Below, one piece after another: positions 1-44,076 of a stretch of 44,076 bases of DNA (its first letter is position 1; each line of letters begins with the position of its first letter). Under the pieces are notes generated by a model. It was not told the origin of the DNA and made no database searches. It worked only from the letters and a program-made list of their open reading frames with translations. This DNA is from a virus: the IMG/VR virus record IMGVR_UViG_3300046517_000256, positions 1 to 44,076 of that record; one strand, given 5' to 3'. The position numbers and the translations under genes were made by a program.

Positions 1-127
1 AATAAGCCCCATCTCCAACGGTTATATCTGTGGCGAAGTCGAAGACGTTCAGTTCCACGTAAGACGTGGTTCCGGTAATCGTTCCACCTGGAGTTACGGT
101 AATGCCAGATACTTGCAGCGGCGCTCC
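1..127. repeat. Terminal direct repeat, left copy
   Basis: This stretch is identical to positions 43950-44076. The overlap is 127 nt, the size of a common largest assembly k-mer, and a tail gene reads through it without a frame change. It therefore looks like the closure signature of a circular or circularly permuted molecule and not a biological terminal repeat. The unique genome length is 43,949 bp. Confidence 0.95.
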
Positions 128-2794
128 CGTTGCCCACGCAGAGAAGTTGGAGATGTAGTCGGTCGTACCTTTTAGGCCAAATACCGGATAACCATTCTGA
201 AATGGAGTGGAACTGTCAGTTTTGGTATCAATTTGTGTCCAGGTTTGCGTTAAGGATGCAAACTTCCACCACGTTAGAATTGTGCTCCCGCCGGACACGA
301 CTCCGTTCAAAAGTAACTTATCTCCCGCCGACAAATCTCCAGCTATGCTTGAGAGAAAGTTACTCGATCCTGCAACTACTTTGTTAAGTAAGAATGTGTT
401 GTTAAAACACAATAAAGCATATTCCGAGTCGGCTGCTGCCTGTTTGAAGATGCCAATTATGTTATAGTAGTTAGCTGTGGACGAACATGATGTTTGCCCC
501 GTGCCTACGGTTATCTCCACAGTTTGACTTGTACCAGAGGGCCATGGCTGACCTGAATAATAGGCTTGATAATCGGTTACACCAGAACCTTGCACGAGGT
601 CGCTGGTAATGTTTGGTAAAGTTAGTCCCGGCATGGCTGTGTAATTTGATCCGACAGTTCCATTCGCCCGGTCAAAGAAATCGGATACCTGCGTAGTGTC
701 GCAAGAAGTCGTTAGGCAGATAGCGCCGCTTGACTCGGGAAGGAACGTAGAGTGAAGTACCGAAGTAAATGGAATTGGTGAAAAGTAGTTGTGCTTATTC
801 GTGAATATGTTCAGAAAATCAAGCTGATCTCCGATTCTGGCGCTGTACTGAGACACTAAGGACTGAAATGACCCGGTGTAGCCAATACCGGATGAATTGT
901 TAAACCCTGCTCCGTATTCATTATCAAGTGAAGGATCGTTATAGGTGCAGTTTTGTTGGCCGGGATAATTAACTTCGTAAATCATCGGCCCCTTCATGTC
1001 ACACCCGCCGCCAAGTAAACTGCTGGTGCGAACTAGGCCCGAAGCAGTTCCCTCATTCCATACTGCCGGAACCACACCGGCGTTGTCCGCAACATAAATG
1101 TCATCCGCCCGTAGGAAACATCCAAGACCACAAGCAAGAAGGTGAATTGCTGCTGTGGGAGTCGGTGAACTATTCTGACTCTCGGTAAGAATTTGGTGGA
1201 AGTTTGCGACCCCGGTATTGGCTCCTATGACGTACCCACCACCATTACACACTCCATTGTCGAATTGATTAAGCCCACTAGGCTGTAAAACAGGAGAGAT
1301 AAGAAGGCAGGCTTGTTTGCTTATATTGGTGGATGTTGGATCTCCGCTGCCAACTGTGTTGGTAAAGAAGTCGTTAAAGATGCCATCACCAAGAAAAATT
1401 CCCGGTCCATTGGAACCAGTTTGGTGCAGGGTCCATTGCAGGTTATCAAAGTGCAAGTCAGCAACTGATACGTTATGACCCATATAGGTGGTACTGCCGT
1501 CCGAATAGACACCCACCTTAATAAATTGGCCTATGGAATCGGCTGCTACAATATTTTTAACGGTATACCCATTGCCTCCCGCAAACCAGAATAAGGGATG
1601 GTTGGTGTCAGCCCCACATCCGCCATGAAGTGCGGTAGCGTTTTCTTGGGCATTGCTACTCAGTACATCATTGCCAATTCCAATGATCGTCGTGCCAGAT
1701 ATCCCATTGACATTCGCGTCGCTCTCGAAGATTGTCCAACCAGCTGGAACGGTGTTGTTGATGTAGTTGGGATCGTGTAGGTCGAGTAGCCATACGCCGG
1801 CGCAAGAAACTGAATTAGCTTGCGCTCCGCTGAATACTTCCACAGTTCCAGATCCTTCATAATTTCCAGCAGGGAATCCACCACCTCCGGCAAGGTTACA
1901 TCCCCCATTTGGCAAGCTACAAAGCGCATGGGAAACTGTGAGGAAAGCGGTTGCGGCGGTCAAACCATCATTTGTGTCTTTTCCCCAAGGGGCGGCATAG
2001 CGTATAGCACCAGATCGTTCTGACGATGTATCTTTGCATCCGCCAATGAAGTTCGTTCCGTTATAAACGAAAGAGCAGTAAGAATTCGTACCCCTGGCCG
2101 TGTTGATCGCCGGAGGAGTCAGCATTGCAGCCGGCCACGTAAAAGTATGCTTCCCGACAGAATCTTGGATTATGTTGAAGTTTTCAATGTAGCCATTGAG
2201 AGGAGTGTTTGTAAGCGTTGGGGCAGTCACGTTTCCAGTTAGTGTGATCTCAAATAGATCATTTCCAGTCATCACAAAATCTGGAGTAGCTGAATATGCC
2301 ACCGTGGAGGCTTTGAGATATACCTGCCCTACTGGTGGTCCACCACCAAAGTTTCCTCCATTGTTGTACTGCACGGAAAGATTTGGGCTGCCAGGGCTGG
2401 CACCTGGGTGTCCTGGAACGCAAGTCGTAATCGCTGAATCAATCGTGCACGGAGCTGTAATGATATGACTTTGTGCCGCGCCACTTACTCCTGTGACCGT
2501 ATAAAGATAGGTTCCAGACGGAACATAGAAGTCGAAGTTACCATTGGCGTCAGCCTTGAATGGATTCGCCTTTACCGTAGCTAGAGTAATGTTTGAATAT
2601 ATGGTGACGGTCGGAGCGCACACCTTGGTGGATGGATTGATTGTCGCCGTGGATGTGCAAACCGTAATCGTTCCCGGCGCAGGTTTGGCATAGCCACCTT
2701 GATTTAGAAGAACGATATCTTGAACGTGAAATCCTTGGGCGTATACCAGACTTGGCATCAGCATCAGGCCAAGCAGGTAGAGAATCTTTCTCAT
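1..2794 (-). CDS. Tail fibre/adhesin with signal peptide and beta-helix-type region (5' part; continues at 43949-43618)
   Basis: The ATG at 2794 follows AGGAGA. The frame is open to position 1 and continues at 43949 to a TGA at 43618, giving 1041 residues in the circle. Residues 1-20 (MRKILYLLGLMLMPSLVYAQ) look like a Sec signal peptide. Next comes an Ig/carboxypeptidase-regulatory-like domain (ADANGNFDFYVPSGTY), then a collar-like segment rich in glycine and asparagine. A region starting at GKDTNDGLTAATAFLTV resembles the start of phage pectate-lyase-type beta-helices. A C-terminal part with DFFDRANGTVGSNYT resembles lectin/laminin-G-like modules. Cysteine pairs are frequent, as in exported proteins. 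The likely role is host recognition or glycan degradation as a tail fibre or spike. The domain names are by pattern only. Confidence 0.8.
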   Translation of the reverse strand, partial: MRKILYLLGLMLMPSLVYAQGFHVQDIVLLNQGGYAKPAPGTITVCTSTATINPSTKVCAPTVTIYSNITLATVKANPFKADANGNFDFYVPSGTYLYTVTGVSGAAQSHIITAPCTIDSAITTCVPGHPGASPGSPNLSVQYNNGGNFGGGPPVGQVYLKASTVAYSATPDFVMTGNDLFEITLTGNVTAPTLTNTPLNGYIENFNIIQDSVGKHTFTWPAAMLTPPAINTARGTNSYCSFVYNGTNFIGGCKDTSSERSGAIRYAAPWGKDTNDGLTAATAFLTVSHALCSLPNGGCNLAGGGGFPAGNYEGSGTVEVFSGAQANSVSCAGVWLLDLHDPNYINNTVPAGWTIFESDANVNGISGTTIIGIGNDVLSSNAQENATALHGGCGADTNHPLFWFAGGNGYTVKNIVAADSIGQFIKVGVYSDGSTTYMGHNVSVADLHFDNLQWTLHQTGSNGPGIFLGDGIFNDFFTNTVGSGDPTSTNISKQACLLISPVLQPSGLNQFDNGVCNGGGYVIGANTGVANFHQILTESQNSSPTPTAAIHLLACGLGCFLRADDIYVADNAGVVPAVWNEGTASGLVRTSSLLGGGCDMKGPMIYEVNYPGQQNCTYNDPSLDNEYGAGFNNSSGIGYTGSFQSLVSQYSARIGDQLDFLNIFTNKHNYFSPIPFTSVLHSTFLPESSGAICLTTSCDTTQVSDFFDRANGTVGSNYTAMPGLTLPNITSDLVQGSGVTDYQAYYSGQPWPSGTSQTVEITVGTGQTSCSSTANYYNIIGIFKQAAADSEYALLCFNNTFLLNKVVAGSSNFLSSIAGDLSAGDKLLLNGVVSGGSTILTWWKFASLTQTWTQIDTKTDSSTPFQNGYPVFGLKGTTDYISNFSAWATGAPLQVSGITVTPGGTITGTTSYVELNVFDFATDITVGDGAY

Positions 2795-2802
2795 CTTTTC
2801 TC

Positions 2803-3129
2803 CTAAGTAGGCGTGATCTGGCTAAGGTCAATCGGGCTTGCACCAGTAATAGACCACTCGCCAAGCGTGGCAAGAACCGAATCAGTGGAGTTATAAAGTT
2901 GGGCAAGATAGGTTGTGCCCGATGGCAGAAGTTCATCGTTCGCCCAAAGCATTGTCGAAGCAGGTATTTGGCCAGAATCATCAAGCAAGATTGATACAAC
3001 TGATGGCGCTACCTGTCCTCCGCCACCGGAAATCTTAGCTGCGGCGCTAAGAATCAGCGTCAGGTATCCATTGGAAACAAAGTTCCCTTGGGGATCTTGA
3101 AACGGGACAGTGTTCTCTATGGTGACCAT
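2803..3129 (-). CDS. Hypothetical virion protein upstream of tail fibre
   Basis: This gene codes for 108 residues. The ATG at 3129 overlaps the TAA of the preceding gene by one base (TAATG), which favours this start over the in-frame one at 3144. The protein begins MVTIENTVPFQDPQGNF and is followed by an alternating strand-rich segment (VSILLDDSGQIPASTMLW). That resembles the small beta-rich baseplate or fibre-associated proteins that often precede a phage fibre. The next gene, the fibre, starts 9 nt downstream. No specific family is recognised, and the tail assignment rests on position. Confidence 0.75.
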   Translation of the reverse strand: MVTIENTVPFQDPQGNFVSNGYLTLILSAAAKISGGGGQVAPSVVSILLDDSGQIPASTMLWANDELLPSGTTYLAQLYNSTDSVLATLGEWSITGASPIDLSQITPT

Positions 3130-3893
3130 TATGGGAACAACCATCCTCCAGCGTTGTATGGCGTACCGGCGCCCATGGGAGTTGATGGGAACTGTGACTC
3201 ATCGCCAGACGACAAATCCTCGATGCTCGCCATGTATGCAAGCATGTCGAAGAACACCCCGGCTTGTCCGGTATAGCGGACCCTTCTGGCAGGCTTGTCA
3301 TACACTGCCGTGCCTGCTCGAGGATCGTCGTTGATGTCGTACACCTTCCATCGCAACCCCTCAATGAATGCAGGGTAGTAGTAATCGGGAAAGGGAAAAG
3401 GGATTTGCATGTTCTGGTCGGTGATCTTGGTTGGCGGAACTTGGATTTCGCCACGAAGTTCCAACGTAACTCCAGTTCCAATATTGGCAGCCTTGTCTAA
3501 TCGGAAGATGCCAAAACCAGATTTCCATTGCACCGCCTGGATACTATCTACGCCACCCTGCACACTAAGTTCCACCGATAGGTTGTCGAGCAGATCCAAC
3601 TCACGGCTTTGGATGGGTGTGGTATCCGTGCGGAAGATGGCCATCTCCACCGGGCGTAGAATCTTATCCGCAGGATCTGGAGTGTAGTCCTGCACACCCT
3701 GCGACAGAGGAATTGCCGTAAGGTTAGCGAGCGACCATCCCCACGGGTAATAGGTCCAGATGATGCTGCTAACCATGTCGCAGAGATTAGCCTGGGGAAT
3801 AGACAGAGGTATGCCATGTCCAAACGATTGAGCCAGTCTGATGGCGTCGTTTGGCGAGTAAGTGGGAGTACTGTTCCCCGGCAGTACTGGCAT
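3129..3893 (-). CDS. Phage neck/tail structural protein (hypothetical)
   Basis: This gene codes for 254 residues and starts at an ATG at 3893. The sequence has an aromatic segment (IIWTYYPWGWSLANLTAIPL) followed by QDYTPDPADKILRPVEMAIF. That pattern is common in phage head-tail or tail-tube adaptor proteins that bridge connector and tail. The stop overlaps the start of the next gene by one base. The position, after the capsid genes and before the fibre, supports a neck or tail role, but the exact function cannot be read from the sequence. Confidence 0.75.
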   Translation of the reverse strand: MPVLPGNSTPTYSPNDAIRLAQSFGHGIPLSIPQANLCDMVSSIIWTYYPWGWSLANLTAIPLSQGVQDYTPDPADKILRPVEMAIFRTDTTPIQSRELDLLDNLSVELSVQGGVDSIQAVQWKSGFGIFRLDKAANIGTGVTLELRGEIQVPPTKITDQNMQIPFPFPDYYYPAFIEGLRWKVYDINDDPRAGTAVYDKPARRVRYTGQAGVFFDMLAYMASIEDLSSGDESQFPSTPMGAGTPYNAGGWLFP

Positions 3894-3896
3894 CGG

Positions 3897-4367
3897 TTAC
3901 GCCATTACTTCCAACACAACCTGTTCTTCTGGCGGTGGCGCGTAGCCAAGCATTCCGTTCTGCAAGATTTCGTTGTACTGATTGCTGTCCGGCTTAAAGC
4001 GGATCGCCGTGCTGCAACGCTGGCATACCCATACTGCGGTGCCATCTTGCAAGCCTTGGCCCGAGGTAGCCCATTCCGCGTTGAAGGCACCCTTGGGAGC
4101 TGCGTGTCCACCGTTGCGTGTGCCGGCGACATAGCGCATGTGCGAGCAACCGAATTTCTTCTTACGCTGTGCTTCCTCTTCGATTTTGGCCATCTGGATC
4201 ATCATCTGGTCGCGCCTGTGATCCTCTGCCGTGGCCTTGTCGATCTCGCGTTGTTCGAGTAGTGTCGGCTTCTTCGACTCCACCAGAATTGCCCTCATCA
4301 TCTCTTGCAACTGTTCGGCTGTAATTGAGAGCATCGGCTGTTCGCCATCCTGCTTGTTCCATGCCAT
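3897..4367 (-). CDS. Hypothetical protein with coiled-coil N-terminus and zinc-ribbon-like C-terminus
   Basis: This gene codes for 156 residues. The N-terminal half is helical and charged (QLQEMMRAILVESKKPTLLE, then EEEAQRKKKF). The C-terminal half has GCSH, HAA and WVCQRCSTAIRF, a likely Cys/His metal site. Small proteins of this design occur among podophage virion genes, but no function is assigned to them. An SD-like AAGGAG precedes the ATG, and the gene is tightly packed with its neighbours. Confidence 0.75.
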   Translation of the reverse strand: MAWNKQDGEQPMLSITAEQLQEMMRAILVESKKPTLLEQREIDKATAEDHRRDQMMIQMAKIEEEAQRKKKFGCSHMRYVAGTRNGGHAAPKGAFNAEWATSGQGLQDGTAVWVCQRCSTAIRFKPDSNQYNEILQNGMLGYAPPPEEQVVLEVMA

Positions 4368-4378
4368 GCGATTTCTCC

Positions 4379-4975
4379 TTAGCGAGTTTTCTCATACCAG
4401 TTGGCGCTCTCTACTGAGGGCGTCCAAGAGAAATACTTTTCCACATCGAGTCGCGTAATCAGACTAGCACGCATCAGCCGAATGAGGATGGTGCGCCAGC
4501 CGCGCGTTTCACCCGAGAACGTATCCACCGTATTCCAGTTGTGGTCCCTAGTTGGTTCGGTATTGCCAAAGGCATCTGGATTAGGCACTTCCTTGGTCTG
4601 CTTATGCAAGACGGAAAACTCAGGCATGATGCCCGCTTCCATGCCGCACACATGAACCTTCTTCGTCACCCATGCGTGAGCCGCGTTTCTCTCTTGTTGG
4701 TTGATGTAGATGCCAAACAGATTGGGATACTTGACGCTGCGCTCGAAGATCAGATTCTGGTTGATGAGATGCAGACGGCGCATAAACTCATTCGACGCCA
4801 TTGGCCTGCCCATCCTTGCCTCGAGACTAGACACGTCATTCCCGTTGTCATCGGCTACGGAGATGGTGTTGCTGCGAATGTCATCGAGCAGCGCCTTATG
4901 GCGCAAGGCGACGGAGTTTTCTCTCCCCGCTTCCTTGCGCCACTTGACCTGCTTCTCTGTGTCCAGAGTCAGCAT
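4379..4975 (-). CDS. Hypothetical virion-region protein
   Basis: This gene codes for 198 residues. The ATG at 4975 overlaps the upstream TAA by one base (TAATG), so this start is preferred to the longer one at 5059. The protein is mixed alpha/beta and contains MGRPMASNEFMRRLHLINQN and a conserved-looking HNWNTVDTFSGETRGWRTIL segment. It lies between a capsid-associated beta-rich protein and the zinc-ribbon-like protein, so a structural or head-completion role is plausible. No family is recognised. Confidence 0.75.
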   Translation of the reverse strand: MLTLDTEKQVKWRKEAGRENSVALRHKALLDDIRSNTISVADDNGNDVSSLEARMGRPMASNEFMRRLHLINQNLIFERSVKYPNLFGIYINQQERNAAHAWVTKKVHVCGMEAGIMPEFSVLHKQTKEVPNPDAFGNTEPTRDHNWNTVDTFSGETRGWRTILIRLMRASLITRLDVEKYFSWTPSVESANWYEKTR

Positions 4976-5439
4976 TAGACGCCTGAAATGCCTCCAAAGG
5001 CATCCGAGATCAACTTGATCGTGAATGCAAACGAAGGCGAGGTTCCACCCAACACCCAACGGAACTTGATGTATTGGGGATTGATGGGACCGTTGACGAC
5101 TACCGAGCCGCTTGCCATGTCTGTCGTTCCGAGTAATCCAACCGATGCGTCGGTCGTGGCCACACCCGCGCTGAGATAAGGCGTGAACAAAGCCTGCCGC
5201 CCCAATCCAGTGGTGGTGATCTGCGTCAGTGACAGGATTTCCGTATACACGGTGCTGTCAGTTGACGTGGCCATGATGACTTGCAAGGTCGGAGAGGTTC
5301 CCGAAACGGTGGAAGTTTCCACAATCAGCCGATAGCACTGCGCGTACGGAATCGACAGCGCCGAGCTGGTGCCGGAAGTGGTCTGCGTGGCAAGGGCCAC
5401 AAGGGTTTGGCTCAAAGGAAACAAGGAATTATTTGGCAT
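4975..5439 (-). CDS. Beta-rich capsid-associated protein, paralogue of the 23544-24008 gene
   Basis: This gene codes for 154 residues, exactly the length of the protein at 23544-24008. Both share a central VSGTSPT(L/M) motif and a C-terminal GTSPSFAF motif in the same order, with similar strand-rich sequence between. They are therefore likely paralogues, for example decoration or minor capsid proteins. An AAGGAG Shine-Dalgarno sequence lies 7 nt before the ATG. The gene directly follows the major capsid gene, 11 nt away, which is a usual place for a decoration or cement protein. Function is inferred from position. Confidence 0.8.
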   Translation of the reverse strand: MPNNSLFPLSQTLVALATQTTSGTSSALSIPYAQCYRLIVETSTVSGTSPTLQVIMATSTDSTVYTEILSLTQITTTGLGRQALFTPYLSAGVATTDASVGLLGTTDMASGSVVVNGPINPQYIKFRWVLGGTSPSFAFTIKLISDAFGGISGV

Positions 5440-5450
5440 CGTGTGTCTCC

Positions 5451-6265
5451 TTATACCAGGGAGGCGTCCGCCTTGAAGATGCGGAAGCGATAGTTTGTGG
5501 TATCGAGCAGCACCGACAAGTACACGTATCGGTAACTGACTGCTGCCCCAATCATGCCCGACGGGTCAACGATCTGTGGCCCACCGCGTATGACATTGAT
5601 CTTAAACTGCTGCATGGTGGGATCTTCCACCTTGGTTGGCCCCGACCCCATCAAGTCCACCGCACCCACCCCGCCGCGCCCGAACACGTAGCCGTAGTAC
5701 AGCACGTTGGGAGCGGAGCCGGTGGTATTGACGTTGGTGGATGCCCAAATCTTGATGTTATCCACCACGCCAATCGCACCGTTAAACTCGTTGGCCGGCT
5801 TCAAGAACACTGACGGATCGGCAAACTTCATCAAGTCAATGAAGCCTCCCGCCGTATTGTCGCTCTTGATGTCGTACAGGATATACGGGTGCAGGACACA
5901 GTAGTAGTAGTCATCGTCCTTGGGTGGCACGTCGGAAGCCTCGAGGATGGTCTTGCAACGCCGCAGGTCATTTACCGAAGCCGCAGGGCCAAGCGTGCCG
6001 GGACTCAATATAGCTGACGTGGCTGCGTCAATGGCCACCCTAGTGATGGTGTCCACCGAAAGTCCAGCCGAATAGCCAAGCAACTCTGACGCGTTGGTTA
6101 CAACCGGATCAATGATGGTTTCGACAAGGAACGTCGATACCGTGATGAAGTCCTGATATTCCGCCACCGTGCCACTGACCGTAGTAGATGTCAGTGTGTT
6201 CGATGTGCCAACCGCGCCTTCTGCGGCGGGGGTGACGTTGGCGCTAAGCTGTGTGTATCTAAACC
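5451..6265 (-). CDS. Major capsid protein, exon 2 (N4-gp56 family)
   Basis: This exon codes for the C-terminal 271 codons of the capsid protein. It opens with WFRYTQLSANVTPAAEGA, whose W codon is completed by the last base of exon 1, and continues through GTVAEYQDFITVS and IDPVVTNASELLGYSAGLS. These segments are hallmarks of the N4-gp56-like major capsid family. An ATG at 6167 lies in frame inside the exon, but translation from it would lose conserved sequence. The exon begins immediately after the predicted intron 3' G (6266) and ends with TAA at 5451. This is the only capsid-like gene in the window. Confidence 0.88.
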
Positions 6266-6908
6266 CAAGTTGTCCCCCGATTTCGCGGGGGCTTGGACTT
6301 TATCTTCAACCGCTAATCTGCGGCGGCTGCAACACGCAAAGTCTCTGAGGAACGAAACCAGTAGCGACTATTGTTCATTCGCTTAATTTCTTCGGCAAGT
6401 TCCATTTCTCGTGGAGTATATGGGCTACCGGGGTGTCCGCTAACCAAACCACGAGAATTAACAAATTCCCGAAGAATATGGGCTTGTCCAGCCTTGGTAA
6501 ACAAACGCGATTCCATTAGGTCTAAGAACTTGACCATTCGTTTGTAGCCACAACAAAAGACAGCGTACTGCGGTGGATACTTGCCGCGCTTGTCTCTTGT
6601 GGTACAAATCCAAGTGCTCAAGTCATTCTCCAAAAGAATTGCGTGGCATCGTTTGATGGTCGGTTCGTGGGTGTTAGCAATAGTAGCCATAGGACGAAGC
6701 GAAACGTGGTTAACGCCCTTTCTCCTATGTAATGCCAACATCAAGCTGCCCTCTCCATCTATGATACCGGCTAGCCAGTCCAACTGGCTCTTTCCTGCTG
6801 ATTGGCTCCCTGTGTCCGACATTCTCACCTCGTTAGTAGTCGTGACCTTTTGAAGCTGTTCCAGCATATTGTGTTGTTTAAGCTCAGCAGTTTTGGCTAT
6901 CCATTTTC
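6266..6908 (-). ncRNA. Group I self-splicing intron in the major capsid gene (643 nt)
   Basis: Exon 1 ends in U (6909) and the intron ends in G (6266), as group I introns require. P1: the exon end GGCUCAGU (6916-6909) pairs over 8 bp with GCUGAGCU (6888-6881), including the U-G wobble at the splice site. P10: AAACU (6893-6889), directly before the guide, pairs with exon 2 GGUUU (6265-6261). An R-like GGTCACGACTACTA lies at 6845-6832 and an S-like GAAGATAAAGTCC at 6307-6295. A 6-bp GC hairpin at 6274-6291 fits P9. The endonuclease ORF sits between R and S. Joining the exons restores SGKTAQ-W-FRYTQLS, as in the capsid family. P3-P6 were not resolved by eye. Confidence 0.88.
6313..6822 (-). CDS. 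LAGLIDADG homing endonuclease inside the intron
   Basis: This gene codes for 169 residues from the ATG at 6822, which has GAGG 5 nt upstream; a longer in-frame start at 6867 would overlap intron core sequence. The motif DWLAGIIDGEGSL is the diagnostic LAGLIDADG helix with its catalytic acidic residue. One motif is obvious, so it may act as a homodimer. RHILREFVNSRG-like helices follow it. Such enzymes cut intronless alleles of the host gene so that the intron is copied in. The TAG stop lies directly before the intron S element, a typical compact arrangement. Confidence 0.9.
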   Translation of the reverse strand: MSDTGSQSAGKSQLDWLAGIIDGEGSLMLALHRRKGVNHVSLRPMATIANTHEPTIKRCHAILLENDLSTWICTTRDKRGKYPPQYAVFCCGYKRMVKFLDLMESRLFTKAGQAHILREFVNSRGLVSGHPGSPYTPREMELAEEIKRMNNSRYWFRSSETLRVAAAAD

Positions 6909-7110
6909 ACTGAGCCGTCTTTCCGCTTCTTTGAGGGATCATGTCCGGTTCGCAACAGTTGTAGAACCGGAACCTCTTTGTCAACTTATGAAGCCCTCGC
7001 CGATTGTACCCAGTTCAGGCGGAAAAACTGACAGTCCAGTACGCGAAGACTGTCGGATAATGGGCGATGCTCCCTGTGGTAGTTAAATTTCCCGCAGGCG
7101 CGTATGCCAA
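6909..7110 (-). CDS. Major capsid protein, exon 1 (TTG start; contains an in-frame TGA insert)
   Basis: A strong AGGAGG (7124-7119) lies 8 nt before a TTG at 7110. The product begins MAYAPAGNLTTTGSIAHYP, the typical N-terminus of N4-gp56-like capsids. Residues YNRRGLHKLTKRF and CCEPDMIPQRSGKTAQ follow in the same frame and join exon 2. Between TVF and YNRRGL lie 12 extra codons, including TGA at 7017-7015, so ordinary translation would stop after about 31 residues. Exon 1 ends at T6909, the first base of a Trp codon. With splicing and omission of the insert, the capsid has 326 or 327 residues. No start codon with an SD lies after the TGA to rescue expression. Confidence 0.85.
7009..7044 (-). 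other. 36-nt in-frame insert with stop codon and hairpin in the capsid gene; candidate translational bypass element
   Basis: This insert interrupts the capsid frame between TTC (Phe) and TAC (Tyr). It contains TGA at 7017-7015. GACAGTC (7054-7048) and GACTGTC (7036-7030) form a perfect 7-bp stem around an 11-nt loop that covers the first TAC (7041-7039). An identical TAC (7008-7006) stands where the conserved frame resumes. A peptidyl-tRNA hop from TAC to TAC would skip 33 nt and yield TVFAYNRRGL. This layout recalls T4 gene 60. The mechanism is inferred. Confidence 0.6.
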
Positions 7111-7201
7111 AGTAGTAACCTCCTGAATTTAGTGTTTAGTATTCAGTCATCAGTAGGACTTACTGTTGGCCGTTACTGACCTGGCAGGATATGCCTTGGC
7201 C
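7111..7201. other. Short intergenic leader before the capsid gene
   Basis: These 91 nt separate the glycosyltransferase stop (7202) from the capsid start. They hold the capsid Shine-Dalgarno sequence (7119-7124). Direct repeats of TTTAGT-like sequence are present, but no convincing -35 element or terminator was found. Confidence 0.6.
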
Positions 7202-7993
7202 TTATGCGGTGGAAGGACATTCCACCTGAGATGCGGGAGGGACACTCGCTGCCATCTCTGCGGGAGAAGATACGCCGTTGGGCTTTCGGCTGTCAACAGG
7301 TCTTTGCGCGTCATCAATTCCAAGGCCGTTGTAGATCATGTCAGCCATGGTCAGCAGGTTGACTTGGTGCATATGACCAACGCGGATGGCGCTGTTGCCG
7401 TAAATTTTGATTCCCTTTTCGCGTGCCATGTCGCAGAAGTAAATATCTTCGGTGCCAATCATCATGCCATGCTCGTTGTAGCGGTAGCGGAAGTACGGGT
7501 ACTCAACGGCGGCAAACGCTTCTTTACGAACGAACATGATCCCCGTACCTGACTTGGTTAGCGGATGGAAGCCTGGAGAGATGTCATAGTATTCTTTCTC
7601 GCCCACAACTTTATGGCCCTTGCTGCCCTGCTGTACTCCCCAACACAGAGTCACCGATGGCCTCGAGCCATCCCACATGTAATAGATCGGCGCCAGGATT
7701 CCCCAGTCGGGTGGTGCATCTTTCAGTGTGTCGATGATGTTTGGCGGCACCACCATGTCATTGTCGATCATCATCAGGATCTCAGCTTCAGAGTCCATGA
7801 AGTGCTTGCTGATGACGTTCCTGCCGGATGCGGCCGGAGAGAAGCAACTCATTGGAGCGTAGTTAGTCGAGTAGCGGTCTTCCCATCGCAGGCCATAAAG
7901 GAAGTCAGTGATTGATGGATGATGCCAACCGTCCCGTTCCGCGTGACTCAGTACGGTAATCAGCACCTTCGGAATCTTAGTTAACTCGCTCAT
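7202..7993 (-). CDS. Family 2-like glycosyltransferase (GT-A fold) beside the capsid gene
   Basis: This gene codes for 263 residues. The ATG at 7993 has GGAG 5 nt upstream and overlaps the previous gene by 17 nt. The N-terminal strand PKVLITVLSHAERDGW leads to LMMIDNDMVVPPNI, in which DND is the metal-binding DxD site of GT-A enzymes. GTEDIYFCDMAREKGIKI further on matches the acceptor/catalytic region of GT2-type proteins. The C-terminal 35 residues are Pro/Ser/Ala-rich and look disordered. A position between scaffold and capsid suggests that it glycosylates a virion protein, but sugar donor and acceptor are unknown. Confidence 0.8.
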   Translation of the reverse strand: MSELTKIPKVLITVLSHAERDGWHHPSITDFLYGLRWEDRYSTNYAPMSCFSPAASGRNVISKHFMDSEAEILMMIDNDMVVPPNIIDTLKDAPPDWGILAPIYYMWDGSRPSVTLCWGVQQGSKGHKVVGEKEYYDISPGFHPLTKSGTGIMFVRKEAFAAVEYPYFRYRYNEHGMMIGTEDIYFCDMAREKGIKIYGNSAIRVGHMHQVNLLTMADMIYNGLGIDDAQRPVDSRKPNGVSSPAEMAASVPPASQVECPSTA

Positions 7994-8417
7994 CAATTCT
8001 CCGGTATCCCAAGTCTCGCTTATTGGCCACAACATAGCCTTTCAGTTTGTAGGCGTTCTCATGTTCGGTGACGTAGGTGCCAGTCTCGTTGGGTAGCCAC
8101 TTGTCCACGACACCCTTGCGGCATACGGCTACCCCGCCACCGCGCGAGACGATCATGCCCAACTTTGGATACTTTTTCAGATACCTCTCTGCCTTGGTGA
8201 TGAAGCTGTCATCCGATGGAACGCAGCCAAAGTCGGCAAGGATGTAGTTTCCCTTTGCCATGTTCTCTGCCGAGATGCGGCGAATCAGTTGGTACTTGCT
8301 GGCCTTGTCCACCTTGAGGCCAACCACTTCGGCGCCATCCAAGGCATCCCACGCTTCCATGGTCTTGCCAAGAATGTCTACTGGCCACACTTCACTGAAA
8401 GAAATGAAGACTTCTAT
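7977..8417 (-). CDS. Hypothetical protein, possible glycosyltransferase-related; unusual ATA start
   Basis: This gene codes for 146 residues if started at ATA 8417, where ATAG overlaps the scaffold stop and GGAG lies 7 nt upstream. The only conventional start nearby is GTG at 8390, which has no visible SD and would remove a hydrophobic beta strand ([16 protein letters not shown]). The protein has alternating strands and helices, including NYILADFGCVPSDDSFI and GMIVSRGGGVAVCRKG, suggestive of a small Rossmann or GT-A-like fold. It is directly followed by a glycosyltransferase gene. The function is not established. Confidence 0.6.
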   Translation of the reverse strand: MEVFISFSEVWPVDILGKTMEAWDALDGAEVVGLKVDKASKYQLIRRISAENMAKGNYILADFGCVPSDDSFITKAERYLKKYPKLGMIVSRGGGVAVCRKGVVDKWLPNETGTYVTEHENAYKLKGYVVANKRDLGYRRIDERVN

Positions 8418-9121
8418 CGGAGTACTCCCTTTTCCCGCATTACTTTTTCGAGTTCATCCATTGGCATATTCATCAGTTTGGTTTCTTCCTCAACAGGCAG
8501 GCTGATGTCGCCATTGCCAGAGAGGGCAGGATTCGGTTCTTCCTGCTTCTGTTCTTGCTTGGGGGACAACGGCTTCACTTTGCCTTCTTCCTGCAACTCG
8601 CGGTAGGCCGACTCGATGGTGCGAATGTCCTGTGGATGTCCAGAATCAATCAGGCTGGCAAACTTCTCTGTCAGAACGCCGGCATACTTGGGATCAAAGT
8701 CATTTGAATGGCGTTGCAAGAACTGTGCCGAGAGCATCTGCTGCTTCATGTTGGAAACGTCATGGTTCATGTTCTTGAAGCTAGTCAGCAACTCATCCGA
8801 TGTCATGCCCATCTTGTAGGCCAAGGCGTCCACCACGGCGTCGGGAGGAGCATCGTTGAGGTTCTTGTAGAAGCGTTCCGAGTCATAGCGGTTTGGATTG
8901 GGCGGTGGCGCTGCCTGCCGGCGAAGCTGCGCGATCTCCTGCTGGAGTTGTTGCTGCTGCTGTGTATTCTGCTGCTGGTATTCCTGCATTTGGCGACGTG
9001 CTTCATTGAGTGCTGCCGAAGTATCGGTTTTCATCTTAATGGCAACATCTAAGGCTTGTTCCAAGTTTTCTGCTTTAATTACAGAGCCGTCTTCCAATTT
9101 CCTTTCAATCACTTCACCCAT
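8414..9121 (-). CDS. Probable capsid scaffolding protein
   Basis: This gene codes for 235 residues. The ATG at 9121 follows GGAGG by 5 nt; longer in-frame starts upstream lie inside the HNH gene. It is strongly helical with a Gln-rich coiled coil ([20 protein letters not shown]) followed by a helix-rich, charged C-terminus ([15 protein letters not shown]). The composition, length and place shortly before the capsid gene fit the scaffold proteins of podophages, which chaperone procapsid assembly and leave the head. No enzymatic motif is seen. The assignment rests on context and composition. Confidence 0.75.
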
Positions 9122-9557
9122 GTATTCCTCCAGTTTTCTTGTCATTCCAGCGCCTATTAGCATCCATCCTACAGGACTTACAATCCCTTCCCTCTCCGTT
9201 TGGTTTCCAGTAGGTATTTTCTTGAGTGTATTCATGTCCATATTTACAATGGGTGCGGGCCTTCCTAAGGCAACTGTCGTGGCGACCCTTTGCCACGCAA
9301 TCACGAACATTTTCTAGCGGTGTTCCCATGAAAAGATGCTTAGGATTAAAACACTTACGATTGTCGCAGGTATGACATACGTTTAATTTTGATACTAGGT
9401 CAAATCTCTTAAATACATGCGCTGAAACACGGTGAACATATTGCATTTTCTTGCCATACGTCATATTCCCATACCCGCGTTTCGTTATGGCCCCGGTCCA
9501 ATTCCAGCAGCCATTCTGGTCAATCCGCATGTTATTGGAGAAACATACCTCAGCCAT
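9114..9557 (-). CDS. HNH homing endonuclease (free-standing)
   Basis: This gene codes for 147 residues. The ATG at 9557 has GAGGAG 9 nt upstream. The motif order is [46 protein letters not shown], the H-N-H core of HNH_3-type phage endonucleases. A C-terminal zinc-ribbon follows ([16 protein letters not shown]). The gene overlaps the upstream gene by 8 nt and the scaffold start by 8 nt, so it was inserted without harming its neighbours. Its expected role is selfish homing into related phages. Confidence 0.88.
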
Positions 9558-9912
9558 TTTCTTTCGCTCCTCTATAGGTTTCAATCAGACGATCCCGTTC
9601 CTTTTGCATGTCGCCAATGTACGCCATCAAGCCATCCACCAGTTCCCGCTTGGCATCCCACCGGACTACCATGAGCTTCATCTTGGCATCTTCATATTTG
9701 TACTGCGTGGCCTCTGAGATGGTGTCTTGTACATCACGGACGAGGTATTTGCACGCCTTTTCCCATCCTGGCAGGCCCACCAACTTGTCAAACTCTTCTG
9801 CCGAGTCAATGACAGTGCGTATTTCCTGTTCCGTTGTGGGCATGGCTGTGGTGTCCACGTTGGAACGGTACTTGCGTGACAGAAGAAGTGTGGCCCAATC
9901 TTTGATGCTCAT
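9550..9912 (-). CDS. Hypothetical helical protein
   Basis: This gene codes for 120 residues, predominantly helical and charged ([37 protein letters not shown]). It starts at ATG 9912 within a 4-nt overlap of the upstream stop and ends 8 nt inside the inserted HNH gene. It lies in the internal-virion/head module, which suggests a minor virion or assembly protein. No family is recognised. Confidence 0.7.
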
Positions 9913-10736
9913 TTTAGCCTCTTTACCGCCTCGTAGGTTGCTGCTGCTCCTCCAACATAGGGAAGCGTCTTAGTAACCTTCGTTCCAAGGGATTTGATAT
10001 TACTTGCTCTGCGGTACTCATTCATAGCCTGTGATAACTTCTGCCCCTGCCCAACACTATCAGCCGTGGCATTTATGGAGTTTCCTAAGTCCCCTGTAAA
10101 CTGACGCAGCGCAAACTTGACTTGACCAGATAACTTTGTGGCCTCATCCGGCGTAAGGCTGGTTGCCTTAGAGTAAAAATCACGTGCTTCGTTATAGGTA
10201 ATCGGAGGTAAATCTGGAGATGTGGTTCTTTTCAGGAAGTCCCTTACCACTTTTGGCATCGTGTTTCCACGTTGCGATAGATCATAAATTCTGTTCGCGC
10301 TATTGCTAAGATCCTCTGTGATCTGTACGGGGGATTCTCCAGCAACTTTAGCGATCTTCTGGAAAGCCATTCCTGCTCGTTGCGTACTCGGTAGTGCTCC
10401 CGCCGCTTCTCCCATGCTTCCCATAGCCAGAACTGGATTTGATGTAGGACTGGGTGCATCCATCGTTCCAGCCGGCAGTCCAAGAAAAAATGTCTTCCAT
10501 GGGTGCTGTGCGATGTAGGAAGCCTGCCCCTTTATCATCTGCTCTGGCGTGGCTGGCGCAGAGATTCCTGTTATCTTTCCCGATCCTGGCGTTGTCGGTG
10601 CAGTAGACTTCTGTGGAGCATAGGCGGTTGGAAAGTCCTTACTGATAGCTGACTGTATATCGTCATCGTTGGCGGTGGAACGGAACTTTCCGTAGCTTCC
10701 ATCGGGAAGTTTTATGTATTGGACATCATCCGGCAT
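9909..10736 (-). CDS. Putative internal virion protein
   Basis: This gene codes for 275 residues. The N-terminus carries a short beta motif (YIKLPDGSYGKFRSTANDDD) of a kind often seen at the start of podophage internal or ejection proteins. The rest is helical with Ala/Gly-rich segments (GSMGEAAGALPSTQRAGMAF), followed by a long helix-rich region up to a basic C-terminus. The ATG at 10736 overlaps the previous stop by one base. Co-location with two further Gln/Ala-rich proteins fits the ejectosome-type internal protein set, by inference. Confidence 0.7.
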   Translation of the reverse strand: MPDDVQYIKLPDGSYGKFRSTANDDDIQSAISKDFPTAYAPQKSTAPTTPGSGKITGISAPATPEQMIKGQASYIAQHPWKTFFLGLPAGTMDAPSPTSNPVLAMGSMGEAAGALPSTQRAGMAFQKIAKVAGESPVQITEDLSNSANRIYDLSQRGNTMPKVVRDFLKRTTSPDLPPITYNEARDFYSKATSLTPDEATKLSGQVKFALRQFTGDLGNSINATADSVGQGQKLSQAMNEYRRASNIKSLGTKVTKTLPYVGGAAATYEAVKRLK

Positions 10737-11968
10737 TACTTTTTACTTCCTACCTGTGTATAGTCACGAACCCTTGCTCCTGGCGGAGGAGCACTGTTAG
10801 GAGTAGCTGACTGACCAGCTCGCATCGCAGCGATATTCGCATCCGATGGGGCAGTGGCATAGTTGGTCAATATAGAAGTGGACTCATCCATGGCTCCGCG
10901 CAATGCGCTCCAATCCTGCCCAGGTCCTAACATGCTCTTGAAATCATCGTAAATTTCTTTCGATGTTCTTCCAGTGTGCGCTCGCAGCATGGCACTAGAG
11001 CCAAGGTTGATCGAAGCTCTTAGGTGTCCAATCGTCCTTCGTACGTCGGGAGGAAGGTTCGGGTCCACTAGGCCCTTTCCGAAGATCCAGTCTTCCACTT
11101 TGTTAGCCGGGAGAGATCCCATAACCCCTAACTTCTCAAGAGTTTCCATGTCCTTGCGGGCATCGGCAAAGCTATCCATGCCACCCTTGGCGAACGTAGC
11201 CGACTGGAACATGGCAGCAGGTGCCTTGTCCTGCGTGGCCTGCTTCTGCATCGCACCCACACGCAGTTTCGTATCGGAATCCAGTTTCGCTTTCCACTTG
11301 AGATAATCTTGCGTCTGCTGAAATTCTCCTAACTTGGCTGCCGTGTTCTGTGACGCTACCTTTTCTCTGGAAGCATTGGTAGCAGTCACGTTGGCCTTTG
11401 AAGTTCCGGCTTGCACTCCAGCTACGTTCTCACGAGACTGCGCCGCAATCTGTGCCGGAAGCATCTTCTCAGCCAAGGATTTTGGCACGACCATGCCATT
11501 GGGAAGTGTAACCTGCTCTCCCATTGCCTGGGCTTGCGCCGCACGATACTGTGCCTGTGACTGCCGTTCCTGCTCAAGTGACTGCTGTTGCTGTGCCTGC
11601 TGCTGCAAGCCATATTGCTGTAACTGATTCTGGTAGGGAGCCTGCATGGAAGCTGAAAATGCCTTGCCTTCAGCATCAGGTCCGCTTCCCGCACCCATGC
11701 CAGCGGCAAAACTTTGCAGGAAATTACCAAGGAATCCCTCGAAAGCACTCAACCGCGATGGTGGACGTGGTTGCGCTTCTCCCGGCGTTGCCTGCGCGGT
11801 GGGATGCGCCATCTGCTGAATCAGGTTGATGATATTGGGAGTTCCGCCCGGAGTTGGAATCGCCATCTTCTGCTGCACGGGGCTAGGCGGAAGATTCGGA
11901 ATCTCCTGCGAACGGCCAAGCATATCGCTAAATTGCGATAGGTCTGGAGCGTTGGGATCGTCTGGCAT
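10736..11968 (-). CDS. Gln/Ala-rich internal virion protein
   Basis: This gene codes for 410 residues. Residues 1-90 are Pro-rich and probably disordered. A long Gln-rich coiled coil follows (QNQLQQYGLQQQAQQQQSLE), then helical Ala-rich sequence. A possibly globular C-terminal domain contains PPDVRRTIGHLRASINLGSS and LRAHTGRTSKEIYDDFK. This composition is typical of podophage internal proteins that are ejected with the DNA. The start overlaps the upstream stop by one base, which supports co-translation with its partner gene. Confidence 0.72.
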   Translation of the reverse strand: MPDDPNAPDLSQFSDMLGRSQEIPNLPPSPVQQKMAIPTPGGTPNIINLIQQMAHPTAQATPGEAQPRPPSRLSAFEGFLGNFLQSFAAGMGAGSGPDAEGKAFSASMQAPYQNQLQQYGLQQQAQQQQSLEQERQSQAQYRAAQAQAMGEQVTLPNGMVVPKSLAEKMLPAQIAAQSRENVAGVQAGTSKANVTATNASREKVASQNTAAKLGEFQQTQDYLKWKAKLDSDTKLRVGAMQKQATQDKAPAAMFQSATFAKGGMDSFADARKDMETLEKLGVMGSLPANKVEDWIFGKGLVDPNLPPDVRRTIGHLRASINLGSSAMLRAHTGRTSKEIYDDFKSMLGPGQDWSALRGAMDESTSILTNYATAPSDANIAAMRAGQSATPNSAPPPGARVRDYTQVGSKK

Positions 11969-12633
11969 TAGAATGTTTTGCTTACCTTGAAAGGACTGAG
12001 CAATCCACCAAAGATGCTACCGAACAGACCAGAACCAGTCTGTTGAGCCGTATTCGCAGCACTGGTAGCTGAACCGCCGGCAGAACTAGCACCCGCTCCA
12101 AATGTTCCAATGTTCTGGCCGAATTGGTTGCCAACTCCAAGAGCTGTGTTGAAAGCGTTGTATAGCCCCTGTTCTTTTTGCAGTGGAATCTGGCTCAGAA
12201 GTTGCGCCTGCTGACCCGCTTCCTGCGACCCCAACGCACCGAAATTGCGGGCTATATCTCCCGAGCCAGCCATTCCACCACCTGTGATTCCACGCTGGAC
12301 GAGTTGATTGGACAGGTTTCCATAGAGGGAATTGTAGGATTGTGGCAGGGTGTTCATGGCCGTGGATCGCAGAGAGGCTTCGGCTTCCGGTGACAGTCCG
12401 CCATTGGCAATGATGCTGGCGACAGCCGGATTCACCATTCCTTGCTGTTTCTGCTGATTGGCTAGCGATTGCTGCTGGAGTTGGTTCTGCATCTGCATCT
12501 GCTGGTTCTCGATGTCCATCTGCTTCTTAGCTTCACCCTTGCAGTAATGGACTTCGCCAACGTACTCATGCCAATCGGCATAGATAACTTCCAGTGTTTC
12601 AGTGTTTACTGTAATTTGAGTCGCCATCCTCAT
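11968..12633 (-). CDS. Gln-rich internal virion protein (ejection-type)
   Basis: This gene codes for 221 residues. The ATG at 12633 overlaps the TGA of the inserted HNH gene (ATGA), and a second in-frame ATG lies at 12627. It has a Gln-rich helix (QQMQMQNQLQQQSLANQQ), then a pattern known from small podophage internal proteins: NGGLSPEAEASLRSTAMNTL, QRGITGGGMAGSGDIARN, and a Gly/Ala-rich tail with a hydrophobic end (GLFGSIFGGLLSP). The amphipathic, Gly-rich C-terminus could contact membrane during DNA ejection. Role inferred. Confidence 0.72.
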   Translation of the reverse strand: MRMATQITVNTETLEVIYADWHEYVGEVHYCKGEAKKQMDIENQQMQMQNQLQQQSLANQQKQQGMVNPAVASIIANGGLSPEAEASLRSTAMNTLPQSYNSLYGNLSNQLVQRGITGGGMAGSGDIARNFGALGSQEAGQQAQLLSQIPLQKEQGLYNAFNTALGVGNQFGQNIGTFGAGASSAGGSATSAANTAQQTGSGLFGSIFGGLLSPFKVSKTF

Positions 12634-13094
12634 TGAATAGCTCTCTTTTTGGAAAGGAATTTTTCAGATGCGTTAACTCCGCACTGTCTACAAAATCGTG
12701 AACCTCTATATTTTTTAAGATTGTATCCTTCATACGCATGGCCTTGTGGACAATGAGTTTTAACACTTCTTGGATTTCTACCTTTTTGGTTCATGTCCCT
12801 GGCATTATCAAGAGCAGTTCCAAGAAAAAGGTGTTGAGGATTAACGCAGGCCGGATTGTCGCATTTGTGGAGCACAAATAACTCCCAGGGAAATTCTCCT
12901 CTGCACATTACCCATGAAACCCTCTGCGCCTGCATTGACATTGATTTTCTTCCGTTATTTCCAAATCTTCCATATCCGCGCCTATCTGTACATCCAATCC
13001 AATTCCAGCAACTAGGACCCTTTTCAACCTTACTCCAAAAACGTGGGAAGGCTGTCTCGTTGAGAACTATAGCTTTAACCTGAGAACGCGGCAA
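12630..13094 (-). CDS. HNH homing endonuclease (free-standing)
   Basis: This gene codes for 154 residues. The TTG at 13094 has GAGGTG 5 nt upstream. The core motifs are CWNWIGCTDRRGYGRF, AQRVSWVMCRGEFP, VLHKCDNPACVNPQHLFLG and then DNARDMNQKGR, the same HNH_3-type architecture as the gene at 9114 but clearly diverged. A zinc-ribbon tail (HCPQGHAYEG, CRQCGVNASE) follows. It overlaps the GNAT-like gene by 28 nt and ends in an ATGA overlap with the next gene. Homing function is inferred from the family. Confidence 0.88.
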   Translation of the reverse strand: MPRSQVKAIVLNETAFPRFWSKVEKGPSCWNWIGCTDRRGYGRFGNNGRKSMSMQAQRVSWVMCRGEFPWELFVLHKCDNPACVNPQHLFLGTALDNARDMNQKGRNPRSVKTHCPQGHAYEGYNLKKYRGSRFCRQCGVNASEKFLSKKRAIQ

Positions 13095-13453
13095 TGGATC
13101 ACCTCGAAGCCTCTTGACTGTGCCATCTTTACCACAGTGTCGTCGCTAGATGCCATCCATATTTCTTGAATTCCATCCGCGCTGGCCACTACTTCCGCAC
13201 CTTTTACCAGATCCCTGAGTGCCTGCGCGTACTGCAATGGCTCCGCATCGGGGTTCTTGGCCATGGATTCCAGCATCAAAACCGTCTGCGTAGGCAGATA
13301 AGCCACGGGCTTGTGATTATACGAACATAGAACCCGTAGAGTAGGATAAGTGAGGATGTCGGAGTCAAAATCGTTCCTCGTGGAACCATTCAGCCATTCC
13401 ACTATTTGCTTTGATTCCTCTGGTTTGGCGAAGCGAAGTTTTAGCTCTATCAT
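13067..13453 (-). CDS. GNAT-like virion-associated protein
   Basis: This gene codes for 128 residues. The ATG at 13453 forms an ATGA overlap with the previous stop. The sequence has the reduced acyltransferase-like pattern found beside the portal in many podophages: LRFAKPEESKQIVEWLNGS, then YPTLRVLC, VAYLPTQTVLMLESMAKNP, and finally MAQSRGFEVIHCRVLRL. The Q/RxxGxG/A acetyl-CoA loop is not evident, so it may lack acetyltransferase activity and act structurally. Its position between tail propeller and internal proteins supports a virion role. Confidence 0.65.
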   Translation of the reverse strand: MIELKLRFAKPEESKQIVEWLNGSTRNDFDSDILTYPTLRVLCSYNHKPVAYLPTQTVLMLESMAKNPDAEPLQYAQALRDLVKGAEVVASADGIQEIWMASSDDTVVKMAQSRGFEVIHCRVLRLKL

Positions 13454-13701
13454 TCGCCTGTCGGGGTTTCTGGCAGGTAGGGCACCGGCCATCGTACCCG
13501 CGTGCTCGTCATGGTCTGCCGGAATGTATCAGGTACCTGCCCTGCCGCCTGTGAGTACAGGTAAAGTGTCGCAAACTCCGGTATGGGTCCTACGATCTTG
13601 CCACCACGGGTGTAGGGGAAACCGCGCTCTAGGCGATAGCGTTGCGTGTCATCTCCTGAGCCTTCGCCCTTCTTTCCGTACATCATGTCCTTTAGGCTCA
13701 T
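13450..13701 (-). CDS. Hypothetical small virion protein
   Basis: This gene codes for 83 residues. The ATG at 13701 is in an ATGA overlap with the end of the propeller-like tail protein, and its own stop overlaps the next gene in the same way. It has MSLKDMMYGKKGEGSGDD and then ERGFPYTRGGKIVGPIPEF, ending in a Pro-rich segment. Small proteins with a Met-Tyr-Gly-Lys N-terminal stretch occur in this place in related metagenomic podophages, but no role is known. Confidence 0.7.
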   Translation of the reverse strand: MSLKDMMYGKKGEGSGDDTQRYRLERGFPYTRGGKIVGPIPEFATLYLYSQAAGQVPDTFRQTMTSTRVRWPVPYLPETPTGE

Positions 13702-16091
13702 TTGAACACCGTGAAGGCTACATCCCACCCATACAGGATGTCTAGTTCATCCACCGATGGCATCGTAATCTTAATGCCTAGCCATCTACAAGACGGGCGA
13801 CCAGCCATCGGATAGATTTGCTGCCTGATATTTATGCCTTCCGCTCGATTGAATGTAATCGGAACAGCGGACTTGTCCCTTTGCAGGGAATTGAATATCC
13901 CAGTGTCGGGATCATCGTCTACAAGGTAGCCTACATCGGTGAGCAGAAAATTGCTGGTATCGACTTCCACATACCATGGTGCCCCAGTGCGCGAAGGATC
14001 ATCACTCACGCCGGGAGTGTCGGGGACCATGGAAAATAGATTTGTATAGACAACGGGAACGTAGGTCGATCCTTGGTCATTGAAAGAGTTAACGTTCATT
14101 TTGAGAGCCTTGTGAGTGGTTGCGGCCATCAGGGAGTAGTTGCCTTGTGACGTTTCACCGCTATAGATATATTGGCAGGATAGCGTCCATGGCGGCATCC
14201 ACTGTTCGGAATCAATGTCATAGACATAGAGCAATGATCCGGTAGACAGAACCAGCCAGTGAGCATTTCCCGATACGTGAAAACTCATGCTGGAAGCAAA
14301 TTGGTTTATCTGATTTACGCCAATCAGATCGGGACGAATGGAAATGGACAATTCCTCGATCGAGGTACCGTCTGTTGCCCAGACCTGGGAGGAAGTATCA
14401 AGCCACGCGCAAACTCCACCCATCATGGTAATGCAGGTACGGTTTCTGCATCCGCGCCTGTCTGCTACTTTCCGACGCCTAAAGGTATCTAGAGTCGTTC
14501 CCTGAATGGAATAGATCCTACCAGGACAGAAAACCATCAACTTCTGGTTATCGTCTATCCCTGCGGTACCAATCCCCTGCACTGGCTGATCGAAGGAATA
14601 GAAGTTTCCCGCCACGCCGGATGGCACCGACTCCTCCGGCACGCCGTTAATGATTTCCTCCAGACCAGTAAACCATACCTTGTTCCCGACATATCCCCAT
14701 ATCCTTCCAGCGTAGTACTGCATCCCCTGCCACAGAGGAGGCGGATCATTGAAACCTGGAGTAGGCGCTATGGAGTTTATGTTAAGAGCGCGATCCGGCG
14801 CATTGTCCAGAATTGATCCTGTGGTGTTCGGGAATGGCGAATTAGGAATCTCGAAGTAGTTTTGCCCTCCTAATCCAGTTGCTTTATCTGTGGTCCTAAA
14901 TACACGGATCTGGTTGACTTGCGGATCGGTACTGGCAATAACCGTCACAGCCACATCTAGTTTGTTAGCGAAGATTCCCGTGGATACCGAATAAGGGCCT
15001 GGAGACGAAATGTGACCCGTTCTGCTATTCCCGTAGCAGACTACATACTGGTATCCGACTGTGGCTGTCATCGTACCAGGAGATCCAGATACGGTAATCC
15101 CTGGCAGGGGAGTGGAATAGACAGATATTTGCACTGCATCCACGGAAACGGTTTGAATGTCTACCTGACTATTACAATTTATCTGTACGCCAAAATTGGT
15201 GTCGTTGGTGTTGGCATACGTCCAGGTATCTCCCCAAAGGTCCCCGGCAGAACCAAGAGTTACAGTAACGTCAGCGGCACTGTCCACAGTGAAAGAGTAG
15301 GGAGTCCCGGTTGGATTCCCCCCCTTGAGTAACTGGCAAAAAAAGTCGATTGGGATTCCGGCAAAGAACACCTTTACTGTCACGGATACGGCAATACCGT
15401 TTATCGTGTTTGTAGCTCCTATGGCAAAACCATAGTTCGTGCAATTTACTAAATTCGAGAATCCCGTTACGCCGCCGGCGGTAAGGTTTACCGTGGCATA
15501 GTTCGCATCGGGAGGGCCTTGCATATTGGTTACGCCTGTCCAGGGTACGTTCGTTCCTCCGATGTTTGCTCCGGTGTCGGTAGCCGTTCCACAGTACAGA
15601 GAGTCCGTTACCGTTCCTCCTCCAGCACTACTGGCAGCGGTAATTCCCCAGTTGCTTACCCCGTTGATTGGGTCCCACTTCTTTTTGGTGCTTCCGTTGC
15701 AGAAATATAATGTATTGTTGCTGGATACGAAGTCGAATGGCTCACTACTTGCCGTGTCGGTGTAGATCAACATGAAAGTCGTGTCTACCCCGGACTGCAT
15801 TTCATACACTTCTGACTGATTCGAGGCGTTTATGTTGCACGCCATCAGGTAGATGTTTCCGTCAAACCTTTCCCATTCATACAGGCGTTGCAAATTGTCA
15901 AAGGTAAGAGGAGAGGATTCTACTGTGTCGGAAAACCCAGGTCGGCGCTGCGCCCACCCGCTCACTTGCGTCATAATATCAACCGAACCATGAGCGAGTA
16001 GTGATTGGGTACTTGTGGGACTGTTGTTGGTTACATAGGGAAGATTGGTCGAACCAATCGTGCGATGGGACAGAGACTTGGCGTGCGGCAT
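13698..16091 (-). CDS. Tail nozzle/stabilisation-like beta-propeller protein
   Basis: This gene codes for 797 residues, nearly all beta. The N-terminal GWAQRRPGFSDTVESSPLT and the repeated strand pattern resemble phage tail proteins that sit under the portal, such as P22 gp10-like stabilisation or nozzle proteins. An Ig-like insertion rich in Thr/Val/Gly spans about residues 150-330. The best-conserved-looking part is MQYYAGRIWGYVGNKVWFT, SFDQPVQGIGTAGIDDNQKL and GGVCAWLDTSSQVWATDG. It directly follows the portal gene with no gap. The assignment is by architecture and position. Confidence 0.72.
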   Translation of the reverse strand: MPHAKSLSHRTIGSTNLPYVTNNSPTSTQSLLAHGSVDIMTQVSGWAQRRPGFSDTVESSPLTFDNLQRLYEWERFDGNIYLMACNINASNQSEVYEMQSGVDTTFMLIYTDTASSEPFDFVSSNNTLYFCNGSTKKKWDPINGVSNWGITAASSAGGGTVTDSLYCGTATDTGANIGGTNVPWTGVTNMQGPPDANYATVNLTAGGVTGFSNLVNCTNYGFAIGATNTINGIAVSVTVKVFFAGIPIDFFCQLLKGGNPTGTPYSFTVDSAADVTVTLGSAGDLWGDTWTYANTNDTNFGVQINCNSQVDIQTVSVDAVQISVYSTPLPGITVSGSPGTMTATVGYQYVVCYGNSRTGHISSPGPYSVSTGIFANKLDVAVTVIASTDPQVNQIRVFRTTDKATGLGGQNYFEIPNSPFPNTTGSILDNAPDRALNINSIAPTPGFNDPPPLWQGMQYYAGRIWGYVGNKVWFTGLEEIINGVPEESVPSGVAGNFYSFDQPVQGIGTAGIDDNQKLMVFCPGRIYSIQGTTLDTFRRRKVADRRGCRNRTCITMMGGVCAWLDTSSQVWATDGTSIEELSISIRPDLIGVNQINQFASSMSFHVSGNAHWLVLSTGSLLYVYDIDSEQWMPPWTLSCQYIYSGETSQGNYSLMAATTHKALKMNVNSFNDQGSTYVPVVYTNLFSMVPDTPGVSDDPSRTGAPWYVEVDTSNFLLTDVGYLVDDDPDTGIFNSLQRDKSAVPITFNRAEGINIRQQIYPMAGRPSCRWLGIKITMPSVDELDILYGWDVAFTVFK

Positions 16092-18221
16092 CTATTCTTC
16101 ATCCGCAGGTTCTTCCTGCCCTTGCTGCTCGATTTGCTGCTGTCCTTGGTCGGCACCTGTCTTGGCCTGGTATGCCGCGATGGCGTTCTTAATCAGGTTG
16201 TCGTGGTGCTTGTCGTCTAACTGCGCTGTTACGCCGGCATAGCGGAACGCATCCTTGAGGAATTGCGTCAGGAACTTGGTCTTATTCATGTCCTGATGGA
16301 TTTGTTGGTCACTTTGCAGTTGCTGCTGCTGCATCTGGCCCTTAGCCATCACATCGGGTGGCGGCGTCATCATTTGTTGTATCTGCTGCGGCGTCATGTC
16401 CACAATCAACGGATTACGCGGGCTGTAGTTGATGGCATCCCACACCATGCGCTCAAATGTCTCTGCCGACAAGGTTTTACGCTGCTGCGTGGCCAAAAGC
16501 TGCAAAACGGCTGGATTGAGCACGGTTTGTGTGAGAATAGGAAGGATTTGCAGGAAGCCCATCCGGCCGGCCATCTTGATTGAAGCGCGGCATTCCGCCT
16601 TCACTTCGCAGTTCATTACCTCGAGCGGGTCTAACTGGCTGAATGCGGGGTCGTTCTTGAGCCACATTGCCGCCATGTTCATGTCCAGAAACTTCTTGTC
16701 GAACATGATGATGTCGTTGACTAGCGGCTCCATGGTCATCGCTTCGGCATTCTCCACGTAATAGATCATTCTCCCTTGGGAGGCAGAAGCCTGTGTATTA
16801 ACTCCAGTTGCTGTGCGAGCGGCAGCATTGCCACCAGCCGACGGAACACCCATCGCTGAAAGGTCCGTAACGCCCGTGGTCTGCTGTACACGGCTGGAAG
16901 AAGCAGCAACCTCCACAAAAGCCTGTTGCGTAATGTTTTGCACTTCCATCTGCTTGAAATCGCCATTGGGGTCCTCCGATTCAAGGACAAGACCAGGACG
17001 GACCTTGAGCTGGTAGGCGGGAAGCGTCACACCACGCTTTTTCACCATGGGCCTGTGAATAGACAGTGCCAACTCGTCTACACGAGCGTTGATGATGGAT
17101 TGCTGGAGTCTTTGCTCTCCTTCGGCCACATCGGAGATGGCCAAGCCATGCCAACGGTCGAGCACGTCGGCATAGTTCATCGAGTAGTAGTTGATCTTGC
17201 CGTAGCGGTTGGCCTGGTTATAGACGATGGCTTCGCGGTTGAGCATCCATACCTTGCGGTCTGGAGTGTTGTACTCGATGACTTCAATGCGGCGATTGGC
17301 TGGATCGGAACTGTAATCAAGGGCGGGATTCCACATCGTATAGCGATAAGACTCGATGGTGCTCTTGGTTACGTCCTGATTCGCGGCCGTACGTGTCTTG
17401 CTCATTGCCGCTAATGTGCGGTCATCGGGTATATTGAATTTTCCCTTGCCTCGCAACTCTTTCAGCTTTCCTGCCGACATGAACTGCCGCTTGATGAAGT
17501 AACTCGCCGCCTGCATATCGGTAGACTCGTTGTTGGGGTCCATGTAGGAGTCTAGGATGGACACATAACGCATGTATGGTCGTGTCAGGCGTTCTTTGGT
17601 GATCTTGCGGTTGTAACTGGTATCAATGCGTGTCGGAAACGGCACCGGACCCATAATTGGATGGTTGACCATCTGCATCTCGGATACATGATGAGACTCG
17701 GAAAACTCAACCGACTCGTGCATGTAGTCTTCTACGCCAGCCTCGAGGATTCCATTGCCATAGATCAGCGACGATTTACAGCACCTGCGAATGTGTTCCC
17801 GCCAGCCAATCTGATCCATCTGCTCCAGAACTAGGCGTTTCCATGCCAAAGCATGATCGTTTTGGTTTGAGTAAAGCGGGTAGAAGTTGTAATTCTCTGG
17901 GTCGGTAATGGCGGAGACAATCTTAGGCAGCATCGCCTCCACTTGTTCAAAGACCGTATAGATTCCAATAGACGACCGTGGTACGCGCGTGCCTTCCCAG
18001 TAGCGTTGTGGCGTCCATGCCAGGTATAACTCGTTGGCATTGCGGTATCGCCAATCGTGGGCTTGCGTGCGATAGGCTTCGGCATAGCTAAAATCGGATT
18101 TGACGACGGTTAAAGCATAGGAATCGGTCCACTTGGCATCAAGGTCGGGAATCTTATTGGATACGAGAAGTTCCGGGGAAGATGAGGCCGAAACGTCATT
18201 GTACATGCCGGATGCGGCCAT
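16092..18221 (-). CDS. Portal protein (podovirus-type head-tail connector)
   Basis: This gene codes for 709 residues, the usual size of large podophage connectors. Diagnostic-looking segments are WTPQRYWEGTRVPRSSIGIY, GWREHIRRCCKSSLIYGNGI, a long helical core with GLAISDVAEGEQRLQQSIIN (portal stem/crown region), and PLVNDIIMFDKKFLD. The C-terminus is Gln-rich and acidic, a likely disordered internal tail. The portal forms the dodecameric ring at one capsid vertex, through which the terminase packages DNA. It sits two genes downstream of the terminase, as expected. Confidence 0.87.
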   Translation of the reverse strand: MAASGMYNDVSASSSPELLVSNKIPDLDAKWTDSYALTVVKSDFSYAEAYRTQAHDWRYRNANELYLAWTPQRYWEGTRVPRSSIGIYTVFEQVEAMLPKIVSAITDPENYNFYPLYSNQNDHALAWKRLVLEQMDQIGWREHIRRCCKSSLIYGNGILEAGVEDYMHESVEFSESHHVSEMQMVNHPIMGPVPFPTRIDTSYNRKITKERLTRPYMRYVSILDSYMDPNNESTDMQAASYFIKRQFMSAGKLKELRGKGKFNIPDDRTLAAMSKTRTAANQDVTKSTIESYRYTMWNPALDYSSDPANRRIEVIEYNTPDRKVWMLNREAIVYNQANRYGKINYYSMNYADVLDRWHGLAISDVAEGEQRLQQSIINARVDELALSIHRPMVKKRGVTLPAYQLKVRPGLVLESEDPNGDFKQMEVQNITQQAFVEVAASSSRVQQTTGVTDLSAMGVPSAGGNAAARTATGVNTQASASQGRMIYYVENAEAMTMEPLVNDIIMFDKKFLDMNMAAMWLKNDPAFSQLDPLEVMNCEVKAECRASIKMAGRMGFLQILPILTQTVLNPAVLQLLATQQRKTLSAETFERMVWDAINYSPRNPLIVDMTPQQIQQMMTPPPDVMAKGQMQQQQLQSDQQIHQDMNKTKFLTQFLKDAFRYAGVTAQLDDKHHDNLIKNAIAAYQAKTGADQGQQQIEQQGQEEPADEE

Positions 18222-18428
18222 TTAATTAACATCCTCATTTAGCGCATCAATCATAATCTGGCAGAATGTCTTTGGGTGCATGGCTCCGCTAATCGGGCCT
18301 TCGTAGCGGATCATCCATCCATCTTCGCTAGAATCAATCCACCACCGTGTAGGGCCATCTTCCATTGGATTAACGCCGGAATTTTTAAGCATAGCCACAC
18401 ACTTTCGCAAATCTTTCACTGTAACCAC
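18222..18428 (-). CDS. Hypothetical 68-residue protein between terminase and portal
   Basis: A GTG at 18428 overlaps the previous gene by 13 nt. The short alpha/beta protein has DLRKCVAMLKNSGVNPMEDG and WWIDSSEDGWMIRYEGPI. The stop abuts the portal ATG. It is probably a small head-assembly or accessory protein. No family is recognised. Confidence 0.65.
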   Translation of the reverse strand: MVTVKDLRKCVAMLKNSGVNPMEDGPTRWWIDSSEDGWMIRYEGPISGAMHPKTFCQIMIDALNEDVN

Positions 18429-18676
18429 GTGATCCCCGCTGGCTCATTAAGCCATGCCTGCTTGCACATCATGTCAACCGAAATCCCAGCACGGTAGCTA
18501 AGTGCCGCTGCGGCTTGGGCGATGATGGCATCAATGTTCCCATACCAAGACAATTCTTCGACGGTTGGGGTAACAATTTCACTTGGGAGACTATAAACAC
18601 GAAACGGAAATACTCTAGTAGCCGCGACTGCGGCTGCACCGCCACCGAGCAGTCCCAAAAAGTTACGTCGGTTCAC
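18416..18676 (-). CDS. Small protein with a twin-arginine-like signal, overlapping the terminase stop
   Basis: This gene codes for 86 residues. The GTG at 18676 overlaps the terminase TGA as GTGA, which supports this start over the ATG at 18739 inside the terminase gene. The N-terminus MNRRNFLGLLGGGAAAVAAT matches the Tat consensus (R-R-x-F-L followed by a moderately hydrophobic Gly/Ala stretch). The remainder (EELSWYGNIDAIIAQAAAAL, YRAGISVDMMCKQAWL) is helical. Tat-like N-termini are known on some phage proteins near the terminase, but their export has not, to my knowledge, been demonstrated. Function unknown. Confidence 0.72.
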   Translation of the reverse strand: MNRRNFLGLLGGGAAAVAATRVFPFRVYSLPSEIVTPTVEELSWYGNIDAIIAQAAAALSYRAGISVDMMCKQAWLNEPAGITWLQ

Positions 18677-20424
18677 ATGATCCCCGTGATGCTGCGCTTG
18701 CCTTTTTCTGGATCGGGGCCATAGATGCCGGAGTTCCACATCTCGCGGCCTGTGTTGTCTTCAAAACCAATGAACTTGTCTTGCGGATAGCCGCGTCCAA
18801 ACTGTCCATGCGTCCAATCAGGCGAGTCTGGATACACGTCGGAGGTCACCTGGCCAGGCTCTTGGGATTGCATCATGTCCGCCAACGTATCAAGAAGATC
18901 ATCGTGTACGCCACTAGATTGTGAGGGGAACTGCATTATTTCCAGTATAAGGTCAGTCTTACAACCAAGGTCGTCGGCAAATCGAACAATCCCTGCTTTG
19001 AACCATGGTTGAAGTCCCCGTATTCGTTGCTGCTTACTAACGTGGGTATCTCGCCTAATCGGTACCATCGTGGGGAACTTTTGCCTTTTAACGGCTTCCC
19101 TTTGGAGGAAGGGGAGAAGGACTCGAGCATGGGCATCCTTTTCTATTTTGAAGTCTAAGATACGCGGAAACCGCTTGTATACGTCAAAGACATGCCAGAT
19201 AACTTGGTCGGGGGTGAACCTGCCCCTTCGTATGTCCACAACATATAACCTTCCGTCATGATCGAACCCACCAACGGTAAGGACCGTGTAGTCATTATCA
19301 TTTTTCGCTGGTTCGAGGCCATGAAGGTCAATCGTGCAATGTAAACGGAAGCGAGGCATAAGCTCGCTGATAACCGAGCGAGGCATGAACACAATATCCT
19401 TCGCATCACATAGTCCCCCTTCGGGCGGAATCGGATTCGACAACATCTGATTGCTGAAATCCTGAGGACTTACTTCGGGCAACTTCTCCATCCGGTCTAG
19501 TTCATGCGGAGGAAATCTGTCCATCCATAGTGTCGTTCCGTCCTTCTTGCGGGCGCCGCGCACCAGACAGTGCCAGCCATTCACCATCTTTGGCGGACCT
19601 TCGCGCAACTCCGCAAGGCTGTCGGAACCGCCGGCCAGCTTAACGTGCAGGTCGCCAAAGTCATAGATCGTGCCTTCCACGTCCTGCCACCCGAAACGGC
19701 ACCCATCTTCGCCTTCTTTGACCGAATACCGCTCAACGAGGTAGTTGATGGAGCCAAAGTGGTCTTGCACTTCCTTGATGCCGCCCGGAGTACGCACATT
19801 GACCTTATCCACCAAGTCTGAGTGCTTCACCACATCGTAGTGGCTGCCGGCGATTACCTTGCCAACCGTAATCAGGCATAGCGTAGGCTCTTTGCGGGCC
19901 TGACGACCTGGGATGTTAAATTCGTCCTGGCTACCCCAGTCGGATGCCTTCTTTGCCGCAGGGCAGTAGTCAGGAAACACCGTGCGAAAGGTGTTGTTGA
20001 ACTGGAAGTGTCCTTTGATCTCCGTCATCACCTTTTTGGTCTGGTCGCCAATCGCCATCGACAGAGCGATACGAATGTTGGGGTAGTTGAGAATCCACTG
20101 GATGATATGCGCGATGGTGATAACCGTTGTCTTTAGGTGGCCGCGCGGAAATACGATGAGCTTGTTTCTCTCTCCCTCAAGCTGAGGCAGAGGCACGGCG
20201 GGTTTGAAATGCGTCATTCCCAGGTTGTCTACGTTCTCCGTACCACCTTGGAAGTGCTGCAAATGGTCAATGATTAGGCCATGCACTTCTCTTGATACGT
20301 CCTTGTATTGCAGGATGTGATTGCACAGAAATAGCAGGTCGGTGCGGGCGCGATGGCGGATACGAAATAGCTTTTCCTTCCTGGCGTCGAAGACTTCCTG
20401 TGGAACTTGGATAGTCGGCGGCAT
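18673..20424 (-). CDS. terL: Terminase large subunit
   Basis: This gene codes for 583 residues and acts as the ATP-driven packaging motor and nuclease. The ATPase domain has a Walker A-like FPRGHLKTT (about residue 93) and a Walker B region in YDVVKHSDLVDKVNVRT. The RNase H-like nuclease domain begins at CTIDLHGLEPAKNDND, with further acidic residues in KIEKDAHARVLL and HDDLLDTLADMM, which supply the metal-binding carboxylates. Length and order are normal. The start abuts a short upstream ORF, and the stop overlaps the next gene. A small-subunit-like protein is encoded separately at 30555. Confidence 0.93.
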   Translation of the reverse strand: MPPTIQVPQEVFDARKEKLFRIRHRARTDLLFLCNHILQYKDVSREVHGLIIDHLQHFQGGTENVDNLGMTHFKPAVPLPQLEGERNKLIVFPRGHLKTTVITIAHIIQWILNYPNIRIALSMAIGDQTKKVMTEIKGHFQFNNTFRTVFPDYCPAAKKASDWGSQDEFNIPGRQARKEPTLCLITVGKVIAGSHYDVVKHSDLVDKVNVRTPGGIKEVQDHFGSINYLVERYSVKEGEDGCRFGWQDVEGTIYDFGDLHVKLAGGSDSLAELREGPPKMVNGWHCLVRGARKKDGTTLWMDRFPPHELDRMEKLPEVSPQDFSNQMLSNPIPPEGGLCDAKDIVFMPRSVISELMPRFRLHCTIDLHGLEPAKNDNDYTVLTVGGFDHDGRLYVVDIRRGRFTPDQVIWHVFDVYKRFPRILDFKIEKDAHARVLLPFLQREAVKRQKFPTMVPIRRDTHVSKQQRIRGLQPWFKAGIVRFADDLGCKTDLILEIMQFPSQSSGVHDDLLDTLADMMQSQEPGQVTSDVYPDSPDWTHGQFGRGYPQDKFIGFEDNTGREMWNSGIYGPDPEKGKRSITGIM

Positions 20425-20568
20425 TCAAGGCTTAATCATCGGTATGCGAAGAAACTGCACAACCGGAATAAGGAAATCAGGAACCGCAATGATGATCGAG
20501 GGGCGCTCCACAACTGGGGTCACGTTGTAGATATAGCAACGGTCGCGGTCACCACCGACCACGGTCAC
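20425..20568 (-). CDS. Possible small protein before terminase
   Basis: The frame from GTG 20568 codes for 47 residues and ends with TGA immediately before the terminase ATG. The sequence is strand-rich (VTVVGGDRDRCYIYNVTPVV, then PDFLIPVVQFLRIPMIKP). The gap between its neighbours would otherwise be about 160 nt in an operon that has almost no gaps, so coding is likely. No good SD is seen; another GTG lies at 20562. Start and function are uncertain. Confidence 0.42.
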   Translation of the reverse strand: MTVVGGDRDRCYIYNVTPVVERPSIIIAVPDFLIPVVQFLRIPMIKP

Positions 20569-20585
20569 AATGGGCAGCGATGTTT

Positions 20586-20903
20586 TTACCCCTTGGTGTA
20601 CCAAATCGTTCCCCCAAAAGACACTGCGTTGCTGCTGTTCATCAGAAATGAACTACCCGGCTGGATGGCGTACCACGGGATGTCACCAACGGGGAGCATC
20701 ATGCTGCTGCCATTGCCGGTAAAGACGTACGCTCCAGACAAATCACCTACCACGGAATCCTTATAAATCAGTACCGTGGCTCCATCGACGGTAAAGTTAA
20801 CGCCATACACGTTGATGGGGGACGCGGAAGAAGCAATCACCGTATTGTCACCGGAGCTTGAGAAACTTATAATGGCGGAAGTGATGTGCGCTGCGTGCGG
20901 CAT
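20586..20903 (-). CDS. Hypothetical beta-rich virion protein
   Basis: This gene codes for 105 residues, nearly all predicted strand (SAIISFSSSGDNTVIASSAS, then VNFTVDGATVLIYKD and IQPGSSFLMNSSNAVSFGGT). The pattern is that of small jelly-roll-like phage decoration or fibre-tip proteins found next to terminase genes. It lies 2 nt after the repeat protein's stop. Specific role unknown. Confidence 0.7.
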   Translation of the reverse strand: MPHAAHITSAIISFSSSGDNTVIASSASPINVYGVNFTVDGATVLIYKDSVVGDLSGAYVFTGNGSSMMLPVGDIPWYAIQPGSSFLMNSSNAVSFGGTIWYTKG

Positions 20904-20905
20904 GG

Positions 20906-22612
20906 TCAGGTGGACTTTATCCCAACTCCTATCTCCTGGGATACATAATTGTTGATGCCCGTATCGACGTAATTCACCTTTCCAGGAGTTATGATCCTTA
21001 CGGTTACCGTTCCGAATGATACGGTGATGACGTTTCCTGTGGCGGTCACGTTGGCATTACCAGACACGGACACATTCCCGCCAGATAGCGTAATAGACTG
21101 TCCCGTAACGGGTACGTTTGCGTCTCCTGCTACCGATACCGAGCCTCCGGTGGCAGAGAGAGACTGTCCTGTGACGTTTACCGTTATATCCCCACTGGGT
21201 ACGGTGACTGTTACCTGACCACCCGTAGCGGTAATGCTTCCGCCTGTTACGGTTACAATGGCTCCCGCCGCTACCGTTACCGATCCACCGGAAGTGGCGA
21301 TGGATGCTCCCGTAGCCGTAACGGATGCCGTACCAGTCGGGGTAACTGTTCCTCCCGTAGCGGCAATAGACCCTCCGGTTGCCGTAATGGATGCGGTTCC
21401 AGTCGGTGTAACAGAACCACCAGATGCGGCAATACTTCCACCAGATGCCGTTACGGATAAATCCTGAAATGCCGCCTTGAACGTGGCTACCGTCATCACC
21501 CATTGAGCGGTTCCGGTAAGCGACAGAGATGCCGTATATGCACCAACTGCCGTAACAAATTTGTCTTCTATATTCGCTGAATTTGTTGGCTTGCGAAAAA
21601 CGAAGTTTGTTCCTGCTGCCGAGTTCGTTCCCGCCGAGTCCCAAAGCCCGACGACCAATTCATCATTGGCGGACGTTGTTGCGCTGGCATTACTGGTTGG
21701 AGCGTTATTATTGCCCGTTGCCACACTGGAAGCAGTTGCATCGAACGGCGCTGCTGCCATACCGCCATATTCACAGCAGTTCGTGAAATTAGCCGTAGGG
21801 CTTCCAGTAACGGTCTGCGTGATGGTTGTGGCACCGCTATTTATGTTAGCGGCATAGAAAAACTGACTTCGGAATGACGCACCACTCCAGTTGGTAGGTC
21901 CTGCAATGGATGTGTAGGTGTTGCTGTTTCCGGCAAGCGATGCAGTAGAGGATTGCGGTGCCCAAGTCGATTCGATCACCAGAAGATTGCCAGCCGCGCA
22001 ATTACCAGGCATCAGGAGAGCGTTCGAGGCTCCAGCGGTATTTAATGAACCCACCTGCACTAATTCTGGTTCAGAATTAAATGTAATACTCTCGGTAAAC
22101 TGTACCCACTCATCACCATCCGCCGCCGCCGTCTTGCCGCTGTAATCATGCGTCTCTGTTCCAGTCGCGCTGGTGGAAGCTACAAACCATTTGATGACGA
22201 TGCGATCTCCGACCGCGAACGCCGTGCTTGTCGGTGCGGTATCGGTGAAGTTGTCTACTTGAATCGAAGTAGATTGGACGAGCGTGCTCGTCTTGGTGCT
22301 GATTTGCGATTCTGAACCGCCGCTATATTTGAAGACGCGACCGACTGTTTTAGGTGCGCCGGTGGTACTGCTAGTCTTGACCCAGCCGTTATAGGTAATC
22401 GTTCCTGAAATTGTGACCGGAGATGCGATGGGCGGGGAAATCCATGCAAGGGCAGTTCCCGCCGCCGTACTTGTGACCTGCGTGGTGCCGTTTATTTTAT
22501 TGGTGACGCCCGTGGTTAGAGCAAGAACCGAAGCAGTCAAGCTGGCATAGGAATAGTTTGTCGCGGTAGAGAAGCTGTTCTGAAACTGCTTTAGAAAAAT
22601 CTTGGTCGCCAC
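20906..22612 (-). CDS. Large structural protein with C-terminal tandem 22-residue repeats
   Basis: This gene codes for 568 residues. The N-terminal part has MATKIFLKQFQNSFSTAT and an Ig/jelly-roll-like region (FAVGDRIVIKWFVASTSATG). The middle is beta-rich with paired cysteines (NFTNCCEYGG). Residues of about 385-540 consist of seven imperfect repeats of the type VTATGGSIAATGGTVTPTGT. The last 30 residues (GKVNYVDTGINNYVSQEIG) are not repetitive. Such Thr/Gly/Ser/Val repeats form beta-solenoid-like stalks, so this could be a capsid or tail fibre. The place upstream of the terminase suggests a head fibre, by inference. Confidence 0.72.
   Translation of the reverse strand: MATKIFLKQFQNSFSTATNYSYASLTASVLALTTGVTNKINGTTQVTSTAAGTALAWISPPIASPVTISGTITYNGWVKTSSTTGAPKTVGRVFKYSGGSESQISTKTSTLVQSTSIQVDNFTDTAPTSTAFAVGDRIVIKWFVASTSATGTETHDYSGKTAAADGDEWVQFTESITFNSEPELVQVGSLNTAGASNALLMPGNCAAGNLLVIESTWAPQSSTASLAGNSNTYTSIAGPTNWSGASFRSQFFYAANINSGATTITQTVTGSPTANFTNCCEYGGMAAAPFDATASSVATGNNNAPTSNASATTSANDELVVGLWDSAGTNSAAGTNFVFRKPTNSANIEDKFVTAVGAYTASLSLTGTAQWVMTVATFKAAFQDLSVTASGGSIAASGGSVTPTGTASITATGGSIAATGGTVTPTGTASVTATGASIATSGGSVTVAAGAIVTVTGGSITATGGQVTVTVPSGDITVNVTGQSLSATGGSVSVAGDANVPVTGQSITLSGGNVSVSGNANVTATGNVITVSFGTVTVRIITPGKVNYVDTGINNYVSQEIGVGIKST
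20985..21465 (-). repeat. Tandem repeats of about 66 nt inside the 20906 gene
   Basis: About seven degenerate copies of a 66-nt unit encode 22-residue beta repeats with the pattern xTxTGxSIxxTGGxVTVxG. The first two copies (from 21465 down) are nearly identical in protein sequence, while later ones drift and vary by one or two residues in length. Recombination between copies would change stalk length. Confidence 0.8.
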
Positions 22613-22624
22613 ATTCTAGCCAAG

Positions 22625-23347
22625 TTACAAAAGTTGAATTATTGCGTTGCCTGCGGTCTGAGCTGGAAAAGCGATAGAGAAAGTCCCCGCCGTCGAAGTC
22701 TTGTCCGCTCCGAAATCAAGGATTTGCGTCGTCGGTTGGCTGGCAAGAAGGGCATTATAAATAGCGGCGCCTCTGGCCGTAATCGTTGCCGCTGTCCATG
22801 AAATTGTGGCAAATAGGCAACAAGCCGTATCCGTGGAAAGCACGGGAGTAGTAGATACAAGTGCCATGGCGTTGCCAACGAGCGTTCCACCAGGTCCGAT
22901 GCCACCTGTGACGTAGGTGCCGGAACTGCCAACTTCATTCGAGGACGTGTAACCTGTCGTGCTCTTGGAAAGAGTTGCAGAAGACGTGTACAGGGCAATG
23001 GCGAATACCGATTGCGTGGCGAAGATAGTTCCCATGGCGCCAGAATTGGCGCCATTTGGATTGGCAACCGTTACCGTGGTGGTCGTGGAAGCAAGGCATG
23101 GGAAAGTTCCATTGTTCCCGGCAGTGGCAAATCCTGTGAAGGTAAGATTCAATCCGACATAAGCGTTGGTGCCACCGTTGGTGAATGTTCCGGTATAGAC
23201 CGTTGATGCCGTAGCTCCTGGGCCAAGTGTGCCACCTGCCGCCGCGACAGATGACACCGTATTCGTTCCGGTTAGAACAGTGAAGTTATGGCAACCTTGC
23301 AGAATTTGCTGCTTAAAAGAATTGCAAATTGCGGCAGTTATAGCCAT
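22625..23347 (-). CDS. Phage virion protein with an inserted beta module
   Basis: This gene codes for 240 residues. The ATG at 23347 overlaps the previous stop by one base (TGATG). MAITAAICNSFKQQILQGCH at the N-terminus and the C-terminal TARGAAIYNALLAS...ILDFGADKTSTAGTFSIAFP pattern belong to a widespread, poorly characterised phage structural family. Between them, at about residues 30-95, is an extra Thr/Asn/Gly module (YVGLNLTFTGFATAGNNGTF, VANPNGANSG) that looks independent. After it the usual ALYTSSATLSKSTTGYTSS resumes. Likely a minor virion or fibre component. Confidence 0.72.
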   Translation of the reverse strand: MAITAAICNSFKQQILQGCHNFTVLTGTNTVSSVAAAGGTLGPGATASTVYTGTFTNGGTNAYVGLNLTFTGFATAGNNGTFPCLASTTTTVTVANPNGANSGAMGTIFATQSVFAIALYTSSATLSKSTTGYTSSNEVGSSGTYVTGGIGPGGTLVGNAMALVSTTPVLSTDTACCLFATISWTAATITARGAAIYNALLASQPTTQILDFGADKTSTAGTFSIAFPAQTAGNAIIQLL

Positions 23348-23544
23348 CAGCCAACCTCTCCGGGGACTGCCCCAACCGCAGATCCCTGCAACATAAGCAT
23401 GTGGCAATCCTGGCGGATGATCTCACCGAACGAATTTAGGTACTTGGTGATGATGCTGTATCCCTGTGGCGTGGGATCTACTTCAATGATTGCCCGTCCC
23501 TCAGCAGGAATACTATCGGCATTCATTTCAAAGTTGAGTGTCAT
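23347..23544 (-). CDS. Small hypothetical virion protein
   Basis: This gene codes for 65 residues. The ATG at 23544 shares a base with the TAA of the upstream gene, and its TGA shares a base with the next ATG. The sequence MTLNFEMNADSIPAEGRAII and VDPTPQGYSIITKYLNSFGE is beta-rich with a short helix. The coupled arrangement indicates co-expression with the two neighbouring virion proteins. No family recognised. Confidence 0.7.
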   Translation of the reverse strand: MTLNFEMNADSIPAEGRAIIEVDPTPQGYSIITKYLNSFGEIIRQDCHMLMLQGSAVGAVPGEVG

Positions 23545-24008
23545 TATCCGACCGGGGTAAGGAACTGCGCCGATACCGAGAAGGCAAAACTGGGTGATGT
23601 ACCGCCAGCGGTGTATTTCACCCGCCAAAGCGACCCAATGGGGCCGTTATTTACGCTGGCCGCTGTAAGGGTGGCATCCTGGTTGAGAACAACCACATTC
23701 GATGCCGAAGGACCTACCAATGCTACGTAGTCCTTGGTGGATGTAGTCAGTTGGGTAAAGCTGATTATGTCCTGCCATACCACCGTTCCGGTTGGGCCGG
23801 CACCGATCAGGTCAGTGGAAGCGGGTGGTGTGATGCCATTCTGGATGTAGACGTTCATGGTGGGAGAAGTGCCGGACACAGTTAGGCAGTGCAGCAGCAC
23901 CTGCACGGCCGAGTAATACATGGGAATGTTGATGGTGCTGCCCGTGGCGCTGGTGGTAGCGGTAGTCTGCGCCAATAGAACGACTTCCTGTGTATTCTCC
24001 CGTGCCAT
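23544..24008 (-). CDS. Beta-rich virion protein, paralogue of the 4975-5439 gene
   Basis: This gene codes for 154 residues. It shares length and the motifs VSGTSPTMNVYIQNG and GTSPSFAFSV with the protein encoded just after the capsid gene. The N-terminal ARENTQEVVLLAQTTATTSA resembles an attachment arm followed by a jelly-roll-like domain. It could be a decoration or fibre-base protein duplicated within this genome. The start is 1 nt after the previous stop. Confidence 0.78.
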   Translation of the reverse strand: MARENTQEVVLLAQTTATTSATGSTINIPMYYSAVQVLLHCLTVSGTSPTMNVYIQNGITPPASTDLIGAGPTGTVVWQDIISFTQLTTSTKDYVALVGPSASNVVVLNQDATLTAASVNNGPIGSLWRVKYTAGGTSPSFAFSVSAQFLTPVG

Positions 24009-24533
24009 CTAGAGCACGTCGATTGAGAAACCGTCGAGGTAGGCAGTGTTGGAAGCGTTGGTTGTGCCAAACAGGATAGTTGCGATGAAGTACAGGGTAG
24101 ACGGCGCGGTGGGCGTCGGATCGCTGGTAATGACGCTGGTATTGACGGCGAGCGTGGTAAGGGTCGGCGTCGCGCCCATAATGCCCGTCTGGTATCCCAA
24201 AAGCGAACCCGACAGATCGTTCCAGTGAACGATGGAGTCGATGATGAAAGAGCAGGACGTGGTACAGGACACCGCACCCGTGGTGGCCATCTGCGATCCA
24301 CCGGCAACCGTGGCGGCAGAACCGCAATAGATGCTGGCGGTGACGTTGCCCGTGGTGCCGGGGCTGACGCGACCATATGCCTTCACACGCAACAGCTTGC
24401 CCGCATAGGAGCTATTCTGCGGAACCTGCAACTGGATCGTGGTAGCTCCGACAGCGGTAAGGAATGGCGCCGAAGTCGTGATGACGTTGCCGGAAGCAGC
24501 CGATGGCCCTGAAAAGTAAAATTCGTTTGCCAT
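24009..24533 (-). CDS. Hypothetical beta-rich virion protein
   Basis: This gene codes for 174 residues, strand-rich with Thr/Ser/Gly/Ala. It opens MANEFYFSGPSAASGNVITT and contains QLQVPQNSSYAGKLLRVKAY, a motif type seen in phage minor capsid or tail proteins. Two cysteines flank a Thr-rich turn (VSCTTSCSF). It begins directly after the small basic protein's stop. Structural role inferred. Confidence 0.72.
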   Translation of the reverse strand: MANEFYFSGPSAASGNVITTSAPFLTAVGATTIQLQVPQNSSYAGKLLRVKAYGRVSPGTTGNVTASIYCGSAATVAGGSQMATTGAVSCTTSCSFIIDSIVHWNDLSGSLLGYQTGIMGATPTLTTLAVNTSVITSDPTPTAPSTLYFIATILFGTTNASNTAYLDGFSIDVL

Positions 24534-24713
24534 TTAGTGTTTTCTCCCTGCTGCGGACATCGCAGACATTTTCTTAGCGCCATATTTCTTTCTACCGATG
24601 GCTGCGGCTACCGCACCAGGATTGGATACATTTCCCTTTGCTGCGAGTGATTTCTTGAGAGCTGCGAAACGGCCACCTTGACCCAATGGAGCGTTTTTAT
24701 TTGGCGTTGCCAT
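24534..24713 (-). CDS. Small basic phage protein (59 aa)
   Basis: The ATG at 24713 follows GAGG by 6 nt. The protein has MATPNKNAPLGQGGRFAALK, then PGAVAAAIGRKKYGAKKMSA and a basic end. This is a recognisable widespread small phage protein pattern (APLGxGxRFAAL, then AxIGRKKYGxKK) found in head-gene regions. A nucleic-acid or capsid-interior role is possible, but none is established. Its start lies 17 nt inside the HNH gene. Confidence 0.8.
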   Translation of the reverse strand: MATPNKNAPLGQGGRFAALKKSLAAKGNVSNPGAVAAAIGRKKYGAKKMSAMSAAGRKH

Positions 24714-25068
24714 TCTTTTCCTCGCTGTGTCTTATACGATGGCAGTTAGCACACCTTATAACGCATTTCCCCATTTCAGTAAGCATTTTATTCCATGACA
24801 GCTTTGTAAGTCGGGATAGATTATATTTTTTCTCTCCGCGCACATGGTCAAAATCAAGCGCGACTGGACTTACACAATATCCACAATCCGTGCATCCCTG
24901 AGCCATTTTGTATGCAGATAGAAAATGCCGCATTGACTGACGCCATTTATATTCTTTCTTAGCCCGATATTCCTTAAAGCCCTCTCTTCGACTATAAATT
25001 TTGGCGTATCCTATTGCATATTGTCGACGTCTCTCGATTGATTGCTGAGAACGCCAAACCTTAGCCAT
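24697..25068 (-). CDS. HNH endonuclease (free-standing)
   Basis: This gene codes for 123 residues from the ATG at 25068, which overlaps the upstream stop by 8 nt. A basic N-terminal helix (QSIERRRQYAIGYAKIYSRR) is followed by CTDCGYCVSPVALDFDHVRG and CVIRCANCHRIRHSEE. Two CxxC pairs bind zinc, and D-H plus the C-terminal H form the HNH site. This subtype is common in phages as a small mobile endonuclease. It overlaps both neighbours slightly, consistent with insertion between genes. Confidence 0.85.
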   Translation of the reverse strand: MAKVWRSQQSIERRRQYAIGYAKIYSRREGFKEYRAKKEYKWRQSMRHFLSAYKMAQGCTDCGYCVSPVALDFDHVRGEKKYNLSRLTKLSWNKMLTEMGKCVIRCANCHRIRHSEEKNGNAK

Positions 25069-25366
25069 TGTCGAACTGCTTTCCGCCAGGGGTCGATAGA
25101 TCGACGGAGTTATCGCCCTTGCCACGGCCTTCAAAGTCGCCCTGATTGACACTCATGGTGGTGGAATCGCCAGAAGACGGCGAACTACCGCCACCGCGTT
25201 CGTTGTCGTACTGGGGACCGGAGAAATTCGTTGACCCCATGCCGGCGGTAGCCTGGGCAGGCTCTACCATGGCGTCGCCATAGATGCACTTTTCGTATTG
25301 GGGGCCTTCATTGGTTGTTCCGAAGTTGGATTCGATGTCGGAGGGACCCGCTTTTTCATCTGCCAT
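25061..25366 (-). CDS. Hypothetical acidic, Gly/Ser-rich protein
   Basis: This gene codes for 101 residues. It is low-complexity and likely disordered: MADEKAGPSDIESNFGTTNE, then GPQYDNERGGGSSPSSGDS. A repeated GPQY element appears twice. GAGAGG lies 7 nt before the ATG and a promoter (25386-25414) just upstream, so it heads a transcription unit of virion genes. Function unknown. Confidence 0.72.
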   Translation of the reverse strand: MADEKAGPSDIESNFGTTNEGPQYEKCIYGDAMVEPAQATAGMGSTNFSGPQYDNERGGGSSPSSGDSTTMSVNQGDFEGRGKGDNSVDLSTPGGKQFDNG

Positions 25367-25385
25367 AGACGTACCTCTCGCAAGG

Positions 25386-25414
25386 TAGATACGCGAAAGG
25401 CTAGTCTATGTCAA
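25386..25414 (-). promoter_or_regulatory. Internal sigma70-like promoter for the virion genes
   Basis: On the minus strand TTGACA (25414-25409), a 17-nt spacer and TATCTA (25391-25386) lie in one of the few gaps of the late operon, between the 41-residue ORF and the gene at 25366. Transcription would start near 25379, just upstream of the GAGAGG ribosome site. It would uncouple the virion genes from the upstream modification cluster. Confidence 0.7.
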
Positions 25415-25417
25415 CAA

Positions 25418-25543
25418 CTAAGTGGGGTTTCGGTAAGTGGCGTTGATGCGCCAGCCATGTGATTCTGTCTCGTACCAGCAGAAGACACGGATACCCATTA
25501 GCTTCATCGTCCACAGGAATATGCGGAGTTTGAGCGGCTTCAT
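25418..25543 (-). CDS. Small hypothetical protein (41 aa)
   Basis: The ATG at 25543 forms an ATGA overlap with the methyltransferase stop. The product MKPLKLRIFLWTMKLMGIRV then CWYETESHGWRINATY is basic with a hydrophobic N-terminal half that may be a membrane-associated helix. It is the last gene of the modification cluster, before the internal promoter. Function unknown. Confidence 0.6.
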   Translation of the reverse strand: MKPLKLRIFLWTMKLMGIRVFCWYETESHGWRINATYRNPT

Positions 25544-26112
25544 TGCGGGAACACGCCATACCAGCATCTTCCCTTGGCATCGTTTTCGTTGATGTCTTCT
25601 ACGGTACCTTTGGCGCCAAACCATTCATCGAACTGCTCAGCGGTGAAGTTGTGCGGATGGCCGGGGTGCACGCCAGCATCAATCCAGTCGAAGAAGCGCA
25701 CTAGTTTCCCTACTCTGCGTGCATTCTGCACAATCTTGTGGGGATCTTCGACGTGTTGCAGGACATTGTAAATCCACACTTCATCCGCTTTCCACATTTC
25801 TATGTCCTCACCCTTACGTGGAATGCAGGCAATCCCCGCCGTCATATATCTTTGAATTACCCATAGTGGATAACTGCATGGATCCATGACGATTCCCATG
25901 ACATTGACGCACTTGAGTAAGAAGGAACATGGACCACCTCCTATGTCGAGCACAATCTTTCCGCCCATGTCGAAAGCGAAGGGCCACTTGGAGTTCTTGG
26001 TTTCTACTAGGCCGAGACGTTTGAAGTAGGAGAGTTGCTTTAGTTCTTCACTGAACGTGTTTGTGCACGGCCCCCACCAATCCGCTTCCCACTTCTGATC
26101 CTCACTCCACAT
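25540..26112 (-). CDS. SAM-dependent methyltransferase (class I)
   Basis: This gene codes for 190 residues. The ATG at 26112 has GAGG 7 nt upstream and overlaps the previous gene by 11 nt. GGKIVLDIGGGPCSFLLKC is the SAM-binding motif I, and DEVWIYNVLQHVEDPHKIVQ corresponds to motifs IV-V. The C-terminal HPHNFTAEQFDEWFG is typical of sugar or small-molecule methyltransferases. It belongs to a block of glycosyl- and methyltransferases, so a glycan substrate is likely but unproven. Confidence 0.8.
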   Translation of the reverse strand: MWSEDQKWEADWWGPCTNTFSEELKQLSYFKRLGLVETKNSKWPFAFDMGGKIVLDIGGGPCSFLLKCVNVMGIVMDPCSYPLWVIQRYMTAGIACIPRKGEDIEMWKADEVWIYNVLQHVEDPHKIVQNARRVGKLVRFFDWIDAGVHPGHPHNFTAEQFDEWFGAKGTVEDINENDAKGRCWYGVFPQ

Positions 26113-26569
26113 GGATATACCTCGCAATCCACGACTCGGTTAGCATATCTTTCTTCCATGCGGGGTGATCGGGAAGGATTTCGGGGATATGCTCCATGTC
26201 ATCCACAAGAATGACTCCGTACAAACCGGATTTGAAGATGGTGGTGATTTCCTCCACGATGGGTCCGATCCATTCATCGCCATGCGAATCGAGCCAAAAC
26301 AGTACCGGGCCATTCACGGCGCGGCGTAGGACGCGCGGAAGTACCAATTCACCATCACCTAATAGGATTGTCACTTTGGATACCGTGCTGAATCTTTTTA
26401 CGGCGTCGTGGTAGTACTTGTCGGATTGCTCGATGGAGTAAAGTTTCTCGAAGGGATGATTTAGCATCGCGCCGATGGTGTCGCCCATGTAGGTGCCTGT
26501 TTCGATGAAGGTCTTGCAGCCGTACTTCTCGGCATGTTCGGTCAGGATGGCGCGTTTGGCGGCGCTCAT
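26102..26569 (-). CDS. Methyltransferase-like protein
   Basis: This gene codes for 155 residues. The ATG at 26569 forms an ATGA overlap with the fucosyltransferase stop; longer starts run into that gene. KTFIETGTYMGDTIGAM is a SAM-binding-like motif I, LYSIEQSDKYY is the following acidic strand, and GPVLFWLDSHGDEW and GVILVDDMEHI follow. The pattern is that of small phage and bacterial class I methyltransferases in polysaccharide clusters. Catalysis is plausible but not proven. Confidence 0.72.
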   Translation of the reverse strand: MSAAKRAILTEHAEKYGCKTFIETGTYMGDTIGAMLNHPFEKLYSIEQSDKYYHDAVKRFSTVSKVTILLGDGELVLPRVLRRAVNGPVLFWLDSHGDEWIGPIVEEITTIFKSGLYGVILVDDMEHIPEILPDHPAWKKDMLTESWIARYIHVE

Positions 26570-27330
26570 AATTTTATCCATCTCTCCGGGCAGATGTCCC
26601 TCGCATCGGCGTGGCCCACAAACCAACGCTTTGGGCAGATGATGGTGCGATTCTCGTGGACTTCTCCCAACCAACATCCCCACCACGAAAACGTACTGTT
26701 AGGTATGACGGCGTTTTTGCACAGACTCATCAGCCAGATATCCCACCAAGGTTGGGCAAGATTGCCTTCCACCACGGTTTCATCGGGGAAAGTTTGTTTG
26801 CACCATTCGGGATCGTCGGAAAAGATATAGAACTTCACGTCGGGATGCCTGTCTCTGACCATGCTCATGCCGACGGTGTGATACTCGAGCGGAAGTAGGC
26901 CATGGAAGGACAAAGCGCGAGGAGAGAGGTTATCGCCACGGCGGATGCCAACAAAGCATGGATTAGGACTGGAGGCGATTTCTGCTCCCATGGATAGAAC
27001 GTGATCGGGTATTGGGCCGCGCGGAGCTGCCATGGCTAACCTTACAGCATCCTCATCGAAATACTTCTCAGACTGCCAGTAGCCGACAAAGGAAGCCCCA
27101 ATAGGCGCATCCATGACGGTGGAGTTATAGCCATGGCCATGCTCCTGCACGATTGGTTCTGTGACATTACGAAATTCTAGGTCGGCGTAGGCATCGAGCA
27201 TGTAGGGGCGTTCGGGCGTGGCGCGATTGGTGTCTAAGTATAGAGGTTCGTTTCTGGATTCGGACATGGATAGGCCGAAGGCGTACTGAAAAAGTTGATT
27301 ACCAAGGCCACCTTGCAATGCAACGATCAT
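26566..27330 (-). CDS. GT11-family alpha-1,2-fucosyltransferase-like enzyme
   Basis: This gene codes for 254 residues. Family hallmarks are clear: N-terminal LQGGLGNQLFQYAFGLSMS, the donor-binding VGIRRGDN (HxRRxD-like), the SDDPEWCK region, and NSTFSWWGCWLGEV. GT11 enzymes transfer L-fucose from GDP-fucose, typically onto galactose. Fucose capping of lipopolysaccharide or of a virion glycan is possible. The start overlaps a short basic ORF by 4 nt, and the stop overlaps the methyltransferase-like gene. No GDP-fucose synthesis genes are in the window, so the donor must come from the host. Confidence 0.88.
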   Translation of the reverse strand: MIVALQGGLGNQLFQYAFGLSMSESRNEPLYLDTNRATPERPYMLDAYADLEFRNVTEPIVQEHGHGYNSTVMDAPIGASFVGYWQSEKYFDEDAVRLAMAAPRGPIPDHVLSMGAEIASSPNPCFVGIRRGDNLSPRALSFHGLLPLEYHTVGMSMVRDRHPDVKFYIFSDDPEWCKQTFPDETVVEGNLAQPWWDIWLMSLCKNAVIPNSTFSWWGCWLGEVHENRTIICPKRWFVGHADARDICPERWIKL

Positions 27331-27452
27331 AGACCCGCTAACCTCATCAATCCCGTGAGGATCAATGCTTGTTTCTTCTTTGGCATCTTCTTTATAACTT
27401 TCGATATTCCCTTGTACTTCTTATAAGCCTTGAGCTTTTTTGTGCGCGGCAT
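27327..27452 (-). CDS. Small lysine-rich protein (41 aa) overlapping the galactosyltransferase end
   Basis: The ATG at 27452 has GGAG 7 nt upstream. The product MPRTKKLKAYKKYKGISKVI then MPKKKQALILTGLMRLAGL is strongly basic with a hydrophobic end. It overlaps the upstream gene by 32 nt in another frame, and its TGA overlaps the fucosyltransferase ATG. Coupling and the SD support translation. It may be a leader or a small nucleic-acid-binding protein; function unknown. Confidence 0.5.
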   Translation of the reverse strand: MPRTKKLKAYKKYKGISKVIKKMPKKKQALILTGLMRLAGL

Positions 27453-28014
27453 ACATTAACTCCGTTTTAAATGGCTGCAATGTGGACAGATGATGGCTGA
27501 TCACATCGTTATCGGGAAGGACGGGGATAAAGGGAGAGTAGCGAATGTCGTGGTGCAGGGTGACGCCGCAACAACGCAAGATCTCGCCTACCATGACATC
27601 CTCGCAATCCTCATAGCCACGCACACCTTCGGTGAAATTCGACCAGTTGGCATCGGCCAGGAAGTTGATGGCCTTGTTTGAGAGCCAGTAATGGGGACCA
27701 GAGGCATAGGGATGGCCTTCGATCTGGTTCAGCTCAAAGCCGGAATAGTCGTATTGCTCGAATCCTGACTTGAGCAGCCTGTCGATGGATACATAGGTGT
27801 CGGTATCCACTTTGAACAGGAAGTCCCACCTGCGAGCAAAATTGCAGATGGCCTTGGTCTTGGCTGGTAGGGACTTGTAATCGTCGGGAATATGTAGCAT
27901 GGGGCCATCGAAGTAGGCCACTACTACATCACTAGTATATGCCCAAGTATCCTGTTGAGATTTCCAACGGTCATGGTGGTCTTCGCATCCCTCGACGGCA
28001 ATCATAATCTTCAC
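27421..28014 (-). CDS. GT31-like (galactosyltransferase-type) glycosyltransferase
   Basis: This gene codes for 197 residues. FLFKVDTDTYVSIDRLL contains the DxD metal site in the context typical of beta-1,3-galactosyl/GlcNAc transferases of family GT31. ASGPHYWLSNKAINFL and GYEDCEDVMVGEIL match the downstream acceptor and catalytic ED(V)xxG signature. GT31 is mostly eukaryotic, with related bacterial and viral members. The ATG at 28014 overlaps the dehydrogenase stop. The sugar specificity cannot be fixed by sequence reading. Confidence 0.75.
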   Translation of the reverse strand: MKIMIAVEGCEDHHDRWKSQQDTWAYTSDVVVAYFDGPMLHIPDDYKSLPAKTKAICNFARRWDFLFKVDTDTYVSIDRLLKSGFEQYDYSGFELNQIEGHPYASGPHYWLSNKAINFLADANWSNFTEGVRGYEDCEDVMVGEILRCCGVTLHHDIRYSPFIPVLPDNDVISHHLSTLQPFKTELMYAAHKKAQGL

Positions 28015-28781
28015 TTCATGGCCTCATTGATCTTGTCAGCGGCGATGGATAAGTGCGCTTCGACACCGACGGACTTGGCGAAATAGGCAAACATGGCGTT
28101 ATCGCGGGGGAGGCAGGGGCCGCCATAGGGTTCACCTGGTTTTAGGTACTGTGGACCGATGCGCGGGTCGGCGCCCACGACTTGCATGATTTTATCGGCG
28201 TCGGCGCCCATGCGCTTGGCCACCAGATACAACTGGTTGGCGAGGGAGATTTTCATGGTCAAGGCGCAGTTCAGGGTGATTTTGGCTAGTTCAGCCTCTA
28301 CAAGCCCCATGCGGAATACCGGAGCGTTGGTAAGGCGTTTGTAGAGTTCCTCGCAGCGGGTGCCGGCGGAGTAAGTGCCTTCGCCAATCAGAACGTAGGG
28401 CTGAGAGCGCAGATCCTCTTCGATACGAGCGAGGCGGATAAACTCGGGCTTGTAGCAAAGCGTGTTGCCGACGATTTCCATGAACCGCTCGCAGGACCCG
28501 GGGACGACGGTAGATCCGATGATGTAGAGATAGCCGGGTGGGGCGAAGGCTTTGAAGGCGCGAAGAGCGTTTTCCAGGTATTGATTGGAGAAACTGCCAT
28601 CTGGTAGCGATGGGGTATGCACCATGAAGATGCAGGCATCGGAGGATTTTACGGTTTGCTCAAGCGAGCATTGGGACTTACTACTACAAATGTCGTAGCC
28701 AGGGGCTTCTATGCCTTTGGAGCGCAGAAACTCGAGCAGTGGCAGACCCACCTTGCCTAGACCACAGACGGCTACCCTCAT
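28011..28781 (-). CDS. UDP-glucose/GDP-mannose dehydrogenase family protein, short form
   Basis: This gene codes for 256 residues. The ATG at 28781 is in an ATGA overlap. MRVAVCGLGKVGLPLLEFLR is the NAD-binding GxGxxG strand. IIGSTVVPGS, KPEFIRLARIEEDL, AELAKITLNCALTMKISLAN (catalytic Lys and Asn) and YGGPCLPRDN (catalytic Cys) are all present. The family oxidises nucleotide sugars to uronic acids. Usual members have about 400-450 residues; this one ends shortly after the central domain and lacks the C-terminal UDP-binding domain. Activity is therefore plausible but not assured. Confidence 0.82.
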   Translation of the reverse strand: MRVAVCGLGKVGLPLLEFLRSKGIEAPGYDICSSKSQCSLEQTVKSSDACIFMVHTPSLPDGSFSNQYLENALRAFKAFAPPGYLYIIGSTVVPGSCERFMEIVGNTLCYKPEFIRLARIEEDLRSQPYVLIGEGTYSAGTRCEELYKRLTNAPVFRMGLVEAELAKITLNCALTMKISLANQLYLVAKRMGADADKIMQVVGADPRIGPQYLKPGEPYGGPCLPRDNAMFAYFAKSVGVEAHLSIAADKINEAMK

Positions 28782-29452
28782 GCCTTGACCGCGCGGATGA
28801 GAAGATGATGGCCAAGGTAAGGCTCGAGTGCTTCCTTGGGAATCCAGGTCCATGGCCAATCTATGACATAGCGGCCTTGGATGTAGTCCTTGATCCGGTA
28901 GGGGAAGATGTGGGTCTTTTCGATGGAGACCACCCTAAAACCTGCCGATTCGACCAATTTACGTGCTTGGCGCTTACTGTACCACTTTACCAGTGGGCAG
29001 CCGGACTGAGCTTCGGGTTGCGTGCCAAGGAAGTGTTTTAGGGAATATTTCCCGTAAAGCATGATTCTTAGCTCGCCACCTTGCGCCAGAACCATATAGG
29101 AGGTATGAAGAACGACTTCTGGATTGGGCGTGTGGTGGAGGACGCCGAAGGAATAGACCAGATCGAAACTACAGAACGATGGAATGGCCGAGAAGTAAGC
29201 GATATTGGGGTGATCGTTTATTTTGGTGGCCATGGCAAGGCTGGCATTGGATGTATCCACAGCCACAACTCTGGCACCTCCGATGGCAAAATGGAAAGCG
29301 TCTTCACCGATGCCGCAACCGATTTCCAACACCTGTTTGCCACGCCATTTGAAGAAATCGGCAAAAGGTGGGATGTGGGGCTGAACCTTATAACGGTTGC
29401 CGGAAGGGCGGAGAGAGCCGCAGGGTTGGCGATCCCAGTATTCCTCAAACAT
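28778..29452 (-). CDS. SAM-dependent methyltransferase (class I)
   Basis: This gene codes for 224 residues from the ATG at 29452, two bases after the previous stop. QVLEIGCGIGEDAFHFAIGG is motif I. VVAVDTSNASLAMA (motif II), SFDLVYSFGVLHHTPNPEVV (motif IV) and LAQGGELRIMLYG follow. The C-terminal part, YSKRQARKLVESAGFRVVSI, is typical of Methyltransf_11-type enzymes. The context of sugar enzymes suggests O- or N-methylation of a glycan. Confidence 0.83.
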   Translation of the reverse strand: MFEEYWDRQPCGSLRPSGNRYKVQPHIPPFADFFKWRGKQVLEIGCGIGEDAFHFAIGGARVVAVDTSNASLAMATKINDHPNIAYFSAIPSFCSFDLVYSFGVLHHTPNPEVVLHTSYMVLAQGGELRIMLYGKYSLKHFLGTQPEAQSGCPLVKWYSKRQARKLVESAGFRVVSIEKTHIFPYRIKDYIQGRYVIDWPWTWIPKEALEPYLGHHLLIRAVKA

Positions 29453-29454
29453 GG

Positions 29455-30012
29455 CTAGTAGCCCCAGTGAAGATTGGGATTGGAGCTGAAACCATGCCCC
29501 ATGTGCATATGGCGCAGTGGAGGATTGCCCCACAAAAGTCCTTGTTTCTTGCCCATGGCGAGGACCATGGCGTGCATTTCTCCGCATTCATTGTTCATGG
29601 TGATCTCGGGAAGTTTGGCGCAGGCGCCTTTACGAACGAGCATAGGCTGACCAACAGCGTGCATGGGGTAGATTTCCACGTCATCGGATGGTGGTTTTGC
29701 CATATTCTCGCCTTCGATGACGGAAAGGGTAGAAGCCATCAGGTAGTCGGGATTACGCAGCATGATGGCACAGGCTCGGGGAACCCAATCTTTGCCTAGT
29801 AGGAGGATGTCATCGTCACAGAAGATGTAAGGATCGGACTGTGCTGCCATGTCGGCCATCTCGCGGATCTCGCGCAGTGAGCCTTGGCGTGTATCGAGCA
29901 CCGTGATCCTATCCTCGGATGTCAATGCAAGGTGGAAACGTGCCATGGTGGCAAGGAAAAGCATCTCCCTTAGCCCTTCCGATGGCGCATGGCGTATGAA
30001 TACATCCGTCAT
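29455..30012 (-). CDS. GT-A-type glycosyltransferase
   Basis: This gene codes for 185 residues. The N-terminal FHLALTSEDRITVLDTRQGS leads to QSDPYIFCDDDILLLGKDWV, a classic DxD region. Downstream, HAVGQPMLVRKGACAKLPEI and CGEMHAMVLAMGKKQGLLWG fit the acceptor side of small GT2/GT-A enzymes. The ATG at 30012 overlaps the regulator stop. It is the first catalytic gene of the modification cluster. Confidence 0.75.
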   Translation of the reverse strand: MTDVFIRHAPSEGLREMLFLATMARFHLALTSEDRITVLDTRQGSLREIREMADMAAQSDPYIFCDDDILLLGKDWVPRACAIMLRNPDYLMASTLSVIEGENMAKPPSDDVEIYPMHAVGQPMLVRKGACAKLPEITMNNECGEMHAMVLAMGKKQGLLWGNPPLRHMHMGHGFSSNPNLHWGY

Positions 30013-30320
30013 TCCTTAAACCCTCCACACCGACAATCCCCGTGGCTACAGAACTTTCCTTTATGCTCCCATCGCTTATGCCCACAATACGGAACTTGAC
30101 ATATATCTCCAGTGGAAACACCTGTACTTACCGAAACCTTCGGCAATTCCACAGCTTTCGATTTTTTTTGGGGCTTTGGCTCGTCCTCTTCCACCAAACA
30201 TGAATTACACGCCGACCGTATCCACGCCGATAAACTCATCCCATTAACACTCGCAGCCATGCCCCATGAATCCACTTCATCATCCGGCGCCCGTAGATCA
30301 ACTCTTCGCTGGTATCTCAT
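30009..30320 (-). CDS. Ribbon-helix-helix DNA-binding protein with C-terminal Cys/His motif; probable late-operon autoregulator
   Basis: This gene codes for 103 residues. The N-terminus YQRRVDLRAPDDEVDSWGMA then SLSAWIRSACNSCL matches the ribbon-helix-helix fold: a beta strand for DNA contact followed by two helices. A Lys-rich linker leads to CQVPYCGHKRWEHKGKFCSH and CRCGGF, a probable zinc site. It is the first gene of the minus-strand operon, and the operator-like repeats start directly at its ATG. No SD is visible, so the message may be read leaderless or with weak initiation. Self-repression through those repeats is inferred. Confidence 0.75.
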   Translation of the reverse strand: MRYQRRVDLRAPDDEVDSWGMAASVNGMSLSAWIRSACNSCLVEEDEPKPQKKSKAVELPKVSVSTGVSTGDICQVPYCGHKRWEHKGKFCSHGDCRCGGFKE

Positions 30321-30405
30321 TGTGTGTACAAGTTTGTTTGTGTGTACAGATTCTGTGTGTACATCTACCAGTTGTGTGTACAGATGTCAAGCATTTGTGT
30401 GTACA
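30321..30405. repeat. Five direct repeats TGTGTGTACA (operator or iteron array)
   Basis: Exact copies start at 30321, 30339, 30354, 30373 and 30396 (spacings 18, 15, 19, 23). Each contains the palindrome TGTACA. Copies three and four lie in or at the minus-strand promoter, copy five lies just upstream of its -35, and copies one and two lie in the leader. The arrangement suits cooperative binding by a small dimeric regulator. Confidence 0.9.
30362..30390 (-). promoter_or_regulatory. Late operon promoter overlapped by operator repeats
   Basis: On the minus strand TTGACA (30390-30385), a 17-nt spacer and TAGATG (30367-30362) precede the regulator start by about 40 nt. The -35 is perfect and the -10 matches TATAAT at four positions. 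One TGTGTGTACA copy fills the spacer and another touches the -10, so occupancy would block RNA polymerase. Confidence 0.65.
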
Positions 30406-30554
30406 AAGTTTAATCTGTAGGTTTCTGTGTGGGGGTAGTATCCGCATGCACACACCCCCGGCCGGGTGTCCGCACCCGGCCTCACGATTCCAAAGCATTC
30501 TTTTCGTGCATAATACCTATTACCAGACGTACAGTATGTTACATCAGCCTGTAA
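30406..30554. other. Divergent intergenic control region
   Basis: No gene is supported here. It separates the minus late operon from the plus early operon. It contains a GC-rich hairpin (30460-30481), a loosely TATAAT-like CATAAT at 30509-30514 that could serve early transcription, and two tiny ORFs without SD. Together with the adjacent repeats it is the best candidate in the genome for a replication origin, though no origin-specific motif is proven. Confidence 0.5.
30460..30481. other. Perfect 9-bp inverted repeat
   Basis: GGCCGGGTG (30460-30468) and CACCCGGCC (30473-30481) flank the loop TCCG. There is no following T-run on either strand, so it is not a standard terminator. It may be a protein site, a cruciform or an origin element. 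Confidence 0.75.
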
Positions 30555-31112
30555 GTGCATGACAACAAAGGTAATTCAGTATTCGTGATAGACAGGTCAG
30601 GTCGAGTCAATCTGACAGAATGTGTTGATCTGATGGACCTGTTCGTGCTACAGAATGCGAGCATGAAGGCTAAAAGAGCAAGTGCCAAGCGATTTAAGGA
30701 AAGCACTCCGATGCAAAAGAGGCTTGCAGAGGGCGTGATACATCAGGGTAAGACGTTTAAGCAGAGCGCCATAGATGCAGGGTATTCGCCAAAGGTAGGG
30801 CAACTAGGGCCAGCCTTCATGCGTAGGCGCAGTGTAGGGGTAGATATGGCCTTCATTGAGGCATCTAAGCGCCTTGTATGGCAACCAGAGGATGTGAAGG
30901 CTATCATCCGATCACGCCTTATAGGCGATGTAACGGCAGGCAAGTCTACTGGCCTTGAGAGGGCATGCGAACTGCTTGGCCGTGATAAGTCCATAGACCT
31001 GTGGGTACGTAATGGCGACATCCAACTGGGCATATTCAACGTACTTAATGAGACTAGCTCGCCTCTTGACGCCATACCCGATGACATCATAGACATGCCA
31101 GACAAAGAATAG
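30555..31112 (+). CDS. terS: Putative terminase small subunit
   Basis: The open frame codes for 185 residues from a GTG at 30555; starts at ATG 30633 or ATG 30663 (MKAKRASAKRFKESTPMQ) are also possible because no clear SD marks any of them. GVIHQGKTFKQSAIDAGYSP is the helix-turn-helix pattern of small terminases (A-x-x-A-G-Y-S). A helical central part follows, then IIRSRLIGDVTAGKSTGLER and an acidic C-terminus. It would recognise packaging sites for the large subunit at 18673, although here it lies far away at the head of the early operon. Confidence 0.65.
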   Translation: MHDNKGNSVFVIDRSGRVNLTECVDLMDLFVLQNASMKAKRASAKRFKESTPMQKRLAEGVIHQGKTFKQSAIDAGYSPKVGQLGPAFMRRRSVGVDMAFIEASKRLVWQPEDVKAIIRSRLIGDVTAGKSTGLERACELLGRDKSIDLWVRNGDIQLGIFNVLNETSSPLDAIPDDIIDMPDKE

Positions 31113-31176
31113 TATTCGCCACATCTTCTCCCGCGTCTAACTTGCCAAATATCTTCGCCTTGCCTGTATTTCCCTC

Positions 31177-31205
31177 TTGACATAGCTTGACGTTAGGTAA
31201 ATACT
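31177..31205 (+). promoter_or_regulatory. Putative early promoter
   Basis: A perfect TTGACA (31177-31182) is followed, after 17 nt, by AATACT (31200-31205) in the 136-nt gap before the gene at 31249. The -10 match is weak. A second TTGAC lies 8 nt downstream of the first. Confidence 0.45.
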
Positions 31206-31248
31206 GGCCACTGTAAGACGCAGTCAAATCGAACTGGAGGAAACGCTA

Positions 31249-31419
31249 ATGGACACTCCCAAGCAAGTTATTCTTCGTAGGGCGATTGCAGAACTTAATA
31301 AACAGATTGAACAGCAGGCTGGCCTAGCGAACGATTACAGCCAGCGTTTTCAGAATCAACTGATCGACCAGGTGCGGGTGCTTGAATCGCAGCTTAATGA
31401 TCGAGGAGCAATGGATTAA
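31249..31419 (+). CDS. Small coiled-coil protein (56 aa)
   Basis: GGAGG lies 8 nt before the ATG. The product MDTPKQVILRRAIAELNKQI then QNQLIDQVRVLESQLNDRG is entirely helical with heptad-like spacing. It overlaps the next small gene. Early small proteins of this kind are often host-takeover factors, but no function can be read. Confidence 0.7.
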   Translation: MDTPKQVILRRAIAELNKQIEQQAGLANDYSQRFQNQLIDQVRVLESQLNDRGAMD

Positions 31420-31531
31420 ACACGATGGCATCATCTATCACAGGTGGCGCTTCAATGGTGGCATGTGGCATATCGAAGAAACTGCCTTATCTGACATTCC
31501 ATTTGTTCAAACGGAGGCAAACCATGAGTGA
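31397..31531 (+). CDS. Small hypothetical protein (44 aa)
   Basis: The ATG at 31397 overlaps the upstream gene by 23 nt, and its TGA overlaps the next start. The product (MIEEQWIKHDGIIYHRWRFN, then GGMWHIEETALSDIP) is Trp-rich and strand-like, unlike random frames. There is no strong SD, so coupling to the upstream gene is likely. Function unknown. Confidence 0.55.
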   Translation: MIEEQWIKHDGIIYHRWRFNGGMWHIEETALSDIPFVQTEANHE

Positions 31532-31913
31532 CGATCCGCATATTCAACAGTTGCAGGACTGGAGCCAAGTCAATGAGCCGGATGAGTCGACGACTTGTGA
31601 CGAGCTAAGCTCAATAGAATCAATCGTGATACCCATGTCGTCGACTACGCCACAGCCATGCGAAGAATTGACCGATCAAAAACTAACCGAATTGAATCAG
31701 TTGCTGGAAAGCCAAAAGATTGAAATGGATCATATGAGAAAAGTACATCAGGAAATGATACTTGGCTTATTGGAGCCGGAGCCATGCGAGCAGGAGTTGG
31801 CCGATCTGGAACAAGATGCCGGCCGTCCGCTCACGGGGCATGAGGCGACACTGTTCCGTATTCGCAAGCTGCATGGAGCAATGGTCAGGGCCATGCTGGA
31901 GGGTAAGCCATGA
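31524..31913 (+). CDS. Hypothetical acidic helical protein
   Basis: This gene codes for 129 residues from the ATG at 31524, with GGAGG 7 nt upstream; a longer in-frame start at 31425 lacks an SD. It is acidic and helical with two related segments (LNQLLESQKIEMDHMRKVHQ and LFRIRKLHGAMVRAMLEGKP), which suggests an internal duplication. No known domain. Confidence 0.7.
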   Translation: MSDDPHIQQLQDWSQVNEPDESTTCDELSSIESIVIPMSSTTPQPCEELTDQKLTELNQLLESQKIEMDHMRKVHQEMILGLLEPEPCEQELADLEQDAGRPLTGHEATLFRIRKLHGAMVRAMLEGKP

Positions 31914-32086
31914 AGCCAATACCGATCAACCGCAGATTGCAAGTATCTAAAATGGACTTCCTTGTCCTATTGCTGGCAGCAGCTAGGAACAAGGCAGCTC
32001 TCACATTGGACTTCACGCTGTGCCAAGAGCTTGAGCAAGAGATACGCATACTTCTCGAACAGTGGATGTCGAAAGGACGGCCATGA
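31910..32086 (+). CDS. Small hypothetical protein (58 aa)
   Basis: The ATG at 31910 and the TGA at 32084 are both in ATGA overlaps with neighbours. The product MKPIPINRRLQVSKMDFLVL then LTLDFTLCQELEQEIRILLE is helical. Its place in a chain of coupled small early genes supports expression. Function unknown. Confidence 0.62.
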   Translation: MKPIPINRRLQVSKMDFLVLLLAAARNKAALTLDFTLCQELEQEIRILLEQWMSKGRP

Positions 32087-32247
32087 GCGACTGGGAGTCT
32101 CAAGAATTAGAGCGAGAGCGCAGGATACGCAGAGTTAAGATGGATCTATTCTGGTATCGCCATGGCCATGAGATTGAGTGCATTGGGGCATTTGTCGGCT
32201 TGCTCATGCTTTGCGTGGCTGCTGTAATGTTTATGGCTGCCTACTAG
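32083..32247 (+). CDS. Small tail-anchored membrane protein (54 aa)
   Basis: The ATG at 32083 overlaps the upstream stop (ATGA). A charged N-terminal half (MSDWESQELERERRIRRVKM) is followed by one transmembrane helix at the C-terminus (IGAFVGLLMLCVAAVMFMAA). The topology would place the charged part in the cytoplasm. Its end overlaps the RusA gene on the opposite strand by 4 nt, a convergent junction. Role unknown. Confidence 0.65.
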   Translation: MSDWESQELERERRIRRVKMDLFWYRHGHEIECIGAFVGLLMLCVAAVMFMAAY

Positions 32248-32681
32248 TGGCTGGCTCTGCGCCGTGTCGTGTATCTGGCAAGGGAGCGGGGCTTGCCATT
32301 GACAGTAACAGCGTCAAGGTCGGTGATGGTAAAGCAGGTTTTGACTTCCTTGCCTACCACTTCCCGCACATCCAAGTCAATCCACTTGGCTGAGTCATCC
32401 ACAATGCACTGTAACCCCTTGAGAGCATCATTGGGAATCTTTGCCACTGAGTGCAAGTTATCGGGATCAAAGGAACCCTTGTGATGCACGACAATCTCGA
32501 TTCGGACTCTGTGACTTAATTGCTGCCATGCCCTCAGCCGTCCCATGTCATGCACGCCTAACTCCGCTCGCATCATCTCTTGCCATTCCGTCACTGCCCT
32601 GTGCCGGAACGTCCAGTGCTTGCGGGATAACAGGTTGATGGTCGGAGGCATGGCCGGAACGACAAAGGTTATGATGCCCAA
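32244..32681 (-). CDS. rusA: RusA-like Holliday junction resolvase
   Basis: This gene codes for 145 residues with a TTG start at 32681 (AGGA 6 nt upstream). FVVPAMPPTINLLSRKHW at the N-terminus, KGSFDPDNLHSVAKIPNDAL and CIVDDSAKWIDLDV match the RusA fold, with the conserved Asp residues of DPDN and DD that bind Mg2+. RusA cuts four-way junctions symmetrically during recombination and packaging. It ends the minus-strand early block and works naturally with the ERF protein at 33635. Confidence 0.88.
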   Translation of the reverse strand: MGIITFVVPAMPPTINLLSRKHWTFRHRAVTEWQEMMRAELGVHDMGRLRAWQQLSHRVRIEIVVHHKGSFDPDNLHSVAKIPNDALKGLQCIVDDSAKWIDLDVREVVGKEVKTCFTITDLDAVTVNGKPRSLARYTTRRRASH

Positions 32682-32986
32682 AGTTTTTCCTGTACCGCTG
32701 GCATTGGTCGGCGAATGATGTATTCATAGCAACCACTGTGAGGCTCGCCACGCCGCCGCTTCTCCATGATCCATGAGCCAAAGCGTGCTTTCTTGAGATT
32801 GCGAAGCTGTGCCGATATGGAGGCTTCCGGGTATTGTGTCAGAATGTTAATCTCCCGCAGCGTTAACCATTGCTCATTTCGTGACGCGTGGAGCATAGTG
32901 TCGCGGATCACTTCCATCTGTGTCCATAGCCGTTCACCATCGAGTGTGGGCACAAATTCTGCCCCATTGAACTGTGTTGTGTGCAT
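32669..32986 (-). CDS. Winged-helix DNA-binding protein
   Basis: This gene codes for 105 residues from the ATG at 32986, with GGAG 5 nt upstream. The segment WLTLREINILTQYPEASISA then QLRNLKKARFGSWIMEKRRR and YEYIIRRP is the helix-helix-wing pattern of phage MarR/DUF-like winged helices. It may regulate or act in replication. It overlaps the RusA start by 13 nt and the previous gene by 53 nt in another frame, a larger overlap than usual here. Confidence 0.7.
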   Translation of the reverse strand: MHTTQFNGAEFVPTLDGERLWTQMEVIRDTMLHASRNEQWLTLREINILTQYPEASISAQLRNLKKARFGSWIMEKRRRGEPHSGCYEYIIRRPMPAVQEKLWAS

Positions 32987-33113
32987 CGCATCTCCTGATA
33001 AAAGACTTTGGATCTTCACAATCTATAAACCCACCAGGCCGAATCTTGTCCGGTGTCAACTCTACCCAGAAGCGAGTGGCCTCACTTTCGCAGCCTGGAT
33101 AGTCGCACTTCAT
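32934..33113 (-). CDS. Small zinc-finger-like protein (59 aa)
   Basis: The ATG at 33113 is in an ATGA overlap with the small membrane protein. The sequence MKCDYPGCESEATRFWVEL and FIRRCDAHNTVQWG has a CxxxxC and a CxxH pair, suggesting one zinc site. Proteins with this CDYPGC...RCDxH design recur in phages and bacteria without a known role. Confidence 0.68.
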   Translation of the reverse strand: MKCDYPGCESEATRFWVELTPDKIRPGGFIDCEDPKSFIRRCDAHNTVQWGRICAHTRW

Positions 33114-33208
33114 TTGAGCACCCCGTATCGGAATAGAATTGCGGTTATGACGACACCAAGCGTGAATCCAAATAGAAACAATGTCAGCCGCTCCGTCCAA
33201 TGCGTCAA
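33110..33208 (-). CDS. Small single-span membrane protein (32 aa)
   Basis: A TTG at 33208 overlaps the zinc-ribbon stop (TTGA) and has AAGGTG 5 nt upstream. The product MTHWTERLTLFLFGFTLGVV then ITAILFRYGVLK is one transmembrane helix. A 76-residue frame exists if an upstream ATG at 33340 is used, but its first half only shadows the zinc-ribbon gene in another frame, so the short form is preferred. Confidence 0.58.
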   Translation of the reverse strand: MTHWTERLTLFLFGFTLGVVITAILFRYGVLK

Positions 33209-33345
33209 GCTGCCACCTTCTTCCTGCGCGGTCGGTTCCACAAGTAGCTCTTGCACTTGCCGCAAAACCGTGGAGGGTCTACCCGTGGCACCCAACTCCT
33301 GCCGCATCGCTGGCAAAGGAACTGTTTTACTTTGATCCATCTCAT
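33205..33345 (-). CDS. Zinc-ribbon protein (46 aa)
   Basis: The ATG at 33345 starts MRWIKVKQFLCQRCGRSWVP then PPRFCGKCKSYLWNRPRRK. Two CxxC knuckles and the W-x-PR spacing form a typical phage or transcription-type zinc ribbon. The promoter at 33354-33382 predicts a transcript beginning within a few bases of the ATG, so translation may be leaderless. It is the first gene of the minus early block; a role in transcription or DNA binding is possible. Confidence 0.72.
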   Translation of the reverse strand: MRWIKVKQFLCQRCGRSWVPRVDPPRFCGKCKSYLWNRPRRKKVAA

Positions 33346-33353
33346 GCTCGATA

Positions 33354-33382
33354 CACTAATACCAGTGGTAAGCAAATGTCAA
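33354..33382 (-). promoter_or_regulatory. Divergent promoter, minus strand
   Basis: TTGACA (33382-33377), a 17-nt spacer and TTAGTG (33359-33354) drive the minus early block. The same -35, spacing and -10 occur in the opposite-facing promoter next to it. The transcript would begin at about 33347, next to the ATG at 33345. Confidence 0.62.
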
Positions 33383-33402
33383 GAAGAATGTAATAATAGG
33401 GC

Positions 33403-33431
33403 TTGACAGACTATTGACCTATGGTTTAGTG
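33403..33431 (+). promoter_or_regulatory. Divergent promoter, plus strand
   Basis: TTGACA (33403-33408), a 17-nt spacer and TTAGTG (33426-33431) precede the gene at 33453. Transcription would begin near 33438, just before the GGAGG at 33440-33444. It matches the facing promoter exactly in both boxes, and a T follows the -10 in each. Confidence 0.62.
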
Positions 33432-33452
33432 TTCTTCGTGGAGGCTGACACC

Positions 33453-33638
33453 GTGAGCGACTACAAAGACGCCATGCAAAAGATTGCCGACGAAATGGCA
33501 CAGGAGACATACGAAAAAGACTTTTACGATCTGCCGCAGCATTTGCAAATGGAAGTCTACAACGAGGCAATGGCCGAATACGTCAATCGCCTATGTGACC
33601 AAGCCGACCAAATGCTAGACGCATCGAGGGAACAATGA
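33453..33638 (+). CDS. Small acidic helical protein upstream of ERF
   Basis: This gene codes for 61 residues from a GTG at 33453 with GGAGG 8 nt upstream. A longer ATG frame at 33414 starts upstream of the promoter -10 and is rejected. MSDYKDAMQKIADEMAQETY and YNEAMAEYVNRLCDQADQM are helical and acidic. It overlaps the ERF start by 4 nt. Function unknown. Confidence 0.7.
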   Translation: MSDYKDAMQKIADEMAQETYEKDFYDLPQHLQMEVYNEAMAEYVNRLCDQADQMLDASREQ

Positions 33639-34681
33639 CAGACGAGGCAAAGCCGAAGGGATTGATCATCAAGTTATGCGAAGTGATGGCCGAAGTTGGC
33701 TACGTCGCCAAGCGTGGAGAGAACGAAAAACACCACTACAAATATGCCACTGAAGCCGACCTGGTTGACGCCATCCGCGATAAACTCGCCACACGAAATA
33801 TCTTCCTTTTTCCCGACGTGGTTTCCACTGATCGGGCATTGCTCTATACGACACAGAGCGGTTCTGGCATGTACATCACCGATGTAATGGTCAAGTGGAC
33901 CTTCATTGACGGCGATACCGGAGAAACACGCGAATGCCATATGCCGGGATGCGGCACCGACATGCAGGACAAGGGAGTCTATAAGGCCATTACGGGAAGT
34001 GAGAAGTATGTACTGAAGAATGCTTTCCTCATCCCGACTGGTGATGATCCCGAAAAGGAAGAACGGGGCAGCAAGGAAGCAGCTTCGGAAGTCGCGCAAG
34101 CCAAGATCGGGGCCGCCAAGAAAGTCAAAGTATCCTTCTCGCCCGATGACACCATGTTTGTCTATGGCCCTGGCTGCATCTTCGTTGACACTGTGCTCAA
34201 GTCATCAGCCACCAAGAATGTATTGGGCCAGTGGATTGTGAACAAGAAAGATGGCCCAGAAGTTCTCAAGGCTCTCGGTGAAGCAGGCGTAGAAGTCACT
34301 GAGGAGCCATACACAGTTCCCCCGTCTGGGGGCAATCCAGCAGCGCCAAAGGCTCCGCCGTCTTCCCCTAAGGCGGCGGAGAGTTCTCCAGGTGTAATGA
34401 AGGGCTACTTGCTGGACATCAAGCAGCTAAAAACAAAGAAGGGGCAACAGTACCTTGCTGCAACGATTGATGGCGTAACTGGATCGGTGTTTGACAATCC
34501 GATGGTGGACTTGGCCGACGGTTCGCAGTTGAAGCTATTTAGTCTGCTACTGGAATCGAAGGGATTGGCCGTCACCGCATACATTCAGCACGCGGGGCAG
34601 TACACCAATTTCACTGGGTTCTCCCGCATTGGCAAACATCAGTGGGAAGACAATATGCCTGTGAGAAGCCTCAATGACTAG
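33635..34681 (+). CDS. erf: ERF-family single-strand annealing protein
   Basis: This gene codes for 348 residues. The N-terminal domain shows the ERF pattern: CEVMAEVGYVAKRGENEKHH, YKYATEADLVDAIRDKLATR, and the conserved AITGSEKYVLKNAFLIPTGD. A Pro/Ala/Ser-rich linker (about 235-265) joins a C-terminal OB-like domain (GYLLDIKQLKTKKGQQYLAA, then FTGFSRIGKHQW). ERF proteins anneal single strands in phage recombination and circularisation. It probably cooperates with the RusA resolvase. The start is in an ATGA overlap. Confidence 0.87.
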   Translation: MTDEAKPKGLIIKLCEVMAEVGYVAKRGENEKHHYKYATEADLVDAIRDKLATRNIFLFPDVVSTDRALLYTTQSGSGMYITDVMVKWTFIDGDTGETRECHMPGCGTDMQDKGVYKAITGSEKYVLKNAFLIPTGDDPEKEERGSKEAASEVAQAKIGAAKKVKVSFSPDDTMFVYGPGCIFVDTVLKSSATKNVLGQWIVNKKDGPEVLKALGEAGVEVTEEPYTVPPSGGNPAAPKAPPSSPKAAESSPGVMKGYLLDIKQLKTKKGQQYLAATIDGVTGSVFDNPMVDLADGSQLKLFSLLLESKGLAVTAYIQHAGQYTNFTGFSRIGKHQWEDNMPVRSLND

Positions 34682-34931
34682 GCAGGAGCTGATTGAGTGG
34701 GCCAAGGCTTGCCCAGAGGAAGATGGTTTTGTGCCCGTCAACAGCCATCGCCGTGCCAAGCAGCGCAAGTCTATGGGCGAGCGAGACAAAATGATCCGTA
34801 TTCCAGCATCGTGCTGGCGTGACTTTGAAAGTGTGCTGGCAATGGTCGAAGCCAAACTTGGTGCTCATGCCCGGGAGATACAAATCGACTTCATCAGCAC
34901 ATCCATCCGGCATCTACTGGAAGGCGAGTAA
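34674..34931 (+). CDS. Hypothetical helical protein
   Basis: This gene codes for 85 residues. The ATG at 34674 overlaps the ERF stop by 8 nt. MTRQELIEWAKACPEEDGFV, then SHRRAKQRKSMGERDKMIRI and a C-terminal helix. It ends in an overlap with the HNH gene. No domain recognised. Confidence 0.68.
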   Translation: MTRQELIEWAKACPEEDGFVPVNSHRRAKQRKSMGERDKMIRIPASCWRDFESVLAMVEAKLGAHAREIQIDFISTSIRHLLEGE

Positions 34932-35257
34932 TGCGCGGCGCCAAGATCGACATCCCGGCCACCCGCATAGCATTTACTACCGGGGAGTTCAAGGACAAGC
35001 GCAGTTTCATCTCGACCAAGGGAAGCCAGTACTTGCATGGCGAAGACATTGGCAGAGTCCGGGCGCAAGTCATGGAGCGGGACAAGTGGCGTTGCCGGGA
35101 GTGCGGAATCCTTACCAGCGATGACTACTTTTCCACGCATCCCTGCAAGGCCGAACTTGACCATATCAAGAACAAGCCATGGGAACGTACCGACGATCTG
35201 AGTAACTTGCGCTGCATGTGTCACAAATGCCACGGAATGAGGCATGGCCGATGGTGA
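34931..35257 (+). CDS. HNH endonuclease
   Basis: This gene codes for 108 residues. RAQVMERDKWRCRECGILTS, CKAELDHIKNKPWERTDDL and LRCMCHKCHGMRHGRW are the classic HNH core, with two CxxC zinc pairs, the catalytic LDHI and the terminal HxxH. It could be a homing enzyme or a packaging-associated HNH nuclease. Lying in the recombination region away from the terminase favours homing or DNA processing. It overlaps both neighbours. Confidence 0.85.
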   Translation: MRGAKIDIPATRIAFTTGEFKDKRSFISTKGSQYLHGEDIGRVRAQVMERDKWRCRECGILTSDDYFSTHPCKAELDHIKNKPWERTDDLSNLRCMCHKCHGMRHGRW

Positions 35258-35472
35258 GAAAAACATTTGACAGGGCCAAAGTAGTTACCCTCGCCAAGCA
35301 GGGCGTGGAGATCAAGTACATTGCCCAAAGATTGGGCATTACCTCGCAGACCGTGTGGGAGGTTCTGACCAAGGCCGGCGTTGGAACCAGTAAGCGAGCG
35401 CAGATCGAGCGAGGGCCATATGTTCCCTTTGGGCCAGAGCGGAAGAATCAACCGAAGAGGATAAAGAAATGA
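35251..35472 (+). CDS. Helix-turn-helix protein
   Basis: This gene codes for 73 residues from the ATG at 35251, which overlaps the HNH stop by 7 nt. VVTLAKQGVEIKYIAQRLGI and TSQTVWEVLTKAG form a resolvase/homeodomain-like helix-turn-helix. A basic tail (ERKNQPKRIKK) may add DNA contacts. A small regulator or recombination accessory is likely. Confidence 0.7.
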   Translation: MVRKTFDRAKVVTLAKQGVEIKYIAQRLGITSQTVWEVLTKAGVGTSKRAQIERGPYVPFGPERKNQPKRIKK

Positions 35473-35558
35473 GATGGCTACTAAGTGTTCTGTTTCCTTA
35501 CCGCAAGACTTGGATGGAAGACACGCGGCCAAGGCTGTGGCACATACGGCAGAAGTAG
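35469..35558 (+). CDS. Possible very small protein (29 aa)
   Basis: An ATG in an ATGA overlap with the HTH gene opens MRWLLSVLFPYRKTWMEDTR, then RLWHIRQK. An alternative 37-residue frame starts at 35474. Nothing but the coupling supports either one. Confidence 0.3.
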   Translation: MRWLLSVLFPYRKTWMEDTRPRLWHIRQK

Positions 35559-36105
35559 ACGGGACCGTGGTACGCCTTGCACCGTAACGTCCGGTGACCG
35601 GTTCCCGAAGCCATCGTGCCGGCATATGGCAGAACGGCCCCGTAAGTGCATGGTGCCCGATTTAGGTGCAGTATGGCAATACATTTTTTGCTTTATGACT
35701 AGTCATGGACGTTAATTGCAAGGCAAGGCTTGACAAGGATGCCTGTGATGGGATACGAGTATAGACCATCGGTATTGGGATGTGGCGGGCGTGCTGTAAA
35801 CTTCTTGACCGGAGCCCGCAGCCACCGCCACTTATCCCTTTCCGATGAGGTTCCGGTCAATGTCCACAAAATCGCCCACGGAATATGTGAACAGCGTGCG
35901 TGTCGCGCATTGCCCGTATCGAGATACTGTCGGCCAGATACCTCAGATGGCCCGACAAGTCTACGACCTCGCGGAGTAGCGAGGCAAAGTTGTGGCGTAT
36001 GGCTTGCGATAAAGGCTGGTAACAGTCGAGGGACGCAAGGCATCTACCCATACCCCAACTACTCCATGAAGACTCACTTCTACTACTGAGGGAATTGGAG
36101 TTTGT
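35559..36105. other. Region without a confident gene
   Basis: The plus strand has a 119-residue open frame (35730-36089) with unusual Cys/Arg-rich composition and no SD. A pair of coupled short frames lies at about 35775-35980, the second being MRFRSMSTKSPTEYVNSVRV and on. A perfect palindrome ATGACTAGTCAT lies at 35695-35706, and a TTGACA at 35730-35735 has only a poor -10. It may be regulatory, decayed or hold short genes. Confidence 0.45.
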
Positions 36106-36405
36106 GTGAAAAAATACCACAACCATCAATGGGAAAAAGACCATCCCGATAGGCGCAATAAATTGATTCTACGGTATCGGAGAAAACATCCAGAGCAATA
36201 CTCGGCACATAAAGCAGTAGAAAATGCTTTATCAAGGGGAAGGCTGGTAAGACCATCGATTTGCGAAAAATGTTTAGGTGATGGAAATGGACGCATAGAG
36301 GCACACCATGCGGATTATTTAAAACGCCTAGAAGTAACGTGGCTATGTAAGAGATGCCACATGAAGGAGCATGGATATGCCGTTTCCCGCACCGCAGGAC
36401 GTTGA
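36106..36405 (+). CDS. Small HNH-type/zinc-finger endonuclease
   Basis: This gene codes for 99 residues from a GTG at 36106 with GGAG 5 nt upstream. It has a basic N-terminus (YRRKHPEQYSAHKAVENALS), then PSICEKCLGDGNGRIEAHHA, DYLKRLEVTWLCKRCHMKEH. The CxxC...HHxDY...WLCxxCHxxxH series is the pattern of short phage HNH proteins thought to be mobile endonucleases. Its N-terminal half lacks the usual basic domain of larger HNH enzymes. Confidence 0.78.
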   Translation: MKKYHNHQWEKDHPDRRNKLILRYRRKHPEQYSAHKAVENALSRGRLVRPSICEKCLGDGNGRIEAHHADYLKRLEVTWLCKRCHMKEHGYAVSRTAGR

Positions 36406-36679
36406 AGAAGATGTCTGGACCGCATGGATGGAGATTAGAAAGAGGCAAAAATGCCCGATAAACACAGACGGAGCGTATCGAGTGGTTTGCAGAACACTAC
36501 TGAAGCTGAAATGCCAAGGAAACGACCCAAACGAAGTAGTCGAGCAGAGCGTATTGAGAGGATGGCGTGGCTTGTTCCCAATGACAATGACTGGAAACAA
36601 ATATGGGAATCCATTGGCAGGGCCGCGAGGGAAGCCAAAAGCCGAAGCCATCGAAAGGGCTAACCGGAGGGTGCAATGA
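36377..36679 (+). CDS. Replication-protein C-terminal-type domain as a stand-alone gene
   Basis: This gene codes for 100 residues from the ATG at 36377, with AAGGAG 7 nt upstream. PQDVEEDVWTAWMEIRKRQK then VVEQSVLRGWRGLFPMTMTG is the W-x-x-W-(x)-R-K...S-x-x-x-G-W-x-G-L-F pattern that usually forms the C-terminal end of phage primosomal/replication-initiation proteins and binds helicase. Here it has no N-terminal DNA-binding partner in the same frame. A role in helicase loading is inferred. Confidence 0.68.
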   Translation: MPFPAPQDVEEDVWTAWMEIRKRQKCPINTDGAYRVVCRTLLKLKCQGNDPNEVVEQSVLRGWRGLFPMTMTGNKYGNPLAGPRGKPKAEAIERANRRVQ

Positions 36680-36843
36680 AACTGAAAAACAAGGCATGTC
36701 TGATGTTGATGGGCGCCAACCTACTGGTAACGAACTATGTGGACCCCGATGGCGAGTCTGAGCCTAAGCAGATTGTCTGTGAGATGGCCAACCTTCGGGT
36801 GACGATAAAGGAAAACTCCGTTCTGGTGGAGGCATTGCCATGA
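36676..36843 (+). CDS. Small hypothetical protein (55 aa)
   Basis: A GGAGG lies 6 nt before the ATG, and both ends overlap neighbours by 4 nt. MKLKNKACLMLMGANLLVTN then CEMANLRVTIKENSVLVEAL is beta-rich. No family recognised. Confidence 0.68.
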   Translation: MKLKNKACLMLMGANLLVTNYVDPDGESEPKQIVCEMANLRVTIKENSVLVEALP

Positions 36844-36854
36844 GGAGGGTGCAA

Positions 36855-37055
36855 ATGAATCTAAACGAATACTTTAACTTACCGGATACGCCGATGCGTA
36901 ATTCCCCTGTTGGCAAGCTAATGGTTAGGATCCTAGAGGAATTCCCCGACTTGGATCTGGAATTTGCTCGTACGGCGTCCAGAATCGCACTAAATGGCAC
37001 TGGGGGAGGGAATAGAATTGACGAAGCGTTGCAGAAACTGAGGAGACGGCTATGA
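36855..37055 (+). CDS. Small hypothetical protein (66 aa)
   Basis: The ATG at 36855 has GGAGG 6 nt upstream; an earlier in-frame ATG at 36840 is coupled to the previous stop. MNLNEYFNLPDTPMRNSPVG then MVRILEEFPDLDLEFARTAS is helical. It ends in an ATGA overlap with the PEP-CTERM gene. Function unknown. Confidence 0.66.
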   Translation: MNLNEYFNLPDTPMRNSPVGKLMVRILEEFPDLDLEFARTASRIALNGTGGGNRIDEALQKLRRRL

Positions 37056-37561
37056 AATACGCCTTAGCGGTTGCTTTACTGTTCTGTTCGGCAGGCTTGG
37101 CCAAGGCTGACACCATCAACCACGTCGAACTATCAGGCGCCTGGGGCAATCAAGCCACCTTCCAGACAAGTTTTAACTGGGATGTGACCACCGAGAGCCT
37201 TGTAGCCGATACCATGGTCACACAGGACACAGGCATAGGCGCTCTTACACTGGCATCCATCAGCCCTACCCGTGCGACATGGCTAGGCGATCTTGGCTAC
37301 CTCCAGTTCTACCCGCATGACCATGGCATCTTTGCGGCATTCGATACGGTGGGTGAGTGGACGACAGGGGCGTTGTTTGAACTGTGGAAGTACAACGGAG
37401 CGTTCTACTTTCCAAATGGCAGCGCCACGGCGAGCACGGGAAGTTTGACCGTGACCGATCCACCGGATACGCCTGTCAATACGCCTGAACCTGCCGAAAT
37501 CGCAATGATTTGCGTTGGTCTCCTGGGATTGGCGGCTTGGAGGAAACGTTGCGCGTCTTAG
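37052..37561 (+). CDS. Secreted PEP-CTERM sorting-domain protein
   Basis: This gene codes for 169 residues. MKYALAVALLFCSAGLAKAD is a Sec signal peptide with an AKA cleavage site. The mature part is beta-rich (NHVELSGAWGNQATFQTSFN, LQFYPHDHGIFAAFDTVGEW) and ends with NTPEPAEIAMICVGLLGLAA followed by WRKR. The Pro-Glu-Pro, a hydrophobic stretch and a basic end are the three parts of the PEP-CTERM signal, which exosortase cleaves in host bacteria. It lies inside a coupled early operon and overlaps the methyltransferase start, so it is phage-expressed. An exosortase is not in the window. Confidence 0.82.
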   Translation: MKYALAVALLFCSAGLAKADTINHVELSGAWGNQATFQTSFNWDVTTESLVADTMVTQDTGIGALTLASISPTRATWLGDLGYLQFYPHDHGIFAAFDTVGEWTTGALFELWKYNGAFYFPNGSATASTGSLTVTDPPDTPVNTPEPAEIAMICVGLLGLAAWRKRCAS

Positions 37562-38085
37562 ACCTATTCTGTGGCGCTGGTGGTGCAGCTATGGGCTTAC
37601 ACCGCGCATGGCCTGACGCGGAGATTATTGGCGTGGACATAAATCTGCAGCCGCATTACCCGTTCATGTTCGTGCAGGCCGATGCGATGACTTATCCTAT
37701 CGGTTGTGAATGCTTTATTGGCGGCTCGATCGATGCTTACCCAGAATGCTGCGATAGTTGCGGCCTAGATTATAAGTTTCATTTTGATTTCATTTGGGCT
37801 AGTCCTCCCTGTCAAGGCTATACGCTCATGCGTCATATGGGTAAGCGAGCCGGTGAGGGAGCACCGAAACTAATTGAACCAATTCGTCTACGATTAAAAT
37901 CCAGTCAAATTCCCTTTGTGATTGAAAATGTAGTCGGCGCTCCACTCGTAAATCCCATTACCATTTGTGGCTCCGACTCGGCCCCTTGTATGAAGTGCGG
38001 AGCCAAGGTCTGCCCTACCTACCGAGGGCCGTACTCTAGGGAATGGGCCAAACATTTTCAGCCCAAGGATGGCGAGGAGAAATGA
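37549..38085 (+). CDS. C5-cytosine DNA methyltransferase-like protein, short
   Basis: This gene codes for 178 residues from a TTG at 37549, with GGAGG 5 nt upstream. VLDLFCGAGGAAMGLH is motif I, FIWASPPCQGYT is motif IV with the catalytic Cys, and FVIENVVGAP is motif VI. A Cys-rich insert (CECF...CCDSCG) precedes motif IV. After ITICG the usual QRRxRxF motif VIII, target-recognition domain and motifs IX-X are missing and are replaced by CMKCGAKVC. Usual members exceed 300 residues. It may be a reduced, partnered or inactive enzyme that modifies phage or host DNA. Confidence 0.78.
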   Translation: MRVLDLFCGAGGAAMGLHRAWPDAEIIGVDINLQPHYPFMFVQADAMTYPIGCECFIGGSIDAYPECCDSCGLDYKFHFDFIWASPPCQGYTLMRHMGKRAGEGAPKLIEPIRLRLKSSQIPFVIENVVGAPLVNPITICGSDSAPCMKCGAKVCPTYRGPYSREWAKHFQPKDGEEK

Positions 38086-38615
38086 CTGAACCATCCGAGG
38101 TAGCTGCGGCGAAGGAACGCTTACGCCAACATATTGCCTGGGTAGAACAAACTGGTTCTTTTGACCCATATACATCCGACCATGGACCACCTAATAATCT
38201 AATTCAGTGCGACAAAGAAATTCCTACGAGCATCGAACCTGTCTCGTGTGGCCGCTATAAAGGGCATCCCGGTGAGTGTGAGGTTTGGGGATGGGTTACT
38301 CCTGCGCCACCGAAGTCCACTTATTCCCAGTCTGACCTTGACCACGAACTTGCCTTGCGCGAAGCGGTGTGGCGGGAGGCGGCGATTGCTGCTTTGAAAT
38401 CAGCGGAACCGAGTATCCCTATGCTTCGATGGCTCAATCGCGCCTGCGAAATACTTGCCGCTCTCCCCTCCTCCACCGAACTATTGGCGCAGCGCGAGAA
38501 GGCGCTCAAAGAATCCATTGGGGGTGTCACTTATAGCCCACCTGTTCCTCCAAGAAGCACAGATGTGGCGGCCCCCAGTGGGTATAGTGAAAAGATTCAA
38601 AGAGATGAGGACTAA
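38082..38615 (+). CDS. Hypothetical protein, last early gene
   Basis: This gene codes for 177 residues from the ATG at 38082, in an ATGA overlap with the methyltransferase and with GGAG upstream. The N-terminus is helical (AAAKERLRQHIAWVEQTGSF). A Cys-Gly segment (SCGRYKGHPGECEVWGW) looks like a small metal or structural motif. Helical sequence and a Pro/Ser tail follow. It converges with the lysis gene 10 nt away; no terminator hairpin is visible between them. Confidence 0.7.
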   Translation: MTEPSEVAAAKERLRQHIAWVEQTGSFDPYTSDHGPPNNLIQCDKEIPTSIEPVSCGRYKGHPGECEVWGWVTPAPPKSTYSQSDLDHELALREAVWREAAIAALKSAEPSIPMLRWLNRACEILAALPSSTELLAQREKALKESIGGVTYSPPVPPRSTDVAAPSGYSEKIQRDED

Positions 38616-38625
38616 GCCATAGGAG

Positions 38626-39090
38626 TCAGACTAGCCATTCCATCTGATCGGGCGAGGCGCCATATGGATTCTGCACGCTGATCCAGACTTCCTCGCCCTT
38701 ATCCAGCGCAGCGAATACCTTGGCTTCGAGATTCGAGCAGGCGTCTTTGCTCCCTGTCACTGATGTTGAATCGACACGAGCTGTCCCTGGTAGTAGACAG
38801 CCATCTGTGTCCACGGAAGTGTTGCCTGGATGAATCCGTATCCCAGAGAACCCTGGCACGTTAATGAGGTGAAGGGTAATGCGTTGGAAACGGTTACTAA
38901 AGTCTTTGACAACTCTATAGCGTCCTGCGGGGATCGCGGTTTCATTCTGCACCTTCCAATCGTCCACATCGACCAGATCAATCTGCCGTACCTTGTCCTC
39001 GAGAATATAGCACTCACGTAGGCCATCAATGAACAGATCGCCTATCGTGCATTTGTCGGATCGCCATCTACGCTCGAGCGATAGGTTCAC
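38626..39090 (-). CDS. DUF5675-like lysis-associated protein
   Basis: This gene codes for 154 residues. It matches the DUF5675-type pattern: FIDGLRECYILEDKVRQIDL, ETAIPAGRYRVVKDFSNRFQ, INVPGFSGIRIHPGNTSVDT and DGCLLPG. The ordered GxRxHxGN...T.GCxL motif resembles the L,D-transpeptidase-type Cys site. Members of this group occur at the end of phage lysis cassettes and may act on peptidoglycan, but activity has not, to my knowledge, been shown. It is the last gene of the late operon. The start overlaps the upstream stop (ATGA). Confidence 0.75.
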   Translation of the reverse strand: MNLSLERRWRSDKCTIGDLFIDGLRECYILEDKVRQIDLVDVDDWKVQNETAIPAGRYRVVKDFSNRFQRITLHLINVPGFSGIRIHPGNTSVDTDGCLLPGTARVDSTSVTGSKDACSNLEAKVFAALDKGEEVWISVQNPYGASPDQMEWLV

Positions 39091-39506
39091 GGCTGCGGTG
39101 GAGCGACAATCGTTACCACTGGCATGGTGGTGGTTCCAGGGATAGCATCTGTGGCCTTAAGCCCATTGATGAAATCCACTACGCCCTGAGCGATCTCCTG
39201 TGATCCCTTCTGACACAAGGCAGGATCTCCCATGGGATGATTGCCAATGTTCAATGAGTTTTGCAGGATGCCGTAAACCTGTGGCTGCAAAGCTGCGATC
39301 TTTTGCACTCCGGTGAGTCCAGTGGATTTGCCAATCGCTTCGATGGTGATGGCGGCGGCGGCAATCTGTGCCAACTCCGACGCCACTGCGACTGCTCCTG
39401 TGGGAGCAATGGTGGGCTTAAAAATGGGTTGCAAGCCAATGGATGCTAGTGCCCCGTTGGCAATGGCTTCTCCTGCTGCTTTAAGAAACGATGTGAATCC
39501 GCTCAT
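39087..39506 (-). CDS. Hypothetical hydrophobic/Ala-rich lysis-region protein
   Basis: This gene codes for 139 residues. The ATG at 39506 shares one base with the upstream TGA. An Ala/Ile-rich stretch (AVASELAQIAAAAITIEAIG) could be amphipathic or membrane-seeking. GLTGVQKIAALQPQVYGIL and a Pro/Val-rich tail follow. The position between small membrane proteins and a lysis protein suggests a role in lysis or virion completion. Unproven. Confidence 0.65.
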   Translation of the reverse strand: MSGFTSFLKAAGEAIANGALASIGLQPIFKPTIAPTGAVAVASELAQIAAAAITIEAIGKSTGLTGVQKIAALQPQVYGILQNSLNIGNHPMGDPALCQKGSQEIAQGVVDFINGLKATDAIPGTTTMPVVTIVAPPQP

Positions 39507-39796
39507 CAGGGCGCCGGCGTCAAGGCTGCGTCCACCTTGGCGGCTTCTGCGTTGACGGCATCGGTGATGGCTGGCAACGCTGCGGTGTCGGAACTGCCGA
39601 CAGTCTGTGCCGTGGCAAGAGCGGTAATCAGGGCATCCACCTTCGATGTGAGGGCGGCTACGGCGGTATTCAGGGCATCGAGTTGTGCGGACATGTGTTT
39701 CTCCTTTTTGAGTATGTCGTCGAGCAGGGAAGCAGTGAGCTTGTATTCCAGTTCTTCTACTTGTTCTGCGGGTTGTTTCTTCGGCCTTGGCATCAT
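39506..39796 (-). CDS. Coiled-coil protein with a possible internal start
   Basis: This gene codes for 96 residues. The ATG at 39796 is preceded by AAGGTG. An in-frame ATG at 39694 has a perfect AAGGAG 7 nt upstream and would give a 62-residue protein starting MSAQLDALNTAVAALTSKVD, a clear heptad coiled coil. The longer form adds a charged helix (EYKLTASLLDDILKKEKH). Both may be made. It lies in the lysis module; function unknown. Confidence 0.68.
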   Translation of the reverse strand: MMPRPKKQPAEQVEELEYKLTASLLDDILKKEKHMSAQLDALNTAVAALTSKVDALITALATAQTVGSSDTAALPAITDAVNAEAAKVDAALTPAP

Positions 39797-39802
39797 TTCA
39801 CC

Positions 39803-39970
39803 TTAACGGGTTGCGGGCAGGATACTAAGCAATGCACCGGAATTAAGCAACACCGCAAGCAAACCACAAAAGAACATGATGCGACCAATTTCCACTACCT
39901 TGCCGTTTGTGGAAAGTGCGTACATCAAAAGGCCGACGATCAGTATCAGACCTGCAATCGTGAGTACCAT
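39803..39970 (-). CDS. Small two-span membrane protein (55 aa), holin-like
   Basis: An AGGAGG lies 5 nt before the ATG at 39970. The sequence MVLTIAGLILIVGLLMYALS, then STNGKVVEIGRIMFFCGLLA and VLLNSGALLSI shows two transmembrane helices with a short polar loop. Similar small proteins are frequent in phage lysis modules, and a holin or accessory-holin role is plausible. It sits between a spanin-like and a coiled-coil protein. Confidence 0.72.
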   Translation of the reverse strand: MVLTIAGLILIVGLLMYALSTNGKVVEIGRIMFFCGLLAVLLNSGALLSILPATR

Positions 39971-39978
39971 GATTCCTC

Positions 39979-40266
39979 CTATGATGGATGTGGATGTGGC
40001 CCGAACCTGATTGCATCTTCAACTAGAATGATTCTGCGCTCTTGGCCTTCTGCTAGTGCCCTCATCACAGCGACATTTTCCTTAAGCAGCGCGATGTTTT
40101 CCAGTTCCGCCGTGAGTGAGTGCTCCCGAGTGGCACGCCAGTTTTCAACGCTAATGAGTCTCATGTCCGTTTTAGTTTTCCAGTTTACGCCTAATATAAT
40201 AAGCGTAATTACCGTGATGATCGTCGGTAGATTGATCGTCCAGTCGATGTGTGGCATCCAGGCCAT
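39979..40266 (-). CDS. N-terminally anchored coiled-coil membrane protein (spanin- or holin-like)
   Basis: This gene codes for 95 residues from the ATG at 40266; a GTG at 40272 is also in frame. An N-terminal transmembrane helix (INLPTIITVITLIILGVNWK) is followed by a long charged helix (TREHSLTAELENIALLKENV). This is the layout of i-spanins and some other lysis proteins. No lipoprotein partner is seen next to it. Assigned by topology and neighbours only. Confidence 0.65.
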   Translation of the reverse strand: MAWMPHIDWTINLPTIITVITLIILGVNWKTKTDMRLISVENWRATREHSLTAELENIALLKENVAVMRALAEGQERRIILVEDAIRFGPHPHPS

Positions 40267-40296
40267 ACCCACCTTTCCGTGGCTATGTAACCGAAA

Positions 40297-40629
40297 TTAA
40301 GTCGTAGGTGGCTTCACTTCTGGCACTGCCGACTGTGCTGTGGCAATCGCGTCTCCCGCCTTTGCCGTGGCATCCGCTGCCGTTGCCAGGGCAGTTTGTA
40401 ATTGGTCAGGGGCGCCATGGAGCTGCAAAAACTCCCCCATGCGATACAGGCCCATCAAAACAAAGTTAATCAGCATCAGCTTCCATACCATATCAGAGGG
40501 AATGCCAAGCACTGCGCCTCCAGTACCCGTTGTGAAAGCGACCGCGCCGCCACTGAGAAATGATCGCATGATGCCGATGAACCAATCGGCCCAGGCATAT
40601 GACTTAGCATTTGTTACCGCTGCAATCAT
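40297..40629 (-). CDS. Putative holin (two transmembrane helices)
   Basis: This gene codes for 110 residues from the ATG at 40629, in an ATGA overlap; a longer frame to 40656 runs into the upstream gene. Two hydrophobic segments occur: FIGIMRSFLSGGAVAFTTGT and MVWKLMLINFVLMGLYRMGE. The FLSGGAxAxTxG pattern recalls a family of phage holin-like proteins. The C-terminus is an Ala-rich, Pro-ending tail. Holins permeabilise the inner membrane at lysis time. Confidence in the specific role is moderate. Confidence 0.68.
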   Translation of the reverse strand: MIAAVTNAKSYAWADWFIGIMRSFLSGGAVAFTTGTGGAVLGIPSDMVWKLMLINFVLMGLYRMGEFLQLHGAPDQLQTALATAADATAKAGDAIATAQSAVPEVKPPTT

Positions 40630-41087
40630 TGTCGTATGCTCGTTTCCAGCACGCAACCCTTGCTTATCTTCCAGTAAGCGTCGGTGCCATTCATCAACGG
40701 ACCAGAGACTATTACGAAAGTAGAACCATTGGCAATGGTTGAAATTGGCACCCCGGCCAAGTTCGTGCAGGACTTCACTGGAACGATGGCTAACGCCTTC
40801 ATGGTGTCGCCAGCTTTGAACTTGGGCAGGTCGGCTGGCAGGGTGATGCCGATGGCATTCGATGGCGCACTGTCAGCAGCCGGCGGTGTTGCTACAGCGG
40901 TCACCGAGTACACGTAAGCTACCCCACCCTGTACGGTGGTATCGCGGTAGGTGGTGGCAGTGGCCGGCAGCGTGGCAACCACGGCTCCGTTGCGCTGCAC
41001 CTTAAGAGAAGCCATATCAGGATCTGGCGTGGTGGTGAAGGTAAGCGATATGGCGTGCTGCGCCAGAAGCAAGAAGATCCAGTTCAT
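40626..41087 (-). CDS. Secreted-looking fibronectin III-type protein
   Basis: This gene codes for 153 residues from the ATG at 41087, in an ATGA overlap; the longer ORF to 41195 overlaps the previous gene and is rejected. MNWIFLLLAQHAISLTFTT is a short Sec-like signal. MASLKVQRNGAVVATLPATA, then VAYVYSVTAVATPPAADSAP is one fibronectin III-like domain. The C-terminal part (KSCTNLAGVPISTIANGSTF, then VIVSGPLMNGTDAYWKISKG) resembles an SH3-like module. It may bind carbohydrate or cell wall. Confidence 0.7.
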   Translation of the reverse strand: MNWIFLLLAQHAISLTFTTTPDPDMASLKVQRNGAVVATLPATATTYRDTTVQGGVAYVYSVTAVATPPAADSAPSNAIGITLPADLPKFKAGDTMKALAIVPVKSCTNLAGVPISTIANGSTFVIVSGPLMNGTDAYWKISKGCVLETSIRQ

Positions 41088-43621
41088 TGCCCGCTCCCAA
41101 CGATGATGACAGGAGATTTCAAAGTGTGCGTCACGGGGTTCTGTATACCCACCGCACAGACCACGTGATAGCCAACCTCGCTTACTAAGTTCCATGTGTC
41201 CAGAGGCTCAGCGCCGGTGCGGAAGGTATAGCCACTGGCGATCTGTGTCTCCGCCCCACCTGGAGCGGTCACGTAGCCATCATAGGTTCCCGCCGCGGCG
41301 TTTATGACCAGCCGGAAATTATATATAACGCCGCCCAAGTAGGGGAATGAGTTTGCGGCTTGATAAGCCATGGCAGCCTGATTATAGGCATCCACCACCC
41401 CTGCCGCGCTGAATCGCATGATTACGGCTAAGTTCGCATAGGAAGAAGCCGCGCCCATGCTGAACCCGGTGACGCCATCCATGGCGTTCTGGCTTGGCTG
41501 GCCTGAGAACGTCGTAGTAAAGGTTCCACTTTGTGAGGCAATCGAGAAGCCGCTGAACGATGCGCTGGCCTGCTGACACCCTGGTCCTACCCCACCACCG
41601 TAGTTAGCGGTAATGGTGGTATCAGTGGCGATGGCTGAGAATGTACAAACTGCTCCCGCTACGGACGGGCAATTCGTCCAACTCTGGAATGTGTTAAGAC
41701 CAACCGTGGATGGCGCAGTGCAGACCACCGTGCTTCCTACCGTGTAGTTGTGCATGAACGGAGTTACGTCGGTATCCGCTGTGCATACAATAGTCACGCC
41801 ACTTGCCGGGTTGGAACTATGAACTGTAAGCACCACAGGTGGAGTAACGGAATAGTTAGCCGTGTAGGTCGCGCTGGCATGGACGGCAGCATTGGAACAG
41901 TTGTTACCCGATGGCGTGCATCCACCCGTCCACGAACCTACCGTAGCCGCTGCGCCAATTGTCACGTTCGTGCCATCGTTGTAGACAAACGATGTGGGGC
42001 TATTTCCCGCTGTTTTCCCATTAACGTCTGATGTGCCTGTAATCGCCACGCCCGTGGAGGGGTTGGTGGTTTGAATCGTAAGTGTCCATGGCCCCGCCAC
42101 CGCAGTACGGTTAGCGGCACCCGCATCCCATGCCGTTGTGCCTCCGGGCCTGGCGACTCCATGCCTGTCAGAGTTAAGCGGTGTTATTCCCAAGCTGGTT
42201 AGATTAGCTGCTACTCCTATCACGGCAGATCCCATGTTTGGATCGCCACCCGCTGCAAGGCCAGCACTCATCGGAGCGGCGGAGGGAGAGGCATCTCCAC
42301 CAACACAAGCCTGCCAGTTGGCGAACTGAGAGAAGTTATAGAAGTTACTGTTGCAAACGAATGCGTTTGAACCACCGTTGGCATAGATATTGTTGGCAAA
42401 CACCGATCCAGAACCCAAGACAACGAGAGCCAACTGATTGCAGGTGGTCATCACATTGTTCTTAAACACCAAACCCGTAAGAGTTGTATTCGATCCAAAA
42501 CAAAGACCATCACTGGTTGTGGAACCAATCATAGTGTTATTGAGGATTTTATTCCCCGTGCCGCTGTAGATGCCAAACAGACCGTTGTTGATGGGCGCAT
42601 CGGATATGCCAGTATTGTTGTAGAAGTTTTGCCCCGTGATGCCTGCCTCTGATCCGCCTGCTTCCTCAAAGACAAATGCTGTTAAGCAAGAGCCTGTATT
42701 GCCGCTGGTAAGGGTAGAACAGACAGCATTGCCCCAAGCTCCATCGAAAAGATTGTTGTAAACCTGCAAACCACTGATGGCGGTATGGGAAGGCACACCA
42801 TAGAAATGAAATCCCGTCAGGTGGTAGCAGGCGCTGTTTGCCCCGCAACCTACCGTAACCGTACTCCAGTTGCCGAAGTCAAAGATGTGGTTGTCATGGA
42901 TACTGACGTTAGACAATGCTCCCCCAGGTGCGCTGCTGGTTCCACCTAGGACGATTCCATGAGGCATCCGGGAGATGGAATTGTTGTATATTTGTAGGTT
43001 CGTTGACGGGGCGCTGAATTGCAGGTTGATGCACCAAGGGCCATCGCTGAAAGTATCGTCATGGATCAGGATGTTATTGCCCACGCCATTCGCATAGATG
43101 CAGCCTGTTACAGTCACATCGGGAGTTGAATCGGTCGTAGAAGTATGGTCATACAGGTGCGTCATGGTCACATGGTCAATTTCGTAATCACTGGCCCCGG
43201 AGGCTTGGATGCCCATCGAATTAAGCTGATTGGCTAGTCCGCTGCCATTGGCCGTGGCCGTGATCGTTAGGGCCGTTACCCGCAGGAAAGACTTGCCTCC
43301 AAGGTTGATGGCTCCATTGGCATTCCATGCTGGCGAGGTAAGCGTCCCACCGCCCGATGCGCCACGCAGAGTGATGACATTCCCACTCGTTCCTGATTGA
43401 CCAAAGCCAAATGCGAAGCCATTGGCGGCTACCGTTACCGTGCCGCATAGGACAACAACATCTCCCGCCGCGAGGGTCTGCGAGTTGATGCTGGCCGTGT
43501 TTACAGCGGTGTGCGTGCCACCGTCACAGGTAAGCGAACCTGCCGTCTGTGCCCAGTAAAAGGTCGTGGCATGGGCACTCGAGGCACACAGCATTGCCGC
43601 AAGAAGAAGAAGTTTTCTCAT
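41084..43621 (-). CDS. Large secreted right-handed beta-helix protein (tailspike/depolymerase-like)
   Basis: This gene codes for 845 residues. MRKLLLLAAMLCASSAHAT is a strong Sec signal peptide. Residues of about 50-450 show the right-handed parallel beta-helix pattern of pectate-lyase-like proteins (ILIHDDTFSDGPWCINLQ, LQIYNNSISRMPHGIVLGG, ISGLQVYNNLFDGAWGN, with NN ladders). Two Ig-like repeats with WxxCxxxxG turns follow, then a C-terminal lectin-like domain. It may be a tailspike that degrades host polysaccharide, or a secreted enzyme. Its start overlaps the preceding tail-fibre stop (ATGA). Confidence 0.78.
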   Translation of the reverse strand: MRKLLLLAAMLCASSAHATTFYWAQTAGSLTCDGGTHTAVNTASINSQTLAAGDVVVLCGTVTVAANGFAFGFGQSGTSGNVITLRGASGGGTLTSPAWNANGAINLGGKSFLRVTALTITATANGSGLANQLNSMGIQASGASDYEIDHVTMTHLYDHTSTTDSTPDVTVTGCIYANGVGNNILIHDDTFSDGPWCINLQFSAPSTNLQIYNNSISRMPHGIVLGGTSSAPGGALSNVSIHDNHIFDFGNWSTVTVGCGANSACYHLTGFHFYGVPSHTAISGLQVYNNLFDGAWGNAVCSTLTSGNTGSCLTAFVFEEAGGSEAGITGQNFYNNTGISDAPINNGLFGIYSGTGNKILNNTMIGSTTSDGLCFGSNTTLTGLVFKNNVMTTCNQLALVVLGSGSVFANNIYANGGSNAFVCNSNFYNFSQFANWQACVGGDASPSAAPMSAGLAAGGDPNMGSAVIGVAANLTSLGITPLNSDRHGVARPGGTTAWDAGAANRTAVAGPWTLTIQTTNPSTGVAITGTSDVNGKTAGNSPTSFVYNDGTNVTIGAAATVGSWTGGCTPSGNNCSNAAVHASATYTANYSVTPPVVLTVHSSNPASGVTIVCTADTDVTPFMHNYTVGSTVVCTAPSTVGLNTFQSWTNCPSVAGAVCTFSAIATDTTITANYGGGVGPGCQQASASFSGFSIASQSGTFTTTFSGQPSQNAMDGVTGFSMGAASSYANLAVIMRFSAAGVVDAYNQAAMAYQAANSFPYLGGVIYNFRLVINAAAGTYDGYVTAPGGAETQIASGYTFRTGAEPLDTWNLVSEVGYHVVCAVGIQNPVTHTLKSPVIIVGSGQ

Positions 43622-44076
43622 TGGATTCCTAAGCCTTGAATCAAGCCTTTGCCCTTCGTCGTAGATGTCGCGTCGATATCAATGCGAAGCACATCATCGG
43701 TTAACAGTCCTGCATTCGCGCCATTGATGACAGCGGGGGTAGCTGCGGTAGATGTCTTGTTCTCTCCCGAATCAATCGTTTCCGCCGTGGAGAGAATGTC
43801 TACCACCGTTCCCGAACACATATTCCCTGTGGCCACAGGAGAGCACTTGGCGATCTGAATATTGGTGGTTCCTGTGACGCCAGCGGTGACATCTTGGGCC
43901 GATAATGACACTACTGACTTGCCATTGAATCCTGCCGGCACGACAAAGTAATAAGCCCCATCTCCAACGGTTATATCTGTGGCGAAGTCGAAGACGTTCA
44001 GTTCCACGTAAGACGTGGTTCCGGTAATCGTTCCACCTGGAGTTACGGTAATGCCAGATACTTGCAGCGGCGCTCC
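43618..44076 (-). CDS. Tail fibre/adhesin, 3' part (5' part at 2794-1)
   Basis: This is the end of the 1041-residue protein that begins at 2794. The frame at 44076-43950 duplicates that at 127-1 and continues to TGA 43618. The C-terminus is beta-rich (AYYFVVPAGFNGKSVVSLSA) and ends in a polar KGKGLIQGLGIQ. An internal ATG at 44007 should not be taken as a start. Merge with the entry at 1-2794 on the circular map. Confidence 0.85.
   Translation of the reverse strand, partial: GAPLQVSGITVTPGGTITGTTSYVELNVFDFATDITVGDGAYYFVVPAGFNGKSVVSLSAQDVTAGVTGTTNIQIAKCSPVATGNMCSGTVVDILSTAETIDSGENKTSTAATPAVINGANAGLLTDDVLRIDIDATSTTKGKGLIQGLGIQ
43950..44076. repeat. Terminal direct repeat, right copy
   Basis: This stretch is identical to 1-127. 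It should be trimmed when the genome is circularised, so that 43949 joins position 1. Confidence 0.95.

What the first reader, a model, noticed from the sequence alone, without database searches (positions are those of the whole stretch)
37052..37561. Phage-encoded PEP-CTERM protein in an early operon
A signal peptide plus TPEPAEIAMICVGLLGLA and a basic tail is a textbook PEP-CTERM design, normally confined to bacterial exopolysaccharide-producing hosts. It is coupled on both sides to phage genes. It could modify the host surface, block superinfection or use the host exosortase.
Basis: partly seen in the sequence, partly recalled or inferred. Interest (0 to 1): 0.75.

Follow-up and report, generated by a model that had tools for sequence, protein, structure and literature searches.

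The report
Phage gene borrowing host export tag
A soil virus of bacteria carries, in its early gene block, a gene for an exported protein with the bacterial 'PEP-CTERM' address tag for the cell surface; unrelated viral contigs carry similarly tagged proteins without the enzyme that reads the tag, which suggests that phages use their host's surface-sorting machinery, something I found no report of.

Summary
ORF 37052-37561 (169 aa) has a Sec signal peptide, a 124-aa mature domain with almost no K/R and no Cys, then TPEP, a hydrophobic helix and RKR. It passes TIGR02595 narrowly (16.5 vs 16 bits). PF07589 scores 21.3 (cut-off 20.7) in the six-frame search but 18.0 in the whole-protein scan, so it is genuine but not 'textbook'. 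Upstream it overlaps a phage gene by ATGA; downstream, its RKR codons overlap the ribosome-binding site of a phage methyltransferase.

The only homologue (two metagenomes) lies in a phage with an unrelated virion module. The mature domain is under purifying selection (dN/dS about 0.09). TPEPxEI changed only silently except at x, while signal peptide and TM residues diverged. Closer virion relatives lack the gene, so it is a mobile accessory cassette. Nearest isolate relatives of both phages infect Tunturiibacter (Acidobacteriota).

A motif scan of IMG/VR hit its 119-stretch limit. Of 50 records tested, 48 pass PF07589, 22 carry a phrog_2 terminase, none an exosortase. Cargoes fall into about 43 families. 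I found no paper on phage PEP-CTERM proteins.

Best reading: a host-exosortase-dependent envelope or surface protein, probably for superinfection exclusion or receptor masking. Function and host exosortase are untested.

The parts
37052..37561 (+). phage-encoded PEP-CTERM-type exported protein, 169 aa
   Evidence: Shine-Dalgarno-like GAGGAG at 37040-37045; homologue in L002/L003
37052..37108 (+). Sec signal peptide, residues 1-19 (AKA|D cleavage site)
   Evidence: sequence; architecture kept in the homologue (AHA|D) despite many changes; SignalP could not be run
37109..37480 (+). mature cargo domain, residues 20-143, orphan, predicted beta-rich (low confidence)
   Evidence: K+R 2 of 124, no Cys; dN 0.057, dS 0.641; no family match; model pLDDT 46
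37481..37492 (+). TPEP motif
   Evidence: TPEPxEI: 1 identical codon, 5 synonymous, 1 non-synonymous against the homologue
37493..37540 (+). hydrophobic C-terminal helix
   Evidence: hydropathy, helix in the model with the highest pLDDT of the model
37541..37549 (+). basic tail RKR; the same bases carry the Shine-Dalgarno of the next gene
   Evidence: GGCTTGGAGGAAACGTTG
36840..37055 (+). upstream small phage ORF, ATGA-coupled to the PEP gene
37549..38085 (+). downstream DNA methyltransferase, TTG start inside the PEP gene
   Evidence: phrog_363 E 9.5e-21
38082..38615 (+). last gene of the early block; also near the PEP homologue in G001 (43% identity)
   Evidence: ATGA overlap
33635..34681 (+). 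Erf-like single-strand annealing protein of the same operon
   Evidence: phrog_155 E 1.1e-27

Best explanation
The gene is an accessory ('moron') cassette of a tailed phage, most likely infecting Acidobacteriota. Shown by sequence: signal peptide, orphan mature domain, PEP-CTERM tripartite tail, location and translational coupling in a block of recombination and replication-type genes, purifying selection on the mature domain and on the PEP motif, gain or loss between phage lineages, and no exosortase in the phage. Inferred: the protein is made early, exported by Sec, held in the inner membrane by its C-terminal helix, recognised at PEP by the host's exosortase, and delivered to the outer surface or exopolysaccharide. 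There it changes the surface of the infected cell, most plausibly masking or altering receptors (superinfection exclusion), less likely altering matrix adhesion.
For: PEP-CTERM models and pattern with no shuffle match. K/R- and Cys-poor mature part, as Haft et al. 2006 report for PEP-CTERM proteins (PMC1569441). TPEPxEI kept through silent changes while signal peptide and TM/tail residues diverged. Homologue in two other metagenomes, in a phage with an unrelated virion module, while three relatives with 59-62% terminase identity lack it. No exosortase in these records or in 50 PEP-CTERM-bearing viral records, 48 of them over the PF07589 cut-off. Other PEP-CTERM genes in phage context: terminase-PEP-portal (L026), DNA polymerase-PEP-helicase (L010), next to a major head protein (L023). 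Host hint: the window portal's only match among 50,697 phage records is Tunturi_3, and the best matches of the homologue phage's terminase are Tunturi_1 and 2.
Against: Model scores are borderline (one search is under the Pfam cut-off) and the homologue lacks the Arg cluster and misses TIGR02595. No host exosortase was demonstrated. The mature domain has no known relative or confident fold, so the surface function is an inference. Some PEP-CTERM genes in other phages lie in structural regions, so early timing is not general. Neither Tunturi_1 nor Tunturi_3 shows a PEP-CTERM protein (in which no control genome rang either; ORF scans also found none).
Confidence: 0.48

Rival explanations
1. [quoted passage not shown] the PEP motif is incidental or only a membrane-proximal spacer.
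For: Borderline scores; the homologue has KLK and a longer tail, so the basic cluster may reflect the overlapping Shine-Dalgarno. Signal peptide plus one C-terminal TM is enough for inner-membrane tethering.
Against: TPEPxEI is the conserved part of an otherwise diverged C-terminus. The same tag recurs on about 43 unrelated cargo families in viral contigs, which argues for recognition of the tag.
Confidence: 0.22
2. Decoy or competitor of the host exosortase: a short, abundant substrate that saturates sorting and weakens exopolysaccharide-linked surface proteins.
For: Same anatomy; the phage carries a substrate but no enzyme.
Against: The mature domain is under strong purifying selection (dN/dS about 0.09), which a mere competitor would not need; other phage-borne tagged ORFs are mostly about 90-290 aa long with distinct cargo domains.
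Confidence: 0.1
3. Lysis protein resembling a unimolecular spanin (signal sequence, beta-rich periplasmic domain, C-terminal TM).
For: u-spanins have a C-terminal TM, no periplasmic Cys and, in the prototype T1 gp11, a mostly beta periplasmic domain (PMC6139136); the gene lies near the junction with the late genes.
Against: u-spanins are lipoproteins; the homologue has no Cys in its signal peptide and the window's LLFC does not fit the lipobox consensus. It is in the early-strand operon, not with the lysis genes.
Confidence: 0.08
4. Chance resemblance, chimeric contig or host contamination.
For: Scores near cut-off.
Against: Overlapping phage genes on both sides, an independent homologue in two other assemblies, inside a phage operon, no shuffle match, purifying selection.
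Confidence: 0.04

Closest known systems
PEP-CTERM/exosortase (EpsH) system, Haft et al. 2006 (PMC1569441)
   Same: signal peptide, PEP motif, TM helix, basic tail; K/R- and Cys-poor cargo without relatives
   Different: encoded by a phage, one copy, no exosortase alongside; borderline model score
Bacterial PEP-CTERM cargo families such as FxDxF (NF038126), NF038129, THxN (NF038125)
   Same: C-terminal tag; weak whole-length alignment to NF038126 (E 0.005)
   Different: far below each curated cut-off; the mature domain alone matches none
Phage morons acting on the host envelope (superinfection exclusion proteins)
   Same: accessory, independently transferred, small exported protein in a phage genome
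   Different: those known to me do not use a C-terminal sorting tag; function here is unproven
LPXTG surface proteins carried by prophages of Gram-positive bacteria (from general knowledge)
   Same: phage gene product that would use a host sorting enzyme
   Different: different tag, enzyme family and cell envelope
Unimolecular spanins such as T1 gp11 (PMC6139136)
   Same: N-terminal signal, beta-rich periplasmic part, C-terminal TM
   Different: no conserved lipobox, PEP motif before the TM, not in the lysis cassette

Membership tests
PEP-CTERM protein (TIGR02595/PF07589) | score above a curated cut-off for the C-terminal domain | tested here: met
   TIGR02595 16.5 vs 16; PF07589 21.3 vs 20.7 in six frames; but 18.0 in hmmscan: borderline
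PEP-CTERM protein (TIGR02595/PF07589) | near-invariant PEP, TM helix and basic cluster at the C-terminus | tested here: met
   TPEP-helix-RKR-CAS end; the homologue keeps TPEP and helix but has KLK
PEP-CTERM protein (TIGR02595/PF07589) | N-terminal signal peptide | tested here: met
   by eye and hydropathy; SignalP not available
PEP-CTERM protein (TIGR02595/PF07589) | cargo poor in basic residues and Cys | tested here: met
   K+R 1.6%, Cys 0 in residues 20-143; reported trait in PMC1569441
PEP-CTERM protein (TIGR02595/PF07589) | exosortase (EpsH family) in the same cell | not testable with these tools
   none in the phage records; host genome not identified; scans for host relatives empty
PEP-CTERM protein (TIGR02595/PF07589) | exosortase-dependent processing | not testable with these tools
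   needs experiment
unimolecular spanin | N-terminal lipobox Cys | tested here: not met
   homologue signal peptide has no Cys; window LLFC is off consensus
phage moron | present or absent independently of the phage core genes | tested here: met
   absent from close virion relatives, present in a phage with an unrelated virion module
superinfection exclusion protein | blocks infection by a second phage | not testable with these tools
   needs experiment

The most novel reading that the evidence does not exclude
Phages of exosortase-bearing bacteria have repeatedly and independently put the PEP-CTERM tag on unrelated cargo proteins, so that the host's own exosortase displays phage-made proteins on the cell surface: a widespread, undescribed class of phage surface-conversion proteins in Gram-negative hosts.
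Probability: 0.4. Interest if true: 0.8.

Novelty: new variant of a known kind. Interest (0 to 1): 0.62.

Why it matters
Exosortases and their cargo shape biofilm matrix, flocs and cell surfaces of many environmental bacteria, and the function of most cargo is unknown. If phages supply cargo and rely on the host's exosortase, infected cells would wear phage-made surface proteins; superinfection exclusion and matrix change in soil bacteria become testable, and the exosortase becomes a possible host factor for phages. For virome annotation, PEP-CTERM genes on viral contigs should not be discarded as host contamination.

Tried and rejected
Host search: genome-contig scans with the PEP alignment and with the terminase alignment were both empty. 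Terriglobia genomes could not be opened through the genome search, and the Granulicella megaplasmid shows no PEP-CTERM (where no control genome rang either). Isolate phages and plasmids: no relative of the window protein nor, in phages, of two other phage PEP cargoes. A consensus-tag tblastn is uninformative because the low-complexity filter may mask it. Mature-domain family search empty. Structure of the window protein too poor to use (pLDDT 46). The largest phage PEP family (A3) folds with fair confidence as a beta-rich domain (pLDDT 78), but Foldseek found no match (E 0.15 or worse) and the VIA second look gave only middling Z (8.1 at best, barrel-like folds), so no function was inferred. 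Clustering of PEP genes near the terminase in other phages: 6 of 16 contigs of 25 kb or more within 4 kb against about 3 expected, not convincing. FxDxF family membership rejected (17 bits against a cut-off of 50). No excess of promoter-like or terminator-like sites around the operon.

Full report
OBSERVATION. The ORF at 37052-37561 exists as described: MKYALAVALLFCSAGLAKA|DTINH...TPEPAEIAMICVGLLGLAAWRKRCAS, 169 aa. It has a Shine-Dalgarno (GAGGAG, 37040-37045) and starts in an ATGA overlap with the preceding ORF. The next gene, a DNA methyltransferase (phrog_363), appears to start at a TTG (37549) inside its last codons; the bases encoding the RKR tail are also that gene's Shine-Dalgarno. Profile evidence is positive but near threshold: TIGR02595 16.5 bits (cut-off 16); PF07589 21.3 (cut-off 20.7) in the six-frame search with no control genome over the cut-off, but 18.0 in the whole-protein scan. 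A degenerate tag pattern hits the window once, never in 100 shuffles. The mature part has 2 K/R in 124 residues and no Cys, the composition Haft et al. 2006 report for PEP-CTERM cargo (PMC1569441).

EVOLUTION. The only homologue found lies in viral contigs of two other metagenomes (L002/L003, 16,449 of 16,450 bases identical to each other). It is 87% identical over residues 1-150. Codon comparison: mature domain dN 0.057, dS 0.641; TPEPxEI has five synonymous and one non-synonymous changes; signal peptide and TM/tail carry many replacements but keep their character. The PEP motif is therefore probably selected, not incidental. The homologue has KLK rather than an Arg cluster and fails TIGR02595, so the basic tail may be partly dictated by the overlapping Shine-Dalgarno.

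MOBILITY. Phages sharing the window's terminase (59-62%), portal (57-60%) and head protein (71-72%), namely G003, G005 and G006, lack the gene. The homologue phage G001 shares none of that virion module, but shares the PEP gene, a signal-peptide-bearing repeat-rich protein (41084-43621, 68%), a structural-region protein (46%) and the last early gene (43%). The gene is thus an accessory cassette exchanged between phages that probably share hosts.

HOST. The window portal's only match in 50,697 phage records is Tunturi_3, a phage of Tunturiibacter (Acidobacteriota, Terriglobia); terminase, head protein and tail genes also match it weakly. The G001 terminase best matches Tunturi_1 and 2, with about twelve genes shared. 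An acidobacterial host is likely but inferred from 20-38% identity. That Terriglobia carry exosortases could not be tested.

WIDER PATTERN. A tag-pattern scan of IMG/VR stopped at its limit with 119 stretches; 96 of 123 motif instances sit near the C-terminus of an ORF with a signal-peptide-like start. Of 50 records tested, 48 score over the PF07589 cut-off, 22 hold a phrog_2 terminase and none an exosortase. The records were chosen by the motif, so 48 of 50 confirms the tag and is not a prevalence. In L026 the PEP gene lies between terminase and portal, with four-base overlaps to its neighbours; in L010 between DNA polymerase and helicase; in L023 next to a major head protein. The 96 cargoes form about 43 sequence clusters; the largest has no PHROG. 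Some contigs may include host flanks. No paper on phage PEP-CTERM proteins was found in the open-access library.

MECHANISM. Most likely: early expression, Sec export, host exosortase recognition at PEP, display at the surface or in exopolysaccharide, altering receptors for later phages. Export, tag and selection are supported by sequence; processing, location and effect are inference. [quoted passage not shown]

VERDICT. Interest 0.62.

Noticed in passing
window 41084-43621 (-): 845-aa repeat-rich protein in the late region with a clear Sec signal peptide (MRKLLLLAAMLCASSAHA|TT); 68% identical to G001 7755-9317. Signal-peptide-like starts recur on large proteins of G001, G003, G005, G006 and of Tunturi_1, including its annotated tail spike: odd for virion proteins.
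   Followed up: partly
window 26566-29587 (-): Sugar-gene cluster in the late region: family 11 glycosyltransferase, galactosyltransferase-like, UDP-glucose/GDP-mannose dehydrogenase, methyltransferase; possibly virion or surface glycosylation.
   Followed up: no
IMG/VR records behind L006-L124: PEP-CTERM genes are frequent on viral contigs, about 43 cargo clusters, no exosortase in 50 records.
   Followed up: partly
L031 3216-3419 (-): Small membrane protein that looks holin-like by eye follows a phage PEP-CTERM gene with a 4-base overlap; a lysis-module link in that lineage is possible.
   Followed up: no
window 38505-38611: 107 bases 97% identical to L002 10991-11097 although most surrounding sequence is unrelated: recent exchange between the two phages.
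   Followed up: no
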